Shown: piece by piece, positions 1 through 64,000 of the stretch | Layout of the letters: each line of letters begins with the position of its first letter | How positions within the stretch are numbered: the stretch's first letter is position 1 | NCBI GenBank assembly: GCA_903921325.1 | Contig: CAIXPL010000027.1 | Location: forward strand, 1-64,000 | DNA: 64,000 nt | DNA from: an uncultured Pseudomonadota bacterium | GTDB taxonomy: Bacteria; Pseudomonadota; Gammaproteobacteria; Burkholderiales; SG8-39 | Direction: 5' to 3' | Made by a program: the position numbers and the translations under genes | The notes under the pieces: model-generated | What the model saw: only the letters and a program-made list of their open reading frames with translations | What the model was told of the DNA's origin: nothing | Databases searched by the model: none

Positions 1-531
1 ACGTTGACAGACAACAACGGACGCAAGGCCGATTTCCGCAACGTCATCATCATCATGACGACCAATGCCGGGGCCGAAGCGATCAACCGCAATGTCATGG
101 GCTTTACCGCGCGCCATGAGTCGGGCGACGAAATGGCCGACATCAAGCGCATGTTCACCCCGGAATTCCGCAACCGGATCGACGCTTCGATCTCCTTCAA
201 GCCGCTCGATACCGATGTGATCCTGCGCGTGGTTGACAAGTTCCTCATGCAGCTGGAAGAGCAATTGCATGAGAAGAAGGTCGAGGCCATCTTCTCGGCC
301 GGATTGCGTGCTTTCCTTGGCAAGAAGGGCTTTGACCCCTTGATGGGTGCACGACCGATGTCAAGGCTGATTCAGGACACAATCCGCCGGGCACTTGCCG
401 ATGAACTGCTGTTTGGCAAGCTGGTCGGTGGCGGACGGGTGACCATCGATATCGACGCCGAAGACAAGGTGACGCTGCGCTTCGAAGCACCCGAGTCAGC
501 GCCGCCCTCAGTAGAACCGACGGTTGCCTGA
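1..531 (+). CDS. clpA: ATP-dependent Clp protease ATP-binding subunit ClpA, C-terminal part
   Basis: The 5' end lies outside the window; the frame is open from base 1. About 176 residues remain. ClpA is the cytoplasmic AAA+ unfoldase that feeds substrates, including N-end-rule and ClpS-delivered proteins, into ClpP. Visible are the end of the second AAA+ module (FRNVIIIMTTNAGAEAI sensor-1 region, FTPEFRNRID arginine-finger region) and the C-terminal D2 domain with its sensor-2 motif (GARPMSRLIQ), followed by a short acidic/Pro tail. The MTTNAGA and GARPMSRLIQ pattern fits ClpA better than ClpB. The metal exporter starts 41 nt downstream. Confidence 0.93.
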   Translation, partial: TLTDNNGRKADFRNVIIIMTTNAGAEAINRNVMGFTARHESGDEMADIKRMFTPEFRNRIDASISFKPLDTDVILRVVDKFLMQLEEQLHEKKVEAIFSAGLRAFLGKKGFDPLMGARPMSRLIQDTIRRALADELLFGKLVGGGRVTIDIDAEDKVTLRFEAPESAPPSVEPTVA

Positions 532-572
532 TTCCCGACCACTCGGTTGCGCCGCTACCCGGGAACCAACCG

Positions 573-1643
573 GTGACTGACCACCTCACAAACGGGCAAC
601 CTGCACCGCATGCCCATGAGCAGGGTGCAGGGCACGGCGCGCATGCAGACCATGGACACGCTCACACGCCACATTCCGGGCATGGTCACGAGCATCGCGC
701 TGAAGGGCACGCGGGCCATGCGCATGATCATCACAGCCACGATCACCATGGCCACGTGCATGTGTTGCCTGATAATCGACGCGCATTCGCGATCGGGGCG
801 TTCATCAATCTGCTGTTTGTCGGGGTCGAGGTGGTGTACGGCCTGATGGCCAATTCACTCGCGCTGCTCGCCGATGCCGGTCACAATCTGGGCGATGTCA
901 TGGGTCTGCTCATGGCCTGGGGCGCGGCATCGCTCGCGCGGCGGGTTCCCACCCGGCGCTTCACCTATGGGTTCGGTGGCACCACGATACTGGCGGCGCT
1001 CGCCAATGCCATGCTGCTGCTGCTCGCCACCGGGGCGATCGTGTTCGAGGCATTGCAACGGCTGCATTCGCCTGAGCCGGTGGCCACGGGCATCATCATT
1101 GCCGTCGCGGTGGCAGGCATTCTGATCAATGGCTCGACTGCGCTGCTCTTTCTGCATGGCAGTGCCCATGACCTGAATTCGCGTAGCGCCTACCTGCACC
1201 TTGCCTCTGATGCGGCGGTCTCGTCAGGGGTCGTCATCGCAGCGATTGTCATTGGATACACCGGTTGGCTGTGGCTTGATCCGGTTACCAGTCTGGTGCT
1301 GGCGGCGGTCATTATTACGGCGACCTGGGGCGTGTTGCGCGATTCGGTGGGCCTCGCCCTGCACGCCGTCCCATCACGGATTGATCCGGCGCGGGTGCGT
1401 TCCTATCTGGAATCGCAGCGTGGCGTTCACGAAGTGCACGATTTGCATATCTGGGCGATGAGCACGACTGATGTGGCACTCACGGCACATCTGGTCATGC
1501 CCGAGGGCCATCCGGGCGATGATTTCCTGGCAGCCCTGTGCAAGGCGTTGAATTCTGAGCACCGGATCGGGCATGCCACGTTTCAGATTGAAGCGGGCGA
1601 CGGTGAGACGCCCTGCATGCTCGCACCTGAGAGTGTGGTCTGA
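573..1643 (+). CDS. Cation diffusion facilitator (CDF) metal exporter with His-rich N-terminus
   Basis: 356 residues, GTG start. CDF proteins are inner-membrane antiporters exporting Zn(II), Co(II), Cd(II) or similar ions. The first ~65 residues are a cytosolic tail with about 22 histidines in HGH/HDHH clusters. Six membrane segments follow, with the two metal-site motifs HNLGD (TM2) and HLASD (TM5), then a cytoplasmic ferredoxin-like domain (VHEVHDLHIWAMS) typical of the CzcD/ZitB branch. It follows clpA by 41 nt and ends back-to-back with dut (adjacent stop codons, no terminator seen). The substrate metal is inferred only; zinc is most likely from the His-rich tail. Confidence 0.93.
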   Translation: MTDHLTNGQPAPHAHEQGAGHGAHADHGHAHTPHSGHGHEHRAEGHAGHAHDHHSHDHHGHVHVLPDNRRAFAIGAFINLLFVGVEVVYGLMANSLALLADAGHNLGDVMGLLMAWGAASLARRVPTRRFTYGFGGTTILAALANAMLLLLATGAIVFEALQRLHSPEPVATGIIIAVAVAGILINGSTALLFLHGSAHDLNSRSAYLHLASDAAVSSGVVIAAIVIGYTGWLWLDPVTSLVLAAVIITATWGVLRDSVGLALHAVPSRIDPARVRSYLESQRGVHEVHDLHIWAMSTTDVALTAHLVMPEGHPGDDFLAALCKALNSEHRIGHATFQIEAGDGETPCMLAPESVV

Positions 1644-2117
1644 TCAGCGCCGACCGGTGCTACCAAACCCGGCTTCTCCGCGCTCGCTGGCCTCAAACGA
1701 ATCGACGACGGTGAAATCGGCCTGCAGCACCGGAATCAACACCAGTTGTGCCACACGCTCCATCGGCTCGAGTCGAAAGGTCTCGCTCGACCGGTTCCAC
1801 AGACACATCAGGATCTGACCCTGATAGTCCGAGTCGATCAATCCGACCAGATTACCCAGCACGATGCCATGGCGTGCACCCAGCCCCGAGCGCGGCAGAA
1901 CAATCGCGGCCAGCCCCGGGTCCTTGATGTGAACGGCAAGACCACTCGGGATAACGACGGAAGCCCCCGGCGCAATATCCATGGGCTGCTCAATGCAGGC
2001 CCGCAAATCAAGGCCAGCGGACCCGCTGGTTGCATAACGCGGTGGGGTCTCATGCAGGCGGGGATCAAAAATCCGCATCTGGAGTGCAGGGCGTGAAGGG
2101 TTCGCTGCAGTCATCAT
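1644..2117 (-). CDS. dut: Deoxyuridine 5'-triphosphate nucleotidohydrolase (dUTPase)
   Basis: About 157 residues. It hydrolyses dUTP to dUMP and pyrophosphate, keeping uracil out of DNA and supplying dTMP synthesis. The trimeric dUTPase motifs are present in order: [11 protein letters not shown] (motif 1), LPRSGLG (motif 3 region), GLIDSDYQG (the uridine-binding hairpin with catalytic Asp), ERVAQLV, and the C-terminal [10 protein letters not shown] arm that closes the active site. The ATG at 2117 (MMTAANPS) is chosen because it begins just after the coaBC stop; an upstream ATG at 2159 would overlap coaBC by about 30 nt. The coaBC-dut order is the classical one. Confidence 0.93.
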
Positions 2118-2127
2118 CGTTCGTCCA

Positions 2128-3339
2128 TTAGCGGCCGATGAGCGTGGCCACATGGTCAAGCAGCGCCCGCGCCACCACCGGCTTGGGTGCCCTTGCTATG
2201 GAATGCTCACCAGCATCGTCAAACAGGGTGAGCGCATTGTCATCGCGCCCAAAGGTTTCCTGCGCCAGATTGGCGGCCAGCAACGGCACCTTCTTGCGCC
2301 GGCGCTTGGCCTGAGCGTATTCGCGCAGGTTTTCTGACTCGGCGGCAAAGCCCACACAGAACGGTGCCTGCGGCAGCGCTGCCACGGTGGCCAGGATGTC
2401 AGGATTTTCAACAAACGTGAGTTGCGGCGGACCACCCTCTTTCTTGAGCTTATGCTGCGCCGGCGTGGCGACCCGATAATCGGCAACCGCCGCCACGCCG
2501 ATGAAAATATCGGCCGCGTGTGCGCGCTGCATCACCGCGTCGCACATTTCCTGGGCAGTCAGCACATCAATCCGCTCGACGCCCGCGGGCGTTGCCAACG
2601 TCACCGGCCCTGAGACCAGAGTGACCTTGGCACCGGCCTCCTGTGCCGCCGCCGCAAGCGCATAGCCCATCTTGCCTGAGCTGCGGTTAGTGATGCCACG
2701 AACCGTATCGATCGGCTCATACGTCGGCCCGGCGGTGAGCAGAACGCTCAGTCCGCGCAGCCGGCCAGTCGACGCCGCGGCAGCCAGGGCGGCGTCGGCA
2801 ATACGTTCCAGTGCGGCAACAATCGCCTCGGGTTCAAGCATGCGGCCCTGCCCTACCTCACCGCAGGCCTGCTCACCGGCATCAGGACCGAGCACCTGCA
2901 CCCCATCGGCAATCAATCGGACTACATTGCGCTGCGTGGCCGGGTGTTCCCACATCTGACGATTCATGGCCGGGGCTACAAAGAGCGGACAGTCGCGTGC
3001 CAGGCACAAAGCGCTCAGCAGATCGTCCGCCCTCCCCGCGGCCAGGCGCGCAATGCAATCTGCGCTGGCCGGTGCAATCAGCACAAAATCGGCTTGCCGC
3101 GACAACTCGATATGGCCCATCGAATCGTCAAAACGCTCGTCCCACAGGTCATGGTGCACCGGCTGTCCGGTTAACGCCTGGAAGGTTACCGGCGTCACGA
3201 AGCGCTGGGCACCCGAGGTCATCACCACACGGACCTGGGCTCCGGCTTTGATCAATAGCCGGGCGAGAACCGCTGCCTTGTAGGCCGCCACACCACCGGT
3301 AACACCCAATACCAGCCGCTTGCCTGTCAGAGAGCCCAC
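2128..3339 (-). CDS. coaBC: Bifunctional phosphopantothenoylcysteine decarboxylase / phosphopantothenate-cysteine ligase
   Basis: 403 residues, matching the ~400 of CoaBC. It performs two steps of coenzyme A synthesis: ligation of cysteine to 4'-phosphopantothenate (CoaB) and FMN-dependent decarboxylation (CoaC). The N-terminal flavodoxin-like CoaC part has [10 protein letters not shown], the GHIELS active-site His, the PAMN..MW motif and the [13 protein letters not shown] Cys loop. The CoaB part shows [12 protein letters not shown] and the KLKKEGG substrate motif. The GTG at 3339 is chosen because GGAG lies 8 nt upstream and the protein then begins [15 protein letters not shown]; a longer open frame upstream would run into the radC leader. 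Operon with dut. Confidence 0.94.
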
Positions 3340-3522
3340 TTGATTCACTCCACGACTCGATGCGGGTGCGCCGGCTCGTCTCATCGCTGCCGGTTCCCCG
3401 CGATTGCCGACCGTGTCCAAACCACACCCAGCGCCCGGCACAGCCCCTTGAGTGGCGCCCATTGTACGCGCAGCTTTGGTGACAATGAGTCGTGTCACTT
3501 CGCGCCCACTGCCCCCAGGACT

Positions 3523-4179
3523 ATGAAACTCAACGAACCGGCCATCGATCGATTGCACAGCATGGGTGCAAGCGCACTCACCGATTGTGAACTGCTTGCC
3601 CTGCTGTTGGGCGAGGGCGGGATGCGCCGCGCGCAATCGCTTGCGCTGCGCTTGCTCACTCACTTTGGCACTCTGCGGCGCGTGCTGCACGCACCATGTG
3701 CCGATCTGGCGGCAGTGAGCGGCCTGGGATCGGCCCGCTCGGCGCGGCTCACCGTCGCCCTTGAACTGGTGCGCCGCTCGTTGCTTGAGCACAGCCGCGA
3801 GCACGATGTCATCGCCTCACCCGATGCCGTGCGCGATTTGTTGCGACTGTCGCTTGCTGCCCGTGAGCGCGAGGTGTTCGTCGCCATTTATCTGGACAAT
3901 CGTCACCGTCTGCTGGTGATTGAGGAGCTGTTTCAGGGCACCTTGACACAGACCAGTGTGCATCCGCGCGAAGTCGTGAAGTCAGCCCTCAGATGCAATG
4001 CTGCTGCTGCCATCGTCGCGCATAACCACCCCTCGGGGCTGGCCGAACCGAGCCAGGCCGATCGTCTGCTCACCGACCAGCTGCGCCAGACCCTGGCGCA
4101 GGTCGACGTGCGCTTGCTTGACCACATTCTGATTGCCGGACATCAGTCACTATCGTTTGCCGAACGCGGCTTGCTGTGA
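3523..4179 (+). CDS. radC: RadC/JAB1-type (DUF2466) putative metallopeptidase-fold protein
   Basis: 218 residues. RadC was named for a DNA-repair phenotype but its molecular role is unsettled. The N-terminal helix-hairpin-helix region includes LAAVSGLGSARSARL. The C-terminal JAMM metal-binding motif is intact: an upstream Glu in FVAIYLDNRHR..EELFQGT, then HNHPSG and a distal Asp. ATG at 3523 is preceded by CCAGGA. It diverges from coaBC across 183 bp. That intergenic stretch holds a GTGACA-N8-TGTCAC dyad (3479-3498), 25 nt before the start; its meaning is unknown. Confidence 0.92.
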   Translation: MKLNEPAIDRLHSMGASALTDCELLALLLGEGGMRRAQSLALRLLTHFGTLRRVLHAPCADLAAVSGLGSARSARLTVALELVRRSLLEHSREHDVIASPDAVRDLLRLSLAAREREVFVAIYLDNRHRLLVIEELFQGTLTQTSVHPREVVKSALRCNAAAAIVAHNHPSGLAEPSQADRLLTDQLRQTLAQVDVRLLDHILIAGHQSLSFAERGLL

Positions 4180-4198
4180 GCCGGTCATTGGTCAGTGG

Positions 4199-4215
4199 TG
4201 CCAGTGAAACTGGCA
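4199..4215. other. Short perfect hairpin downstream of radC
   Basis: TGCCAGT-GAA-ACTGGCA is a perfect 7-bp stem with a 3-nt loop, 20 nt after the radC stop. No clear T-run follows, so it may be only a weak terminator or mRNA-end stabiliser. The rest of the 212-bp gap before the binding-protein gene (4180-4391) shows nothing else I can identify except the GGAAGGAA ribosome-binding site at its end. Confidence 0.4.
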
Positions 4216-4391
4216 TCGCTCTTGCTTCTGCACGGCGATGGCGCGAGCGATCGCGTTCACGCGCGATCCATTCCTGCAACCAGCGCAGGCAGCGCCGCAA
4301 CGCCTTTGGGCATGGCCACGTTGCCGCCCTGCTATGATCAGCCACGATAGACCTGCGAGCCGTTCCACCCCTTTTCGGAAGGAATCTGTCC

Positions 4392-5612
4392 ATGAAGCGC
4401 TTTCGCACCATGCTGCCAATCTTCGCTGCGATCACAGGCTCGCTCCTTGCGCTCGGCGCCGCACATGCGCAAGAACCGATCCGGATAGGCGAGATCAACA
4501 GCTATACCGGCCCGGCGGCGGTCTTCACCATGCCCTATCGCAATGGCATGCAGATGGCGGTCGATGAGATCAATGCACGCGGCGGGGTCATCGGACGCAA
4601 ACTCGAGGTCATCTATCGCGACGACAATTTCAGCCCTGCCGATGCGGTGCGCCTGGCCAATGAGCTGGTGCTCAATCAGAAGGTCGACCTGCTGGCGGGC
4701 ACCTTTCTGTCACCGATCGGCCTCGCGGTTGCCAACTACGCGCAGGAAAAGAAGGTGGTCTTCGTCGCCGCCGAACCGCTTACCAATCAGATCACCTGGG
4801 GCAAGGGCAGCCGCTACGTGTTCCGCGTGCGTAACCCGATGATCATGCTCACCTCGATGCTGGTTGCCAAGGCTGCCACGTTCAGCTGTTCGCGCTGGGC
4901 CGGTATTGCCCCGATCAACGAAGCCATGGCCGATCTCACGGCCGATTTCAAGGCGCAGATGGCGAAAAAGCGCAAGGACTTCGTCTGGGCAGGTGATCTC
5001 ACCTTTCCGAATCAGAAGATCAACGCCGGTTCGGCCATTGATTCGCTCACGCGCATGAAGCCAGAGTGTGTCCTCAACAGCACCTATGGACCTGATCTGA
5101 TTGCCTTTGCCCGCGAAGGCACCACACGCGGCTTTTTTCAGAAGGTGCAGATGGCGAGCGTCCTTTCCGGTGAGCCGGAGTATCTCGACCCGCTGGGCGA
5201 GGACACCCCGGTGGGCTGGTGGGTGACGGGTTATGCCTGGAGCGATGACAATCGCGCCGAGCACAAGAAATTCCGCGACGAGTACACCGCGCACTTCAAG
5301 ACCTACCCGCGACTGGGTTCGCTGATCGGTTACGCCACCATTCAGGCGATCGCCGCCGGCATTACGCGCGCCGGGTCCACCGACACCGAAAAGTTGATCA
5401 AAGGACTGCGTGGCGTGCAGTTTGATACCCCGGTTGGTCGCGTAACGATGCGCGCCGGCGATCATCAGTCCACACTGGGTTCGTGGATCGGACAGCTGGC
5501 CCTCAAAGACGGCAAGGGGGTAATGACCAATTGGACCTGGGTCGATGGCAACGATGCGCTACCGACCGAGCAGGAAGGTCGCGCCCTGCGTCCGGCGGGC
5601 GCCAACGACTGA
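4392..5612 (+). CDS. ABC transporter periplasmic substrate-binding protein, branched-chain amino-acid family
   Basis: 406 residues. Signal peptide 1-27 (KRFRTMLP..., cleavage after AHA, mature start QEPIRIGEINSYTGP). The mature part is a type I periplasmic binding fold (Peripla_BP_6/LivK-like) with the family opening IGEINSYTGP and a GGVIGRKLEVIYRDDNFSP region. A strong GGAAGGAA site precedes the ATG. It heads the operon with the permease and two ATPases and presumably delivers ligand to them. Proteins of this family also bind amides, urea or aromatic acids, so an amino-acid substrate should not be assumed. Confidence 0.92.
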   Translation: MKRFRTMLPIFAAITGSLLALGAAHAQEPIRIGEINSYTGPAAVFTMPYRNGMQMAVDEINARGGVIGRKLEVIYRDDNFSPADAVRLANELVLNQKVDLLAGTFLSPIGLAVANYAQEKKVVFVAAEPLTNQITWGKGSRYVFRVRNPMIMLTSMLVAKAATFSCSRWAGIAPINEAMADLTADFKAQMAKKRKDFVWAGDLTFPNQKINAGSAIDSLTRMKPECVLNSTYGPDLIAFAREGTTRGFFQKVQMASVLSGEPEYLDPLGEDTPVGWWVTGYAWSDDNRAEHKKFRDEYTAHFKTYPRLGSLIGYATIQAIAAGITRAGSTDTEKLIKGLRGVQFDTPVGRVTMRAGDHQSTLGSWIGQLALKDGKGVMTNWTWVDGNDALPTEQEGRALRPAGAND

Positions 5613-5642
5613 GCACGCAACGCCAACACGGGCACCGAGGCC

Positions 5643-7502
5643 ATGTTTGATGCGGCCGAGATCGTCAACATCCTGCTCAATGGATGGGTGATCAGCGCGA
5701 CGCTCTTTATCGTGTCCTCGGGCCTGTCGATCGTATTCGGCGTGTCGCGGATCTCGAATTTCGCGCACGGCTCGCTCTACATGCTGGGCGCCTATATCGC
5801 CTACTCCACGGTGCATGCGCTGCCTCGTAGCGGCTACAGTTTCATCGTCGCCACCCTCGTCACGGCACTGGCGGTCGGACTGGTCGGCCTGCTGATTGAA
5901 GTGAGTATTTTCAGGCGCCTGTATCGGGTACCGCATCACCTTCAGTTGATCGCCACTTTCGGCATCTTCCTCATCGTGCGTGATGTGGCGCTGATCACCT
6001 GGGGGCCGCAGGAGCTGTTCTCCCCGCGCGTGCCGGGCCTGGCGGGGGCAGTCGATATCCTCGGGCAGGCCTTTCCTGCCTACAACCTGGTGTTGATCGG
6101 TGCCGCGGTCGTGATCCTGATCGTGCTGCAATGGGTGTTTCAGCGCACCCGCTGGGGCGTGCTGCTGCGCGCTGCCACTCAGGATCGGGACATGGTCGCC
6201 GCACTCGGGGTGGACCAGAAATGGCTATTTACCGGCGTGTTTGTGTTAAGCGCGATGCTCGCCGGGCTGGCTGGTGCGCTCGATGCACCGCGCTTGCCAG
6301 CCAGTCTTGGCATGGACATCAATGTCATCATCGAAGCGTTCGCAGTGGTCGTCATCGGTGGCATGGGCAGCATCGTTGGCTGCTTCCTTGCATCGCTGCT
6401 GGTCGGCATACTCACAGCGGTATCAACGATTTTCATACCGCAATTGACCCTTGCCCTGGTGTTCGTGGTAATGGCCCTGGTGCTGGTGGTGCGGCCTCAA
6501 GGATTTTTTGGCAAGAATGCCGGCGCCAGCTGGGAGGATCCGGGTGAGCCAGAGCACGGAACGCACGAGCGCGCCGATCTATCGCGACGCGGCTGGGTGA
6601 TTCTGCTCGCCCTCGCTTGCCTGCTGCCGGCAGTGCTGCCCGCTTACTGGCTCGACACCCTGATTGAGACCCTGATCCTGATGTTTGTCGCCTGGAGCTT
6701 TTACTTCATGGCCGGCCCGGGCGGCATGATGTCCTTCGGTCAGGCCGCGTTCTTCGGCATCGGTGTCTATACGCCAGCGCTGCTGCACCACTACTACGGC
6801 ACGCACATGATCACCGGTTTGGTGGCCGCACCGATCGCTGCCGGCCTTGCCGCGCTCGCCGTATCGTGGTTCGCAGTGCGCCTGTCAGGCATCTATTTCG
6901 CGATGCTCACCCTCGCCTTTGCCCAGATTGTCTGGTCGGTCGTGTTTCAGTGGTTTGATCTCACCAACGGCGAGTTAGGCATCCTCAATCTGTGGCCCGA
7001 CCCCTGGGCAAGCGATCGGCGGGTGTTCTATTTCCTCACGCTGACCATCACCGCCGCGGGCATCGCAGCGCTGCGGCATGTCGTGGCATCGCCGTTTGGC
7101 TACAGCCTGCGCGCCGGGCGCGACTCGGAGCGCCGCGCCGAGGCCACCGGCATCAATGTGAGACGGCAGAAATCAATCGCGTTTGCGCTCGCTGGCATGC
7201 TGAGCGGACTTGCTGGCGGACTGATGCTCTACCTCAAGGGCAGCGCCTTCCCCTCCTATCTGGACATCGGCACCTCGTTTGATGTGTTTGTAATGGCGTT
7301 ACTCGGCGGGCTGCAATCGCTGAACGGCCCGATCATCGGTGCGGTGATCTATCGCGTGCTCAAAACGCTTTTGCAGACCTACGTCGAACACTGGAACATC
7401 ATTATGGGGACTGCGCTGATCCTGCTCTCGCTCTTCATGCCGCGCGGCCTGAGTCCCCTGATCGAACGCTTCAGCGCCAGGCGGTCGGGTAAACTCACAT
7501 GA
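5643..7502 (+). CDS. Fused LivH-LivM-type ABC transporter permease
   Basis: 619 residues, twice the usual length, because both inner-membrane permeases are joined. Residues ~1-295 match LivH (early FGVSRISNFAHGSLYMLGAY; GLRAATQD-like loop RAATQDRDMVAALGV; IIEAFAVVVIGGMGS near its end). After a charged linker (~295-315, EHGTHERADLSRR), residues ~316-619 match LivM (GPGGMMSFGQAAFFGIGVY; AGRDSERRAEATGINV; MALLGGLQSLNGPIIGA). There is no frameshift or internal stop. Its stop overlaps the livG start (ATGA), so translation is coupled. The two halves likely form the membrane heterodimer in one chain. Confidence 0.92.
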   Translation: MFDAAEIVNILLNGWVISATLFIVSSGLSIVFGVSRISNFAHGSLYMLGAYIAYSTVHALPRSGYSFIVATLVTALAVGLVGLLIEVSIFRRLYRVPHHLQLIATFGIFLIVRDVALITWGPQELFSPRVPGLAGAVDILGQAFPAYNLVLIGAAVVILIVLQWVFQRTRWGVLLRAATQDRDMVAALGVDQKWLFTGVFVLSAMLAGLAGALDAPRLPASLGMDINVIIEAFAVVVIGGMGSIVGCFLASLLVGILTAVSTIFIPQLTLALVFVVMALVLVVRPQGFFGKNAGASWEDPGEPEHGTHERADLSRRGWVILLALACLLPAVLPAYWLDTLIETLILMFVAWSFYFMAGPGGMMSFGQAAFFGIGVYTPALLHHYYGTHMITGLVAAPIAAGLAALAVSWFAVRLSGIYFAMLTLAFAQIVWSVVFQWFDLTNGELGILNLWPDPWASDRRVFYFLTLTITAAGIAALRHVVASPFGYSLRAGRDSERRAEATGINVRRQKSIAFALAGMLSGLAGGLMLYLKGSAFPSYLDIGTSFDVFVMALLGGLQSLNGPIIGAVIYRVLKTLLQTYVEHWNIIMGTALILLSLFMPRGLSPLIERFSARRSGKLT

Positions 7503-8251
7503 GCGTGCTTGAGGTCACTGGACTGAAAAAGCACTTCGGCGGAGTCATTGCCGTCGATGACGTTGCGTTTTCCGTAGCGGCGGGGGAATTGCTTGCCCTG
7601 ATCGGCCCCAATGGTGCCGGCAAGACCACCTGCTTCAATATGCTCAATGGCCAGTTGCGTCCCGATGGCGGGCATATCCGCCTGGGCGGCGTGGACATCA
7701 CCGGGGCGCGCCCGCGGGACATCTGGCGATTGGGGGTCGGACGCACCTTTCAAATTACCCAGACCTATGGCTCGATGAGTGTGCTCGAGAATGTGCAGAT
7801 GACGCTGCTGTCCTACCACCAGCGGCTGCTCTCCTTCTGGAGTGTGGCCAGCGCCGCCTACCGCGATGAGGCCATGCATTTGCTGGAACAGGTGGGCATG
7901 GAGGCACAGGCCGATCGTGGCTGCGGAGTGCTCGCCTACGGTGACTTGAAGCGGGTCGAACTGGCCGTGGCGCTCGCCCACCGTCCGCGCCTGCTCCTGA
8001 TGGATGAACCCACCGCGGGCATGGCGCCGAGGGAGCGGATTGAACTGATGCAACTCACAGCCGATCTGGTGCGCCGACATCAGGTGGCGGTGCTCTTCAC
8101 CGAACACGATATGGATGTCGTGTTTACCCATGCGAGCCAGATCATCGTGCTCAATCGCGGACGCATCATTGCCCGCGGCAGCCCCGAGCAGGTGCGCAAC
8201 GATCCCCAGGTGCGCGAGGTATACCTTGGCTCGGGTTTGATGTACCACTAG
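7499..8251 (+). CDS. livG: ABC transporter ATP-binding protein, LivG type
   Basis: 250 residues. Cytoplasmic ATPase of the branched-chain amino-acid-type importer. Walker A GPNGAGKTT (~residues 36-44), Walker B LLLMDEPTAGM, H-loop TEHDMDVVF, and the LivG-specific C-terminal helix region (RGSPEQVRNDPQVREVYLG). The ABC signature is degenerate: AYGDLKRVELAVAL instead of LSGGQ..R, a form common in LivG. The gene overlaps the permease gene by 4 nt and is followed directly by livF. Confidence 0.93.
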   Translation: MSVLEVTGLKKHFGGVIAVDDVAFSVAAGELLALIGPNGAGKTTCFNMLNGQLRPDGGHIRLGGVDITGARPRDIWRLGVGRTFQITQTYGSMSVLENVQMTLLSYHQRLLSFWSVASAAYRDEAMHLLEQVGMEAQADRGCGVLAYGDLKRVELAVALAHRPRLLLMDEPTAGMAPRERIELMQLTADLVRRHQVAVLFTEHDMDVVFTHASQIIVLNRGRIIARGSPEQVRNDPQVREVYLGSGLMYH

Positions 8252-8968
8252 ATGATGAGCGCGCCACTTCTTTCTGTGCAGGGCCTCAATAGCCATTACG
8301 GCCGTGCGCATATCCTGTTTGACCTTGACTTCGAGGTCGCCGCCGGCGAAGCCGTTGCGCTCCTCGGACGCAACGGCGCGGGCAAGTCGACCACACTCAA
8401 GTCACTGCTGGGCTGGGTACGCGCGAGCAGCGGAGCGATCTCCTATGCCGGTGCGCGTATCGAGGCCGAACCGAGCTGGCGAATTGCCCGGCGCGGCATT
8501 GGCTATGTGCCGGAAGACCGGCGCATTTTCACCGAATTGAGCGTCATCGAAAATCTGCAAGTCGGCCTGCGCCCACCCCGTTCTGGCGTACCGCACTGGA
8601 CTATCGAGCGCATCTTCGAGCTATTTCCCAATCTGGCCACCGCCCGCTCTCGACTGGGTGGACGCATGAGCGGAGGCGAGCAGCAGATGCTGGCAATCGC
8701 CCGCACATTGATGGGCAATCCGGCGATGATCCTGCTCGATGAGCCCTCGGAAGGTCTGTCGCCGCTCATCGTGGAGCAGCTGGCGCGCACGCTGCATGAG
8801 CTCAAGTCGCACGGACTGACGATTTTGCTGTCGGAGCAGAATCTTCACTTCGCCAGCCATGTCGCCGACCGCGCCCTCATCATTGAAAAAGGCCGCATAC
8901 GCTATTCCGGGGCGATGAGCGAGCTCAGTGCCGATGCGCAGATGCAGCGCGAGTATCTGACCACCTGA
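8252..8968 (+). CDS. livF: ABC transporter ATP-binding protein, LivF type
   Basis: 238 residues. Second ATPase of the importer. Walker A GRNGAGKST, signature MSGGEQQMLAIARTL, Walker B ILLDEPSEGLSP, H-loop SEQNLHFA. VPEDRRIFTELSVIENLQ is diagnostic for LivF. Its start codon directly follows the livG stop; a second ATG lies one codon in. It is the last gene of the transporter operon; 92 bp separate it from rpmB and no T-run terminator is visible there. Confidence 0.93.
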   Translation: MMSAPLLSVQGLNSHYGRAHILFDLDFEVAAGEAVALLGRNGAGKSTTLKSLLGWVRASSGAISYAGARIEAEPSWRIARRGIGYVPEDRRIFTELSVIENLQVGLRPPRSGVPHWTIERIFELFPNLATARSRLGGRMSGGEQQMLAIARTLMGNPAMILLDEPSEGLSPLIVEQLARTLHELKSHGLTILLSEQNLHFASHVADRALIIEKGRIRYSGAMSELSADAQMQREYLTT

Positions 8969-9060
8969 TAACGGCATCATTTTGAGTGCGTCAGGATTGA
9001 TTTATGCAGCGTTTTCAGGCATCATCGTCGGTTTTCTATCCCTGCAACCCGGAGTAAGCC

Positions 9061-9294
9061 ATGGCACGCGTCTGCCAGATCACCGGTAAGAAGCCGATGG
9101 TGGGACACAATGTCTCCCACGCGAACAACAAGACCAAGCGGCGTTTTCTGCCCAACCTTCAATATCGGCGCTTCTGGATCGAGAGCGAAAGCCGCTGGAT
9201 CCGCCTGCGCATCACCAATGCGGCCCTGCGCACCATAGACAAGAAGGGCATCGACGTCGTGCTGGCTGAGCTGCGCGCGCGCGGCGAGATCTAA
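9061..9294 (+). CDS. rpmB: 50S ribosomal protein L28
   Basis: 77 residues, full length for the proteobacterial form. Starts [32 protein letters not shown] in family-typical fashion. Ribosome-binding site CGGAG precedes the ATG. Co-transcribed with rpmG 13 nt downstream. In E. coli radC directly precedes this pair; here the Liv operon lies between. Confidence 0.97.
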
Positions 9295-9307
9295 GGAGAC
9301 CTGGACC

Positions 9308-9463
9308 ATGCGTGAGAAGATCAAGCTCGAATCGACCGCCGGTACCGGCCATTTCTACACCACCACCAAGAACAAGCGCACCACGCCCGAGAAGATCGAG
9401 ATCAAGAAGTACGATCCGAAGGCTCGCAAGCATGTGACCTACAAGGAAACCAAGCTGAAGTAG
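9308..9463 (+). CDS. rpmG: 50S ribosomal protein L33
   Basis: 51 residues. Read directly from the sequence: [20 protein letters not shown] at the N-terminus and [10 protein letters not shown] at the C-terminus. It is the cysteine-free, zinc-independent form. AAGGAG lies 10 nt before the ATG. A bidirectional terminator follows 19 nt after the stop. Confidence 0.96.
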
Positions 9464-9482
9464 ACCGCCTGGTCAGCCACAT

Positions 9483-9511
9483 AAAAAAGCCCGCCGCGAG
9501 CGGGCTTTTTT
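9483..9511. terminator. Bidirectional rho-independent terminator between rpmG and the desaturase gene
   Basis: AAAAAA, then stem GCCCGC, loop CGCGA, stem GCGGGC, then TTTTTT. The flanking A and T runs make it usable from both strands, serving rpmBG on plus and the desaturase gene on minus (its stop lies 7 nt away). Confidence 0.93.
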
Positions 9512-9517
9512 ATTGTC

Positions 9518-10702
9518 TCAGGCGTATCGGCGCAGCCGGTGGGAGAACTCAACCAGTTGTGCGATGCCGCTTGATTCGGCACGATGGCACCAGTCCTCCA
9601 ACTGCTTGAGCAATTGCTCGCGGCTGGCCGAAGAGCGCTCCCACACCGCCGTCAACTCCTCGCGCATGTGCACCAGGGTTTTGAGGGAGCGGGTCTTCTC
9701 CAGGGCGAGATCAAACTGTTCGCGCGTGGCGGTCGGAATCATCTGCAGGTCGCGCGCCAGCCAGCGTTTGAATTTTTGCAGCGCAGCAGCATCTGTCGGT
9801 GACTTGTCGCGCAGTTGGGCCAGCTCCTGCGCATACATCGACTTGAGTGACTGGGCATACCGAGCCAGCAGATCGTAGCGGTGGGTGATCACGGCCTGCA
9901 GCGTGTCGAAATCGAGCACCGCTTTATGTTGCCCAAGCCGCACCCTCGGTGCCACCTTCTTGACTCGTGCCAGGCCAAAGGCCTGCAGCGCCAGGATGTA
10001 ACACCAGCCGATATCAAATTCGTACCAGCGATTGGACAGCCGCGCTGAAGTGGCATAGGCGTGATGGTTGTTGTGCAGCTCCTCGCCACCGATCAGAATG
10101 CCCCAGGGCACGATATTGGTACTGGTGTCCTCGGAGGCGAAGGTCCGATAGCCCCAAAAGTGACCCACCCCGTTGATGATGCCGGCGGCCCAGAACGGAA
10201 TCCAGGCGATCTGTACCGTCAGGATCAGCAGGCCCGGCACGATGCCGAACACGCACACATTAAACAGACCCATCAGCACCAGGCCCATGACGGCCCAGCG
10301 CGAATAAACATTGCGCTCGACCCAGTCATCGGGCGTGCCATGTGAGTAGCGCTCGATGGTCTCTTTATTATGCGACTCGCGCACATACAGAAACACCCCG
10401 CCAAACACCAGCCGCCAGATACCGTAGATCTGCGGACTGTGCGGGTCGTCCGCAGTTTCAACGAATGCGTGATGCTTGCGGTGAATCGCCACCCACTCGC
10501 GCGTGACCATACCGGTGGTCATCCACAGCCACCAGCGGAAAAAATGCGCCACTGCCGGATGCAGATCGAGCGCGCGGTGCGCCTGATGCCGGTGCAGGTA
10601 GATTGTCACTGCCGCAATGGTCATGTGGGTGAGCGCAAGCGCGACCACCACATAGCCCCACCAAGGCAGGGAAATCATTCCATCGAATAGAAATTCGGAC
10701 AA
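9518..10702 (-). CDS. Membrane fatty-acid desaturase (acyl-CoA delta-9 / DesB-like)
   Basis: 394 residues. Di-iron membrane desaturase that introduces a cis double bond into a long acyl chain. All three histidine boxes are present: HRHQAH (~37), HRKHH (~74) and HNNHH (~215), between hydrophobic membrane-spanning stretches. A helical, charged C-terminal extension (~255-394) follows the catalytic domain; Pseudomonas DesB has similar length. The TTG at 10702 is the start: AAGGAG sits 6 nt before it, better than for the ATG eight codons later. The 160 bp upstream (10703-10862) holds no gene and should contain its promoter. Confidence 0.9.
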   Translation of the reverse strand: MSEFLFDGMISLPWWGYVVVALALTHMTIAAVTIYLHRHQAHRALDLHPAVAHFFRWWLWMTTGMVTREWVAIHRKHHAFVETADDPHSPQIYGIWRLVFGGVFLYVRESHNKETIERYSHGTPDDWVERNVYSRWAVMGLVLMGLFNVCVFGIVPGLLILTVQIAWIPFWAAGIINGVGHFWGYRTFASEDTSTNIVPWGILIGGEELHNNHHAYATSARLSNRWYEFDIGWCYILALQAFGLARVKKVAPRVRLGQHKAVLDFDTLQAVITHRYDLLARYAQSLKSMYAQELAQLRDKSPTDAAALQKFKRWLARDLQMIPTATREQFDLALEKTRSLKTLVHMREELTAVWERSSASREQLLKQLEDWCHRAESSGIAQLVEFSHRLRRYA

Positions 10703-10862
10703 AGTGCACTCCTTGGGCGGACAAACGGGAATATCCCGGACACAGCACCTGCCGCGCTACCGCCAGATCGACGGCGCACAGGACCAAAAGCGGTAAGTCG
10801 GACGAATCTTACGTGATTTCCGTCCAATAGGTAAGGATCATGCGTGATTCAACAGATTCAGA

Positions 10863-12125
10863 TCAAGCATTCAGTTGCATCAGTGCGGCAAAAAAGCCAT
10901 CGGTCTGATGCCGATCAGGCAACAAGCGAAGCCATGGTTCATCAGCCGACGGCAGGTCGATCCGCTCAGCCTGCAACTCGGGGACTGCCGGCACAACTGA
11001 AAATTCAGGATGAGTGCCCAAAAATGCCTCGACCACCTGTTCATTTTCCTCGGCCAGCAGGCTGCAGGTCGCATAGACCAGCCGCGCACCGGGCTTCACC
11101 AGCCGCGCGGCAGAAGCGAGAATGTCGGCCTGCTTTTTGGCCAACTCGGCAACATCGGCCGGATGCTGGCGCCATTTGAGCTCGGGATTACGCCGCAGCG
11201 TCCCGAGTCCGGTGCACGGCGCATCGACCAGGACACGATCGATTTTGCCGGCCAGGCGTCCGACCCGCGGGTCGCGCTCGGTGGCAATGCGCTGCGGATG
11301 CACGTTCGAGGCCCCCGAGCGCGCCAGGCGCGGGCGCAGGTGATCGAGACGCTTCTGCGAGACGTCAAAGGCGTAAATTCTGCCGCTCGATCGCATCAAC
11401 GAAGCCATCGCCAGAGTCTTGCCCCCGGCGCCGGCACAAAAATCGACCACCATTTCCCCGCGCCGGGGTGCAAGCAGGTGGCATACGAGCTGGCTAGCTT
11501 CATCCTGCACCTCCAGAGTGCCATCGACAAATAGCGGGTGATCCTGCAGCGCCGGCCGACCTGCAATCCGGATGCCCAGCGGTGCGTAGGGTGTCGCCTG
11601 CGCCGGCCACCCTTCGGCCTGCAACTGCGCGAGCACCGCGTCGCGTCCGGCCCGCGCCGCATTGACACGCAAGTCGAGCGGGGCAGGTTCGAGCAAAGCG
11701 GTAGCCAGCCGACCCGCTTCGGCTTCGCCGCGCTCGGCGCACAACCGCTCCCAAAGCCAGGTGGGCAAATCTGCCGCTGGATCGGCCGCATCACGCGCTT
11801 CGTGCCAGCGCCGGCGCATGCCATCGAGCTCGTCCAGCGGCCGATCGAGAGCAAGCGCCACCTCGCGCGAATTACGGCCGAGCGGTCCGACCAGCGTGGC
11901 CATCACCAATTCAAGGGGCCGATGGCTGTTGGCCACCCGTTCAAGCGTATGCAGGCGACGCAAGATGGCATAGACCGATTCGGCCACCAGCGCCCGATCG
12001 TCACGCCCCAGCGCGCGATGCTCACGAAAGAACCGTGACAATGCCCGGTCAGCGGCGCCCGGAGTGCCCAGAATGCCCGTGATCGCCTGGGCGGCGGCGT
12101 GGATACTGCCAGAGGACAATTTCAT
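10863..12125 (-). CDS. rsmB: RsmB/NOP-family rRNA (cytosine-C5) methyltransferase
   Basis: 420 residues. SAM-dependent m5C methyltransferase, probably the one modifying 16S rRNA C967. An N-terminal helical (NusB-like) region is followed by the Rossmann domain: VVDFCAGAGGKTLAMASLM (SAM site), DAPCTGLGTLRRNPELKW (motif IV with Cys) and YATCSLLAEENEQVVEAFL (motif VI with catalytic Cys). The ATG overlaps the purN stop (ATGA). The m5C class is secure; the exact target nucleotide is inferred. Confidence 0.87.
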   Translation of the reverse strand: MKLSSGSIHAAAQAITGILGTPGAADRALSRFFREHRALGRDDRALVAESVYAILRRLHTLERVANSHRPLELVMATLVGPLGRNSREVALALDRPLDELDGMRRRWHEARDAADPAADLPTWLWERLCAERGEAEAGRLATALLEPAPLDLRVNAARAGRDAVLAQLQAEGWPAQATPYAPLGIRIAGRPALQDHPLFVDGTLEVQDEASQLVCHLLAPRRGEMVVDFCAGAGGKTLAMASLMRSSGRIYAFDVSQKRLDHLRPRLARSGASNVHPQRIATERDPRVGRLAGKIDRVLVDAPCTGLGTLRRNPELKWRQHPADVAELAKKQADILASAARLVKPGARLVYATCSLLAEENEQVVEAFLGTHPEFSVVPAVPELQAERIDLPSADEPWLRLLPDRHQTDGFFAALMQLNA

Positions 12126-12754
12126 TGAGTCGACCCGGGCACCCCGGCCCATAAGTACTGCGCAAGCCCGAGCCGGTGGCGCAGGCACTCGCCGTGCTGT
12201 TCGATTTGACCGTCCAGCATCCAGCGCACGGCCAGCGGATAGATCCGGTGCTCCTGCACGAGCACGCGCGCTGCCAGCGCGGCTTCATCGTCACCCGGCA
12301 GGACCGGGACTGCAGCCTGAATCAGAATCGGACCATGATCGAGTATCTCATCGACCCAATGCACGGTGGCACCATGAATTTTTACCCCGGCAGCGAGCGC
12401 GCGCGCATGGGTGTGCAGCCCGGTGAAAGCGGGTAGCAGTGAGGGGTGAATGTTGAGTAGCCGTGCTCTGAACCGCGCCACGAAGCCGCTACTCAATACC
12501 CGCATGAATCCAGCGAGGACCACAAGCTCGGGCGAGCACGCCTCGATCGCAGCAGCTAGCGCTTCATCGAAGGCTGCGCGACTGGCAAAGTCGCGATGAT
12601 CAATGGCTCCGGTCGCAATGCCCTTCTCGCGGGCATAGGTGAGACCGGCCGCCTGCACCTGGTTGCTGAGCACTGCACGCACCGGCAACCCGGCCTCGAC
12701 GAGCGCACGCAGATTGCTGCCGCGCCCCGATATCAGCACCACAACCCCGCTCAT
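12122..12754 (-). CDS. purN: Phosphoribosylglycinamide formyltransferase (GAR transformylase)
   Basis: 210 residues. Uses 10-formyl-tetrahydrofolate to formylate glycinamide ribonucleotide in purine synthesis. N-terminal LISGRGSNLRAL binds the phosphate; the catalytic Asn/His/Asp set appears as NIHPSLLPAF (Asn-His) and GATVHWVDEILDHGPIL (Asp). The ATG overlaps the stop of the upstream MFS gene (ATGA) and its own stop overlaps the rsmB start, so three genes are translationally coupled. The usual partner purM is not adjacent. Confidence 0.94.
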   Translation of the reverse strand: MSGVVVLISGRGSNLRALVEAGLPVRAVLSNQVQAAGLTYAREKGIATGAIDHRDFASRAAFDEALAAAIEACSPELVVLAGFMRVLSSGFVARFRARLLNIHPSLLPAFTGLHTHARALAAGVKIHGATVHWVDEILDHGPILIQAAVPVLPGDDEAALAARVLVQEHRIYPLAVRWMLDGQIEQHGECLRHRLGLAQYLWAGVPGSTQ

Positions 12755-14016
12755 CGTGGGCTCTCCTCGACAACAATGGATGCGCCAGCCGGCTCAGCCG
12801 TCGAATTGCCCGCCACCTGCCTGCGCACCTGGCGCAGCCGCAGGAAAGCAAGCCCGGCGGCCACCGCGAAGAGTACAACGCCACCACCGAAATACAGGTG
12901 CGACAGGCCAAAGCGCGCAGCAAACGGCTCGGCAATGATGGGCGAGGTGAATTGGCCCAGAAAAATGGCGGCGGCGAGTCCACCGGCCAGCCGTCCACGC
13001 ACCCGGGGATCTGCCAGCGAGAGCATCCAGGTTGAGCCGTTCGGAAACACCAGCCCCATGCCCAACCCGGTGACGCTGGCCCCCAGCATGACGCTGGGCG
13101 CCCCAGAGGCAAGGCTGATGAACAGGAATCCCGCAGCCATCAAGCAGAATCCCATCGCATAGACCGTCACGTGCGACGTGGCGCGCAGCAGGCGCGCAAA
13201 GCGCAAGGTGGAGAGCATCGACACCCCGGAGGCGCAGGCGATCGCCAACCCGGCCATCAGGCTGCTGTGCACCCCGATCTCGCGCAGGTAGAACGGCAAC
13301 TGCGTTGACACCACGTAGTACATGGTCATGGCAAAGAACTGCATGCTGTAGACGGTGGCGATACCCGACCAGGGCAGGCTGCGCCACACACTCGCCGCGG
13401 TGGCCGCACCTGCGTCAGCGGGATCACGACGCGGTGGGGGCGCGCGGACAGGCTCATCCAGATAGATCACCACCAGCACAAGTGACACCAGCGCCAGCAG
13501 ATAGACCAGAAACGGGGCGCGCCAGGACACCTCGGCGAGCAAACCGCCAAGGGTCACAAAAATCAGCCCGCCACCGGACATGAACATGCTCTGAATGCTC
13601 ACATAGCGTGTGCGCACCGGGCCGGCAAAATAATCGCCCGCAAGTGCCTGGACACAAGTCATGACGGCTGCGACCGCCAATCCGAGGAAGGCGCGTCCGA
13701 TCAGGATATGGTGAAGGTCCGAGAGCACAAAACCCGATGCGCCGGCCAGTGCATAGAGCAGCAGGTTGGCGCGCAAAAACCGGGTGCGGCCAAATCGATC
13801 GATCACCGCGCCGGCGAACGGTGCCCACAGCGTGATCACCAGGGCGGGCATGGTGAGCACGAGCTTACTGAGGAACTCAACGTCGGGCGTATCGTGAAAC
13901 GCATCGGCCATGCGCGGCAGCATGGGCGCGATGGTTGCACTGGCCATTACGGTCATGCTGGCAGCAGCCAGCAATCCGACGCGACGTCCGGTATCTCGGC
14001 TCAGCACCGGGCCCAC
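12751..14016 (-). CDS. Major facilitator superfamily transporter, coupled to purN
   Basis: 421 residues, 12 predicted membrane helices, GTG start at 14016. An MFS signature is visible between TM2 and TM3 (WAPFAGAVIDRFGRTRFL), and a long charged central loop (DEPVRAPPPRRDPADAG) separates the halves. The substrate is unknown; drug/metabolite efflux is the common role of this subtype. It is the first gene of an overlapping operon with purN and rsmB, which hints at a nucleotide- or folate-related substrate but does not show it. Confidence 0.85.
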   Translation of the reverse strand: MGPVLSRDTGRRVGLLAAASMTVMASATIAPMLPRMADAFHDTPDVEFLSKLVLTMPALVITLWAPFAGAVIDRFGRTRFLRANLLLYALAGASGFVLSDLHHILIGRAFLGLAVAAVMTCVQALAGDYFAGPVRTRYVSIQSMFMSGGGLIFVTLGGLLAEVSWRAPFLVYLLALVSLVLVVIYLDEPVRAPPPRRDPADAGAATAASVWRSLPWSGIATVYSMQFFAMTMYYVVSTQLPFYLREIGVHSSLMAGLAIACASGVSMLSTLRFARLLRATSHVTVYAMGFCLMAAGFLFISLASGAPSVMLGASVTGLGMGLVFPNGSTWMLSLADPRVRGRLAGGLAAAIFLGQFTSPIIAEPFAARFGLSHLYFGGGVVLFAVAAGLAFLRLRQVRRQVAGNSTAEPAGASIVVEESPR

Positions 14017-14052
14017 GGCCGGATGGGTTGTTTGAACACGCTGCGGGCGGGC

Positions 14053-14442
14053 TCAGCCCGCGCCGGTTCCCGGTTCTGCGGCGACGCCGGCCGCAGCGAT
14101 TTCACTGCGCACCTTGTCCATATCGAGCGCTTTGGCCTGGGTGATCACGTTCTCGAGGGCGGGTGGCGGCAACGCACCCGGCTCGGAGTACAGCAGAATC
14201 TGGTCGCGGAATATCATCAGGGTCGGGATAGAGCGGATATCGAACGAAGCCGCCAGTGCCTGCTCATCCTCGGTGTTGACCTTGGCATGAACCACATCGG
14301 GGTGTGCCGCCGCCGACTTGTCAAAGGTCGGCGCGAACGCACGACACGGGCCGCACCAGGGTGCCCAGAAATCCACGATCACCATGGAATTGCCGGTGAT
14401 AACCTGCTCAAAATTGTCCTGCGTCAGCGCGATGGTCGTCAC
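14053..14442 (-). CDS. Thioredoxin-family protein
   Basis: About 129 residues. The thioredoxin fold is complete: VDFWAPWCGPCRAFAPTF active site with the canonical WCGPC, cis-Pro in SIPTLMIF, and a C-terminal helix. The tail beyond ~105 residues (KVRSEIAAAGVAAEPGTGAG) is longer than in TrxA. No signal peptide, so cytoplasmic. The GTG at 14442 is preferred because GGAG lies 6 nt upstream; a TTG at 14463 would add seven residues. Divergent from gluQ, 57 bp away. Confidence 0.87.
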   Translation of the reverse strand: MTTIALTQDNFEQVITGNSMVIVDFWAPWCGPCRAFAPTFDKSAAAHPDVVHAKVNTEDEQALAASFDIRSIPTLMIFRDQILLYSEPGALPPPALENVITQAKALDMDKVRSEIAAAGVAAEPGTGAG

Positions 14443-14499
14443 CGAAAGCTCCACTTGACCCAATCACCCATTATAGCCGCTCACCTCAGACCCCGGACT

Positions 14500-15384
14500 G
14501 TGCATGGGCGCTTTGCGCCCTCGCCCTCCGGTCCACTGCATTTCGGATCGCTGGTGGCCGCACTGGGCAGCTATCTCGATGCTCGATCGCAAAAGGGCAC
14601 GTGGTCGCTACGAATCGAGGATCTGGACCAGGCGCGCGCGCGACCCGAAGCCACCAGCGGAATTCTGCGCACCCTGGAGCAGCACGGGTTGCTGTGGGAT
14701 CAGGAAGTGGTGATTCAGAGCGAGCGCACCACGGCCTATCAGGATTGGCTCGATCGCCTTGGCGATCAGGTGTACGGCTGTGCCTGCAGCCGCCGCGAAA
14801 TTGCCGGACTGGGTGATCTGACACGCTATCCGGGCACTTGTCGCGACGGCTTGCCGCCAGGCCGCAGCGCCCGCGCGCTGCGTGTGCGTATTCCCGCCGG
14901 CGTGATTGAATTTGAAGATCGCATCCGGGGCACGGTGCGCGAGGATGTACAGGCGCAGGTCGGCGATTTTGTGGTGCAACGCGCCGATGGTCCGTTCAGC
15001 TACCAGTTTGCGGTCGTCGTTGACGATTGGGATGCCGGCGTGACTGAGGTCGTACGCGGTGCCGACCTGCTCGATTCAACCGCACGCCAGATTGCCCTGC
15101 ACCGATTGCTCGGCCTGCCGCCACCGCACTACGCGCACCTGCCCCTCGCGGTCGACGCATCAGGCAGAAAATTATCGAAGCTCACTCGTGCCCCGGCACT
15201 GGACGCAGGCGAACCGGGCGCGGCAGTGGCTACCGCGTTGCGTTTCCTCGGGCATCCGCCGCCAACGGAACTGAACGGTGCAGCGCCCGCCGAACTGCTC
15301 GCCTGGGGCTGCGCGCATTGGGACATTGCACGCGTGCCGCGTACGCCGCAGCAATCCATCGATCCGACCGGCGGGGCGACATGA
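14500..15384 (+). CDS. gluQ: Glutamyl-Q tRNA(Asp) synthetase
   Basis: 294 residues. A truncated GluRS paralogue that attaches glutamate to queuosine at position 34 of tRNA(Asp). The HIGH-like motif is PSPSGPLHFGS (~9-19), the KMSKS-like motif is KLSKL, and a zinc site includes CACSRRE and YPGTC. It lacks the anticodon-binding domain of GluRS, as expected. GTG at 14500 (VHGRFAPSPSG) is the start closest to the family N-terminus, though no strong ribosome-binding site is seen. Its stop codon lies in the first unit of a 37-bp tandem repeat. Confidence 0.92.
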   Translation: MHGRFAPSPSGPLHFGSLVAALGSYLDARSQKGTWSLRIEDLDQARARPEATSGILRTLEQHGLLWDQEVVIQSERTTAYQDWLDRLGDQVYGCACSRREIAGLGDLTRYPGTCRDGLPPGRSARALRVRIPAGVIEFEDRIRGTVREDVQAQVGDFVVQRADGPFSYQFAVVVDDWDAGVTEVVRGADLLDSTARQIALHRLLGLPPPHYAHLPLAVDASGRKLSKLTRAPALDAGEPGAAVATALRFLGHPPPTELNGAAPAELLAWGCAHWDIARVPRTPQQSIDPTGGAT

Positions 15385-15486
15385 TGCACTCAGTCCAGCT
15401 CGGGGCGGCGAGGCGACATGATGCGCTCAGTCCAGCCCCGGCCGGCGAGGCGTCTTGATGCACTCAGTCCAGCCCCGGGCGGCACA
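15376..15486. repeat. 37-bp tandem repeat (3 units) joining two convergent gene ends
   Basis: Units start at 15376, 15413 and 15450 with a core of ATGATGCRCTCAGTCCAG (third unit TTGATG). Unit 1 contains the gluQ stop (TGA 15382-15384) and unit 3 the thioesterase stop on the other strand (15464-15466). Each unit repeats both stops: plus-strand TGA at 15382, 15419, 15456 and minus-strand TGA at 15466, 15429, 15392. Because 37 is not a multiple of 3, the stops fall in all three frames. Confidence 0.93.
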
Positions 15487-15913
15487 GGGGTTCGAGGGCT
15501 AGGCGCAACGCTGCGCTCAGAGGCTGCGGTCGCCCGCCCGCGCGCTCGACATACACGTGAACGAAATGGCCTTGCGCACTGGCCAGTGGCTCGTCGTTGC
15601 GAAACAGCCCGACTTCATAGCGCACGCTGGTGGTGCCGATGCGTGCGACCCGCAACCCGGCCTGCACCTGATCGGGAAAGGCGATCGGACTGAAGTAGTT
15701 GCAGTGGGTTTCCACTACCAGCCCGATGGTCGAGCCGTTGCGGTAGTCAAGTACCCCCTGCTCGATCAGGTACTTGTTCACCACCGTATCAAAGTAGGCG
15801 TAATAGACAACGTTGTTGACATGCCCATAGGCGTCGTTGTCCATCCAGCGCGTAGTGATCGGCTGAAAATGCCGATACGCATCACGCCCGTTGGGTTCAA
15901 GTTTTTGACTCAT
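15464..15913 (-). CDS. 4-hydroxybenzoyl-CoA/acyl-CoA thioesterase (hot-dog fold, FadM/YbgC-like)
   Basis: 149 residues. Hydrolyses an acyl-CoA thioester. ITTRWMDNDAYGHVNNVVYYAYFDT holds the conserved catalytic Asp and the GHVNN motif of the 4HBT family; VVETHCNYFSPIAFPDQV is the next strand region. ATG at 15913 follows an AGGGGCGG stretch. The frame is open further upstream but that part is not protein-like. The last codons (CRPGLD) and stop lie in the 37-bp repeat. Natural substrate unknown. Confidence 0.88.
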   Translation of the reverse strand: MSQKLEPNGRDAYRHFQPITTRWMDNDAYGHVNNVVYYAYFDTVVNKYLIEQGVLDYRNGSTIGLVVETHCNYFSPIAFPDQVQAGLRVARIGTTSVRYEVGLFRNDEPLASAQGHFVHVYVERAGGRPQPLSAALRLALEPLCRPGLD

Positions 15914-15973
15914 GGTGTTGCCGCCCCTTTCCTCACGTGCCCGCGACGACTTGTCCGCCCGCGACAACCTTCT

Positions 15974-16006
15974 TGCCGCTTGCCTGCCGCTTGCTTGCCG
16001 CTCGCG
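15974..16006. repeat. 11-bp tandem repeat, three units
   Basis: TGCCGCTTGCC, TGCCGCTTGCT, TGCCGCTCGCG in direct succession in the 143-bp gap between the thioesterase start and the DMT gene end. On the minus strand this lies about 50 nt downstream of the DMT stop. The period equals about one helical turn. Confidence 0.8.
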
Positions 16007-16056
16007 TGCTCTCCAATTCTGATGGCCCTGTCGCGCCCAGTGCCCTGACCGTACTC

Positions 16057-16938
16057 TCAGGTGCGCACTACCATCGCCACTGCGATGACGGTGAGCGCCA
16101 TGCCGAGCAACGCGGTGAGGCTCAGGCGTTCTCCAAACGCAACGAAAGCCATCAGCGCCGTGGTCGGCGGCACAAGGTAGAACAGGCTCGCCACCTTGGT
16201 CGCAGCGCCCCGTTGCACCAGCAGCGCAAGCAGCGCAATCGCCACAATCGACAGCGCGATGGCAAGCCAGGCCACGGCGAGCACAAAACTCAAATTCCAC
16301 ACGACTGCGCGGGTTTCGTGCAATGCCAGAGGCGCCATGACGAGGCTGGCCGCGACAAACTGGATGATCGCACCGGTGCGCAGGTCAAACCGACCGCAGA
16401 ACCGCTTTTGGTACACCGTCCCGGCGGTCATCGAGAATAAAGCGATGAGGATCGTAACCATCGATCCGACAGTGAGCCCTGCTACCGTGATCCGGTTCTC
16501 CACCACCAACGCCGCGCCGGCCAGTCCGAGTACCAGTCCAACCCACTGCCGCGCACCCACCCGCTCCTCGAGAATGACGCCGGCCATCACCGCCGTGAGC
16601 ACCGGTTGCAAACCGACGATCAACGCCGCCAGACCGGCCGACATCCCCTGGTCGATGGAGAAGAACACCCCACCCAGGTAGCCGGCCTGCACCAGCACAC
16701 CGACCACCACCAGGTGCAGCGCCTGCGCCCGGGTGGTGGGCCACGATGCCTTGGCCCACCAGGCGAGCGGAATCAGGAGCGCCAGCACGGCGGCAAAGCG
16801 AATCATCAGGAACGTCGCCGGTGGTGCCGAGGGCAGGCCATATTTGGCACCCACGAAACCCGACGCCCACAGGACGACAAAAATCACCGGGGTTGCGGCA
16901 ATCCAGACGCTGCTCTGGCTGCTCGAAGGATTATTCAT
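16057..16938 (-). CDS. DMT-superfamily (EamA) transporter
   Basis: 293 residues with ten predicted membrane helices formed by two EamA repeats. WASGFVGAKYGLPSAPP in the first helix region and PVLTAVMAGVILEERVGARQWVG at the repeat boundary are typical. Such proteins usually export amino acids or metabolites; the substrate is not readable from sequence. It is divergent from the phasin gene, and the first TGCA box of that promoter lies 14 nt upstream of its start, so the regulator may control both. Confidence 0.88.
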   Translation of the reverse strand: MNNPSSSQSSVWIAATPVIFVVLWASGFVGAKYGLPSAPPATFLMIRFAAVLALLIPLAWWAKASWPTTRAQALHLVVVGVLVQAGYLGGVFFSIDQGMSAGLAALIVGLQPVLTAVMAGVILEERVGARQWVGLVLGLAGAALVVENRITVAGLTVGSMVTILIALFSMTAGTVYQKRFCGRFDLRTGAIIQFVAASLVMAPLALHETRAVVWNLSFVLAVAWLAIALSIVAIALLALLVQRGAATKVASLFYLVPPTTALMAFVAFGERLSLTALLGMALTVIAVAMVVRT

Positions 16939-16951
16939 TCAATATTTTTGT

Positions 16952-17017
16952 TGCATCGCATCAAAAAGGGCTTGACTTTTGTGCAGCGCACCCTAAAATC
17001 CCTACTTGTGCAATGCA
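16952..17017 (+). promoter_or_regulatory. Phasin promoter with three TGCANYGCA operator-like boxes
   Basis: A sigma-70-type promoter is readable: TTGACT (16972-16977), 16-nt spacer, TAAAAT (16994-16999). Three copies of TGCANYGCA flank and overlap it: TGCATCGCA (16952-16960), TGCAGCGCA (16982-16990, inside the spacer) and TGCAATGCA (17009-17017). They are 30 and 27 bp apart, about three helical turns, and another TTGCAACA lies just downstream. Such TGC...GCA elements are what the polyester-granule regulator PhaR recognises in phasin promoters of other bacteria; that PhaR acts here is inference. Confidence 0.7.
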
Positions 17018-17098
17018 ACATCGTTTTGCAACACAGTAACCGAACACCCGGCAGCATACGACGAATCACGAATTCAACCCTCTTCAGGAGCAGATACC

Positions 17099-17638
17099 AT
17101 GTACGTTTCACCCGACAAGATTGCCGCCAGCAGCAAATCCGGCGTCGAAGCCATTCTTGGTTTCGCCCAAACCCAATTTGAAGCCCTCGAAAAAATCGCC
17201 CAGCTGAACATCGAATCGGCCAAGGAAGCGATGGTTGATGGCGCCGAGCATGTGAAGACCCTGCTCGATGCCAAAGACCCGCAAGATCTGATGAAGCTGA
17301 ATGCTGCCTATGCCCAGCCTTCGCTCGCCAAGGCCGTGAGCTACTCGAAGAGTGTCTACGATGTAGCCACCTCGACGCAGGCGCATGTGACCAAGATGAT
17401 CGAGAGCCAAGCAGCCGAAATGAATCGCACCATGGTGTCGATGCTCGATACGATCGCAAAGAATTCGCCCGCCGGTGGCGAAGCCGCGATGGGTGCTGTC
17501 AAGACCGCGATGGCGGCGATGAACACCGCCTACGACAGCTTGACCCGTGTGGCCAAGCAAGCCGCCGAAGTGGTCGATGTGAACTTTGCCAACGCCGCCA
17601 CCGCCGCCAAGAAAGCGCCGGCCAAGAAGGCAAGCTAA
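17099..17638 (+). CDS. phaP: Phasin, polyhydroxyalkanoate granule-associated protein
   Basis: 179 residues. Coats PHA storage granules and controls their size. It is nearly all amphipathic helix and Ala-rich with no cysteine; the region FAQTQFEALEKIAQLNIESAKEAM is typical of the beta-proteobacterial phasin family, and the tail is Lys/Ala-rich (AAKKAPAKKAS). CAGGAG lies 8 nt before the ATG. Strong promoter and terminator bracket it as a single-gene unit. It implies that the organism makes PHA, though no phaCAB gene is in the window. Confidence 0.94.
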   Translation: MYVSPDKIAASSKSGVEAILGFAQTQFEALEKIAQLNIESAKEAMVDGAEHVKTLLDAKDPQDLMKLNAAYAQPSLAKAVSYSKSVYDVATSTQAHVTKMIESQAAEMNRTMVSMLDTIAKNSPAGGEAAMGAVKTAMAAMNTAYDSLTRVAKQAAEVVDVNFANAATAAKKAPAKKAS

Positions 17639-17670
17639 GGGTCTCATCCCCTCTGCAGTCTGTTGCAAGA

Positions 17671-17704
17671 ACGGCGCCCGCCACACAGCGGGCGCCGTTT
17701 TTTT
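17671..17704 (+). terminator. Rho-independent terminator of the phasin gene
   Basis: Perfect 11-bp stem ACGGCGCCCGC / GCGGGCGCCGT around a 6-nt loop (CACACA), then a run of T. It starts 33 nt after the phasin stop. The nadE stop codon (minus strand) lies within the T-run at 17703-17705. Confidence 0.94.
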
Positions 17705-19760
17705 ATTCAGGATCGTCCTCGGGCACCGATTGCAGGGCATCCAGCCACACTGTCGCCGGCGCATCGCTCGGTGCACGCCAGTCGCCTCGCGGCGACAAAG
17801 AGCCCCCGGAACCCACCTTCGGCGCATTCGGCATGGCCGTGCGCTTGAACTGGCTCTGCTCAAAAAAACGCTTGAGAAATACGCCAAGCCAGGCTTTTAT
17901 TTCTGCCATCCGGTAGCCGCTGCGCGGACGCCCGGACAGATCGGGCCAGTCACCGACCGCAGGATCATGCCAGGCCGACCAGGCAAGAAAGGCCACTTTG
18001 GCCGGGTCAAAGCCAAACCGCAGCGTGTGATAGAGATGAAAATCCTGCAACTCGTAAGGCCCTACGATGGCCTCACTGCGCTGCGCCGGCTGACCATCAT
18101 TGCCACCGGGCACCAGCTCCGGGCTGATTTCAGTCGCCAGCACCTCACGCAATACCTCGCTTGCGGCGGCGCCAAACTGGCCGCTGTCCGCGGCATGGCG
18201 CACCAGGTACTGGATCAGCGTCTTGGGCACACTCGCATTGACGTTGTAATGCGACATCTGATCACCCACGCCATAGGTGCTCCAACCCAGGGCGATTTCC
18301 GACAGATCACCGGTGCCCACCACCGGGGCATGATGCATATTGGCCAGGCGGAACAGGTGGCTGGTGCGCTCACCAGCCTGAACATTCTCAAACGTAATGT
18401 CATAGCACGGCTCGCCGCGCGCATACGGGTGACCGATGTCGGCGAGCATCTGCCGGCAGGCCGGGGTGATGTCAATCTCACCGGCACTCACTCCAAGTGC
18501 CGCCATCAACCGGTGGGCCTGCGAGCGGGTGCGCTCGCTGGTACCGAATCCGGGCAAACTCCAGGCGAGCACACGCTCACGTGGCAGACCCAATTGGTCC
18601 ATCGCCTGAGCACACACGATCAGCGCATGGGTTGAGTCAAGCCCCCCGGACACCCCGATGACCACCCGCTCGGCCCGCATGGCGCTCATCCGGCGCACCA
18701 GACCCTGCACCTGGATGGCCATCACCTCGGTGCAGCGTTCACTGCGCCGCTGCCCGTCACTGGGCACATAGGGAAAGCGCTCGTAGCGGCGCTCCAATGG
18801 CAGCGTGGAATCGCGATCGACATCCAGACGCAATTCAATCGTTCTGAAGGATGCCAGGCGCGAGCGTTCGTGCTGCACCGACTGCGCGAAACTGGACTGG
18901 CGCATCCGATCGGCAGCAATACGACCGAGATCGATATCCGCAAACGCGAGTTGTGACTCGGCGCTATAGCGCCCGGTTTGGGCAAGAATCGTCCCGGCCT
19001 CGGCAATCATGCCCTGACCATCCCAGGCCAGCTCGCTGGTCGATTCACCAAAGCCCGCCGCGCTGTACAGATAAGCGGCGATACAGCGGCCCGATTGATT
19101 GGCGACCAGCTGCGTGCGATAGGCCGCTTTACCGATCGTGCTGTTGGAGGCCGACAGGTTGGCGAGCACACTCGCCCCGGCCAGCGCGCCGTAGGAGGAC
19201 GGCGGTACCGGTGTCCACACATCCTCACACAACTCGACATGCAGAGCGAACAGCGGCTGGTCGCTCGCGCGAAACACTAATGCAGCACCAAACGGAACAG
19301 CCGTTTGCCCCGCCAGGTTGATCGTGTCGAACAAGGCGGTCTCGCCTGAGACAAACTGGCGCAACTCGTAGAATTCCAGCGCGTTGGGCAGAAAGGTCTT
19401 GGGCACCACCCCGAGCAGTCGTCCGCGATGGATCACTGCAGCACAGTTATACAGACTGCCTTGCCGTGCCACCGGCAAACCCAGCAGCAGTATCGCCGGC
19501 AGCGCCGCCGATGCATCGAGCACTTGCCCGAGCGCTGCTTCTGCGGCGTTCAGCAGCGCGCTTTGATGAAACAGGTCGTCGCAGGAATACCCGCTCAGAC
19601 CCAGTTCCGGGAACACCACCACCGAGGCGTGACGCGCCACCGCCTGCCTGGCGAGCGCAATGGTTTCACGCGCATTGGCGGCCGGATCGGCCAGATGAAC
19701 CCGCGGCACCGCCACTGCAGTGCGCAGAAAGTCATGCCGATGGAAATTGAAGAAATTCAT
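17703..19760 (-). CDS. nadE: Glutamine-dependent NAD(+) synthetase
   Basis: 685 residues, the long two-domain form. The N-terminal nitrilase-type glutaminase has the catalytic Glu ([15 protein letters not shown]), Lys (VPKTFLPN) and Cys (ELCEDVWTP). The C-terminal ATP-PPase synthetase has the P-loop [24 protein letters not shown] and [13 protein letters not shown]. It makes NAD from deamido-NAD, ATP and glutamine in the cytoplasm. ATG at 19760 ([11 protein letters not shown]) is preferred over one ten codons upstream, because it gives the normal family N-terminus. Confidence 0.94.
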
Positions 19761-19836
19761 GCCAGAGCGGCAACGGGGCGGAAACACGCTCGCACGCTGC
19801 GGCGACGCCCGGCCCTCAGTGCCTCGTGGTTTCCGT

Positions 19837-22800
19837 TCATGGTCGGCTGATAGTGTGCCACATCTTCTCCAGGCGCTTGACCGAGACCGGTGAGGGTGTA
19901 CGCAGCTCCTGGGCGAACAACGCGACGCGCAATTCCTCGATCAACCAGCCAAAGGCTTCAAGTTCTGGCGCATCGACGCCGTTGGCCTGACAGCGCGCGT
20001 GCTCGCGCAACCAGCGCGCCTCCAGCGGGGCAATCTCGGCGGCCAGACGCGCATCACGCGCCGGGTCGGTGCGCAATTTATCCAGACGCAAAGTGATGGC
20101 CTTCAGATAGCGTGGCAGGTGGCTCAGCCGCTCAAAGGGTAAATGCACAATGAAACCGCGCGCCACAAGGCGCGCAAGCTGCGCCTGAATATCGCGTGCC
20201 GCGGCGCTGTGCGAGCGCGTGATCGTCTGGACACGACGCTCCAGCTCCTGATGCAAGGCGAGCACGCTGGTGAGCAGGCGCACCAACTCCTGCGCGATCA
20301 GACTGACCCGCGAGCGCGCCTCCTTGAGTCGCTGGTCGAACGCGGCCGCATCGCGCGGCAAGGGCTCGGCGAGACAGGCCCGTGCAATCGCCGCATCGAC
20401 CAGATCTCCGCGTACCTCGGGGCCATCACCAAACGCACCATAGGCCAGGATCAAGCCTTGCAGCCCGGGGAGCGACTTTTCGATTTGCCGGATCGGATCC
20501 TTGAGCGCAATGCGAAACAGCCGCGCCAAGCCGCCACGATGGGCCGCTTCGGCCTGCTCCGGAGCATCAAAGACCTGCAGCGCTACCCCTTCGGTGAGAT
20601 CAACAAGTGCCGGGTAACCAATCAGTTTCACCCCGCCACGGCTGATTTCCATCACCTCATCGAGTGAACCAAAAGTCCATCCGGTAGCGAGCCCCGCGGC
20701 ATCGGCGGCCTTCACGGCCTGCGCCGCCGCATCGCTGAACAACTGGCCGGCACTCGCGCCCAGCTCGGCGCGCAAGGCACCCAATTGCCGTCCCATTGCC
20801 AGCTGACGCCCCTGTTCATCGACGATGCGCAGGTTCATGAACAAGTGCGCCGGCAGAATGTCCGGGCGAAACGCATCGCGCGGCAGGTCGACCTGATAGT
20901 CACTGCGCGCGTGGCGGATCAACGCATCGATCAGGCTGCCGCGCGGTTTGCCGGTCGCCCCCGCCTGAGCGTCATCACCTGGCACGTAAATGGCCACAAA
21001 GCCGGCAGCAAATTCCGCGAGCGGTCCGAGCCGCTGGCGCAGCTTCTGCGGCAGCGACTTCGCCAATTGCTGCACCTTCTCACCGAGCATGCCAGGCACC
21101 AGCCATTCACAACGCTCGGCCGAAACCTGGTTCAGCGCCACCAGTGGAATCGTCAGCGTGACGCCGTCGCGCGAACCGCCTGGATCATGTTCATAATCAA
21201 GCGCAAAGCTGCGCCCGGCCTGCTCAAGTACGGCGGGAAACTGTGTCGTGGTGATGCCAGCGGCTTCATGCCGCATCAGATCCTGGCGGTCCAGAAACAG
21301 CAGCCGTGCATTATCGCGCTCGGTCCGTTCGCGCCAGCGCTCAAAGGTATGGCCGTCGCGCACCGCGGCCGGAATCTTGGCATCGTAGAACGCGAATATC
21401 AGCTCATCATCGACCAGCACATCGGGGCGGCGGGCCTTGTGCTCGAGGCGTTCAATCTCGGCAATCAGGCGCTGGTTATGCAGAAAAAAGGGCGCCCGCG
21501 TGTCGAATTCCTGCTCAACCAGAGCGCCACGGATGAACAGCGTGCGCGCCGCCTGGGCATCGATGCGGCCGTAATCAACGCGCCGCCCGGTGTAGATCGG
21601 TATGCCATAGACCGTGCCGCGTTCCAGAGCAACGGCCTGAGCCGCGCGCTTCTCCCAGTGCGGCTCGGCATACGAGCGTCGCAACAGATGGGCGCCTACC
21701 GATTCGATCCAGGCCGGATCAATCGCCGCGACACAGCGTGCATAAAGGCGGCTGGTCTCGGTCATCTCGGCAGCCATGACCCAACGCGGCTGCTTTTTTG
21801 CCAGGCGCGACCCGGGATGTACAAAAAAGCGAATGCCCCGCGCACCCAGATAGCCGCCCTCCTCCTGCTTCAAGCCGATGTTGCCCAGCAACCCGGCCAA
21901 CAGCGCGCGGTGAATAGGGGCATGCAGTTGCGGTTCGTAGCGTGGTGCATTGAGCGCAACGGCCGGCACCCGCGTGTCGCCGCGCAACTCGGCCACCAGG
22001 GTACGCAATTGCTCGACCACATCGCGCCATTCGCGCATGCGCAAATACGACAGGAACCGGTCGCGGCACAGACGCTGCAACTGGCGCTGCGAATGCTCGC
22101 CCTGCGCGCCCTCGAAAAACAGCCACAGGCGCAGATAGGACAGGAAATCAGAGCGTTCATCGGACAGTGCCCGATGCGCCTCGTCGGCCGCCATGGCGCG
22201 CTCGGTGGGCCGTTCGCGCGGGTCTTGCACCGACAAGGCGGCAGCGATGACGATCACTTCGGCAAGACACGCTTCGCTGCGTCCGGCCAGCACCATGCGA
22301 CCGATTCTCGGGTCAACCGGCAATGCAGCCAGCTCACGGCCGATGCGCGTCAGAGCACGTGCCTCATCGATGGCACCCAGTTCCTGCAACAGCGCATAGC
22401 CATCGGCGATGGCCTTCGCCGCGGGACGATCAATGAACGGAAACGCCTCGACCGAGCTCAGATCCAGTGCGCGCATGCGCAAAATGACCGCTGCCAGGGA
22501 GGAACGCAGAATCTCCGGATCGGTGTAGGGGGCGCGACGCGCAAAGTCATCCTGATCGTAGAGCCTGATGCAGACCCCGGCCGCCACCCGGCCACAGCGG
22601 CCGGCCCGCTGATTGGCTGCGGCCTGCGAGATGCGCTCGATCTGCAACTGCTCGACCTTGTTGCGATAGCTGTAGCGTTTGATCCGTGCCAGGCCCGGAT
22701 CAACCACATAGCGGATACCGGGCACCGTGAGTGAGGTTTCGGCAACATTGGTCGCGAGCACAATGCGCCGCGTGCTGTGAGCGCGAAACACGCGCTCCTG

Positions 22801-23658
22801 CTCGGCCGCCGACAAGCGCGCATACAGCGGCAATATTTCGGTAGCCGCGTTCAGGTGATGGCGCAGCAGCTCGGCAGTGGCACGAATTTCCTGCTCACCG
22901 GGCAGAAACACCAGCACATCGCCGGGTCCATGCCGGGCCAGCTCGTCGATCGCCTGTGCGATGCCACTGCCCAGTGGGTCGTCATCGTCCTCGGTCTGCT
23001 CGATCGGACGATAGCGGACCTCGACCGGATACAGGCGTCCGGATACCTCGATCACCGGTGCATTGCCAAAATGCGCGCTGAAGCGCGCGGCATCGATCGT
23101 GGCCGAGGTGACGATCAGCTTGAACTCGGGGCGGCGTTCCAGAACGCCCTTCAGATAGCCCAGCAAAAAATCGATATTGAGGCTGCGCTCATGCGCCTCA
23201 TCGATGATCAGGGTGTCGTATTGACGCAGGTCCGGATCGTTCTGGGTCTCGGCCAGCAGGATCCCATCGGTCATCAGCTTGATATAACCGCGCTCGCTGG
23301 TGCGATCGGTAAAACGAATCTTGTAGCCGACAAGCTCACCGAGCTCGCTGTGCAGCTCTTCGGCAATGCGCGCAGCGGTCGCCCGTGCGGCAATGCGTCG
23401 CGGCTGGGTATGCCCGATCAGGCCATGGACACCACGACCGATCGATAAACAAATCTTGGGTAATTGGGTAGTCTTGCCCGATCCGGTTTCACCGCACACG
23501 ATGACAACCGGGTTCTCGGCGATCGCTCGGGCGATGTCCTCGCGCCGGGCGCTGACTGGCAGATCAGGCGGGAATTCGGGCTTGGGCAACGCGGCCAGCC
23601 GCGCTGCCACCCGATTCTGATCCCATGCTGCGCGCCGCCCACGGAATGCGGGTGGCAC
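19837..23658 (-). CDS. hrpA: ATP-dependent RNA helicase HrpA (DEAH box)
   Basis: About 1273 residues (E. coli HrpA 1300). Motor motifs in order: [13 protein letters not shown] (I), TQPRRIAAR (Ia), [15 protein letters not shown] (II), [11 protein letters not shown] (III), [14 protein letters not shown] (V) and QRAGRCGRV (VI), followed by the HA2/OB-fold region and the DUF3418 C-terminal part specific to HrpA. In E. coli HrpA acts on stalled or colliding ribosomes. The true start is uncertain: GTG 23658 keeps it clear of the upstream HiPIP gene; longer starts overlap that gene. The N-terminus is then somewhat shorter than in E. coli. Confidence 0.93.
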
Positions 23659-23696
23659 CGCGCCAGAGGCGGCGCGGTCTGATACCCGTGCTGTAC

Positions 23697-24011
23697 TCAG
23701 GCAGGCTTCTTGGCGTAGGCCGCGCACCAGCCCGCGGCCGGCACCAGCTTGCCACCAAACGCGGCGCAGGGCGCCTCGTGATCGGTGGGTTTGCCTTGAT
23801 ACAGTGCGCAGGTGGCACATTTCGTGCCCGCGACGTAGCTGGGAGACTTTGCCTTGTCGACCTTGGTCGCGTCCAGCTTGAAGCCCAGTGCCGAACCCGC
23901 TGGGTCGGTCTCTTTCAGTGCCTCGGCGGCGCGGGCATTAGTCGATTGCAGTGCAACGGCGCTGACCGCACCAAGGGCAACGATTTCAAAGAATTTGCGA
24001 CGAGTTGTCAT
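23697..24011 (-). CDS. High-potential iron-sulfur protein (HiPIP)
   Basis: 104 residues including a Tat-type signal (MTTRRKFFEIVALGAVSAVA, twin Arg, cleavage near ARA). The mature ~75 residues contain the four cluster cysteines in HiPIP spacing: CATC...C...C within CATCALYQG, APCAAFGG and AGWCAAYAKK. HiPIPs are periplasmic 4Fe-4S electron carriers between the cytochrome bc1 complex and terminal oxidases or reductases. AAGGAAG precedes the ATG. It lies 38 nt upstream of hrpA on the same strand. Confidence 0.94.
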   Translation of the reverse strand: MTTRRKFFEIVALGAVSAVALQSTNARAAEALKETDPAGSALGFKLDATKVDKAKSPSYVAGTKCATCALYQGKPTDHEAPCAAFGGKLVPAAGWCAAYAKKPA

Positions 24012-24106
24012 GCGAGGGCTTCCTTGAACGAAACAACGGTTGAGAATTCACCGCACATTCTACCGCTGCAGTGCGGCATCCGCCAGACGGATTGTCTGAT
24101 CACGCT

Positions 24107-24190
24107 GACCGTTGCAGTCCGTCGGTGGCCTGTTACTGCCTGCACCCGAGACCGCAGTCCGTCGGTGGCCTGTGACCACCCGGCCCCTGA
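24107..24190. repeat. Degenerate ~41-bp direct repeat in the HiPIP/Bug intergenic region
   Basis: The 303-bp gap 24012-24314 carries no gene. GCAGTCCGTCGGTGGCCTGT occurs at 24114-24133 and again at 24154-24173; each unit ends with GACCGC/T and a third partial unit begins at 24191. It lies between two divergent gene starts, so it might affect their promoters. Nothing else is recognisable in the gap. Confidence 0.8.
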
Positions 24191-24314
24191 GACCGCTGCG
24201 CGCGGCACGCAAATAGCGCTCATCGCTCCTGCGGCCTGCTCCGGAGGCTGTGGGGATGGTATCGTCGGCGGATCGTGAAAGCCGCACATCTCATTCCCAA
24301 TCGACGAGCAAGCG

Positions 24315-25421
24315 ATGACCGGGCGCATTGACACTTTGAATAATCTGCGCCGCGAGCGGCGCCGTGACATATGTCGTAGGCTGCGCAGTCGGGCGGGTGC
24401 ACTCGCGACTCTCGCCCTTGGTGCGTGGTTGGCGCTCGTCGTGCCCCACGCGGCAGTCGCGCAGGCATCACCCTCTGGCGCTGCGAGTGGACCCGGCGCG
24501 GCCTCCGGTGCAATCACCAGTGCGACCTGGCCGACCCGTCCGGTGAAGCTGATTGTGCCGTTTGGTGCCGGCGGCCCCGCCGACATCTACGGGCGCAGCA
24601 TCGGACAGGGCCTGAGCGAGGCGTTCGGGCAGGCGTTCGTGGTGGAAAACCGTCCAGGGGCGGGGTCAGTACCGGGCACTGATCAGGTCGCAAAGGCAGC
24701 CCCCGATGGCTACACCCTGCTCATTATCTCCAACACCCAGACCATCAACGAGACGCTGTATCCGCACCTGCCGTATCAGCTCCTGCGTGATTTCAGTCCG
24801 ATCACCGAGGTCAATTCCATGGCCAACGTGCTGGTGGTGAACCCGGAGTTGCCGGTGCGCACCCTGGCTGATCTGATTGCGCTGGCCAAACGCGAACCCG
24901 GGCAGATCAACTACGCCTCGTCGGGTTCCGGCACGCCTTATCATCTGGCCGCCGAACTGTTCAAGACCATGGCGGGCATATCCATTACGCATGTGCCCTA
25001 TCGCGCCAGCGGCGACGCTCGCGCCGGTGTGCTTGCCGGCCATGTGCAGATGATGTTCGATTCGCTGCCCACCACGTTGTCGCAAATCAAATCGGGCAAG
25101 ATGCGCGGCCTTGCCATCACCAGCACCCAGCGCTCAGCGCTTCTGCCCGACATCCCGACCGTAGCCCAGGCCGGCATACCCGGCTACGAGGCTGATCTGT
25201 GGATCGGCCTGGTGGCGCCCCATGGGACTCCCAGCGTCATCATCGATCAGGCGCAGGCAGCGGTGGCCCGCTACCTGGCGCGCAAAGACATCGCTGCCAC
25301 GTATCAAGCCCAGGGCACCGTTCCGGTCGCGAGCACCCCGGCGGCATTCGGGCAGATGCTCGCACACGAGGTCGAGAAGTGGGGTCGAGTCGTCCGTTTT
25401 TCTGGAGCCACTGTTGATTAA
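24315..25421 (+). CDS. Bug-family (TctC-like) periplasmic substrate-binding protein
   Basis: 368 residues. Long basic N-terminus then hydrophobic signal (LATLALGAWLALVVPHAAVAQA), an Ala/Ser/Gly linker, and the Bug fold: WPTRPVKLIVPFGAGGPADIYGR, VVENRPGAGSVPGTDQVAKAAPDGYTLL, VPYRASGDARAGVLAGHVQMMFDS. These proteins capture carboxylates, aromatic acids or similar small ligands. No TctA/TctB membrane genes are adjacent. The last 8 nt overlap the next Bug gene. Confidence 0.93.
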   Translation: MTGRIDTLNNLRRERRRDICRRLRSRAGALATLALGAWLALVVPHAAVAQASPSGAASGPGAASGAITSATWPTRPVKLIVPFGAGGPADIYGRSIGQGLSEAFGQAFVVENRPGAGSVPGTDQVAKAAPDGYTLLIISNTQTINETLYPHLPYQLLRDFSPITEVNSMANVLVVNPELPVRTLADLIALAKREPGQINYASSGSGTPYHLAAELFKTMAGISITHVPYRASGDARAGVLAGHVQMMFDSLPTTLSQIKSGKMRGLAITSTQRSALLPDIPTVAQAGIPGYEADLWIGLVAPHGTPSVIIDQAQAAVARYLARKDIAATYQAQGTVPVASTPAAFGQMLAHEVEKWGRVVRFSGATVD

Positions 25422-26388
25422 GACCGTATTGCAGCTGGTGGGATGCCTATGGCTTGCAGCGCCACTATCATCCATCGCGGCCGAACCGCAGCCCTGGCCG
25501 ATTCATCCCGTGCGCATCATTGTCCCGTTCGCCCCCGGCGGACCCGATGTGACCGCGCGCATCGTGGCGCAGGATCTGTCCTCACGGCTGGGGGTCCAGT
25601 TCATCGTCGAGAACAAGCCCGGGGCCAACGGCATCATTGGTGCCGACGCGGTGGCCAAGGCGGCCCCCGATGGCTACACCTTGATGGTGACCTCGACCTC
25701 GGTGGCCATCAATGCCAGTGTCTACAAGACACTACCCTACGACCCGCTGCGCTCATTCACACCGATTGTCGCACTCGCCTCGGTCGAAGGGCTGCTCTTC
25801 ACGGTGAATGCAGACAACCCGGCGCGGACCCTGGCCGAATTCATCACCTGGGCGCGTTCCGGTCAGAAGGTTTCCTATGGTTCACCTGGCCATGGCAATC
25901 AGATTCATGTGGCCTCGGCGCTGTTTGAGTCGCTCACCCATCTGGGCATGGTGCATGTGCCCTACAAAGGCGCGGGCCCGGCCGTGGCGGCGCTGGTGTC
26001 GGGCGAGGTGCAGATGTTGCTGGTGACCCCACCGCTCTCGCTACCGTACATACGGTCAGGACGTCTGCGTGCGCTCGCCTATACCCACGCCAAGCGGGCG
26101 AGCTTCCTGCCCGATGTGCCGACCATGGCGGAGGCCGGCTTTCCCGGATTTGAAATCGACGGGGGATGGTTTGGACTGTTCGGGCCGGCCGGGCTGCCGG
26201 CCGACATCGTCGACAAGCTCAACCGCGCCGTGCATGACGCGATTGCCACACCAACGGTGCGCGAACGCATCGTGGCGCTGGGTCTGGACCCCGAGGGCGG
26301 CCCGGCAAGCACGTTCCGCGCGCAGTACGAAGGCGACATCGCACGCTACCGGGAGCTTGTCCGCCAGGCCCACGTGGAGCCGCAGTAG
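25414..26388 (+). CDS. Bug-family (TctC-like) periplasmic substrate-binding protein
   Basis: 324 residues from a TTG start at 25414. This start is chosen because GGAG lies 6-7 nt upstream and it yields a clean signal peptide (IKTVLQLVGCLWLAAPLSSIAAEP). Family motifs: WPIHPVRIIVPFAPGGPDVTARIVA, VENKPGANGIIGADAVAKAAPDGYT, VPYKGAGPAVAALVSGEVQM. It overlaps the preceding paralogue by 8 nt, so the two are made together. Ligand unknown. It converges with the SDR gene at 26410. Confidence 0.92.
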   Translation: MIKTVLQLVGCLWLAAPLSSIAAEPQPWPIHPVRIIVPFAPGGPDVTARIVAQDLSSRLGVQFIVENKPGANGIIGADAVAKAAPDGYTLMVTSTSVAINASVYKTLPYDPLRSFTPIVALASVEGLLFTVNADNPARTLAEFITWARSGQKVSYGSPGHGNQIHVASALFESLTHLGMVHVPYKGAGPAVAALVSGEVQMLLVTPPLSLPYIRSGRLRALAYTHAKRASFLPDVPTMAEAGFPGFEIDGGWFGLFGPAGLPADIVDKLNRAVHDAIATPTVRERIVALGLDPEGGPASTFRAQYEGDIARYRELVRQAHVEPQ

Positions 26389-26409
26389 ACTCAGAGCGCC
26401 GCAGCAGCC

Positions 26410-27219
26410 TCAGCGGTCACGCACCCGATCCATCAGGTCCTTCTGCTGGCCACCATCGATCTCGATCATGGTGCCATTCACGAAATGCGCACGCGGCGAG
26501 GTCAGATAGACCACCAGATCGGCGACTTCTTCGACTTCGGCGATGCGTCCGAGCGGAATCGATGAGGGTGCCAGCGTATCGGCCTCGGCCACGCTGATAT
26601 TCATGTCGCGCGCCATCGCCTGCACCAGCCCGGCCCAGCGCTCGGTGCGCACCGGCCCGGGATTGACCGCGGCAAAGCTGATGTTGTGCTTGCCGTATTG
26701 CCCGGCGAGCGCGATGGTGAAATTCTGCCCCGCCGCATTGGCAGCACCCGGGGCGATCTCCCAATAGGACCGCTTGATGCCATCGTTGCCGATCAGGTTC
26801 ACTACGCGACCACCGCCCTGTTTGATCATGTACGGCAAAGTGTGCTTGGTGCAACGGACATAGCCCATGAACTTCAACTGCAGCGCCTGCTCCCAGTGCT
26901 CTTCGGTCAGGAATTCAAGCGTGCCACCCGGTGCCGAACCGGCGTTATTCACGAGAATATCGATGCGGCCAAGCGCTTTTGCGGCGGCATGGATGAATGC
27001 CTCGGCATCGGCCGCCTTGGTCAGATCGGCAGTGATCGGGAACACTTTGCGGCCGGTTTCCTTCGCGATCTCCTCGGCAACGGCGGCGAGCGGGCCGGCG
27101 CGACGCGCACAGATCGCCAGATCAACGCCCTCACGGGCAAGGCCCAGCGCAATCGCGCGACCGATACCCTCGCTTGCCCCGGTAACCACGGCGGTCTTGC
27201 CTGTCAGTTTCAGATCCAT
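26410..27219 (-). CDS. SDR-family protein with degenerate active site
   Basis: 269 residues. The short-chain dehydrogenase fold is clear: TGASEGIG cofactor motif (13-20), NNAGSAPGG (91-99) and VNPGPVRTER after strand 6. The catalytic set is not. The usual YxxxK is replaced by PGAAN at 157-161 and the catalytic Ser region reads NLIGNDG. It may be a binding-only or differently acting SDR; related sequences with the same PGAANAAGQN stretch are recalled but not checked here. ATG at 27219 follows AAGGA. Divergent from the amidohydrolase gene. Confidence 0.88.
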   Translation of the reverse strand: MDLKLTGKTAVVTGASEGIGRAIALGLAREGVDLAICARRAGPLAAVAEEIAKETGRKVFPITADLTKAADAEAFIHAAAKALGRIDILVNNAGSAPGGTLEFLTEEHWEQALQLKFMGYVRCTKHTLPYMIKQGGGRVVNLIGNDGIKRSYWEIAPGAANAAGQNFTIALAGQYGKHNISFAAVNPGPVRTERWAGLVQAMARDMNISVAEADTLAPSSIPLGRIAEVEEVADLVVYLTSPRAHFVNGTMIEIDGGQQKDLMDRVRDR

Positions 27220-27326
27220 GCGCGCTGTGTCCTTTTTGCTATGCTGATGAGGTTGCCAGATTGGCGATCCTGCGCGGAATCGCTCGCGCAAGCACTAAAC
27301 AGCCAATGATACACAGGAGCCCGGTA

Positions 27327-28358
27327 ATGCCGATCGATGTACATGCGCACTACGTGCCGCCGCGAGTCGTGGATGATCTTGAGCGTGCGGGTAGTCGCTA
27401 CGGCATCTCGGTGGTGATGCACGAGCCGACGTGTCGCAAGTGCCTGCGCTTTGAACACGGACTGCAAATTCGCCCGTTCTTCGAGAAATTGCAGGAGCCC
27501 GCTTCAAAGCGGATTGACTGGATGCACGGCATCGGTCTCACCCACCAGATCCTCTCGGCCTGGGCAGACATTTTTGGCTATGCCTTGCCAGCAGAAAAGT
27601 GCAATGCCTGGCACCAACTGTTGAATGACGCCATGGCAGAGTTCTGCGCCACCCACCCGCGTGAGTTCTCGCTACTCGCGTCGGTGCCCCTGCCACACGC
27701 GGCCAATGCCGCACGCGAGCTGGAGCGGGCCGTGCGCACCATGGGCGCGGTCGGCGCGGTGGTGGCGACCAATATCGAAGGCATGAATCTGGGCGAGGCG
27801 CCGCTCGATGAATTCTGGGCCTGCGCCGAGGCGCTCGATGTCCCGGTGTTTTTACATCCGACCCAACCGGCACCGCTTCCGCGCACCGCTCGCTATTCAC
27901 TCAATACGGTCGCGCAATACACCTATGACTCGACCTTGTGTATCGGCTCGCTGATCGGCGCGGGCGTGCTCGATCGCCATCCCCGGCTGCGTCTGATCGC
28001 ATCCCATGGCGGCGGGGCAGTGCCCTATCTTGCCGGGCGCTTTGACATCATGGATGCACGTGCCGAGCGCAGCGGTCAGGCCAATGTCGCCGCCCACGCC
28101 CCCTCGAGCTATTTGCGCCGGTTCTGGTATGACACCATCCTGCATCACCCGCAGCCCCTGCGATTTCTGGCCGACATGGTACAGATCGACCGCCTGGTGA
28201 TAGGCACCGATGAATCATTTCCTCCGCACGAAGCCGATCCTCTCGGCCTGCTGCAGCGCGCGCAGTTTTCTGCCGATGACATCATGACCATTGCCGAGCG
28301 CACCCCGCGCTCGCTGTTTCGCCTCGGCACCGCCGTGGCGGCTCCGCCCCATGCTTGA
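27327..28358 (+). CDS. Amidohydrolase-superfamily enzyme, ACMSD-like decarboxylase type
   Basis: 343 residues. TIM-barrel metal enzyme. [11 protein letters not shown] (HxH, residues 6-8), [29 protein letters not shown] and GTDESFPP supply the metal-ligand pattern of the amidohydrolase_2/ACMSD family, whose members decarboxylate or hydrolyse aromatic-pathway intermediates. GGAG precedes the ATG at 27327; earlier in-frame ATGs lack a site. Its last 8 nt overlap the hrcA start. Exact substrate unknown; context suggests aromatic or fatty-acid catabolism. Confidence 0.88.
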
Positions 28359-29373
28359 ACCACGCGCACAACATCTGCTGAAAACGCTCGTCGAGCGTTA
28401 CATCGCCGAAGGCGAGCCGGTGGGCTCGCGCACCCTGTCCAAATACGCGGGCCTTGACCTGTCGCCGGCCTCGATCCGCAATGTGATGGCGGACCTGGAG
28501 GAAATGGGTTTCATCACCAGCCCGCATACCTCGGCTGGACGGGTGCCCACGACACGCGGCTACCGCCTGTTCGTTGACAGCCTGCTCACTATCAAACCGC
28601 TCGAGAGCGTCGATCTGCACCAACTCGAGGGTCACCTCGTACCCGATCATCCGCAGCGTCTGATCACGGCTGCATCGCAGTTGCTGGCCGAACTCACGCG
28701 GTTTGCCGGCGTGGTGGTGGTGCCAAAGCGGCGCAACCCGGTGTTTCGGCATATTGAATTCTTGCCACTATCGGACAAGCGGGTGCTGCTGATCATCGTC
28801 ACCCCGGATGGCGATGTGCAGAACCGCATCCTCATCACCGAGCGCAGCTACTCGCAAAGTGAACTCACCACGGCATCGAACTTTCTCAACACCCACTATG
28901 CCGGGGTGCGTTTTGAGGATGTGCGCTCGACCGTGCATGCCGAATTGCAACAGCTGCGCAGTGACGTGATGCACTTGATGAGCACCGCACTCGAAGTAAG
29001 CAATCGCGCCCTGGCCGAGAACAACGACGCGTACGTCATCACCGGTGAGCGCAATCTGCTCGCCTCCAATGACTTGTCGTCCAATATGGCGCGACTGCGC
29101 GAGCTGTTCGATTTGTTTGAATCAAAGACCGCGCTACTGCAGTTGCTCGACTCAGGTGCCGTTGCCCACGGTGTACAGTTGTTCATCGGTGGCGAATCGG
29201 GCATTGCACCGCTCGATGAATGCAGCGTGGTGACCGCTCCTTACGAGGCCAACGGGCAGGTGGTGGGCACGCTCGGTGTGATCGGGCCAACCCGCATGGC
29301 CTATGAGCGGGTGATCCCGATTGTCGACATCACCGCCCGGTTGCTCTCCGGCGCACTGACCCACGGCTCCTAG
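28351..29373 (+). CDS. hrcA: Heat-inducible transcription repressor HrcA
   Basis: 340 residues. Represses groESL/dnaK-type operons by binding CIRCE. N-terminal winged helix with [43 protein letters not shown], then [20 protein letters not shown], a strong HrcA signature; the GAF-like region carries LFIGGESG and [19 protein letters not shown] near the C-terminus. The ATG lies inside the end of the amidohydrolase gene (8-nt overlap). No CIRCE element was seen near it. The next gene follows 6 nt after its stop, so it is embedded in a metabolic operon. Confidence 0.95.
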
Positions 29374-29379
29374 CGCTTG

Positions 29380-30447
29380 ATGCCTGCCCTCCAATCCGCC
29401 ACTGCAAGACCCCCTGCTCGCAACGGCCCCGTGCGCATCGGAGTGCTCGACCAGTCGCCCATCATTTCCGGGCATAGCCCGGTTGAGGCAGTGCAGGAAA
29501 CGGTCTATCTCGCCCAAATGGCAGAAGAGCTGGGTTTTCATCGCTACTGGCTGGCCGAGCATCACTCGATCTCAGCGCTGGCCGACCCCTGTCCGGAAAT
29601 TCTGCTGGCGCGAATCGGCGCGGCGACCTCGCGCATTCGCATCGGCACCGGGGGCATCCTGCTGCCCTATTACAGCCCGCTCAAAGTGGCTGAAGTGTTT
29701 CGCATGCTCGATGCGCTCTACCCCGACCGGCTCGACCTCGGGGTGGGCCGTGCGCCAGGTGGCGATATGCGCACCGCGCAAGCAATGGCCAATGGTCGAC
29801 CCGTCAGCGCTGAGCAGTTCCCGCAGCAAGTCATCGATCTGCGCGACTTCCTGTCAGGGAAAATGCCCCCCGGACATCCCTTTGCGCGCGTGCATGCCAT
29901 GCCCTCAGGCAGCACCCGACCACAGATCTGGATGCTGGGTTCATCGGATTATGGTGGATTGCTGGCAGCGCACCTGGGGTTGCGTTTTGCCTTTGCTCAT
30001 TTCATCTCGGCGCATGGCGGGGATGCCGTGGGTCGTGCCTATCGTGATCGCTTTGAACCATCGGCCGATCTGGCCGCCCCGGTGAGTGCCGTGTGCGTCT
30101 TTGTGATCTGCGCGCCGACGCATGATGAGGCCGAGCACCTCGCGGCCAGTGTTGATCTGCGCCGCTTGCACATGGCCCGCGGCATCGATGCACCGGTACC
30201 AAACTTGAGCGAAGCGCACAGCTACCGCTACGAACCCAATGAACGCGCCTATGTGCAGGAGCAGCGCGCCCGCCTGATCCACGGCGACCCCGGTGAGGTG
30301 CGCGCAAAGCTCGAAGCATTGAAGGCCGAGTTCATCGCCGACGAGCTTCTGGTGCTCACAATTACCGGTGACTACGCCTCGCGGCGTACCTCTTACCGGC
30401 TGGTTGCCGAGGCATTCGAGTTGAACGGCAGCACTGTCACAACCTGA
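29380..30447 (+). CDS. LLM-class flavin-dependent oxidoreductase (luciferase-like)
   Basis: 355 residues. Bacterial-luciferase-like TIM barrel using FMN or F420-type flavin, of the MsnO8/YhbW subgroup: GVLDQSPIISG..., YWLAEHHSISALADPCPEILLARIGAATSRIRIGTGGILLPYYSPLKVAEVFRML, and DLGVGRAPGGD. YhbW-like proteins often lie near peptidase or catabolic genes with unknown substrates. ATG at 29380 follows an in-frame TTG. It sits 6 nt after hrcA and 77 nt before the FadB-like gene; that gap holds a diverged copy of its own 3' end. Confidence 0.9.
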   Translation: MPALQSATARPPARNGPVRIGVLDQSPIISGHSPVEAVQETVYLAQMAEELGFHRYWLAEHHSISALADPCPEILLARIGAATSRIRIGTGGILLPYYSPLKVAEVFRMLDALYPDRLDLGVGRAPGGDMRTAQAMANGRPVSAEQFPQQVIDLRDFLSGKMPPGHPFARVHAMPSGSTRPQIWMLGSSDYGGLLAAHLGLRFAFAHFISAHGGDAVGRAYRDRFEPSADLAAPVSAVCVFVICAPTHDEAEHLAASVDLRRLHMARGIDAPVPNLSEAHSYRYEPNERAYVQEQRARLIHGDPGEVRAKLEALKAEFIADELLVLTITGDYASRRTSYRLVAEAFELNGSTVTT

Positions 30448-30448
30448 T

Positions 30449-30502
30449 TATCGGCTGATCGCCGAGGCGTTTGGCCTGGGTGCCAGTACCACCACAACAT
30501 GA
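30449..30502 (+). pseudogene. Relic second copy of the LLM oxidoreductase 3' end
   Basis: Read from 30449 this stretch encodes YRLIAEAFGLGASTTTT and a stop. The real gene ends with YRLVAEAFELNGSTVTT and a stop (30394-30447). By eye 37 of 54 bases match, and many differences are at third codon positions. This indicates that the copy once evolved as coding sequence, probably as the end of a tandem paralogue since deleted. The unit spacing is 55 bp. Confidence 0.75.
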
Positions 30503-30524
30503 TGTTGATTTCCGGATAGCTACC

Positions 30525-32612
30525 ATGAGCACAGCACGCCTTGATCTGCACGATGACATTGCCGTCATCACCCTGGACAACCCACCTGTGAATGCGCTCT
30601 CGCACGCCCATCGCAGCAGCATCGTTGCCCATCTGCAAGCGGCCGAAGCCAACAATCGGATACGCGCCGTGGTGCTGATTGGCGCCGGTGATGCGTTTTG
30701 CGGCGGCGCCGAGATACGTGAATTCAACACCCCGGCAGCGCTCGCCGCACCCATCACCCGACAGGTGGCCGAAGCCGCCGAAGCGCTCAAGAAGCCGGTC
30801 GTCGCGGCGATCCATAAAGTCGCCATGGGCGGCGGGCTCGAGCTGGCGCTCGGTTGTCATTATCGGGTTGCCTCGGCCGGTGCTGCGATCGGATTACCCG
30901 AGGTCAAGCTGGGCCTGCTGCCCGGCGCCGGGGGCACCCAGCGCCTGCCGCGTGCCATCGGTGCGGCGGCAGCACTCGATATGATCATGACCGGTGAGCC
31001 GCGCAAATCGCAGGATCTGGCCACCCTGGGACTGATCGATTCGATCATTGAAGGCGACCTGTTGCACGGCGCAATCGGATATGCGCGCGCACTGGCCGAT
31101 CGCGCGGCGCCCCTGCGGCGCCTGCGCGATGAGGGTGTGGCGGGCGACAACTTGCCGGCGCTGTTTGCCGCGGCGCGCGAGCGAGTGGCGCGCGAATGGC
31201 GCGCTTATCCGGCCCCGGTGTGCTGCATCGAAGTGGTGGAGGCGGCCGCCTTCAGGCCGTTCGACGAAGGTATTCGATTTGAGCGTGCCACCTTTCTGCG
31301 ACTGGTCGAGACGCCCGAGTCAAAGGCATTGCGGCATGCGTTTTTTGCCGAACGTACCGCGGCGCGCGTGCCGGGGCTCGCGCCGCTCAAAGACCTGCCG
31401 CCAATCCAATCGGTAGCCATTGTGGGTGCTGGCACCATGGGCTGCGGCATTGCCATGACCATGGCCAATGCCGGCCTGTCGGTGGTGCTGGTCGATGTAT
31501 CGAGCAGCGCACTGGAGCGCGCCCGCGCGAGCATCGCCGACACCTATGCCAGCGCCCTCGCACGCGGCCGCATCGATGCCAAGGCGCATGAGCGGCGCAC
31601 ATCGCTCATCCAGTTTGGTGCGGAACTGAGCGCAATCGGGAAGGCCGACCTGGTGATCGAAGCAGTCTTTGAGGACATGGCGATCAAACACAAGGTGTTC
31701 GCGCAAATCGACGCACTCGCGCGCCCCGATGCCATGCTCGCCACCAATACGTCGACTCTGGACGTGAACGCCATTGCACGGGCTACGCGCGATCCGGGGC
31801 GGCTGCTCGGCCTGCATTTTTTCAGCCCCGCCAATGTGATGCGGCTGCTCGAGATCGTGCGCGGCGAGCACACCAGTGACCAGACGCTCTCGCGCGGTCT
31901 GGCACTGTCGCGACGTATCGGCAAGGTGGGCGTGGTCTGCGGGGTATGCGACGGATTTATCGGCAATCGCATGCTGGAGGAATATCTGCGGCAGGCCTAC
32001 ACCCTGGTCGAAGAAGGCGCAACGCCGCAGGCTGTCGATCGGGCACTCGAAGCCTGGGGCCTTGCCATGGGGCCCTTTCGCATGATGGACATGGCCGGCC
32101 AGGATATCGGTTGGGCAGTCCGCAAGCGCTTGAAGATCGACCACCCTGACAAGCGCTATTCGACGTGGCCGGATCGACTGTGCGAGGCGGGGCGATTCGG
32201 ACAGAAGACCGGCGCCGGCGTCTATCGCTACGACGCCGGATCGCGCGTGGGCCAGCCCGATCCTGAAACAGCCCGCCTCATCGCGCAGGTCGTGGCGGAA
32301 CAGGGAACACCCCAGCGCACGGTCAGCGACGAGGAAATCGTCGAGCGCTGCATGCTGGTGCTTGCCAACGAAGGCGCGCGCATATTGCACGAGGGCATTG
32401 CGCTTCGCGCGAGCGATATCGACGTGGTCTATCTCACCGGCTATGGCTTTCCGCGCTACCGTGGCGGCCCGATGTTGTATGCCGACCAGCTCGGACTGGC
32501 CCATGTCGTGCAGCGCCTGCGTGCCTATTCAGGTGCGCTGATGGGTGATGCACTGGCACCTGCGCCGCTGCTCGCGACGCTTGCCAGCGAAGGACGACGA
32601 TTCAATGAATAA
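30525..32612 (+). CDS. Bifunctional enoyl-CoA hydratase / 3-hydroxyacyl-CoA dehydrogenase (FadB/EHHADH-like)
   Basis: 695 residues. N-terminal crotonase domain (~1-190) with both catalytic Glu regions, [13 protein letters not shown] and [20 protein letters not shown]. The dehydrogenase domain follows: [21 protein letters not shown] (NAD site), [19 protein letters not shown] (catalytic His), and two C-terminal HAD domains ending [12 protein letters not shown]. It performs two steps of beta-oxidation. ATG at 30525 begins [11 protein letters not shown]. Its end overlaps the thioesterase start (ATGAATAA). No thiolase gene is adjacent. Confidence 0.93.
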
Positions 32613-33039
32613 GCCCGCCGCAAATCCTGCTGCGCCCTATGATCAGTCGTCCTCGCCCTGGGGCGTGGACATCCCGTTTGCTGACCTGCTGGGCATTCGG
32701 CTGGTCGAGGCAAGCACCGAGCACTGCATCATTGCGGTCGATCGCCGACCTGAACTGCTCAATAGCTGGGGTTCGACCCACGGCGGTGTGATCATGACCA
32801 TGCTCGATCTGGTGATGAGCATCGCGGTACGCGCCCATTACGGTGTTGCAGCCGGAGTTGCCACGATCGATATGAGTGTGGGTTTCATGCGTCCGAGCAC
32901 CGGCAACCTGCGCGCGATCGGCCGCGTGTTGAACGGAGGCCGATCGACGGCGTTCTGCGAGGCCGAAGCGCTGGATGAATCCGGCACCTTGCTCGCCAAA
33001 GCGATGGGCACATTCAAGCGACTGAACGCCAAACCCTGA
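32605..33039 (+). CDS. PaaI-type acyl-CoA thioesterase
   Basis: 144 residues, hot-dog fold. LNSWGSTHGGVIMTMLDLVMSIAV is the PaaI-family motif (the H-G-G and downstream Asp). It hydrolyses medium-chain or aromatic acyl-CoA and releases trapped CoA during catabolism. The ATG at 32605 lies in the last codons of the FadB-like gene, so translation is coupled; a quinone oxidoreductase follows 12 nt later. Confidence 0.9.
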   Translation: MNKPAANPAAPYDQSSSPWGVDIPFADLLGIRLVEASTEHCIIAVDRRPELLNSWGSTHGGVIMTMLDLVMSIAVRAHYGVAAGVATIDMSVGFMRPSTGNLRAIGRVLNGGRSTAFCEAEALDESGTLLAKAMGTFKRLNAKP

Positions 33040-33051
33040 GCGATCAATCCG

Positions 33052-34032
33052 ATGAAAGCAATCCTGTGTACCCGTTATGGTCCTGCGCAGTCATTGGAAT
33101 GGCTCGATGTCGAGGCGCCGCGGCCCGCACCCGACGAAGTGCTGATCGCCACCCGTGCCATCGGGGTGAACTTTCCTGACACCCTGATCATCGAAGGCCG
33201 TTATCAGTTCAAGCCCACGCCACCGTTCTCCCCGGGTGCCGAACTGTGCGGGACGATTATCGAGGTGGGCGCGCAAGTGCGCGGGCTGCGCGTCGGTGAC
33301 CGGGTTGCCGCCACGCTCACCTGGGGTGCCTATGCCGAGCAGGTGGTCGCCAAGGCAAGCCAGCTGATCCGGGTGCCCGAAGGGGTCGATGATGCGCACG
33401 CTGCCGTGCTAACCCTTGCGCACGGCACCAGCTTTCATGCCCTGCACGATCGTGCCAATCTCTCGGCCGGTGAAACGATGCTCGTGCTCGGTGCGGCCGG
33501 TGGCGTAGGTTTGGCGGCCATTGAACTGGGCCGGCTGATGGGGGCCGTGGTCATCGCAGCCGCAGGTTCAGACGAGCGGCTTGAGATCTGCAAGGCACGC
33601 GGCGCGCAGTACCTGATCAATTACGAAACGGAAGACCTGCGCGCTCGGCTGCGCGAGATCACGGGTGAGCGCGGTGTCGATGTCGTCTACGACGCGGTTG
33701 GCGGTCGCCATTCTGAACCGGCGTTTCGATCCCTGGGGTGGAACGGCCGGCATCTGGTCGTCGGCTTCGCTGCGGGCGACATCCCGCGCCTCGCGCTCAA
33801 TCTGCCGCTGTTAAAAGGCGCCTCACTGGTGGGTGTGTTCTGGGGCGACTTTGTGCGTCGTGATCCGGCAACCCATGCGGCCAATATGAATCAGCTGATG
33901 GGCTGGCTTGCTACGGGCCGCCTGTCACCTTTGATCAGTCAGCGCTATGCGCTGGCTGACGCCGCACACGCGTTGCTCGACATGAAGGCACGCAGGATTG
34001 CCGGCAAGGCCGTACTCATGGTGCCGGGCTGA
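33052..34032 (+). CDS. NADPH:quinone oxidoreductase-like MDR enzyme
   Basis: 326 residues. Zinc-free medium-chain dehydrogenase/reductase. GVNFPDTLIIEGRYQFKPTPPFSPGAELCGTI (N-terminal GroES-like domain) and AAGGVGLAAIELGRLMGAVVIAAAGSDERLEICKARGA (nucleotide-binding fold) identify the QOR/zeta-crystallin branch. Could also be an enoyl-CoA reductase-like MDR, given its neighbours. Last gene of the hrcA-to-QOR operon; converges with the peptidase gene at 34110. Confidence 0.9.
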   Translation: MKAILCTRYGPAQSLEWLDVEAPRPAPDEVLIATRAIGVNFPDTLIIEGRYQFKPTPPFSPGAELCGTIIEVGAQVRGLRVGDRVAATLTWGAYAEQVVAKASQLIRVPEGVDDAHAAVLTLAHGTSFHALHDRANLSAGETMLVLGAAGGVGLAAIELGRLMGAVVIAAAGSDERLEICKARGAQYLINYETEDLRARLREITGERGVDVVYDAVGGRHSEPAFRSLGWNGRHLVVGFAAGDIPRLALNLPLLKGASLVGVFWGDFVRRDPATHAANMNQLMGWLATGRLSPLISQRYALADAAHALLDMKARRIAGKAVLMVPG

Positions 34033-34109
34033 TCTGACCAAGCCCGTGGTCCTGCTGCCGCGTCAGGCCGCCAGCCTGCATCGCAGCGAATTGGCACGCT
34101 CGTGTGGCG

Positions 34110-35075
34110 CTACTGCGCCGAGCTGACGCGGCCGTGGGGCGATTCCAGCCATTGACGAACCCGTACCGCATCGGCAAGCGCGGTGTAATGGCCTTGCGCA
34201 CCGAGCAACACAATGGTGGTCGGCCGTCCGGCAATGCGGGCGTGCAGCACAAGGCAGCGACCGGCTTCGTTGATATAGCCGGTCTTGGTGAGATCAATGT
34301 TCCATTCACGGCGCTTGAGCAACCCGTCGGTGTTGCCAAAGCGAATCACGCCACGTGCCGTGTGCAGGTCAAACTGGTGCTGTGTGGTGTCATCGCGTAT
34401 GGTCTGGTAGCGCAGTGCTGCGTGCACCACCTGTGCCAGATCGCGCGCGGTGGACACATTGCCTGAATCCAGACCGGCCGGATCGCTGAACCGGGTCTGG
34501 TTCAGCCCGAGTGCCTGCGCTTTGGCATTCATCGCCGCAATGGCAGCAACCGCCCCGCCCGGATAGCTGCGCGCGAGTGCAAGCGCGGCGCGATTCTCGG
34601 AGGCCATCAGCGCGAGCAACAGCAAATCCTCGCGCGTCGCGATGGTACCGACGGGCAGGCGTGACGTGCTGAAGCGCACGAGCGATTTATCCGCTTCCAT
34701 GATGGTAATGCGCTCGAGCGGATCGAGTTTGGCATCGAGCACCACCATGGCGAGCATGAGTTTGGTGATGGATGCGATCGGCTGCGGGCGATCGGGCGAG
34801 CGCTCATAGACGACCTGCTCATTGAGATCATCATTGACGATCGCGCTGGCCGCGCGAATCTCGGGTCCGCTTGGGCGAACCGTGGCCGCCAGGGCGTGGG
34901 TAGTGAGCATGGCAAGCGCTGCGCAGGCCAGCACTCGCAGGAGTGGCCCGCACAACAGGGCACGACAGCGGTCGAACAATCCGGTGGTCGTGCCAGGATG
35001 GCTGCCGCGCAGGACGGCCAATACCACACGGCCTGGGCGTACCGGCGTGAAGACCATGGCCCTTGTGTGGGTCAT
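34110..35075 (-). CDS. pbpG: D-alanyl-D-alanine endopeptidase/carboxypeptidase (PBP7-like)
   Basis: About 321 residues. Serine peptidase acting on peptidoglycan in the periplasm. SxxK motif SITK in PQPIASITKLMLAMVVLD, SxN motif ASENR, and KTG motif DLTKTGYINEAGRC. A membrane or signal segment precedes the domain (LLRVLACAALAMLTTHALAA). Start uncertain: ATG 35075 is used; a GTG at 35096 directly after the S4-protein stop and an ATG at 35057 are alternatives. It lacks the C-terminal anchor domain of DacA, which supports the PBP7 class. Confidence 0.87.
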   Translation of the reverse strand: MTHTRAMVFTPVRPGRVVLAVLRGSHPGTTTGLFDRCRALLCGPLLRVLACAALAMLTTHALAATVRPSGPEIRAASAIVNDDLNEQVVYERSPDRPQPIASITKLMLAMVVLDAKLDPLERITIMEADKSLVRFSTSRLPVGTIATREDLLLLALMASENRAALALARSYPGGAVAAIAAMNAKAQALGLNQTRFSDPAGLDSGNVSTARDLAQVVHAALRYQTIRDDTTQHQFDLHTARGVIRFGNTDGLLKRREWNIDLTKTGYINEAGRCLVLHARIAGRPTTIVLLGAQGHYTALADAVRVRQWLESPHGRVSSAQ

Positions 35076-35096
35076 TGCCCGCACCGGCCGCGCCAC

Positions 35097-35939
35097 TCAG
35101 GCTGACGCATCGCTGCTTGAACCCCCGGGACTGCCACCACCCGGGGTGCCGCCACCAGAAGACCCGCCCTCTCCGCCTGGTCCACCGATGCCACCACCGG
35201 CCGAACCACCGCCGCTGCCCGGCGCGCCCCCGCCGGGTCGGATGCGACCTGAACGACCACGACGCCGGCGACGCGGCTTGCGCGAGGGGTCCGCGCGCGC
35301 GCCCTCGCCCCGATTGGTGTCGGTGCGTGGACCGTTGCCTTGTGCGGGCCGTGGGCTGGGCTGCGCATCGGCCGCCGCGACCACGAGTTCCGCGGGTGAG
35401 CTGTCCGGATTCTGAAACGCCGCACCCGAGCCGCGGGCAGCACGCGGGCCCGCCGGAGGGCGTCGCACCCGATCGCGTCCGCGCGGCCCGCGTGCCGGGC
35501 CTGGTCCACCGCCATGGCCGGCCGGGCTGTTGGCCGGGCTGGCACCGCCACCGGGGCGTGCCCAGGCGGGGCCCGCCGCGTGATGGGTCGTGCGATTGGC
35601 AATCACGATGGCGCGGCGATCGCGACTCTCATCGGTCTCTTCATACAGTGTCTCGCCGTCCATCGGCCCTACGCCGCGCTGAACCGCCAGATGCGTGACG
35701 TCGACTTCCCACTCGAACTCACCCACCTGCACACTGACGCGGTCGTGCAGCACGATCTCGCGGGTCGATTTCACGCGTTCGCCATTGACCTTGACTTTGC
35801 CACCCTCGCACGCCTGGGTCGCGAGCGGCTTGGCACGAAAGAATCGCGCCGCCCACAGCCATTTGTCGACGCGCGTGCGCGTCGGCATGATGATGCCTTC
35901 GAGCTCATCACCACCATCAAAATCGTCCTGTTCATCCAT
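35097..35939 (-). CDS. S4-domain RNA-binding protein (Hsp15-like) with long Gly/Arg/Pro-rich tail
   Basis: 280 residues. The S4 domain lies at ~20-85 (RVDKWLWAARFFRAKPLATQACEGGKVKVNGERVK), as in Hsp15, which binds stalled 50S subunits carrying nascent chains. Ordinary Hsp15 is ~130 residues. Here ~150 extra residues (about 130-280) are low-complexity: a Gly/Pro/Arg segment, a basic patch KPRRRRRGRSGRIRPGG and a terminal Gly/Ser run. The reading frame is open and has RNA-binding composition, so it is probably a real disordered tail. Confidence 0.85.
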   Translation of the reverse strand: MDEQDDFDGGDELEGIIMPTRTRVDKWLWAARFFRAKPLATQACEGGKVKVNGERVKSTREIVLHDRVSVQVGEFEWEVDVTHLAVQRGVGPMDGETLYEETDESRDRRAIVIANRTTHHAAGPAWARPGGGASPANSPAGHGGGPGPARGPRGRDRVRRPPAGPRAARGSGAAFQNPDSSPAELVVAAADAQPSPRPAQGNGPRTDTNRGEGARADPSRKPRRRRRGRSGRIRPGGGAPGSGGGSAGGGIGGPGGEGGSSGGGTPGGGSPGGSSSDASA

Positions 35940-35995
35940 CCGGCTTCCCCTTCAATCAGCCCGCGTCCAGGGGCAATCGCCCTGCGCGCTCAAGC

Positions 35996-37852
35996 TCACG
36001 CAACGCGTGCCACCGGCGCGCTCGCTTCCTCTTCCTGCTGCTGCAAGGCCCACATCTGGGCATACATGCCATCGATCTCCAGCAGCTCGCGATGTGTTCC
36101 ACGCTCAACAATACGACCGTGATCCATGACCACGATCTGATCGGCATCCATGACCGTCGACAAACGATGGGCAATCATCAGCGTGGTTCGACCAACCGCC
36201 ACCCGGTCCAGCTCGGACTGAATGGCCCGTTCGGCCCTGGAATCGAGCGCCGACGTCGCCTCGTCAAATATCAATATTCGCGGGTCCTTCAACAGGGCCC
36301 GCGCGATCGCCACACGCTGTTTCTCGCCACCGGAGAGCTTGAGTCCACGCTCCCCAACCTTGGCCTCATATTGCTCGGGCAAGCTCATGATGAAGTCGTG
36401 AATCTGCGCTGACCGGGCCGCCGCGCGCACCTCTTCATCGGAGGCTTGCGGTCTGCCGTAGCGGATGTTGTACAGGATTGTATCGTTAAACAGCACCGTA
36501 TCCTGCGGAACAATGCCGATTGCCGCACGCAGATCGGCCTGCCGCAGCGCACGCAGATCGACCCCATTCACCTGAATCGAGCCCTCGCCGATGTCGTAGA
36601 AGCGATAGAGCAGCCGTGCCAGGGTCGATTTGCCCGATCCCGAATGCCCGACCACGGCAAGCCGGGTGCCGGCGGGAATGTCAAAGGACACGTCAAACAG
36701 AATCTGCCGATTGGCCTCGTAGCCGAAGCTCACCGACTGGAAACTCACCCGCGCCGGGCCGGGCGGCACGGTCACTGCGTGAGGACTGTCCTCGACTTCG
36801 CGATTCTCGCCCAACAGGCGAAACATGCGGTCCATGTCGATCAGTGACTGCTTGATTTCGCGATAGACCATGCCGAGGAAATTGAGCGGGATGTAGAGCT
36901 GGATCAGCAGGGAATTGATCAGCACCAGATCGCCCAGTGTGAGGGTCTTGCGCGCCACCCCTTGCGCAGCGAGGATCATCAGCACCGTCAACGCGGCAGC
37001 GATGATGCCGCTCTGCCCGATGTTGAGCAGTCCGAGCGAGGCTTCATTCTGTACCGCGGCGGTCTCGTATTTGCGCAAACTCTCGTCGTAACGGCCGGCC
37101 TCGAATTCCTCATTGCCGAAGTACTTCACCGTCTCATAGTTGAGCAGGCTGTCCACGGCGCGGGTATTGGCACGCGAATCCAGTTCATTGGCACGACGCC
37201 GGATATCGATGCGCCACTCAGTCACCGCGATGGTGAACCCGATGTACAGGCTCACCGCGACCAGAGTCACCAGCGGAAACCGCCAGTCAAAGTGGGTGAA
37301 CAGCACCGCCGCCACCAGCAGGAATTCAAGAATCACCGGGACGATCGAGAACAGCATGTAGGAGAGCAGCGTCGAGATGCCGCGCGTGCCGCGCTCGATG
37401 TCGCGCGTCATGCCGCCGGTTTGCCGGTCCAGATGGAAACGCAGCGACAAGGCATGCAGGTGGCGAAACACGCCAAGGGCAATGCGCCGGATCGCCCGCT
37501 GGGTCACGCGTACGAACACCACGTCGCGCAGTTCGGCACACAAGGTCGTGGTGAAGCGCAGCATGCCATAGGCGACCAGCAACATCACCGGCACCACCAC
37601 CAGGGCCTGTGTTGCCTCGGGCAGTTGCGGGGCGAACGAATCCACCACTTGCTTGAGCACCAGCGGCACGCCGACATTGGCGAGCTTGGCCATGATCAAC
37701 AAAGTGAGTGCGATCGCCACGCGACCGCGAAATTCCAGCAGATAGGGGACAACCAGCCGTACTGCGCGCCATTCACTGCGCGGTGTGCCGCTGGCTGCCC
37801 CGGCGGCGCGTGCGGATGAATCCGCCGCCGCTTTCGCGAGAGCCTGAGTCAC
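35996..37852 (-). CDS. ABC exporter of the Atm1/heavy-metal-tolerance type (membrane + ATPase in one chain)
   Basis: About 618 residues from GTG 37852. A membrane domain with about six helices (KLANVGVPLVLKQVVDSF; YFGNEEFEAGRYDESLRKYE, the conserved Atm1 loop) precedes the ATPase: VGHSGSGKSTLARLLYRF, LSGGEKQRVAIARALL, ILIFDEATSALDS, MIAHRLSTV. Homologues export glutathione-based sulfur or metal compounds. The start is uncertain: the frame is open further upstream but overlaps the HAD gene region and is not membrane-protein-like; no strong ribosome-binding site was found. Same strand as the S4 gene, 56 nt apart. Confidence 0.89.
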   Translation of the reverse strand: MTQALAKAAADSSARAAGAASGTPRSEWRAVRLVVPYLLEFRGRVAIALTLLIMAKLANVGVPLVLKQVVDSFAPQLPEATQALVVVPVMLLVAYGMLRFTTTLCAELRDVVFVRVTQRAIRRIALGVFRHLHALSLRFHLDRQTGGMTRDIERGTRGISTLLSYMLFSIVPVILEFLLVAAVLFTHFDWRFPLVTLVAVSLYIGFTIAVTEWRIDIRRRANELDSRANTRAVDSLLNYETVKYFGNEEFEAGRYDESLRKYETAAVQNEASLGLLNIGQSGIIAAALTVLMILAAQGVARKTLTLGDLVLINSLLIQLYIPLNFLGMVYREIKQSLIDMDRMFRLLGENREVEDSPHAVTVPPGPARVSFQSVSFGYEANRQILFDVSFDIPAGTRLAVVGHSGSGKSTLARLLYRFYDIGEGSIQVNGVDLRALRQADLRAAIGIVPQDTVLFNDTILYNIRYGRPQASDEEVRAAARSAQIHDFIMSLPEQYEAKVGERGLKLSGGEKQRVAIARALLKDPRILIFDEATSALDSRAERAIQSELDRVAVGRTTLMIAHRLSTVMDADQIVVMDHGRIVERGTHRELLEIDGMYAQMWALQQQEEEASAPVARVA

Positions 37853-38036
37853 TTCGGCAACATCGAGAGAAAGCGCGATTCTACGCCGTCGGGCGGCTGT
37901 CGAGGCGATAGGATGTAAGGATGTGCGATTCTGACGGCCTGGCACCCTGACCCCATGCAGCCAATTTGACTTTGCCGCCACGCTGCGGCGAATCGATTGA
38001 ACGACGGATCGCCGGTGCCCCCCTCTGGAGCAGGCT

Positions 38037-38723
38037 GTGATACGTGCGGTGAGTTTTGATCTGGACGAGACGTTGTGGCCGGTGTGGCCGGCCATCGTCG
38101 GGGCCGAGCTGGCCCTCTATGAGTGGCTGTGCGATTGCGCGCCCGCGGTGGCGCGGGCGTTTCCGCCTGAGCAGATGCGCAGTCTGCGTGGAGAAGTGAA
38201 CGCCTTGTCGCTTGCCGCCGGACACGGCCACGATCCGGCCTGGATTCGTCGCACGCAAATCCGGCTGGCATTTGAACGATCCGGTGAGCAGCCCGATCCC
38301 GCCCGAATTGCCACTGCCTATGGTGTCTTTGAAGCCGCGCGGCAACAGGTCGAACCCTTTCCGGAAGTACCCACAGTGCTTGCGGAAATCGCCGCCCGCC
38401 TGCCATTGGTGGCCATCACCAATGGCAATGCGGATTTGAAACGCATCGCGCTCGGGCATCATTTCAAGGCGAGCTTCAGCGCCGGCCAGTTCGGTGTGGC
38501 CAAACCTGATCCGGCGATATTTCTGGCCGCCTGCGATCACCTGGGGTGCGCACCCCACGAAGTGCTGCATGTGGGCGACGACCCCGCACTGGATGTCGTG
38601 GCAGCTCGCGCCGTGGGCATGCAAACCGTCTGGCTCAATCGGCACAACACCCCCTGGCCGCTGGAACATCCGATCGGTGCGCAGGCACCTGATCTGCATG
38701 GTGTCCTTGCATTAATGAGCTGA
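38037..38723 (+). CDS. HAD-superfamily hydrolase
   Basis: 228 residues, GTG start with GGAG 6 nt upstream. HAD motifs: VSFDLDETLW (I, nucleophile Asp), AITNGNAD (II), KPDPAIF with its Lys (III) and HVGDDPALDVVAARAVGM (IV). The helical cap is of the YjjG/haloacid type. Most similar in layout to small phosphatases acting on sugar or nucleotide phosphates. Substrate not predictable. The FadN-like gene starts 63 nt downstream. Confidence 0.9.
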   Translation: MIRAVSFDLDETLWPVWPAIVGAELALYEWLCDCAPAVARAFPPEQMRSLRGEVNALSLAAGHGHDPAWIRRTQIRLAFERSGEQPDPARIATAYGVFEAARQQVEPFPEVPTVLAEIAARLPLVAITNGNADLKRIALGHHFKASFSAGQFGVAKPDPAIFLAACDHLGCAPHEVLHVGDDPALDVVAARAVGMQTVWLNRHNTPWPLEHPIGAQAPDLHGVLALMS

Positions 38724-38786
38724 CGCCGTTGAGCCGGACAGACGGCCGGTTATCATGCGGGCTCAGTCACTTCAACGGAGTCCGGG

Positions 38787-41174
38787 GTGGAAAACCTGAT
38801 CGTTCGTAGAGTTGCGGTGCTTGGCGCCGGTGTCATGGGTGCGCAAATCGCCGCGCATCTGGTCAATGTTCAGGTCCCGGTCATTCTGTTTGATCTGGCC
38901 GCGCCGCAGGGTGCAAGAAACGCCATCGTGGACAAAGCAATCGATGGCTTGACCCGACTGTCACCGGCCCCCTTCGCTCTGCCCGGACTCACTGGCCTGA
39001 TCGAAGCAGCCAACTACGAAGAGGACCTGGGGCGGCTCGCCGAGTGCGATCTCGTGATCGAAGCCATCGCCGAGCGCATGGAATGGAAGCTCGATCTGTA
39101 CCGCAAGATCGGACCGCACCTGCGCGCCGATGCCATCATCGCCTCGAACACCTCGGGCCTGTCGATCAACACCATCGGCGCGACGTTGCCGCAGGCCTTG
39201 CGCAGTCGCTTCTGCGGCATTCATTTTTTCAACCCGCCACGCTATATGACGCTGGTGGAGCTGATCCCCACGGCGCACAGCGATGCGGCCTTGCTTGATT
39301 CACTTGAGACGTTTTTGGTGAGCACCGTCGGCAAAGGGGTGATCCGCGCCAACGACACCCCCAATTTCATTGCCAACCGCTATGGCATTTTTTCCATGCT
39401 GGCCACCATGGAAATGGTGCAGCGGTACAACATCGGCTTTGATGTCGCCGATGATCTCACCGGACTGCGGCTGGGACGCGCCAAGTCAGCGACCTTTCGC
39501 ACCGCCGATGTGGTCGGTTTGGACACCATGCACAACGTCACCCGGACCATGGCCGACACCTTGGGCGATGACCCCTGGCATCGCTACTTCCAGACCCCGG
39601 GCTGGATGCGCAGCCTGATCGACAAGGGATCGCTCGGACAAAAGACCCGCGCGGGCATTTATTCCAAAGTCGGCAAGGACATCCTCGTGCTTGATCGGCA
39701 CTCAGGGGAGTATGTCGCCGCCACCGGCGGCGCATCAGAGGCGGTGAAGGCAATTCTCAAGATTCGCCAGGCACCGGCACGCTTTGCCGCGTTGCGCGCC
39801 TCAGCGGATCCGCATGCTCAATTTCTCTGGGCCATCCAGCGCGAGCTATTCCACTACTGCGCCTATCACCTGGCCTCGGTGGCCAATAACGCCCGCGATG
39901 TGGACCTGGCCTTGCGCTGGGGGTTTGGCTGGTCAAGTGGTCCATTCGAGACCTGGCAGGCGGCTGGCTGGCAGCAGGTCGCGGGCTGGATTGCCGAGGA
40001 CATCGACCGCGACCAAACCCTCAGTAGCGCCCCACTGCCTGACTGGGTGACCGAAGGCGCACGGCGTTCGGTGCATGCCGCCGCGGGCTCGTACTCTGCA
40101 GCCAGCGGCACCCTGGTCGCGCGATCGGCACTGCCGGTCTATCAGCGCCAGTCGTTCCCGCCACGGGTGATGGGCGAGCGCGCTGCGCGCACCGGTACGA
40201 CCGTATTTGAAAATGCAGGCGTACGACTCTGGACTGGCATTCGCGCAACGCAATCCGACGTTGCCGTGGTGAGTTTTCGCAGCAAAGCGAGCATCATCAA
40301 TCAGGCCGTCATCGAAGGCTTGCAGCAAGCCGTGGCAATGGCCGAGCAGCGTTTCGCCGGTTTGGTGATCTGGCCCGCTGATGACCGATTCAGCACCGGG
40401 GCCGATCTCGCCATGGTGTGCTCGCTGATCGAAAAAGGCGAATTCAGCGCGATCGAATCGCTGGTGGCCCGTTTTCAGCAGACCCTGCAACAGGTGCGCG
40501 ATGCACACGTACCCGTCGTTGCCGCCGTCCAGGGCATGGCGCTGGGGGGCGGGTGCGAGCTCATCCTGCATTGCGCGCGTGTGGTGGCAAGCCTTGAATC
40601 GCAGATCGGCCTGGTTGAGACCAGCATCGGTCTCATTCCAGCCGGTGGCGGCTGCAAGGCGCTGGCACTGCGCGCGGCGCATCACGCACGGGCTGGCGGA
40701 TCAGTGATCGAGGCCATACAGCCCCGCTTCGGCCAGATCCTGAAAGGTGTGGTATCGCGCTCGGCCGCCGAGGCGCGCAGCCTGGGTTACCTGAGTGATG
40801 CCGATATCGTCATTGCCAATCCGTTTGAACTGCTGCATGTGGCTGCCAGCACCGCGCGCAGCCTGCGTGATAGCGGCTGGCGTCCGCCGCTTGCCGAGCA
40901 AAACCTGCAGGTGGCCGGTAGCGCTGGCATTGCGATCCTGGCTGCGCAACTGGGCAAGTTGAGTGAGGGCGCCGGGTTCTCCGAGCACGATCAGGCGATC
41001 GGAATGGCGCTCGCGCAGACCCTGTGCGGTGGCGATGTGGCCGCCGGCAGCGCGATCACGGAGAATCAATTGTTCGACCTGGAACGCGAGCATTTCATGG
41101 CACTCATACGCCAACCGCTCACGCAGGCCCGCATCAATGCCATGCTCACAACAGGCAAAGCGTTACGCAATTGA
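38787..41174 (+). CDS. 3-hydroxyacyl-CoA dehydrogenase / enoyl-CoA hydratase, FadN-like order
   Basis: 795 residues, GTG start after CGGAG. Domain order is reversed relative to FadB: NAD-binding dehydrogenase first (VLGAGVMGAQIAAHLVN; FCGIHFFNPPRYMTLVELI with catalytic His), then the C-terminal HAD domains, then a crotonase domain (~490-795). The crotonase part keeps both Glu positions (MALGGGCELILHCARVV and GLVETSIGLIPAGGGCKAL). Bacillus FadN has the same architecture. Acts in beta-oxidation, probably of long or unusual acyl chains. It is the second such enzyme in this window, about 6 kb from the FadB-like gene. Confidence 0.92.
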   Translation: MENLIVRRVAVLGAGVMGAQIAAHLVNVQVPVILFDLAAPQGARNAIVDKAIDGLTRLSPAPFALPGLTGLIEAANYEEDLGRLAECDLVIEAIAERMEWKLDLYRKIGPHLRADAIIASNTSGLSINTIGATLPQALRSRFCGIHFFNPPRYMTLVELIPTAHSDAALLDSLETFLVSTVGKGVIRANDTPNFIANRYGIFSMLATMEMVQRYNIGFDVADDLTGLRLGRAKSATFRTADVVGLDTMHNVTRTMADTLGDDPWHRYFQTPGWMRSLIDKGSLGQKTRAGIYSKVGKDILVLDRHSGEYVAATGGASEAVKAILKIRQAPARFAALRASADPHAQFLWAIQRELFHYCAYHLASVANNARDVDLALRWGFGWSSGPFETWQAAGWQQVAGWIAEDIDRDQTLSSAPLPDWVTEGARRSVHAAAGSYSAASGTLVARSALPVYQRQSFPPRVMGERAARTGTTVFENAGVRLWTGIRATQSDVAVVSFRSKASIINQAVIEGLQQAVAMAEQRFAGLVIWPADDRFSTGADLAMVCSLIEKGEFSAIESLVARFQQTLQQVRDAHVPVVAAVQGMALGGGCELILHCARVVASLESQIGLVETSIGLIPAGGGCKALALRAAHHARAGGSVIEAIQPRFGQILKGVVSRSAAEARSLGYLSDADIVIANPFELLHVAASTARSLRDSGWRPPLAEQNLQVAGSAGIAILAAQLGKLSEGAGFSEHDQAIGMALAQTLCGGDVAAGSAITENQLFDLEREHFMALIRQPLTQARINAMLTTGKALRN

Positions 41175-41259
41175 TCAGCGCGGGCGAGACGATCAGGTAG
41201 CGGCACGCCGTTGAGGCAAGCAATGAATTCGCTCAGGGCGATCAAGGAGTGGCGGGCTG

Positions 41260-42132
41260 ATGAAGGCACGATCCGAGCAAGCGGCTGTGTTTGAGCTAAA
41301 CGGGCGCAATGCTGTCATCACGGGGGCTGCCAGCGGCCTGGGCTTGGCCCTTGCGCAGACTTGCAGCGAGGCCGGCATGGCCGTGGTCATGGCCGATATT
41401 GATCACAGTGCCCTCGGCGCAGCGGCCGAAGCGCTGCGCGAGCGCGGTGCGCGCGTGTTCGCACACCCAACCGATGTATCAAAGCTCGACAGCGTGATGG
41501 CGCTGGAGGCGGCCGCACGCGGGCATTTCGGTCCGGTCCACCTGCTTGCCAACAACGCCGGTGTGGCGCCGATGGGCACCGTCTGGGAGAGCACCCCGGC
41601 CGATTGGCACTGGGCACTCGGGGTCAATCTGCTGGGAGTGGTGAACGGCCTGCACGCCTTTTTACCGGGCATGCGCGGCCACGGTGAACCCGCGCACATT
41701 CTCAACACCGCCTCGGTCGCCGGGCTGATCAGTCCGCCCGGCATGGCGGTCTACAACACGACAAAACACGCTGTCGTGGCGCTATCAGAGACACTTCACC
41801 ACGATCTGTGCCGGGACGATTCGAACATCGGAGTGACCGTGTTGTGCCCGGCCTGGTTTCCCTCGGGCATTGCCAACAGCGAGCGCAACCGGCCGAGCGA
41901 ACTGCGCAACGACGGTCCGGGAGACCCACATCGCGCCGCCATGGAGGCGATGCTCGCGCGCGCCGCGGCGGCTGGACGACTCGATGCCCATGACATTGCC
42001 CGCATCGCGCTCGATGCAGTGCGCGCCAATCAGTTCTACGTGCTGACGCACGAGAAAATCACACCTGCCATCGAAGCACGCTTCAGCGATATTCTGACTC
42101 GCGCCGCACCGCGTGATCCGCTCAAGCTCTAG
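41260..42132 (+). CDS. SDR-family NAD(P)-dependent oxidoreductase
   Basis: 290 residues. Classical SDR: TGAASGLG (21-28), ANNAG (97-101), catalytic Ser at ~152 (NTASVAG) and YNTTK (165-169). All catalytic residues are intact. AAGGAG lies upstream of the ATG. Follows the FadN-like gene by 85 nt and precedes a second SDR by 43 nt. The long C-terminal region (HRAAMEAMLARAAAAGRLDAHDIARIALDAV) resembles SDRs acting on steroid or acyl substrates. Substrate unknown. Confidence 0.91.
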   Translation: MKARSEQAAVFELNGRNAVITGAASGLGLALAQTCSEAGMAVVMADIDHSALGAAAEALRERGARVFAHPTDVSKLDSVMALEAAARGHFGPVHLLANNAGVAPMGTVWESTPADWHWALGVNLLGVVNGLHAFLPGMRGHGEPAHILNTASVAGLISPPGMAVYNTTKHAVVALSETLHHDLCRDDSNIGVTVLCPAWFPSGIANSERNRPSELRNDGPGDPHRAAMEAMLARAAAAGRLDAHDIARIALDAVRANQFYVLTHEKITPAIEARFSDILTRAAPRDPLKL

Positions 42133-42175
42133 CGACTGAGGCATTGAGCGCTTTGCACCATTGGAGACTTGAACC

Positions 42176-42877
42176 ATGAAGACATTTCCGTATGCACGCG
42201 CACTGATCGTGGGATCGGGGGCGGGGCTGAGCGCATCGCTCGCCCGGCAACTGTCGCACGCGGGCGCACAGGTGACACTGGCCGCACGCAATACCGACAA
42301 GCTCGCTGACCTGAGCCGCCAGATCAATGCCCGCACGTACTCGTGTGATGCGAGCGACCGGGCAGCAGTGGCAAACCTGTTTGAGGAACTCGATCGCGCC
42401 GATGCAACGCCCGATCTGGTGATCTTTAACCCGAGCGCTCGCGCACGCGGGCCGATCGCCGAGCTTGACCCGCACGATGTCGAGCGCGCACTGGCTGTCG
42501 GCGCATTGGGTGGTTTTCTGGTTGCGCAGCAGGCCGTGCGTCGCATGCTGCCGAAGGGACATGGCGCCGTGGTGTTCACCGGGGCCTCGGCGAGTGTCAA
42601 AGGGTTTGCGCTGTCGGCTCCCTTTGCAATGGCGAAGTTTGCGCTGCGTGGCCTCGCGCAGAGCATGGCGCGCGAGTTGCACCCCAAGGGCATCCACATC
42701 GGGCATTTCGTGATCGATGGCGGCATCCGCAGCGCCCAGCGGATCGTGCCGACCGATGCCCCCGACTCGCTGCTCGACCCCGAAGCGATTGCACAGAGTT
42801 ATCTCGACCTGCTGCGACAACCCCGCAACGCCTGGACCTGGGAAGTGGAACTGCGCCCCTGGGTCGAACGATTCTGA
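42176..42877 (+). CDS. SDR-like protein with Tyr-to-Phe change in the catalytic motif
   Basis: 233 residues. Rossmann SDR fold with IVGSGAGLSASLA instead of TGxxxGxG, NPSA instead of NNAG (85-88), and FAMAK at 150-154 where YxxxK is expected; the Ser region (TGASASVKG) is kept. Related sequences with FAMAKFALRGLAQSMARELHPKGIHI-like stretches form a recognisable SDR subgroup, so the change may be ancestral rather than damage. The stop codon is the first unit of a 17-bp tandem repeat. Confidence 0.86.
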   Translation: MKTFPYARALIVGSGAGLSASLARQLSHAGAQVTLAARNTDKLADLSRQINARTYSCDASDRAAVANLFEELDRADATPDLVIFNPSARARGPIAELDPHDVERALAVGALGGFLVAQQAVRRMLPKGHGAVVFTGASASVKGFALSAPFAMAKFALRGLAQSMARELHPKGIHIGHFVIDGGIRSAQRIVPTDAPDSLLDPEAIAQSYLDLLRQPRNAWTWEVELRPWVERF

Positions 42878-43010
42878 GACCGGCAAAATTCTGAAACGCT
42901 CAATATTCTGAGACGCCCAAGATTCTGAGAGGCGCAAGATTCTGAGACGCCCAAGATTCTGAGAGGCGCAAGATTCTGAGAGGCGCAAGATTCTGAGACG
43001 CTCAATATCC
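42870..43010. repeat. 17-bp tandem repeat (8 units) starting at the SDR stop codon
   Basis: ATTCTGA recurs every 17 bp with TGA at 42875, 42892, 42909, 42926, 42943, 42960, 42977 and 42994. The first TGA is the stop of the SDR gene. Two main variants, GAGACGCCCAAGATTCT and GAGAGGCGCAAGATTCT, are interleaved; the outer units are more diverged. Since 17 is not a multiple of 3, stops occur in every frame. The repeat fills most of the 184-bp gap before the CmcJ-like gene. Confidence 0.96.
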
Positions 43011-43061
43011 GCACAAAGCAGCATGGAACCGTTACCGCTGACTGCCTGAGAGAAATCCGTC

Positions 43062-43886
43062 ATGTCCCTCAATCCATCGCTAGCCCACCGTGATGCCGCG
43101 CTGTCCTTTGTTGACCCCAGTGGCGGCCGCCCGGCGGTGTATCTGGACGAAACCGAATCCACCGCCACCCGCGCCACCGGCCGCTACGAGTGGCGTACCG
43201 TACCGATTCACGACGGGCGACCGATCGCGCGTGCCCTGTCGATCGACCGCGAAGGCTTTGCGCTGCTCAACCATGATTCGGCAGTAGGCAATTTCTACGA
43301 CGATCAGGAAGTCAATGCCGTCTATGTCTCCGAGCTGGAGCGCTTCATCGGGGCACTGCTCGGCGCCGATAAAGTGCTGATGTTTGATCACACGCGGCGC
43401 ACCGGCCCGGCGGAGGACACCAGCGGATTACGCACCCGTCAACCGGTGCGGCGCATCCATAACGACTACACGCCGAAGTCCGGCCCCCAGCGCGTGCGCG
43501 ATCTGCTGCCAGCCGATGAGGCCCGAGCGCGCCTCACCCGGCGCTTTGCCATCATCAACGTCTGGCGCCCGATGCGCGCACCGTTGCAGGAAGCCCCACT
43601 CACCTTGTGTGATGCCACCACTGTCCGAGCAAGCGACTGGGTCGGTACCGATCAGGTCTATCGCGATCGTGTGGGCGAGACCTACGGCCTCACCTGGCAG
43701 GAAGCGCAAAGCTGGTATTTCTTTCCCGACATGCACTGCGACGAAGTGGTGCTGATCAAGTCCTATGACTCGGCTGAAGACGGCCGTGCCCGCTTCTGCG
43801 CCCATTCGGCGTTTGATGATCCGCTTACGCCGGCCAATGCGCCGCCGCGTGCGAGCATCGAAGCGCGGCTACTCGCGCTCTTTTAG
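43062..43886 (+). CDS. CmcJ/NvfI-family oxidoreductase
   Basis: 274 residues. Matches the CmcJ/NvfI/AsaB family, known from fungal and actinobacterial secondary metabolism (for example CmcJ in cephamycin 7-alpha-methoxylation). Family landmarks visible: SVDREGF-like SIDREGFALLNHDSAV, VRRIHNDYTPKSGPQRV with a likely metal-ligand His133 and Asp135, NVWRPM, and WYFFPDMHCDEVVLIKSYDS. Iron/2-oxoglutarate dependence is suggested for relatives but not shown for this one. It stands after the SDR pair and the 17-bp repeat; function in this cluster unknown. Confidence 0.83.
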   Translation: MSLNPSLAHRDAALSFVDPSGGRPAVYLDETESTATRATGRYEWRTVPIHDGRPIARALSIDREGFALLNHDSAVGNFYDDQEVNAVYVSELERFIGALLGADKVLMFDHTRRTGPAEDTSGLRTRQPVRRIHNDYTPKSGPQRVRDLLPADEARARLTRRFAIINVWRPMRAPLQEAPLTLCDATTVRASDWVGTDQVYRDRVGETYGLTWQEAQSWYFFPDMHCDEVVLIKSYDSAEDGRARFCAHSAFDDPLTPANAPPRASIEARLLALF

Positions 43887-43907
43887 AACCCATTGGTGGG
43901 TCGAGCT

Positions 43908-43933
43908 GCGACCTCGCGGCACGGCGAGGTCGC
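43908..43933. terminator. Perfect 10-bp hairpin between convergent genes
   Basis: GCGACCTCGC, 6-nt loop GGCACG, GCGAGGTCGC. It lies 22 nt after the CmcJ-like stop in the 150-bp gap before the convergent D-2-hydroxyacid dehydrogenase gene. There is no T-run, so it may stabilise mRNA ends rather than terminate alone. The rest of the gap shows nothing else. Confidence 0.5.
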
Positions 43934-44036
43934 GGATCGGCGAGATCACCGTGCGATGACAGCGCAGACAACCCCGACATTGAAAGTTCCAAAGGGTCTG
44001 AGTTAACCGGCCTCCGACCTATTCGCCATGCAATAG

Positions 44037-45020
44037 CTAGCCTGTTCGCAGCTTGCCCAGAACGTCCGGGTTGAGCACATTGATCGGCGTGCCCGCCGCA
44101 AAGGCATTGATGGCCTCGAAGGCTGCGCCGAAGAATTCCTCATACGTGGTGTGTTCGGCATAGCCCAGGTGCGGCGTGCACAGCACATTGTCCATGGCAA
44201 TCAGCGGATCGCTTGCACCCAGCACCGGCTCATTGTCATAGACATCGATCGCCGCATACCCCGGGTGCCCGGCCTGCAACGCTGCGAGAAGCGCACCGGG
44301 CTCGACCAACTGCGCACGACTGGTGTTCACGAAGAGTGCCGTGTCTTTCATCTGCGCCAGGTCAGCCGCCTTGATGACGCCGCGCGTGGCCGCGTTTGAG
44401 CGCACATGCACCGTGAGCACGTCGCTTGCGGAAAAGAATGCCTCGCGCGAATCGATCACCTGCACCTGATCGGCCTGCGCTCTCTGGCGCGACGCTTCAC
44501 GGCCACCGTAGGTGATCACATTCATCCCGAACGCCTTGCCAAAACGCGCCACCCGCGAGCCGATATTGCCGTAGCCGTAAATGCCCAGCGTCAGTCCGCG
44601 CACCGACTGCCCGAGGCTCGATTGCCAATACCCGGCCCGCAGGCCGATCGCCTCGGACACCACCTTGCGCTTGGCAGCCAGTATCAGCGCCCAGGCGAGC
44701 TCCGCGGTTGCCTCGCTCGATGTGCCGTGACCGCACACCGTGATGCCCATGTCGGTGCATGCCGCCAGATCGACATGCGCGGCGGCATGGCCGGTCTGGC
44801 TGATCAGGCGCAATGCCGGCAACTGATCGAGCAACTCGCGTGGCATGCGCGTGCGCTCGCGGATCAACACGATGGCATCGGCCGACGCAAAACGGCGCAC
44901 GATTTCCGCCGGGTCACTCACCACGTCGTGATAGACCTGAACTTCGTGGTGATCGAGCAGACTGCGACACTGCATTGACTCATAGGCGTGCTGATAATCA
45001 TCAGCGATCACGATCTTCAT
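44037..45020 (-). CDS. D-2-hydroxyacid dehydrogenase family protein
   Basis: 327 residues. NAD-dependent reduction of 2-oxoacids to D-2-hydroxyacids or the reverse. NAD motif GIYGYGNIGSRVARFGKAFGMNV; catalytic Arg in VHVRSNAATRGVI, Glu in DVYDNEPVL, His in TPHLGYAEHTTYEEF. First residues MKIVIADDYQHAYES resemble the D-3-phosphoglycerate-dehydrogenase-like subgroup. Followed 15 nt upstream on the same strand by the GST gene, forming a run with GST, acyl-CoA dehydrogenase and kinase. Confidence 0.92.
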   Translation of the reverse strand: MKIVIADDYQHAYESMQCRSLLDHHEVQVYHDVVSDPAEIVRRFASADAIVLIRERTRMPRELLDQLPALRLISQTGHAAAHVDLAACTDMGITVCGHGTSSEATAELAWALILAAKRKVVSEAIGLRAGYWQSSLGQSVRGLTLGIYGYGNIGSRVARFGKAFGMNVITYGGREASRQRAQADQVQVIDSREAFFSASDVLTVHVRSNAATRGVIKAADLAQMKDTALFVNTSRAQLVEPGALLAALQAGHPGYAAIDVYDNEPVLGASDPLIAMDNVLCTPHLGYAEHTTYEEFFGAAFEAINAFAAGTPINVLNPDVLGKLRTG

Positions 45021-45035
45021 AGCTGCCTCTTCGGT

Positions 45036-45713
45036 TCAGTTCTCTTTCGCCTGCCGCTCGCGTGCCGCACGCCGCGCCGCCATCGCAGCCTCACCCGCCG
45101 TGCGCTCTGCCGCCACCCGCTCGAACGAAGGTCGCGCGGCCAGTCGCTCAAGCCAAGGCTTCAGCGGTTCAAGTTCGGCGAGCACATTGGTGCCCAACAC
45201 GCGCTCGGTTGCGAGGGCAATCAACGGTAGATGCATCGCAATCGCGCAGTCCGCCACGGTTAACTGTTCACCACCCACGTAGGGGCTGAATTGCGCCAAT
45301 CGGGTGAATGCAGCAAGGCCGCGCGCAAGCTCCCTGGCGACGTCTGCGCGAGTCTCCTCGCTCACCGCGCCACCAAAGAAAGCCTGCGGATAGAGCCGCC
45401 GGGCCGGCCACTCCAGATAGAGCTCAACGATGGTGATCAGCTCACGACAACGCGCCCGAGCGATGGGATCGGCGGGCATCAGGGGCACCTGCGGATAGGC
45501 GTCCTCCAGATACTCGACGATCGGTTGCGATTCGACGATCGTCGTACCCGCATCTTCAAGAAACGGGATCTTGCGCGCGGGCGATGCGTCCAGACGCGGG
45601 AACGCGCGGCCCAGACCAACAAACTCTTCTTCGAAGGCGAGGCCTTTTTCCAGAAGGACCAGCTTGACCTTGTTGTAGTAATTGGAGACCGGAAAGCCAC
45701 ACAGACGGATCAC
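45036..45713 (-). CDS. Glutathione S-transferase family protein
   Basis: 225 residues. Thioredoxin-like N-terminal half ([48 protein letters not shown] with the ESxxI glutathione contact) and a helical C-terminal half ([18 protein letters not shown]). The GTG at 45713 overlaps the acyl-CoA dehydrogenase stop (GTGA), so it is coupled to it. Such GSTs appear in operons that handle reactive or unsaturated acyl compounds. Substrate not known. Confidence 0.9.
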
Positions 45714-46945
45714 GATGCCGACCTGCCGGCTGCCGGTGCGTAACGCGCGAGCTCCCATTTAGCGAGCGCCGCCCGATGCACTTCATCCGGGCCATCGGCA
45801 AAACGCAGCGTACGGTTCCAGGCGTACATATAGGCGAGCGGAAAATCGTCGCTCATGCCGCCACCGCCATGCACCTGGATCGCCCAGTCAATCACTTTGC
45901 ACGCCATCGTTGGCAGCAGCACCTTGATCATCGCAATTTCATTGCGCGCGGCCTTGCTGCCTGCCCGATCGATACGATCGGCCGCCTGCAAGACCAGCAG
46001 GCGCGCCGAATCGATCATGATGCGCGATTCGGCAATGCGCTCGTGCCAGACGCCTTGCTCGGCTATTTTCTTGCCAAAAGCCACCCGCGACTGCGCGCGC
46101 CGGCACATCAGTTCCAACGCGCGCTCGGCCTGACCGACCAGGCGCATGCAGTGATGAATGCGCCCCGGTCCGAGACGACCCTGGGCGATCTCAAAGCCAC
46201 GGCCTTCGCCCAGCAGCAGATTGCTCACCGGCACGCGCACATTCTCAAAGAGCACTTCGGCATGCCCGTGAGGGGCATCATCGTAGCCAAACAGATTCAA
46301 AGGCCGCAGCACGGTGACCCCGGGGGTGTCACGTGGCACCAGCACCATCGATTGCTGTACATGGCGCGGTGCGTTGAAATCGGTCTTGCCCATGAAGATG
46401 AACAGGGCGCAGCGCGGATCCGCCGCCCCCGATGACCACCACTTGCGACCATTGATCAGGTACTGATCGCCCTCGCGCACGATGCTGGCCTCGATATTGG
46501 TGGCATCGGACGAGGCGACATCGGGCTCGGTCATGGCAAAGCAGGAGCGGATCGTGCCTTCTGCCAACGGGGTGAGCCAGCGCGTCTTCTGCTCCTCGCT
46601 CGCATAGCGGATCAGGGTCTCCATATTGCCGGTGTCGGGCGCCGAGCAATTGAACACTTCAGGTGCCCAGCCCACCCGGCCCATGATCTCGCACAAGGGG
46701 GCGTATTCCAGGTTAGTCAACTGCCCGCCGTGGGCGCTTGGCCACCACAGATTCCACAGTCCGGTGGCCTGTGCCTTTGCTTTCAGTTCCTCGATGACCG
46801 GCACCGGCGTCCAGCGCCGCCCGGCCTTGGTATTCGTGTCGATCTGCTCGTGCCAGACCGCTTCATTCGGATAGATATGCTCTTCCATGAAGGCAGTGAG
46901 CCTGGTGCGCAGCGCCTGTACCTTGTCTGAATATTCAAAGTCCAT
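45710..46945 (-). CDS. Acyl-CoA dehydrogenase, ACAD10/11-like
   Basis: 411 residues, FAD enzyme of acyl-CoA oxidation. The sequence tracks the dehydrogenase half of mammalian ACAD11 closely: [13 protein letters not shown] (99-111), [19 protein letters not shown] (133-151), [38 protein letters not shown], and the C-terminal FADGPDEVH. It lies directly downstream of an APH-family kinase gene (17-nt gap) that tracks the other half of ACAD11. This supports action on 4-phosphorylated acyl-CoA rather than ordinary fatty acyl-CoA. Confidence 0.93.
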
Positions 46946-46962
46946 GATCAGCCTTGGATGGG

Positions 46963-48060
46963 TTAATTCGGATTCACTGCGCTGCGCTGGTCGCCACCGG
47001 CTTCCAGCCGGCAGGCGATCTGCCAGCCGGCTTCGGCAAGCCAGCGGGCACGGCTGCCCGCTTCGAGCGCCTGGTCACTGGCGGCAATGCCTTCGACAGC
47101 ACGCTTCATGATGCCTTGCAGGATCGCCGCCAGCCGGAACAGATTGTAGGCGATATAGAAATCCCAGCTGTCAGCAGGCACGCTGCGGCCGCTGTGCGCG
47201 GTGTAGGCGCGCACATAGTCGTGCTCTGACGGTATGCCCAGGGCGGCGATGTCTTCACCGGCAATGCCGCGAAAGCGGCCGGGTGGTATGTGCCAGCTCA
47301 GGCAGTGATAGGAGAAATCGGCCAGCGGATCACCGAGCGTCGACAATTCCCAATCAAGAATGGCGAGGATGCGCGGTTCGGTGGGATGAAACACCAGATT
47401 GTCCAGGCGATAGTCACCGTGCACCACAGCGACCGACTCCGTAGCCGGAATCCGTCCCGGCAGCCAGGCCATGAGCTGGTGCATCGCTTCGATGGGCTCG
47501 GTCTCCGAGGCGCGAAACTGTGCACTCCAGCGTGCGATCTGGCGCGCCAGATAATTGCCCGGCCGGCCATAGTCAGCGAGGCCGATCTGCACCGGATCGA
47601 GCGCATGCAATGCGGCGATGACCCGATTCATTTCCTGATAGATGGCAGCGCGCTCAGGTTTGTTCATCGCGGGCAGTGTCTGGTCCCACAGCACCCGACC
47701 AGGCACATAGTCCATGATGAAAAAGGCCCGCCCGATGATGGCTTCATCATCGCAGCGCGCGAACATGCGCGGCACTGGCACACCGGCCGGATGCAGGGCC
47801 GCCATCACCCGGTACTCGCGCTCGATGGCATGCGCCGAGGGCAGTAACTGGGCGAGCGGCGCGGGCTTGGAGCGCATCACGTAGCGCGCCGCGGGGGTCG
47901 ACAGCAGGTACGTCGGATTGGACTGACCGCCGCGGAATTGTTCGACCGTCAACGGCCCGGCAAATCCGTCAATGTGTGATTGCAGCCAATCGACCAGGGG
48001 CTCGATGGCAAACCGATGCCGTTCGGCCACCGGCATGGTGCCTGTGAATGGCTGGGTCAT
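46963..48060 (-). CDS. APH-family kinase, ACAD10/11 N-terminal-domain-like (probable hydroxyacyl-CoA kinase)
   Basis: 365 residues. Protein-kinase-like fold: [13 protein letters not shown] (41-53) nucleotide loop, catalytic HGDYRLDN (214-221, Asp216) and the metal-binding [15 protein letters not shown] (235-249). The order and wording match the N-terminal half of ACAD11, not drug-resistance kinases. In levulinate catabolism (LvaA) and ACAD11 such kinases phosphorylate the 4-hydroxyl of 4-hydroxyacyl-CoA before dehydration. ATG at 48060 begins [10 protein letters not shown]. First gene of the run with the dehydrogenase and GST. Confidence 0.9.
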
Positions 48061-48110
48061 TGCCCGGCGGTCCACGCGCACGTGGTCTTTCTGACTCGAA
48101 CCATGCCTGC

Positions 48111-48153
48111 TACCATCGCCCCTCCCGATCACTGGCGTGCCAACGCGATGGTA
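48111..48153. promoter_or_regulatory. 9-bp inverted repeat in the kinase/dusA divergent region
   Basis: TACCATCGC (48111-48119) and GCGATGGTA (48145-48153) form a perfect dyad with half-sites 34 bp apart (about three helical turns). It sits in the 101-bp gap between two divergent genes, 8 nt before the dusA ATG. It could be an operator or, as RNA, a stem hiding the dusA start, where no good ribosome-binding site is seen. Confidence 0.5.
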
Positions 48154-48161
48154 ACAGCCGC

Positions 48162-49208
48162 ATGAATCCACTGGCACCAGAGAGCCATCGCTTTTGCGTG
48201 GCACCGATGATGGACCTCACCGACCGCCATGCGCGCCGGTTACTGCGTCTCATCTCGCGCCGCGCGCTGTTGTACACCGAAATGATTGCCACCCAGGCCA
48301 TCTTGCGCGGTGACGCGGCACGCCATCTGCGTCACCACCCCGATGAGCATCCGGTGGCCATTCAACTGGGGGGCTCCGAGCCCGCCGAGCTCGCAACAAG
48401 CGCGGCGATGGCGGCGGACGCGGGTTTCGATGAAATCAATCTCAATGTGGGATGCCCGAGTGATCGCGTGCAATCGGGACGCTTTGGTGCCTGCCTGATG
48501 GCAGAACCTGAGCGGGTTGCCGACGGTGTGGCGGCGATGATTGCGCGGGTGAGCGTGCCGGTGACCGTGAAGACCCGCATTGGCATTGATCGGGACGAGT
48601 CGCCCGAACGCATGCACCGACTCGTGGACCTGTGCGCTCAGGCGGGTTGCCGGGTTTTTATCATTCATGCGCGCAATGCCTGGCTCGATGGCCTGTCGCC
48701 AGCGCAAAACCGTGAGATTCCGCCGCTGCGCTACCACCTGGTGCATGCCCTGAAGCAAGCGCGACCCGAGTTGCGCATTGTCATCAATGGCGGACTCAAT
48801 CGTGTGACGCAATGGCAGGAGCAGTTGCACCACGTCGATGGCGTGATGGTGGGCCGCGAGGCTTTTTACAACCCGATGTGCCTGGCCGTGGTCGATCGGC
48901 TTCTCTATGGCAGTGTCGATCCCGATCCGCAGACGCAAGAGGTGTTGCGGGCCTACAGCGAGCACGTGGCCGAGGAACTGGCGGCTGGCACGCCCTTACG
49001 CGCCATGACGCAGCCCTTGTTCGGGCTGTATCAGGGCGTGCCCGGTGCGCGCACCTGGCGCCGCACCTTGAGCGAGGAGGGGCGTGTGGAAGGTGCGGGG
49101 ATCGAAGTGATCGAGCGCGCGCTGGCAGCGGTTGGCTACCAGAGCGCGCCGCGCGCCACCACCGGCCAGATCGCCTCTACCCGGTCGGCGCGATACGCCA
49201 CGATATGA
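48162..49208 (+). CDS. dusA: tRNA-dihydrouridine synthase A
   Basis: 348 residues. FMN enzyme reducing uridines in the tRNA D-loop (U20/U20a for DusA). Motifs: FCVAPMMDLTDRHARRLLRLISRRALLYTEM (DusA-specific opening), NVGCPSDRVQSGRFGACLM with catalytic Cys, VTVKTRIGID, FIIHARNAWLDGLSP, VMVGREAFYNP. ATG at 48162. Its last 73 nt overlap the convergent PLP-enzyme gene. Confidence 0.93.
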   Translation: MNPLAPESHRFCVAPMMDLTDRHARRLLRLISRRALLYTEMIATQAILRGDAARHLRHHPDEHPVAIQLGGSEPAELATSAAMAADAGFDEINLNVGCPSDRVQSGRFGACLMAEPERVADGVAAMIARVSVPVTVKTRIGIDRDESPERMHRLVDLCAQAGCRVFIIHARNAWLDGLSPAQNREIPPLRYHLVHALKQARPELRIVINGGLNRVTQWQEQLHHVDGVMVGREAFYNPMCLAVVDRLLYGSVDPDPQTQEVLRAYSEHVAEELAAGTPLRAMTQPLFGLYQGVPGARTWRRTLSEEGRVEGAGIEVIERALAAVGYQSAPRATTGQIASTRSARYATI

Positions 49209-50251
49209 TCGTAGAGGTTGACGGTTGGGTCGCAATGCCCGGGCACCAACCACAGACGTTCGCCCAGCCGCGGACGCACGGCGCGATCCGCCACGCCGAT
49301 CACGCCATGCTCATCGGAGGCCTTTGTGTACTCAAGGCCTGCTCGACCATGCACCGCAGGCAGCCCTGAATCCACTGCAAGGGCTTTGAGGCCGGCGTCA
49401 ACGACCACGTGCCCTGCACCGCTTGTGCTCATCACCCCGGTCAGCACAAAAAGACTCTGGCGAAACTGCGCCCGATCGTCCCAGTCATTGCGCCGGTAGT
49501 CCGCGTCCATGAAGATGTACGAACCCGGTTGCAATTCGTTATAGACGCGACTTGCAGCATCGAATAGATAGGTGCCGGTGCCACCGCCGGTGATCGTTTC
49601 GCAGGCGATGTTGTAGCGCGCCAGCGCGTCGCGGGTGACCGCTGCATAGTCAGCGGCAAACGCGGCCTGCTGCCGCCGCTCGGTGACCGCGCGCACATGC
49701 TGCGCGCTGCCCTGATAGGCATGCAGGCCGGCAAAGCGCAGGAAGGGCGCGGCCTTCACCGCGCGCACCAGTGATACTGCCGCCTCGCCCGGTGGCACAC
49801 CACAGCGCCGGGCACCCACATCGATTTCAACCAGCACGTCGATGACCACGCCCGCCCGATCGGCCGCCTCCGACAGCTCGGCCACATTGGCTGGATCGTC
49901 GACGCATACGGAGATCCTGGCGCGCCGAGCGAGGTGAGCAAGCCGGCGCAGCTTTTGTGCACCGACCACTTCATTGGTGACCGTCACGTCGCGTATGCCG
50001 GCATCGATGAACGCTTCGGCCTCGCTCACTTTCTGGCAGCAAATGCCGATGGCGCCGGCCGCGATCTGCCGACGGGCAATCTCGGCGCATTTGTGGCTCT
50101 TGGCGTGTGGACGCACGCGGGCGCCTGAGCCGCGCACGGCGTCATGCAAGGCGGCGAGATTGGCCTCGAAGGCATCGAGGTCCAGAAGCAAGGCTGGCGT
50201 ATCGACCTCGTCGATCGGCATGCCGGGTGCTGCGGGCGGATAAGCTGACAT
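49136..50251 (-). CDS. D-threonine aldolase-like / 3-hydroxy-D-aspartate aldolase-like PLP enzyme
   Basis: 371 residues. Fold type III PLP enzyme (alanine-racemase N-terminal barrel). PLP Lys51 in RPHAKSHKC; VEIDVGARRCGV; TGGGTGTYLFDA; and the metal-binding LVPGHCDPTVNLYD typical of D-threonine aldolases and of the beta-hydroxyaspartate pathway enzyme BhcC. It cleaves D-beta-hydroxy-amino acids to glycine and an aldehyde. The 3' end overlaps dusA antisense by 73 nt. A Bug binding protein gene lies upstream, 27 nt away. Confidence 0.88.
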   Translation of the reverse strand: MSAYPPAAPGMPIDEVDTPALLLDLDAFEANLAALHDAVRGSGARVRPHAKSHKCAEIARRQIAAGAIGICCQKVSEAEAFIDAGIRDVTVTNEVVGAQKLRRLAHLARRARISVCVDDPANVAELSEAADRAGVVIDVLVEIDVGARRCGVPPGEAAVSLVRAVKAAPFLRFAGLHAYQGSAQHVRAVTERRQQAAFAADYAAVTRDALARYNIACETITGGGTGTYLFDAASRVYNELQPGSYIFMDADYRRNDWDDRAQFRQSLFVLTGVMSTSGAGHVVVDAGLKALAVDSGLPAVHGRAGLEYTKASDEHGVIGVADRAVRPRLGERLWLVPGHCDPTVNLYDHIVAYRADRVEAIWPVVARGALW

Positions 50252-50278
50252 GGGCGAAGTTTACGACAAGCGCCCTGG

Positions 50279-51259
50279 CTATTCCATGCGCAGCCCGGCC
50301 TGTTCGGCCGCCCGCGTATAGCGCACGATTTCAGCGCGCACGAAGCGGTCCAGTTCTTCCGGCGTCGAACTGACGCATTCAGCGCCCATTTCCTTCATCC
50401 GGTTGCGATAAACCGGCTCGCGCGCCAGACGCACGGCTGCCGCATTCAAGCGTTCGATCACTGCGGGCGGAGTGCCCGCGGTGGTGAACAGCGCGGTCCA
50501 CGAACTCACTTCAAAATTGTGCATCCCCGACTCGGCCATGGTCGGCAACTCTGGCGCTATGGACGACCGATTGACGGTAGTGACGGCCAGCGCCTTCACC
50601 TTGCCGGCACGCACCGGCGGCATCGCCGTCGGTATGGTCTCGAACATCATCGACACCTGCCCCGAGAGCAGATCGGGCATCGCGGCACCGCCACCTTTGT
50701 AGGGAACATGCGTGATGTCGATGCCCGCCGCCGACTTGAAAATCTCCCCCGCCAGGTGCGACGAGGATCCATTGCCGGCCGAAGCAAAGGTGAGCACACC
50801 CGGTCGGGCTTTGGCGAGCGCAATCAGTTCAGCCAGCGTATTGACGCCCACCGAAGGGTGAACGATGAGCACATTGGACAAGGTGTGCAGCATCGATATC
50901 GGTGCGAAGTCGCGGATCGGGTCATAGGGCAGCTTATGCGCCACCGCCGGGTTGATGCCATTGGTACCGATGGTGCCAAAGAGCAGCGTGTAACCATCGC
51001 CTGGCTGATGAGCCACAAAATCAAGGGCGATATTGCCACCGGCCCCGGGCTTGTTCTCCACCACGATGGGCTGGCCCAGATCCTCGGCCAGCGATTTCGC
51101 AACGGTGCGCGCCATCACGTCGGACGAGCCACCCGCGGCAAACGGCACCACCAGCCGTAACGGCTTGGTTGGCCACGCGGGCGCCTGCGCCATGCTCTGC
51201 TCGGATAGCAACAGCAGCCCGGCCAGGGCGAACAGCCTGATCATTAGAATGCCGCGCAT
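50279..51259 (-). CDS. Bug-family (TctC-like) periplasmic substrate-binding protein
   Basis: 326 residues. ATG at 51259 has GGAG 6 nt upstream. Signal peptide IRLFALAGLLLLSEQSMAQA. Family motifs WPTKPLRLVVPFAAGGSSDVMAR, VENKPGAGGNIALDFVAHQPGDGYTLL, VPYKGGGAAMPDLLSGQVSMMFE. Likely co-transcribed with the downstream PLP enzyme, so its ligand could be a hydroxy-amino acid or related carboxylate; this is inference. No TctAB partner is present. Confidence 0.93.
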   Translation of the reverse strand: MRGILMIRLFALAGLLLLSEQSMAQAPAWPTKPLRLVVPFAAGGSSDVMARTVAKSLAEDLGQPIVVENKPGAGGNIALDFVAHQPGDGYTLLFGTIGTNGINPAVAHKLPYDPIRDFAPISMLHTLSNVLIVHPSVGVNTLAELIALAKARPGVLTFASAGNGSSSHLAGEIFKSAAGIDITHVPYKGGGAAMPDLLSGQVSMMFETIPTAMPPVRAGKVKALAVTTVNRSSIAPELPTMAESGMHNFEVSSWTALFTTAGTPPAVIERLNAAAVRLAREPVYRNRMKEMGAECVSSTPEELDRFVRAEIVRYTRAAEQAGLRME

Positions 51260-51342
51260 CAATCACTCCATTCGCCTCAACACGGGTCATTCTAGTCGGC
51301 TATGCTCCAGGGCGACAGACACAAAATTTGATGGACTGAAGA

Positions 51343-52797
51343 ATGACTGTGAGCGAACCACGCAATGAACCCCAGGGTGCTCCGGCAAAAGCACTGAGCA
51401 CGTTCGATGCGACCGCGATCATCGTCGGTCTGATCATCGGCTCGGGCATTTTCAAGCTGCCGCAACTGGTGGCGATGAACAGTGGATCGCAAACCGGGTT
51501 TTATCTGATCTGGGTGCTCGGTGGCGTGATCTCCCTGATGGGCGCACTGTGCTACGCCGAGCTCGCCACCTGCTATCCGAGCGCAGGCGGTGACTATCAC
51601 TTTCTGAGCCGCGCCTTCGGGCCGCACTTGTCCTTCCTGTTCGCGTGGTCGCGCCTGGCGGTGGTCACCACCGGACCGATCGCCATTCTCGGCTTCGTCT
51701 TTGGCGATTACGCATCCAACCTGCTGCGTCTGGGCGAGTACTCGAGCTCGATCTATGCGGCGTTGTCAGTGATTGGCTTCACCGCGCTCAATTTGATTGG
51801 CATCCGTGAAACCAAGGGGGCACAGAACATACTCACCATCCTTGAGGTCGGTGGCGTCATCGCGGTCATCATCACCGGGGTGTTTTTTGCGACAGGTGGT
51901 GACGCCGGTACGGTCGCTACCGCCGCCAGCGCCCCGCCGTTGGCAGCCCCGGCATTGGCGGCCGCGAGCAGCCCGGGTGGCGCTGCCGTCGTCAGCGCGC
52001 CTTGGTATGCCACCGCCCCGCTCGCCCTGCTGTTTGTCTTGTTCACATTCGGCGGCTGGAATGATGGCGCCTATATCTCCGCCGAGCTGCGCTCACCCGG
52101 TGGCATGGTGCGCGCACTGGTGATCAGCATGGCCGTGGTTACCGCACTCTATCTGCTGGTGAATTTTGCCTATGTGAATAGCCTCGGCCTGGCCGGGGTT
52201 GCCGCGAGCGAGACCGTCGCAGCCGATGTCCTGCACAAGGCATTCGGCAATATTGGATCGCAGTTCATCAGCGTGGCGGTGGCGATTTCATCGCTCACTT
52301 CGATCAACTCAACCATCATCGTCGGTGCACGCTCCAACTATGCGCTGGGCTGCGACTGGCGTGCCTTGCGCTGGCTGGGACGCTGGAATGCGCGCTCTGA
52401 CGCCCCACGCAATGCCTTGCTGTTGCAGTCAGCCATCGCGCTCGGTCTGATCGCAATAAGCACAAGTACGGGGCATGGATTCCAGTCGCTGATCGACTAC
52501 ACGCTCCCGGTATTCTGGTTTTTTGTGATGATGGTTGGTGTCGGTCTGTTTGTCTTGCGACGTGCCGACCCCGACCGCCCGCGCGGCTACCGCGTGCCGT
52601 TTTATCCGCTCACCCCGCTGGTGTTCATCGCAACCTGCGCGTTTTTGCTCTACTCAAGCCTGAGTTACGCTGGCTCCGGTGCCTGGTTCGGCGTAGCCGT
52701 GCTGGGCGTCGGCGGCGTCGTGATGTTGTTCAGTGGCACTGCCCGAGCGTCTACGGCCAGAGAGGCATCCACTCACTCATCTGGCTCGACAGACTGA
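51343..52797 (+). CDS. APC-family amino-acid permease
   Basis: 484 residues with 12 predicted membrane helices. ATAIIVGLIIGSGIFKLPQLV (TM1 with the GSGIF substrate motif), GALCYAELATCYPSAGGDYHFLSRAFGP (TM2/loop) and NDGAYISAELRSPG (TM6 region) identify the LAT-like APC group. An unusual Ala-rich insertion (~185-215) lies between TM5 and TM6. Divergent from the Bug gene across 83 bp. Substrate is probably an amino acid; identity unknown. Confidence 0.9.
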   Translation: MTVSEPRNEPQGAPAKALSTFDATAIIVGLIIGSGIFKLPQLVAMNSGSQTGFYLIWVLGGVISLMGALCYAELATCYPSAGGDYHFLSRAFGPHLSFLFAWSRLAVVTTGPIAILGFVFGDYASNLLRLGEYSSSIYAALSVIGFTALNLIGIRETKGAQNILTILEVGGVIAVIITGVFFATGGDAGTVATAASAPPLAAPALAAASSPGGAAVVSAPWYATAPLALLFVLFTFGGWNDGAYISAELRSPGGMVRALVISMAVVTALYLLVNFAYVNSLGLAGVAASETVAADVLHKAFGNIGSQFISVAVAISSLTSINSTIIVGARSNYALGCDWRALRWLGRWNARSDAPRNALLLQSAIALGLIAISTSTGHGFQSLIDYTLPVFWFFVMMVGVGLFVLRRADPDRPRGYRVPFYPLTPLVFIATCAFLLYSSLSYAGSGAWFGVAVLGVGGVVMLFSGTARASTAREASTHSSGSTD

Positions 52798-52855
52798 TCT
52801 CGGAGGTCCGCGCCACTCGGATCGGGTTCATCGACACGCCGAACCCGCCTGAGCT

Positions 52856-53644
52856 TCAAGGCTTCTTGCGTGCGAACCCGGATTCAAGCGACCAGTCATT
52901 CTGCGCGAACAGATCGTTGAGCATCGTCTGGTAGGGCAGCTCAAGGGTCAGTTCCAGTGCCGCAGCACGGCGCTCCAATGCGGCTCGCCCCAGGCGCAGG
53001 CCGCGCCCTTTGAGCACGAACACGATCGTGTTGACCCCGTTGGCCGCGGTCAGCGTCACCGCCGGGCGATCGAACGCCCGCTCGATACGAGTGGTGCACT
53101 TCTCGCGCTGCGGATCGTCGGCCATGAAATTCTGGATGAACACGCCGCCCTCGCGCAGCCCGGCGGCACAGGCGCGGTAGTAGCGTTCACTGGATAGCGC
53201 ACGCACCGAGCGGCCATCATCAAAGGCATCGAGCAGCAGCGCGTCACAGGACGCCGGATGTTTGGGCACATGGTCAGCCCCATCGGCCAGAATCACCTCC
53301 AGGCGGGCGCTGTTGTCAGGCAGACCAAACCAGGAGCGCGCTGCGGCAATCACGCGCGGATTGATTTCAATCGCGCGTACGCGGGTGCGCGGGCGCTTGC
53401 TGTGCACGAAGCGTGGAATCGAGCCGCCACCCAGTCCGATCACCAGCAGGTCGGCCGGTTCGGGCACGAGCAGCAGGTAGGCCATCACCGCGCGGGTGTA
53501 GTGCAGTTCGAGCGCATCGGGATTGGACAGACGCATTGCACTCTGGATGGCATCGCCCCCCAGATGCAAATGCCGCACACCGCGAAACTCGCTGATCTCG
53601 ACACTGGCAAGGCGGCTGGTCACCCAGCGCCGCAGCGAGGTCAC
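52856..53644 (-). CDS. Spermidine-synthase-like methyltransferase-fold protein
   Basis: 262 residues. Polyamine-aminopropyltransferase fold: LLVIGLGGGSIPRFV, VRAIEINPRVIAAARSWFGL, VILADGADHV and LLLDAFDDGRSV (catalytic Asp region). The N-terminal beta domain is short, as in SpeE-like proteins of unassigned function, so spermidine synthesis is not certain. GTG at 53644 lies inside a 29-bp tandem repeat and overlaps one of its TGA triplets (GTGA); a second in-frame GTG is at 53623. Follows the molybdopterin gene by 54 nt. Confidence 0.82.
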   Translation of the reverse strand: MTSLRRWVTSRLASVEISEFRGVRHLHLGGDAIQSAMRLSNPDALELHYTRAVMAYLLLVPEPADLLVIGLGGGSIPRFVHSKRPRTRVRAIEINPRVIAAARSWFGLPDNSARLEVILADGADHVPKHPASCDALLLDAFDDGRSVRALSSERYYRACAAGLREGGVFIQNFMADDPQREKCTTRIERAFDRPAVTLTAANGVNTIVFVLKGRGLRLGRAALERRAAALELTLELPYQTMLNDLFAQNDWSLESGFARKKP

Positions 53645-53712
53645 TTGGTCACCCAGCGTCGTAATGAAATCACCTGGTCACCCGGCACTGCAACGAGCTC
53701 ACCCAGTCACCC
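53616..53712. repeat. 29-bp tandem repeat (4 units) at the molybdopterin-gene end
   Basis: GGTCACCC (AGTCACCC in the last unit) recurs at 53618, 53647, 53676 and 53705. On the coding (minus) strand the gene's terminal GTGACTGGGTGA is repeated, with TGA at 53701, 53672 and 53643. The last TGA overlaps the GTG start of the spermidine-synthase-like gene. Period 29 is not a multiple of 3, so the three stops occupy three frames. Confidence 0.92.
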
Positions 53713-55789
53713 GCTCGACTTGCACCAGGCAGTCATAGAACGTTGCCCCGGCACCGATGTCGGTGAGGGCCTGCGAAGTCACCTCATTGGCATTGTGACC
53801 ATCAGGGGCCAGCTTGCGCCACCACAGCGACAAGGCAACCACAACCCCTTCGCGCGCATCCTCGCCAACCCGTGCCCGCGCCACAAAACTGCCCCTGTCG
53901 TTGAACACGCGAATGGAGTCACCATCGCGGATACCGCGTGCCTGCGCATCCGCGGCGTTGATGTCCAGATTCGGTTCGCGTTCGGCACCCAGAAAAAGCG
54001 GCAGATTGGCAAACGAACTATTCAGTGCGTGGCGGTGGGGTGGTGAGAGCATGGTGAGCGGAAAGCGCGCTGCCAGCGCAGGATCAGCCGCGGCTGACTC
54101 ACGCGGTGGCAGATAGTCGGGGAGCGCATCCAGACCCATGGCGACCGCCACCTTGCTTTCAAACTCGACCTTACCCGATGGGGTCGGAAATCCACCATTG
54201 GCAAACGGCGCGACCGCCACCGGCAGGTGCTGCCAGCCGGTTTGCTTCAACGTGTTCCAGTCGATGCCGGCCATGCGGGCATCGGTGCGACCGACGGCCT
54301 GGCGGCACAAGGTCTCGTCGTCATCGCTGAAGCACGGTTCGGCAAACCCCATGCGTGCGGCCAGCCGCCGAAACACTTCCACATTGGGCAGCGACTCACC
54401 CACCGGCGCAATGGCCGGTGTATTGGCCATCACGTACAGATGACCATAGGACTTGTGCACATCCCAGTGTTCGAGCTGGGTGGTTGCCGGCAGAAACAGG
54501 TCGGCATAGTCAGCCGTGTCGGTGATGAACACATCATGCACGACCGTGAACAGATCGGCGCGCGCAAATCCGGCCGCGACTTTTGACGAGTCAGGGGCCA
54601 CGGCAAGCGGATTGGAGTTGTAGACAAACACTGCCTTCACCGGTTGCTTGTCAGCGAGGAGCGCATCGCCAATGGCACACATATTGATCGAGCGCACCGG
54701 TCCTGGTCGCAAATCGGGCCGCTCGAGCGCTGCGTGGTCCATCGCATAGAAGTCACCCGTGGTGAGCAGCACGCCACCGGCCGGGTCACGCCAGGCGCCG
54801 ATCAGTGCCGGCAGACAGGCGATGGTGCGCACCGCCATGCCCCCGCCATAGGCGCGCTGCATACCGTAGTTGAGCCGGATGGCAGCCGGCCGCACGCTTG
54901 CGTAGTCGCGGGCAAGCTGCGTAATCACCTGTGCATCAATGCCACAAATATCGGCGGCCTTTTGCGGTGTCCAGTGCTTCACCCGCTCGGCCAACCCGGC
55001 ATAGCCCACCGTGTATTGGTTGACCCACTCATGATCGACACGGTCCTCGTCGATCAGCACATGCATCATTGACAGCGCGAGCGCACCGTCAGTGCCGGGT
55101 CGCAGGGCAATGTGCTGATGGCAGTGTTCGGCACTCAGACTCCGATACGGATCGATCGCGATCACGCGGGCGCCACGCCGCTTGGCGGCCTGCACCCGTG
55201 TCCACAGATGCAGATTGGAGGTGATCGGGTTCGAGCCCCAGATCAGAATCAGTCCGGCGTCCTCGAACCGTTCGGGGTCCATGCCCACGGCAGCCCCGAG
55301 GGTGATGGTAATGCCGGCCTTGCCCGCCGATGAGCAGATCGTCCGCTCGAGGTTTGAGGCACCCAGGCGATTGAAAAACCGCCGATCCATCGACGAGCCT
55401 TGCAGCATGCCCATGGTGCCGGCGTAGCTGTAGGGCAATATGGCCTGCGCGCCATATTGCACGCTGATGGCGCGGTAGCGCTCGACGATGGTATCCAGCG
55501 CGTCGTCCCAGCTGATCTGCTCCCAGCGCCCCTGCCCTGGCCCCTTGCCACCGACCCGTCGCAAAGGGTGCAGCACCCGCTGTGGCGAGTACGTACGTTC
55601 AAGATAGCGCGACACCTTGTTGCACAGAACACCGTCAGTGAAAGGATGATCGGCGGCACCTGTGACCTTGATCGCGCGGCCATCGCGTACCGTGATGTCC
55701 ATCGAACAGGTGTCGGGGCAGTCATGCGGGCAAGCCGCCCGGACAATACGCTCGGCGCCTTGCGCGTCATGCAAATCCTGTGCACCCAT
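53699..55789 (-). CDS. Molybdopterin-dependent oxidoreductase (DMSO-reductase superfamily)
   Basis: 696 residues. 4Fe-4S motif C20-x3-C24-x3-C28 with C56 (ACPHDCPDTCS...LCNK); the bis-MGD domain contains ERTICSSAGKAG (~148-159), LILIWGSNP and GARVIAIDP; C-terminal molydopterin-binding domain has NSSFANLP, DGDSIRVFNDRG and DGHNANEV. No Tat signal precedes the cluster, so it is cytoplasmic or exported only with a partner. GGAG precedes the ATG. The subgroup includes formate-dehydrogenase- and thiosulfate-type enzymes; substrate unresolved. Electron-transfer subunits are not adjacent. Confidence 0.9.
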   Translation of the reverse strand: MGAQDLHDAQGAERIVRAACPHDCPDTCSMDITVRDGRAIKVTGAADHPFTDGVLCNKVSRYLERTYSPQRVLHPLRRVGGKGPGQGRWEQISWDDALDTIVERYRAISVQYGAQAILPYSYAGTMGMLQGSSMDRRFFNRLGASNLERTICSSAGKAGITITLGAAVGMDPERFEDAGLILIWGSNPITSNLHLWTRVQAAKRRGARVIAIDPYRSLSAEHCHQHIALRPGTDGALALSMMHVLIDEDRVDHEWVNQYTVGYAGLAERVKHWTPQKAADICGIDAQVITQLARDYASVRPAAIRLNYGMQRAYGGGMAVRTIACLPALIGAWRDPAGGVLLTTGDFYAMDHAALERPDLRPGPVRSINMCAIGDALLADKQPVKAVFVYNSNPLAVAPDSSKVAAGFARADLFTVVHDVFITDTADYADLFLPATTQLEHWDVHKSYGHLYVMANTPAIAPVGESLPNVEVFRRLAARMGFAEPCFSDDDETLCRQAVGRTDARMAGIDWNTLKQTGWQHLPVAVAPFANGGFPTPSGKVEFESKVAVAMGLDALPDYLPPRESAAADPALAARFPLTMLSPPHRHALNSSFANLPLFLGAEREPNLDINAADAQARGIRDGDSIRVFNDRGSFVARARVGEDAREGVVVALSLWWRKLAPDGHNANEVTSQALTDIGAGATFYDCLVQVERVTG

Positions 55790-55883
55790 GGCTGAATCTC
55801 CTCAGGCCTCGGCCCGATCCAAGTCGTTTTAGTGTACGTCATGTTTTGCCCGGAATAGGCGAGGAGAGCCGATCTGCTGGAGT

Positions 55884-56930
55884 TCAGGCGCCTTTGCGAT
55901 GCAGGACCGGGCGCAATGCCTGGCCGATGCGGGCAATGGCGTGCTGCGCACCGGCCAGGTGCCCACCCATCAGCATGAAACCATGCACCATGCCCGTGAA
56001 ACATTCCTGAGTGACCTCGACACCCGCCGCGGTGAGACGTGTCGCGTAATGATGAATTTGCCCAGCGAGCGGATCGTGCCCTGCAAACAGCACATAGGTG
56101 GGTGGTAGATGGCTCAGCGCGGTGGCATGCAGAGGCGATTTGAGCGCGCGCTCGGTGGTCGACAATGAACCGAGCCAGTCGCGCGTCTGGGCACGCAAAA
56201 AACGGGCTTGAGCCCCCACCAAAGCCGCCAGATCATCTGCCAAGTCAGCCGTGTGGTCAGTGAGCACCGCATCGCGGGTCACATCGAGCAAGGGCGAGAT
56301 GAGAACCTGCATGGCAATGGGTTGATGATCGGCGGTATTCAGTTCAAGCGCGGCGAGCGCCGCCAGGTAGCCACCGGCCTCCTCCCCCACCAGCGCAAGA
56401 CGCTTTTGATCAATCGAGAAAACCTCCGCATGGCTCGCGAGCCAATCAAGCGCTGCGCGCACATCGGCCAGGGCATCAATCAGCGCATGCTCAGGGGCGC
56501 GTCGATAGTCCACGCTGAATACCGCCGAGCGCGCATTGATCGCCAATTGACGGCAGACCCGATCGTGCGATTCCAGATCGCCGCAGGTGCCGCCACCGCC
56601 ATGCAGAAACACCAGGGCAGGCAGGTGTTGGCCGGGCATTCGCCCGGGTGCCTGGGCGCGATAATGGCGGACGCTCAGCGCGCCGCCGGCGCGTTCAATA
56701 CTCAGATCCTCGCAGATATCAATCACCGCCGGATGCGGAGCGTAGCGCAGGCAACGCGCCACATAGGCTGCTCGCGTTCGTTCAATGTCACCTGGTGCCG
56801 CACCGCCAAGCGTCGCGGCAAGCGCCGACTTCAGTGCGGGAATCAGTGCCCGCAGTTGGGGATCGAGCACAGCGATCGGCGCAGCAGGCGGCTCAGGCTG
56901 TTGCCGCGGCGCCGGGCCGGCGCAGCGCAT
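55884..56930 (-). CDS. HSL-type alpha/beta hydrolase with Ser nucleophile replaced by Glu
   Basis: 348 residues. The hormone-sensitive-lipase fold is clear: oxyanion HGGGG (110-114), YRRAPEH (142-148), Asp286 in AGHDPLAG and His316 in GMVHGFMLM. The nucleophile elbow, normally GDSAGG, reads GEEAGG (182-187), with GAG at 56379-56381 instead of a Ser codon. Esterase activity is therefore doubtful. It overlaps the MFS gene by 38 nt. The start ATG at 56930 has no obvious ribosome-binding site; GTG 56870 is an alternative. Confidence 0.87.
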   Translation of the reverse strand: MRCAGPAPRQQPEPPAAPIAVLDPQLRALIPALKSALAATLGGAAPGDIERTRAAYVARCLRYAPHPAVIDICEDLSIERAGGALSVRHYRAQAPGRMPGQHLPALVFLHGGGGTCGDLESHDRVCRQLAINARSAVFSVDYRRAPEHALIDALADVRAALDWLASHAEVFSIDQKRLALVGEEAGGYLAALAALELNTADHQPIAMQVLISPLLDVTRDAVLTDHTADLADDLAALVGAQARFLRAQTRDWLGSLSTTERALKSPLHATALSHLPPTYVLFAGHDPLAGQIHHYATRLTAAGVEVTQECFTGMVHGFMLMGGHLAGAQHAIARIGQALRPVLHRKGA

Positions 56931-58110
56931 ACCAGAGAATGGCTACCGCGCAGGTCACCACCGCCCCGATCCCGATGTAGTTGATGGTGTCCCAGCCGTG
57001 CGTTTGCAACTGGTAACCCGACAGCAGCGAACTGGTCATGGTGGTCAAGAAGATGCATAGGTCATTTGCGCCTTGTACCTTGGCCCGCTCCGAGGGTCGA
57101 CAGGCCGAAGTGAGCAAGGTGGTGGCACCGATGAACAGAAAGTTCCAACCCACGCCGAGCAGCGCCATGGACAAAAAGAAGTGGGTGAACGTGAGACCGG
57201 ACAGACCGATGGCAAGGCAGACCAGGTTGATGACGATACCCGCGCCCATGATGGTCACCACACCAAAGCGCTTGATCAGATTGCCAGTAAAAAATGAGGG
57301 CGCAAACATGCCGACCACATGCGCCGAAATCACCGATGCCGCATCTCCATAATCAAAGCCGCACACCGCAGTCATTTCAAGCGGCGTGGACACCATCATG
57401 AAATTCATCACGCCATAGCCCAGTGCCCCGGTGAGCACTGCCACCAGGGCTACCGGTTGCAGCAGGATTTCACGCAGTGGCCGCTGTGCAGCATCGGCCT
57501 CGGCCCGACTCAGCGGCGGGATGCGCAACAGGCTCATCACGCCAATCGCCATCAGCATGAACACGATGAGCGACAGATAGGTACCCGCGTATCGCACATC
57601 AAACAGATCGACGGTGGCGCGGCTGATGCTCGGCCCCACCAATCCACCGACAATGCCACCTGCCAGCACATAGGAAATGGCCTGTGGCTTGAACTCATTG
57701 GGCGCGGAGTCGGCCGCGGCAAATCGATAGTACTGACCGAAGGCGTTATAGGCACCGAGCACCAGCGTACCCAGGCAAAGCAACCAGAATTCGTGCATGA
57801 AAAGTGCACTGGCCGCAATCAGCGCGCCCAGCATACCGATACAGGCCCCGGTGATAAAACCGGCACGGCGGCCGACTTTGCGCATCAAGAGCGAAGCCGG
57901 CAGCGTGGTAATCGCTGCCCCGATCACCCAGCTGGTCACCGGTATGGTAGCCATCGATCGCTCGGGGGCCAGGGCGAATCCAGCGAGTGCATTCATCGCT
58001 ATGGATGTCGAATTATTGGTAAATAGCAACGCCTGGCACACACTGAGCAATCCGACGTTACGCCGCATCTCGGTGAGCGGGACGCTCTGGACGGGCTCAG
58101 TGCTTTGCAT
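56893..58110 (-). CDS. Major facilitator superfamily transporter
   Basis: 405 residues, 12 predicted helices. LLMRKVGRRAGFITGACIGMLGA lies between TM2 and TM3 as the MFS loop motif; later FTGNLIKRFGVVTIMGAG repeats the pattern in the second half. YQLQTHGWDTINYIG and the C-terminal WYALRRPGAA close the protein. It is the first gene of a minus-strand run with the hydrolase and molybdopterin enzyme. The substrate is unknown. Confidence 0.88.
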   Translation of the reverse strand: MQSTEPVQSVPLTEMRRNVGLLSVCQALLFTNNSTSIAMNALAGFALAPERSMATIPVTSWVIGAAITTLPASLLMRKVGRRAGFITGACIGMLGALIAASALFMHEFWLLCLGTLVLGAYNAFGQYYRFAAADSAPNEFKPQAISYVLAGGIVGGLVGPSISRATVDLFDVRYAGTYLSLIVFMLMAIGVMSLLRIPPLSRAEADAAQRPLREILLQPVALVAVLTGALGYGVMNFMMVSTPLEMTAVCGFDYGDAASVISAHVVGMFAPSFFTGNLIKRFGVVTIMGAGIVINLVCLAIGLSGLTFTHFFLSMALLGVGWNFLFIGATTLLTSACRPSERAKVQGANDLCIFLTTMTSSLLSGYQLQTHGWDTINYIGIGAVVTCAVAILWYALRRPGAAATA

Positions 58111-58294
58111 GGGCTAAGGTCTCCACATTTTCATACCTGCTGAGGACACGCGCACGGAGCAGGGGAAACTCACCGGCAGCGCTGACATCGGTGCATTATA
58201 GGACGGGTCGCCTTGAACCACCCTACGACCATGGCTGGGCGCATGCGACTCAGGCTTCACCCAAACCGGGCATGGTTAGCTCCGATCGACGGCG

Positions 58295-58310
58295 GCAGAC
58301 CGTAGTCTGC
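58295..58310. promoter_or_regulatory. Small palindrome upstream of the DUF1840 gene
   Basis: GCAGAC-CGTA-GTCTGC, 34 nt before the DUF1840 ATG in the 234-bp gap 58111-58344 between divergent genes. It could be an operator or a leader hairpin. No convincing promoter hexamers or other features were found in the gap. Confidence 0.35.
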
Positions 58311-58344
58311 GGACGATCATTCATTCTGACAGAGGCACCTAATC

Positions 58345-58659
58345 ATGCTGGTCACCTTCCGCACCCCGCACTCCCCGACCATCACCCTGTTCGGTGAGCA
58401 CGCCCTCGCCCTGCTCGCTGCCATGGGTCAATCGAACATCCTGCCCGGTGCCCTGGCGCCCGAAGACGTACCCGCCGCGCTTGCGCATCTACGCAGCGCA
58501 CTCAGCGGACCGGCGGGCTCGGCCCCGGCGCGCAGCCCGGGCGACACCGCGGAGGACCCACCGATCGCGCTGGCCACCCGCGGCAAGGCACTGATGGATT
58601 TTCTGGAACGCGCAGCCCAGGCGGGCAATGAAGTGATCTGGTCAGAAGGCAACCAATAA
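58345..58659 (+). CDS. DUF1840 domain-containing protein
   Basis: 104 residues. Matches the small DUF1840 family common in Betaproteobacteria: MLVTFRTPHSPTITLFGEHALALLAAMGQ at the N-terminus, PEDVPAALAHLRSAL in the middle and RGKALMDFLERAAQAGNEVIWSE at the end. Function unknown; no signal or membrane segment. A Gly/Ala/Pro-rich linker (~52-70) separates the two conserved parts. Its stop codon overlaps the T-run of the rpoC terminator on the opposite strand. Confidence 0.88.
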   Translation: MLVTFRTPHSPTITLFGEHALALLAAMGQSNILPGALAPEDVPAALAHLRSALSGPAGSAPARSPGDTAEDPPIALATRGKALMDFLERAAQAGNEVIWSEGNQ

Positions 58660-58692
58660 AAAAGCCGGATGCCCGCTTGCGCTGGCATCCGG
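58658..58692 (-). terminator. Rho-independent terminator of rpoC
   Basis: On the minus strand: CCGGATGCC, 10-nt loop region, GGCATCCGG, then CTTTTTT. It starts 34 nt after the rpoC stop. The T-run (A-run on plus, 58658-58663) touches the DUF1840 stop. From the plus strand no T-run follows the stem. Confidence 0.9.
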
Positions 58693-58726
58693 GTCTTGAT
58701 CAAGCGGGGCTTGATCAGACCGACAG

Positions 58727-62920
<4,194 letters not shown>

Positions 62921-63071
62921 GCTTGACTCCTGGCGCAAGGGTCTGACATCTGGGGCATGCGGGACATCGGGTGATACGGTGCGTCATTCAAATCGCACGC
63001 GGTGCGGCCGCTCGAGCCAGCCGCACACCGCTTGCAGTCATCACGCACCGACGGGTCTCGGTCAATCCGGA

Positions 63072-64000
<929 letters not shown>

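Follow-up and report, generated by a model that had tools for sequence, protein, structure and literature searches.

The short-chain dehydrogenase (SDR) gene at positions 42176 to 42877 of the forward strand (233 aa; Pfam adh_short, E 1.9e-27) ends inside a tandem repeat that carries a TGA in every copy, and the question raised by this locus is whether such an array serves the termination of translation or is a harmless product of duplication at a gene end. The evidence presented here, from the 64-kb stretch of DNA that we call the window and from wider samples, points to the latter. The array is very probably a lineage-specific minisatellite, produced by ordinary replication slippage at a position where additional copies are harmless, and not a special stop device.

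Structure of the array

The array occupies positions 42870 to 43005 of the forward strand and is resolved by TRF as 8.0 copies of a 17-bp unit, with 85% matches and without indels, at a score of 188; random sequences of the window's length (64 kb, first-order, n = 30) scored no higher than 68. The eight head-to-tail units described in the initial annotation are thereby confirmed. In unit 1 (GATTCTGA), 8 nt are coding; they are the final 8 bases of SDR sequence, the stop codon included. With the ORF end at 42877, the genuine SDR stop codon (42875 to 42877, forward strand) lies within this unit, as had been proposed. TGA starts at 42875, 42892, 42909, 42926, 42943, 42960, 42977, and 42994 and, because the unit contains a TGA and its length is not divisible by 3, the eight positions place stops in all frames, again in agreement with the earlier description. 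Beyond the SDR stop, the three frames next meet a stop after 48, 31, and 14 nt.

The heptamer ATTCTGA (unit bases 2 to 8) is invariant in all eight copies, while 6 of the 17 unit positions vary and six distinct sequences are found among the eight units. The two interleaved unit variants noted at the outset therefore hold in part: two tail variants do alternate in units 3 to 7, but the array has six sequences in all. When read with a 51-bp period, the same array scores 209 in TRF, against 188 at 17 bp, and this higher-order period together with the interleaved variants upholds the view that duplication was repeated and not a single slip.

Origin from a conserved gene end

Comparison with homologs places the source of the unit in the gene itself. 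In 63 of 69 homologs, the SDR match covers the whole C-terminus and a stop codon follows at once; 60 of those 63 have a C-terminal Phe, and 21 of them carry the identical TTCTGA at the gene end. Such conservation among homologs marks the SDR gene end as old and the array as derived from it. Two genomes of the same genus (G001 and G002) carry the upstream gene, the SDR gene (70% identical), and the downstream gene in the same order, with an SDR-to-next-gene spacer that is 54 bp long and repeat-free, whereas it measures 184 bp here. The latter length equals 65 + 7 × 17 bp, that is, 65 bp and seven additional units, the remainder of the spacer up to the next gene lying at 43006 to 43061 (forward strand). 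That next gene (43062 to 43886, forward strand; 274 aa) is a conserved neighbor in both same-genus genomes searched, at 68% identity, and matches no Pfam family at E 0.001. The array is absent from both of these genomes and from all 68 SDR homolog 3′ flanks that could be read, the remaining homolog of the 69 (L100) being cut off before its stop. The comparison with the empty site shows that a gene's own last codons are able to seed a minisatellite.

Very probably, a 17-bp stretch made up of the last 8 SDR bases and the 9 bases beyond was duplicated by replication slippage, and the array was then enlarged by further duplications of single and multiple units. A tandem duplication of any length that straddles a stop codon leaves the protein unchanged, since the native codons still lead into the first copy and the stop within it is the native one, and such arrays would therefore be tolerated by selection. 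We infer that slippage was the mutational step and that the array is close to neutral; of the roles first suggested for the locus, a replication-slippage origin is supported.

Arrays spanning stop codons in the window and across the genome

The initial annotation saw the same architecture at two other gene ends in the window, and both of these arrays are real, but their arrangement is not that of the SDR locus. The second array (15369 to 15483, no strand assigned; 37 bp × 3.1) covers both stop codons of a convergent gene pair, and the third (53616 to 53712, reverse strand; 29 bp × 3.3) runs over the stop codon that ends a molybdopterin oxidoreductase gene and over the start called for the gene after it. 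Same-genus homologs of the two convergent genes align 11 and 5 to 6 residues short of their ends, so that the second array may have given both genes new ends. At the third array, the gene end aligns to residue 665 to 666 of 667 in the same-genus genomes.

Arrays were counted by TRF in a genome sample of 2.064 Mb (46% of the genome, with the 64-kb window included), for which genes were called by our own script and not by a standard annotator. The main count comprises arrays with periods of 10 to 100 bp and a score of at least 50 that are not wholly coding, and the limit on the period afterwards dropped two 312-bp arrays that open contig C8 and look like a repeat protein split by the gene caller. 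The 312-bp repeats in question extend over 2.2 kb at the contig end (C8:1-2201, in L168) and probably belong to a large repeat protein.

Among the 71 noncoding or boundary arrays in this sample, 19 span a stop codon, and whether this number is high depends on the null model. Uniform placement of single units over noncoding and boundary positions gives 8.9 expected; outside the window, with the two 312-bp arrays still in, the same kind of null gives 9.6 expected against 18 observed (P 0.004), and in a smaller first sample of 1.264 Mb, it gave 4.8 expected against 5 observed outside the window. Restricting uniform placement to nondivergent gaps of at most 200 bp raises the expectation to 16.9. 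When each array is confined to the gap in which it lies, less the length of its additional copies, so that the gap sizes are themselves inferred, 18.3 stop-spanning arrays are expected against the 19 observed; outside the window, the figures are 16.1 and 16, and at a score of at least 80, they are 10.8 and 14 (P 0.11). Stop-anchored arrays can thus look purposeful, but the apparent anchoring hinges on the null model, and the geometry of the gaps accounts for the excess. A slippage signature specific to gene ends, as was initially suggested, is not borne out, since the roughly twofold excess under the uniform null vanishes upon conditioning on the gap.

The comparison DNA consisted of Azospirillum and Sinorhizobium plasmid stretches, one Cupriavidus stretch, a sample of G002, and the homolog loci. 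Under the gap-conditioned null, it yields 4.6 expected against 4 observed stop-spanning arrays (n = 44 arrays), and the stop-spanning share is higher in the genome studied here (19 of 71 versus 4 of 45; Fisher P 0.03).

A depletion of periods divisible by 3 at stop codons had been set as a test of the locus, and it is absent: 8 of the 19 stop-spanning periods are divisible by 3, as are 21 of 44 for arrays that touch neither a stop nor a start. Inside genes, the proportion is 83 of 96, and this predominance of triplet periods is as purifying selection predicts. For bacterial satellites in general, PMC6749651 describes a predominance of repeat lengths divisible by 3, which it relates to coding repeats.

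The distribution of arrays over gap types fits tolerance as well. With a score of at least 60, convergent gaps hold 17 of 61 arrays but 13% of noncoding bases (P 0.002), whereas divergent, promoter-bearing gaps hold 9 of 61 arrays but 29% of noncoding bases (P 0.011); this over- and under-representation follows if duplications persist in gaps that lack a promoter and at positions that leave the protein unaltered. Stop-spanning arrays also cluster by contig (P 0.00025), with six on the 140 kb of C24 that were sampled (L181 to L187), where 1.3 would be expected from length, three in the window, and none on 400 kb of C37, and this regional clustering is part of why the window holds three. All 71 arrays taken together are not clustered by contig (P 0.13).

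Two further arrays from the survey may be mentioned. A 44-bp × 3.7 array at C1:63157-63321 (in L151) overlaps the 3′ ends of a convergent gene pair in the first gene calls, of which a second calling kept one, and a 71-bp × 3.2 array with 95% match at C16:398272-398496 (in L127) occupies most of a 251-bp spacer.

Possible roles of the array

The presence of an intact TGA in eight of eight units makes a backstop conceivable, in which the extra stops would catch readthrough or frameshifted ribosomes at the SDR end and selection would keep a TGA in each copy. We consider this very unlikely. The worst-frame next stop, at 48 nt, is nearer than in 97% of 1,648 genes, but the next stop in frame, which lies at the same 48 nt, is nearer than that in 33% of genes. 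For this array taken by itself, an invariant TGA is not remarkable (P 0.24), seven invariant positions in a row in a 17-bp unit arise by chance with P 0.17, and the triplet periods that should be depleted at stops under such a role are as frequent as described above.

An argument for a backstop comes from the stop-spanning arrays as a group, in which the stop triplet is kept in 32 of 42 later-copy cases, compared with 365 of 864 for other triplets. In an exploratory test of 9 arrays, from which 10 of 20 gene-array pairs were skipped for too few copies or indels, the stop triplet reached a mean rank of 0.75 with the first copy excluded, over 10 pairs of which two come from the 15369 array, whose genes overrun the homolog alignment; the empirical P against matched edge offsets from 37 intergenic arrays was 0.002. 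A base-by-base test, with three arrays left out by hand as their copies were shifted by indels, gives an excess conservation per base over 9 pairs of +0.151 for the stop itself, +0.074 for the codons that precede it, and −0.074 downstream.

Several observations weaken this argument. Some conservation extends to the codons immediately ahead of the stop, and part of the stop-triplet conservation is what concerted evolution would yield if selection acts on the first copy. As both genes at the 15369 array extend a few residues past their homologs, their stops may be there because the array holds stops, and in one of the ten pairs, at C1:63157, the stop is absent from all later copies. In the comparison DNA, one of the four stop-spanning arrays could be tested, with a rank of 0.55 and the stop not kept. 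The backstop suggested by the initial annotation draws on one exploratory result, the conservation of the stop triplet. It is likewise improbable that gene-end arrays at large are kept partly for useful stops, as a by-product of slippage turned into a multiframe translation backstop that is concentrated in some regions of the chromosome. Should the conservation of the stop triplet prove true in a larger sample, it would offer a route to testing selection for redundant stops in bacteria.

Copy number also sets the distance from the SDR stop to the next gene, and it could be speculated that the array tunes translational coupling or polarity in this way. The difference between 184 and 54 bp would be relevant to such a role, as coupling in E. 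coli reporters declines gradually from +50 to +350 nt according to the part of a review (PMC12548453) that treats it. However, an array that is missing from both same-genus genomes bears no sign of maintenance, and lower expression of the next gene would be a side effect unless selected. A selected spacer-length element is accordingly very unlikely; an incidental influence of spacer length on the next gene is possible.

Least credible of all is a regulator-binding or RNA element, such as a direct-repeat operator, a 3′ mRNA structure, or a terminator, even though eight regularly spaced direct repeats that end 56 bp before the next start codon might invite it. No other unit-like place is found in the genome of origin at up to 1 mismatch. 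RNA covering the array and spacer forms slightly less stable folds than its shuffles do (z +1.6, with 193 of the 200 shuffles equaling or surpassing it), and the opposite-strand RNA has a z of +0.5, so that the mRNA 3′ structure listed among the initial suggestions finds no backing in folding. Between 42700 and 43200, no terminator- or promoter-like sites were detected, an intrinsic terminator being taken as a G+C-rich hairpin followed by a T run, and Rfam returned two matches only, both under their gathering scores (E 0.33 and 0.7). RNA structure, a terminator or promoter, and a known RNA family were rejected on folding, the site scan, and Rfam, respectively.

In a search of 60 other genomes, the unit is matched at 1 mismatch in seven, at a single place in each, and no genome exceeds that number. 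At up to 3 mismatches, the genome of origin contains 102 unit matches compared with 27 for a reversed control, and the genome sample contains 41 compared with a mean of 38 for letter-shuffled patterns, 36 of the 41 lying wholly inside called genes. A dispersed repeat or regulon site was rejected, as matches at the level of shuffled patterns reflect composition.

Relation to known repeats

Bacterial minisatellites, or VNTRs, are head-to-tail tandem units of roughly 10 to 100 bp. The array agrees with this description in its eight tandem units of 17 bp, which are specific to one locus, lie in a spacer, and include unit variants, and in its difference between lineages, being absent from relatives. 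It departs from it in that the first unit holds the stop codon of the upstream gene, and the array is known from one genome of its species. On these sequence features, 42870 to 43005 would be a new locus of a known minisatellite kind that is predicted to be nearly neutral.

Repeats that overlap a stop codon are already in print, and the TAACTGA direct repeats of marine Beggiatoaceae are a close precedent. In the sections of MacGregor 2015 (PMC4679880) that describe them, these repeats have one orientation and place stops in three frames, 13 sets out of 169 over the genome overlap the stop codon of the upstream gene, and the remark is made that such repeats are of necessity at ORF ends. Multiframe stops and overlap with an upstream stop codon are thus shared with the array studied here, but one heptamer recurs at many loci in those accounts, in contrast to a 17-bp unit at a single locus, and TAACTGA does not occur in any of the eight units. 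Mycobacterial interspersed repetitive units (MIRUs), as summarized in a passage of PMC12548453, are also repeat units located at the borders of genes, which they affect little. Unlike the single-locus unit described here, with its TGA in each copy and its position at a stop codon, they are mobile, dispersed units that are inserted at start codons with a spacing of −4 nt and carry an ORF coupled there.

Short repeats of other kinds were seen near homologous SDR genes. In L084 (genome G013), a different repeat of 20 bp × 2 with 100% match begins right after the stop codon of the SDR homolog, and in L067, a 15-bp × 2.2 repeat is located farther downstream of the homolog.
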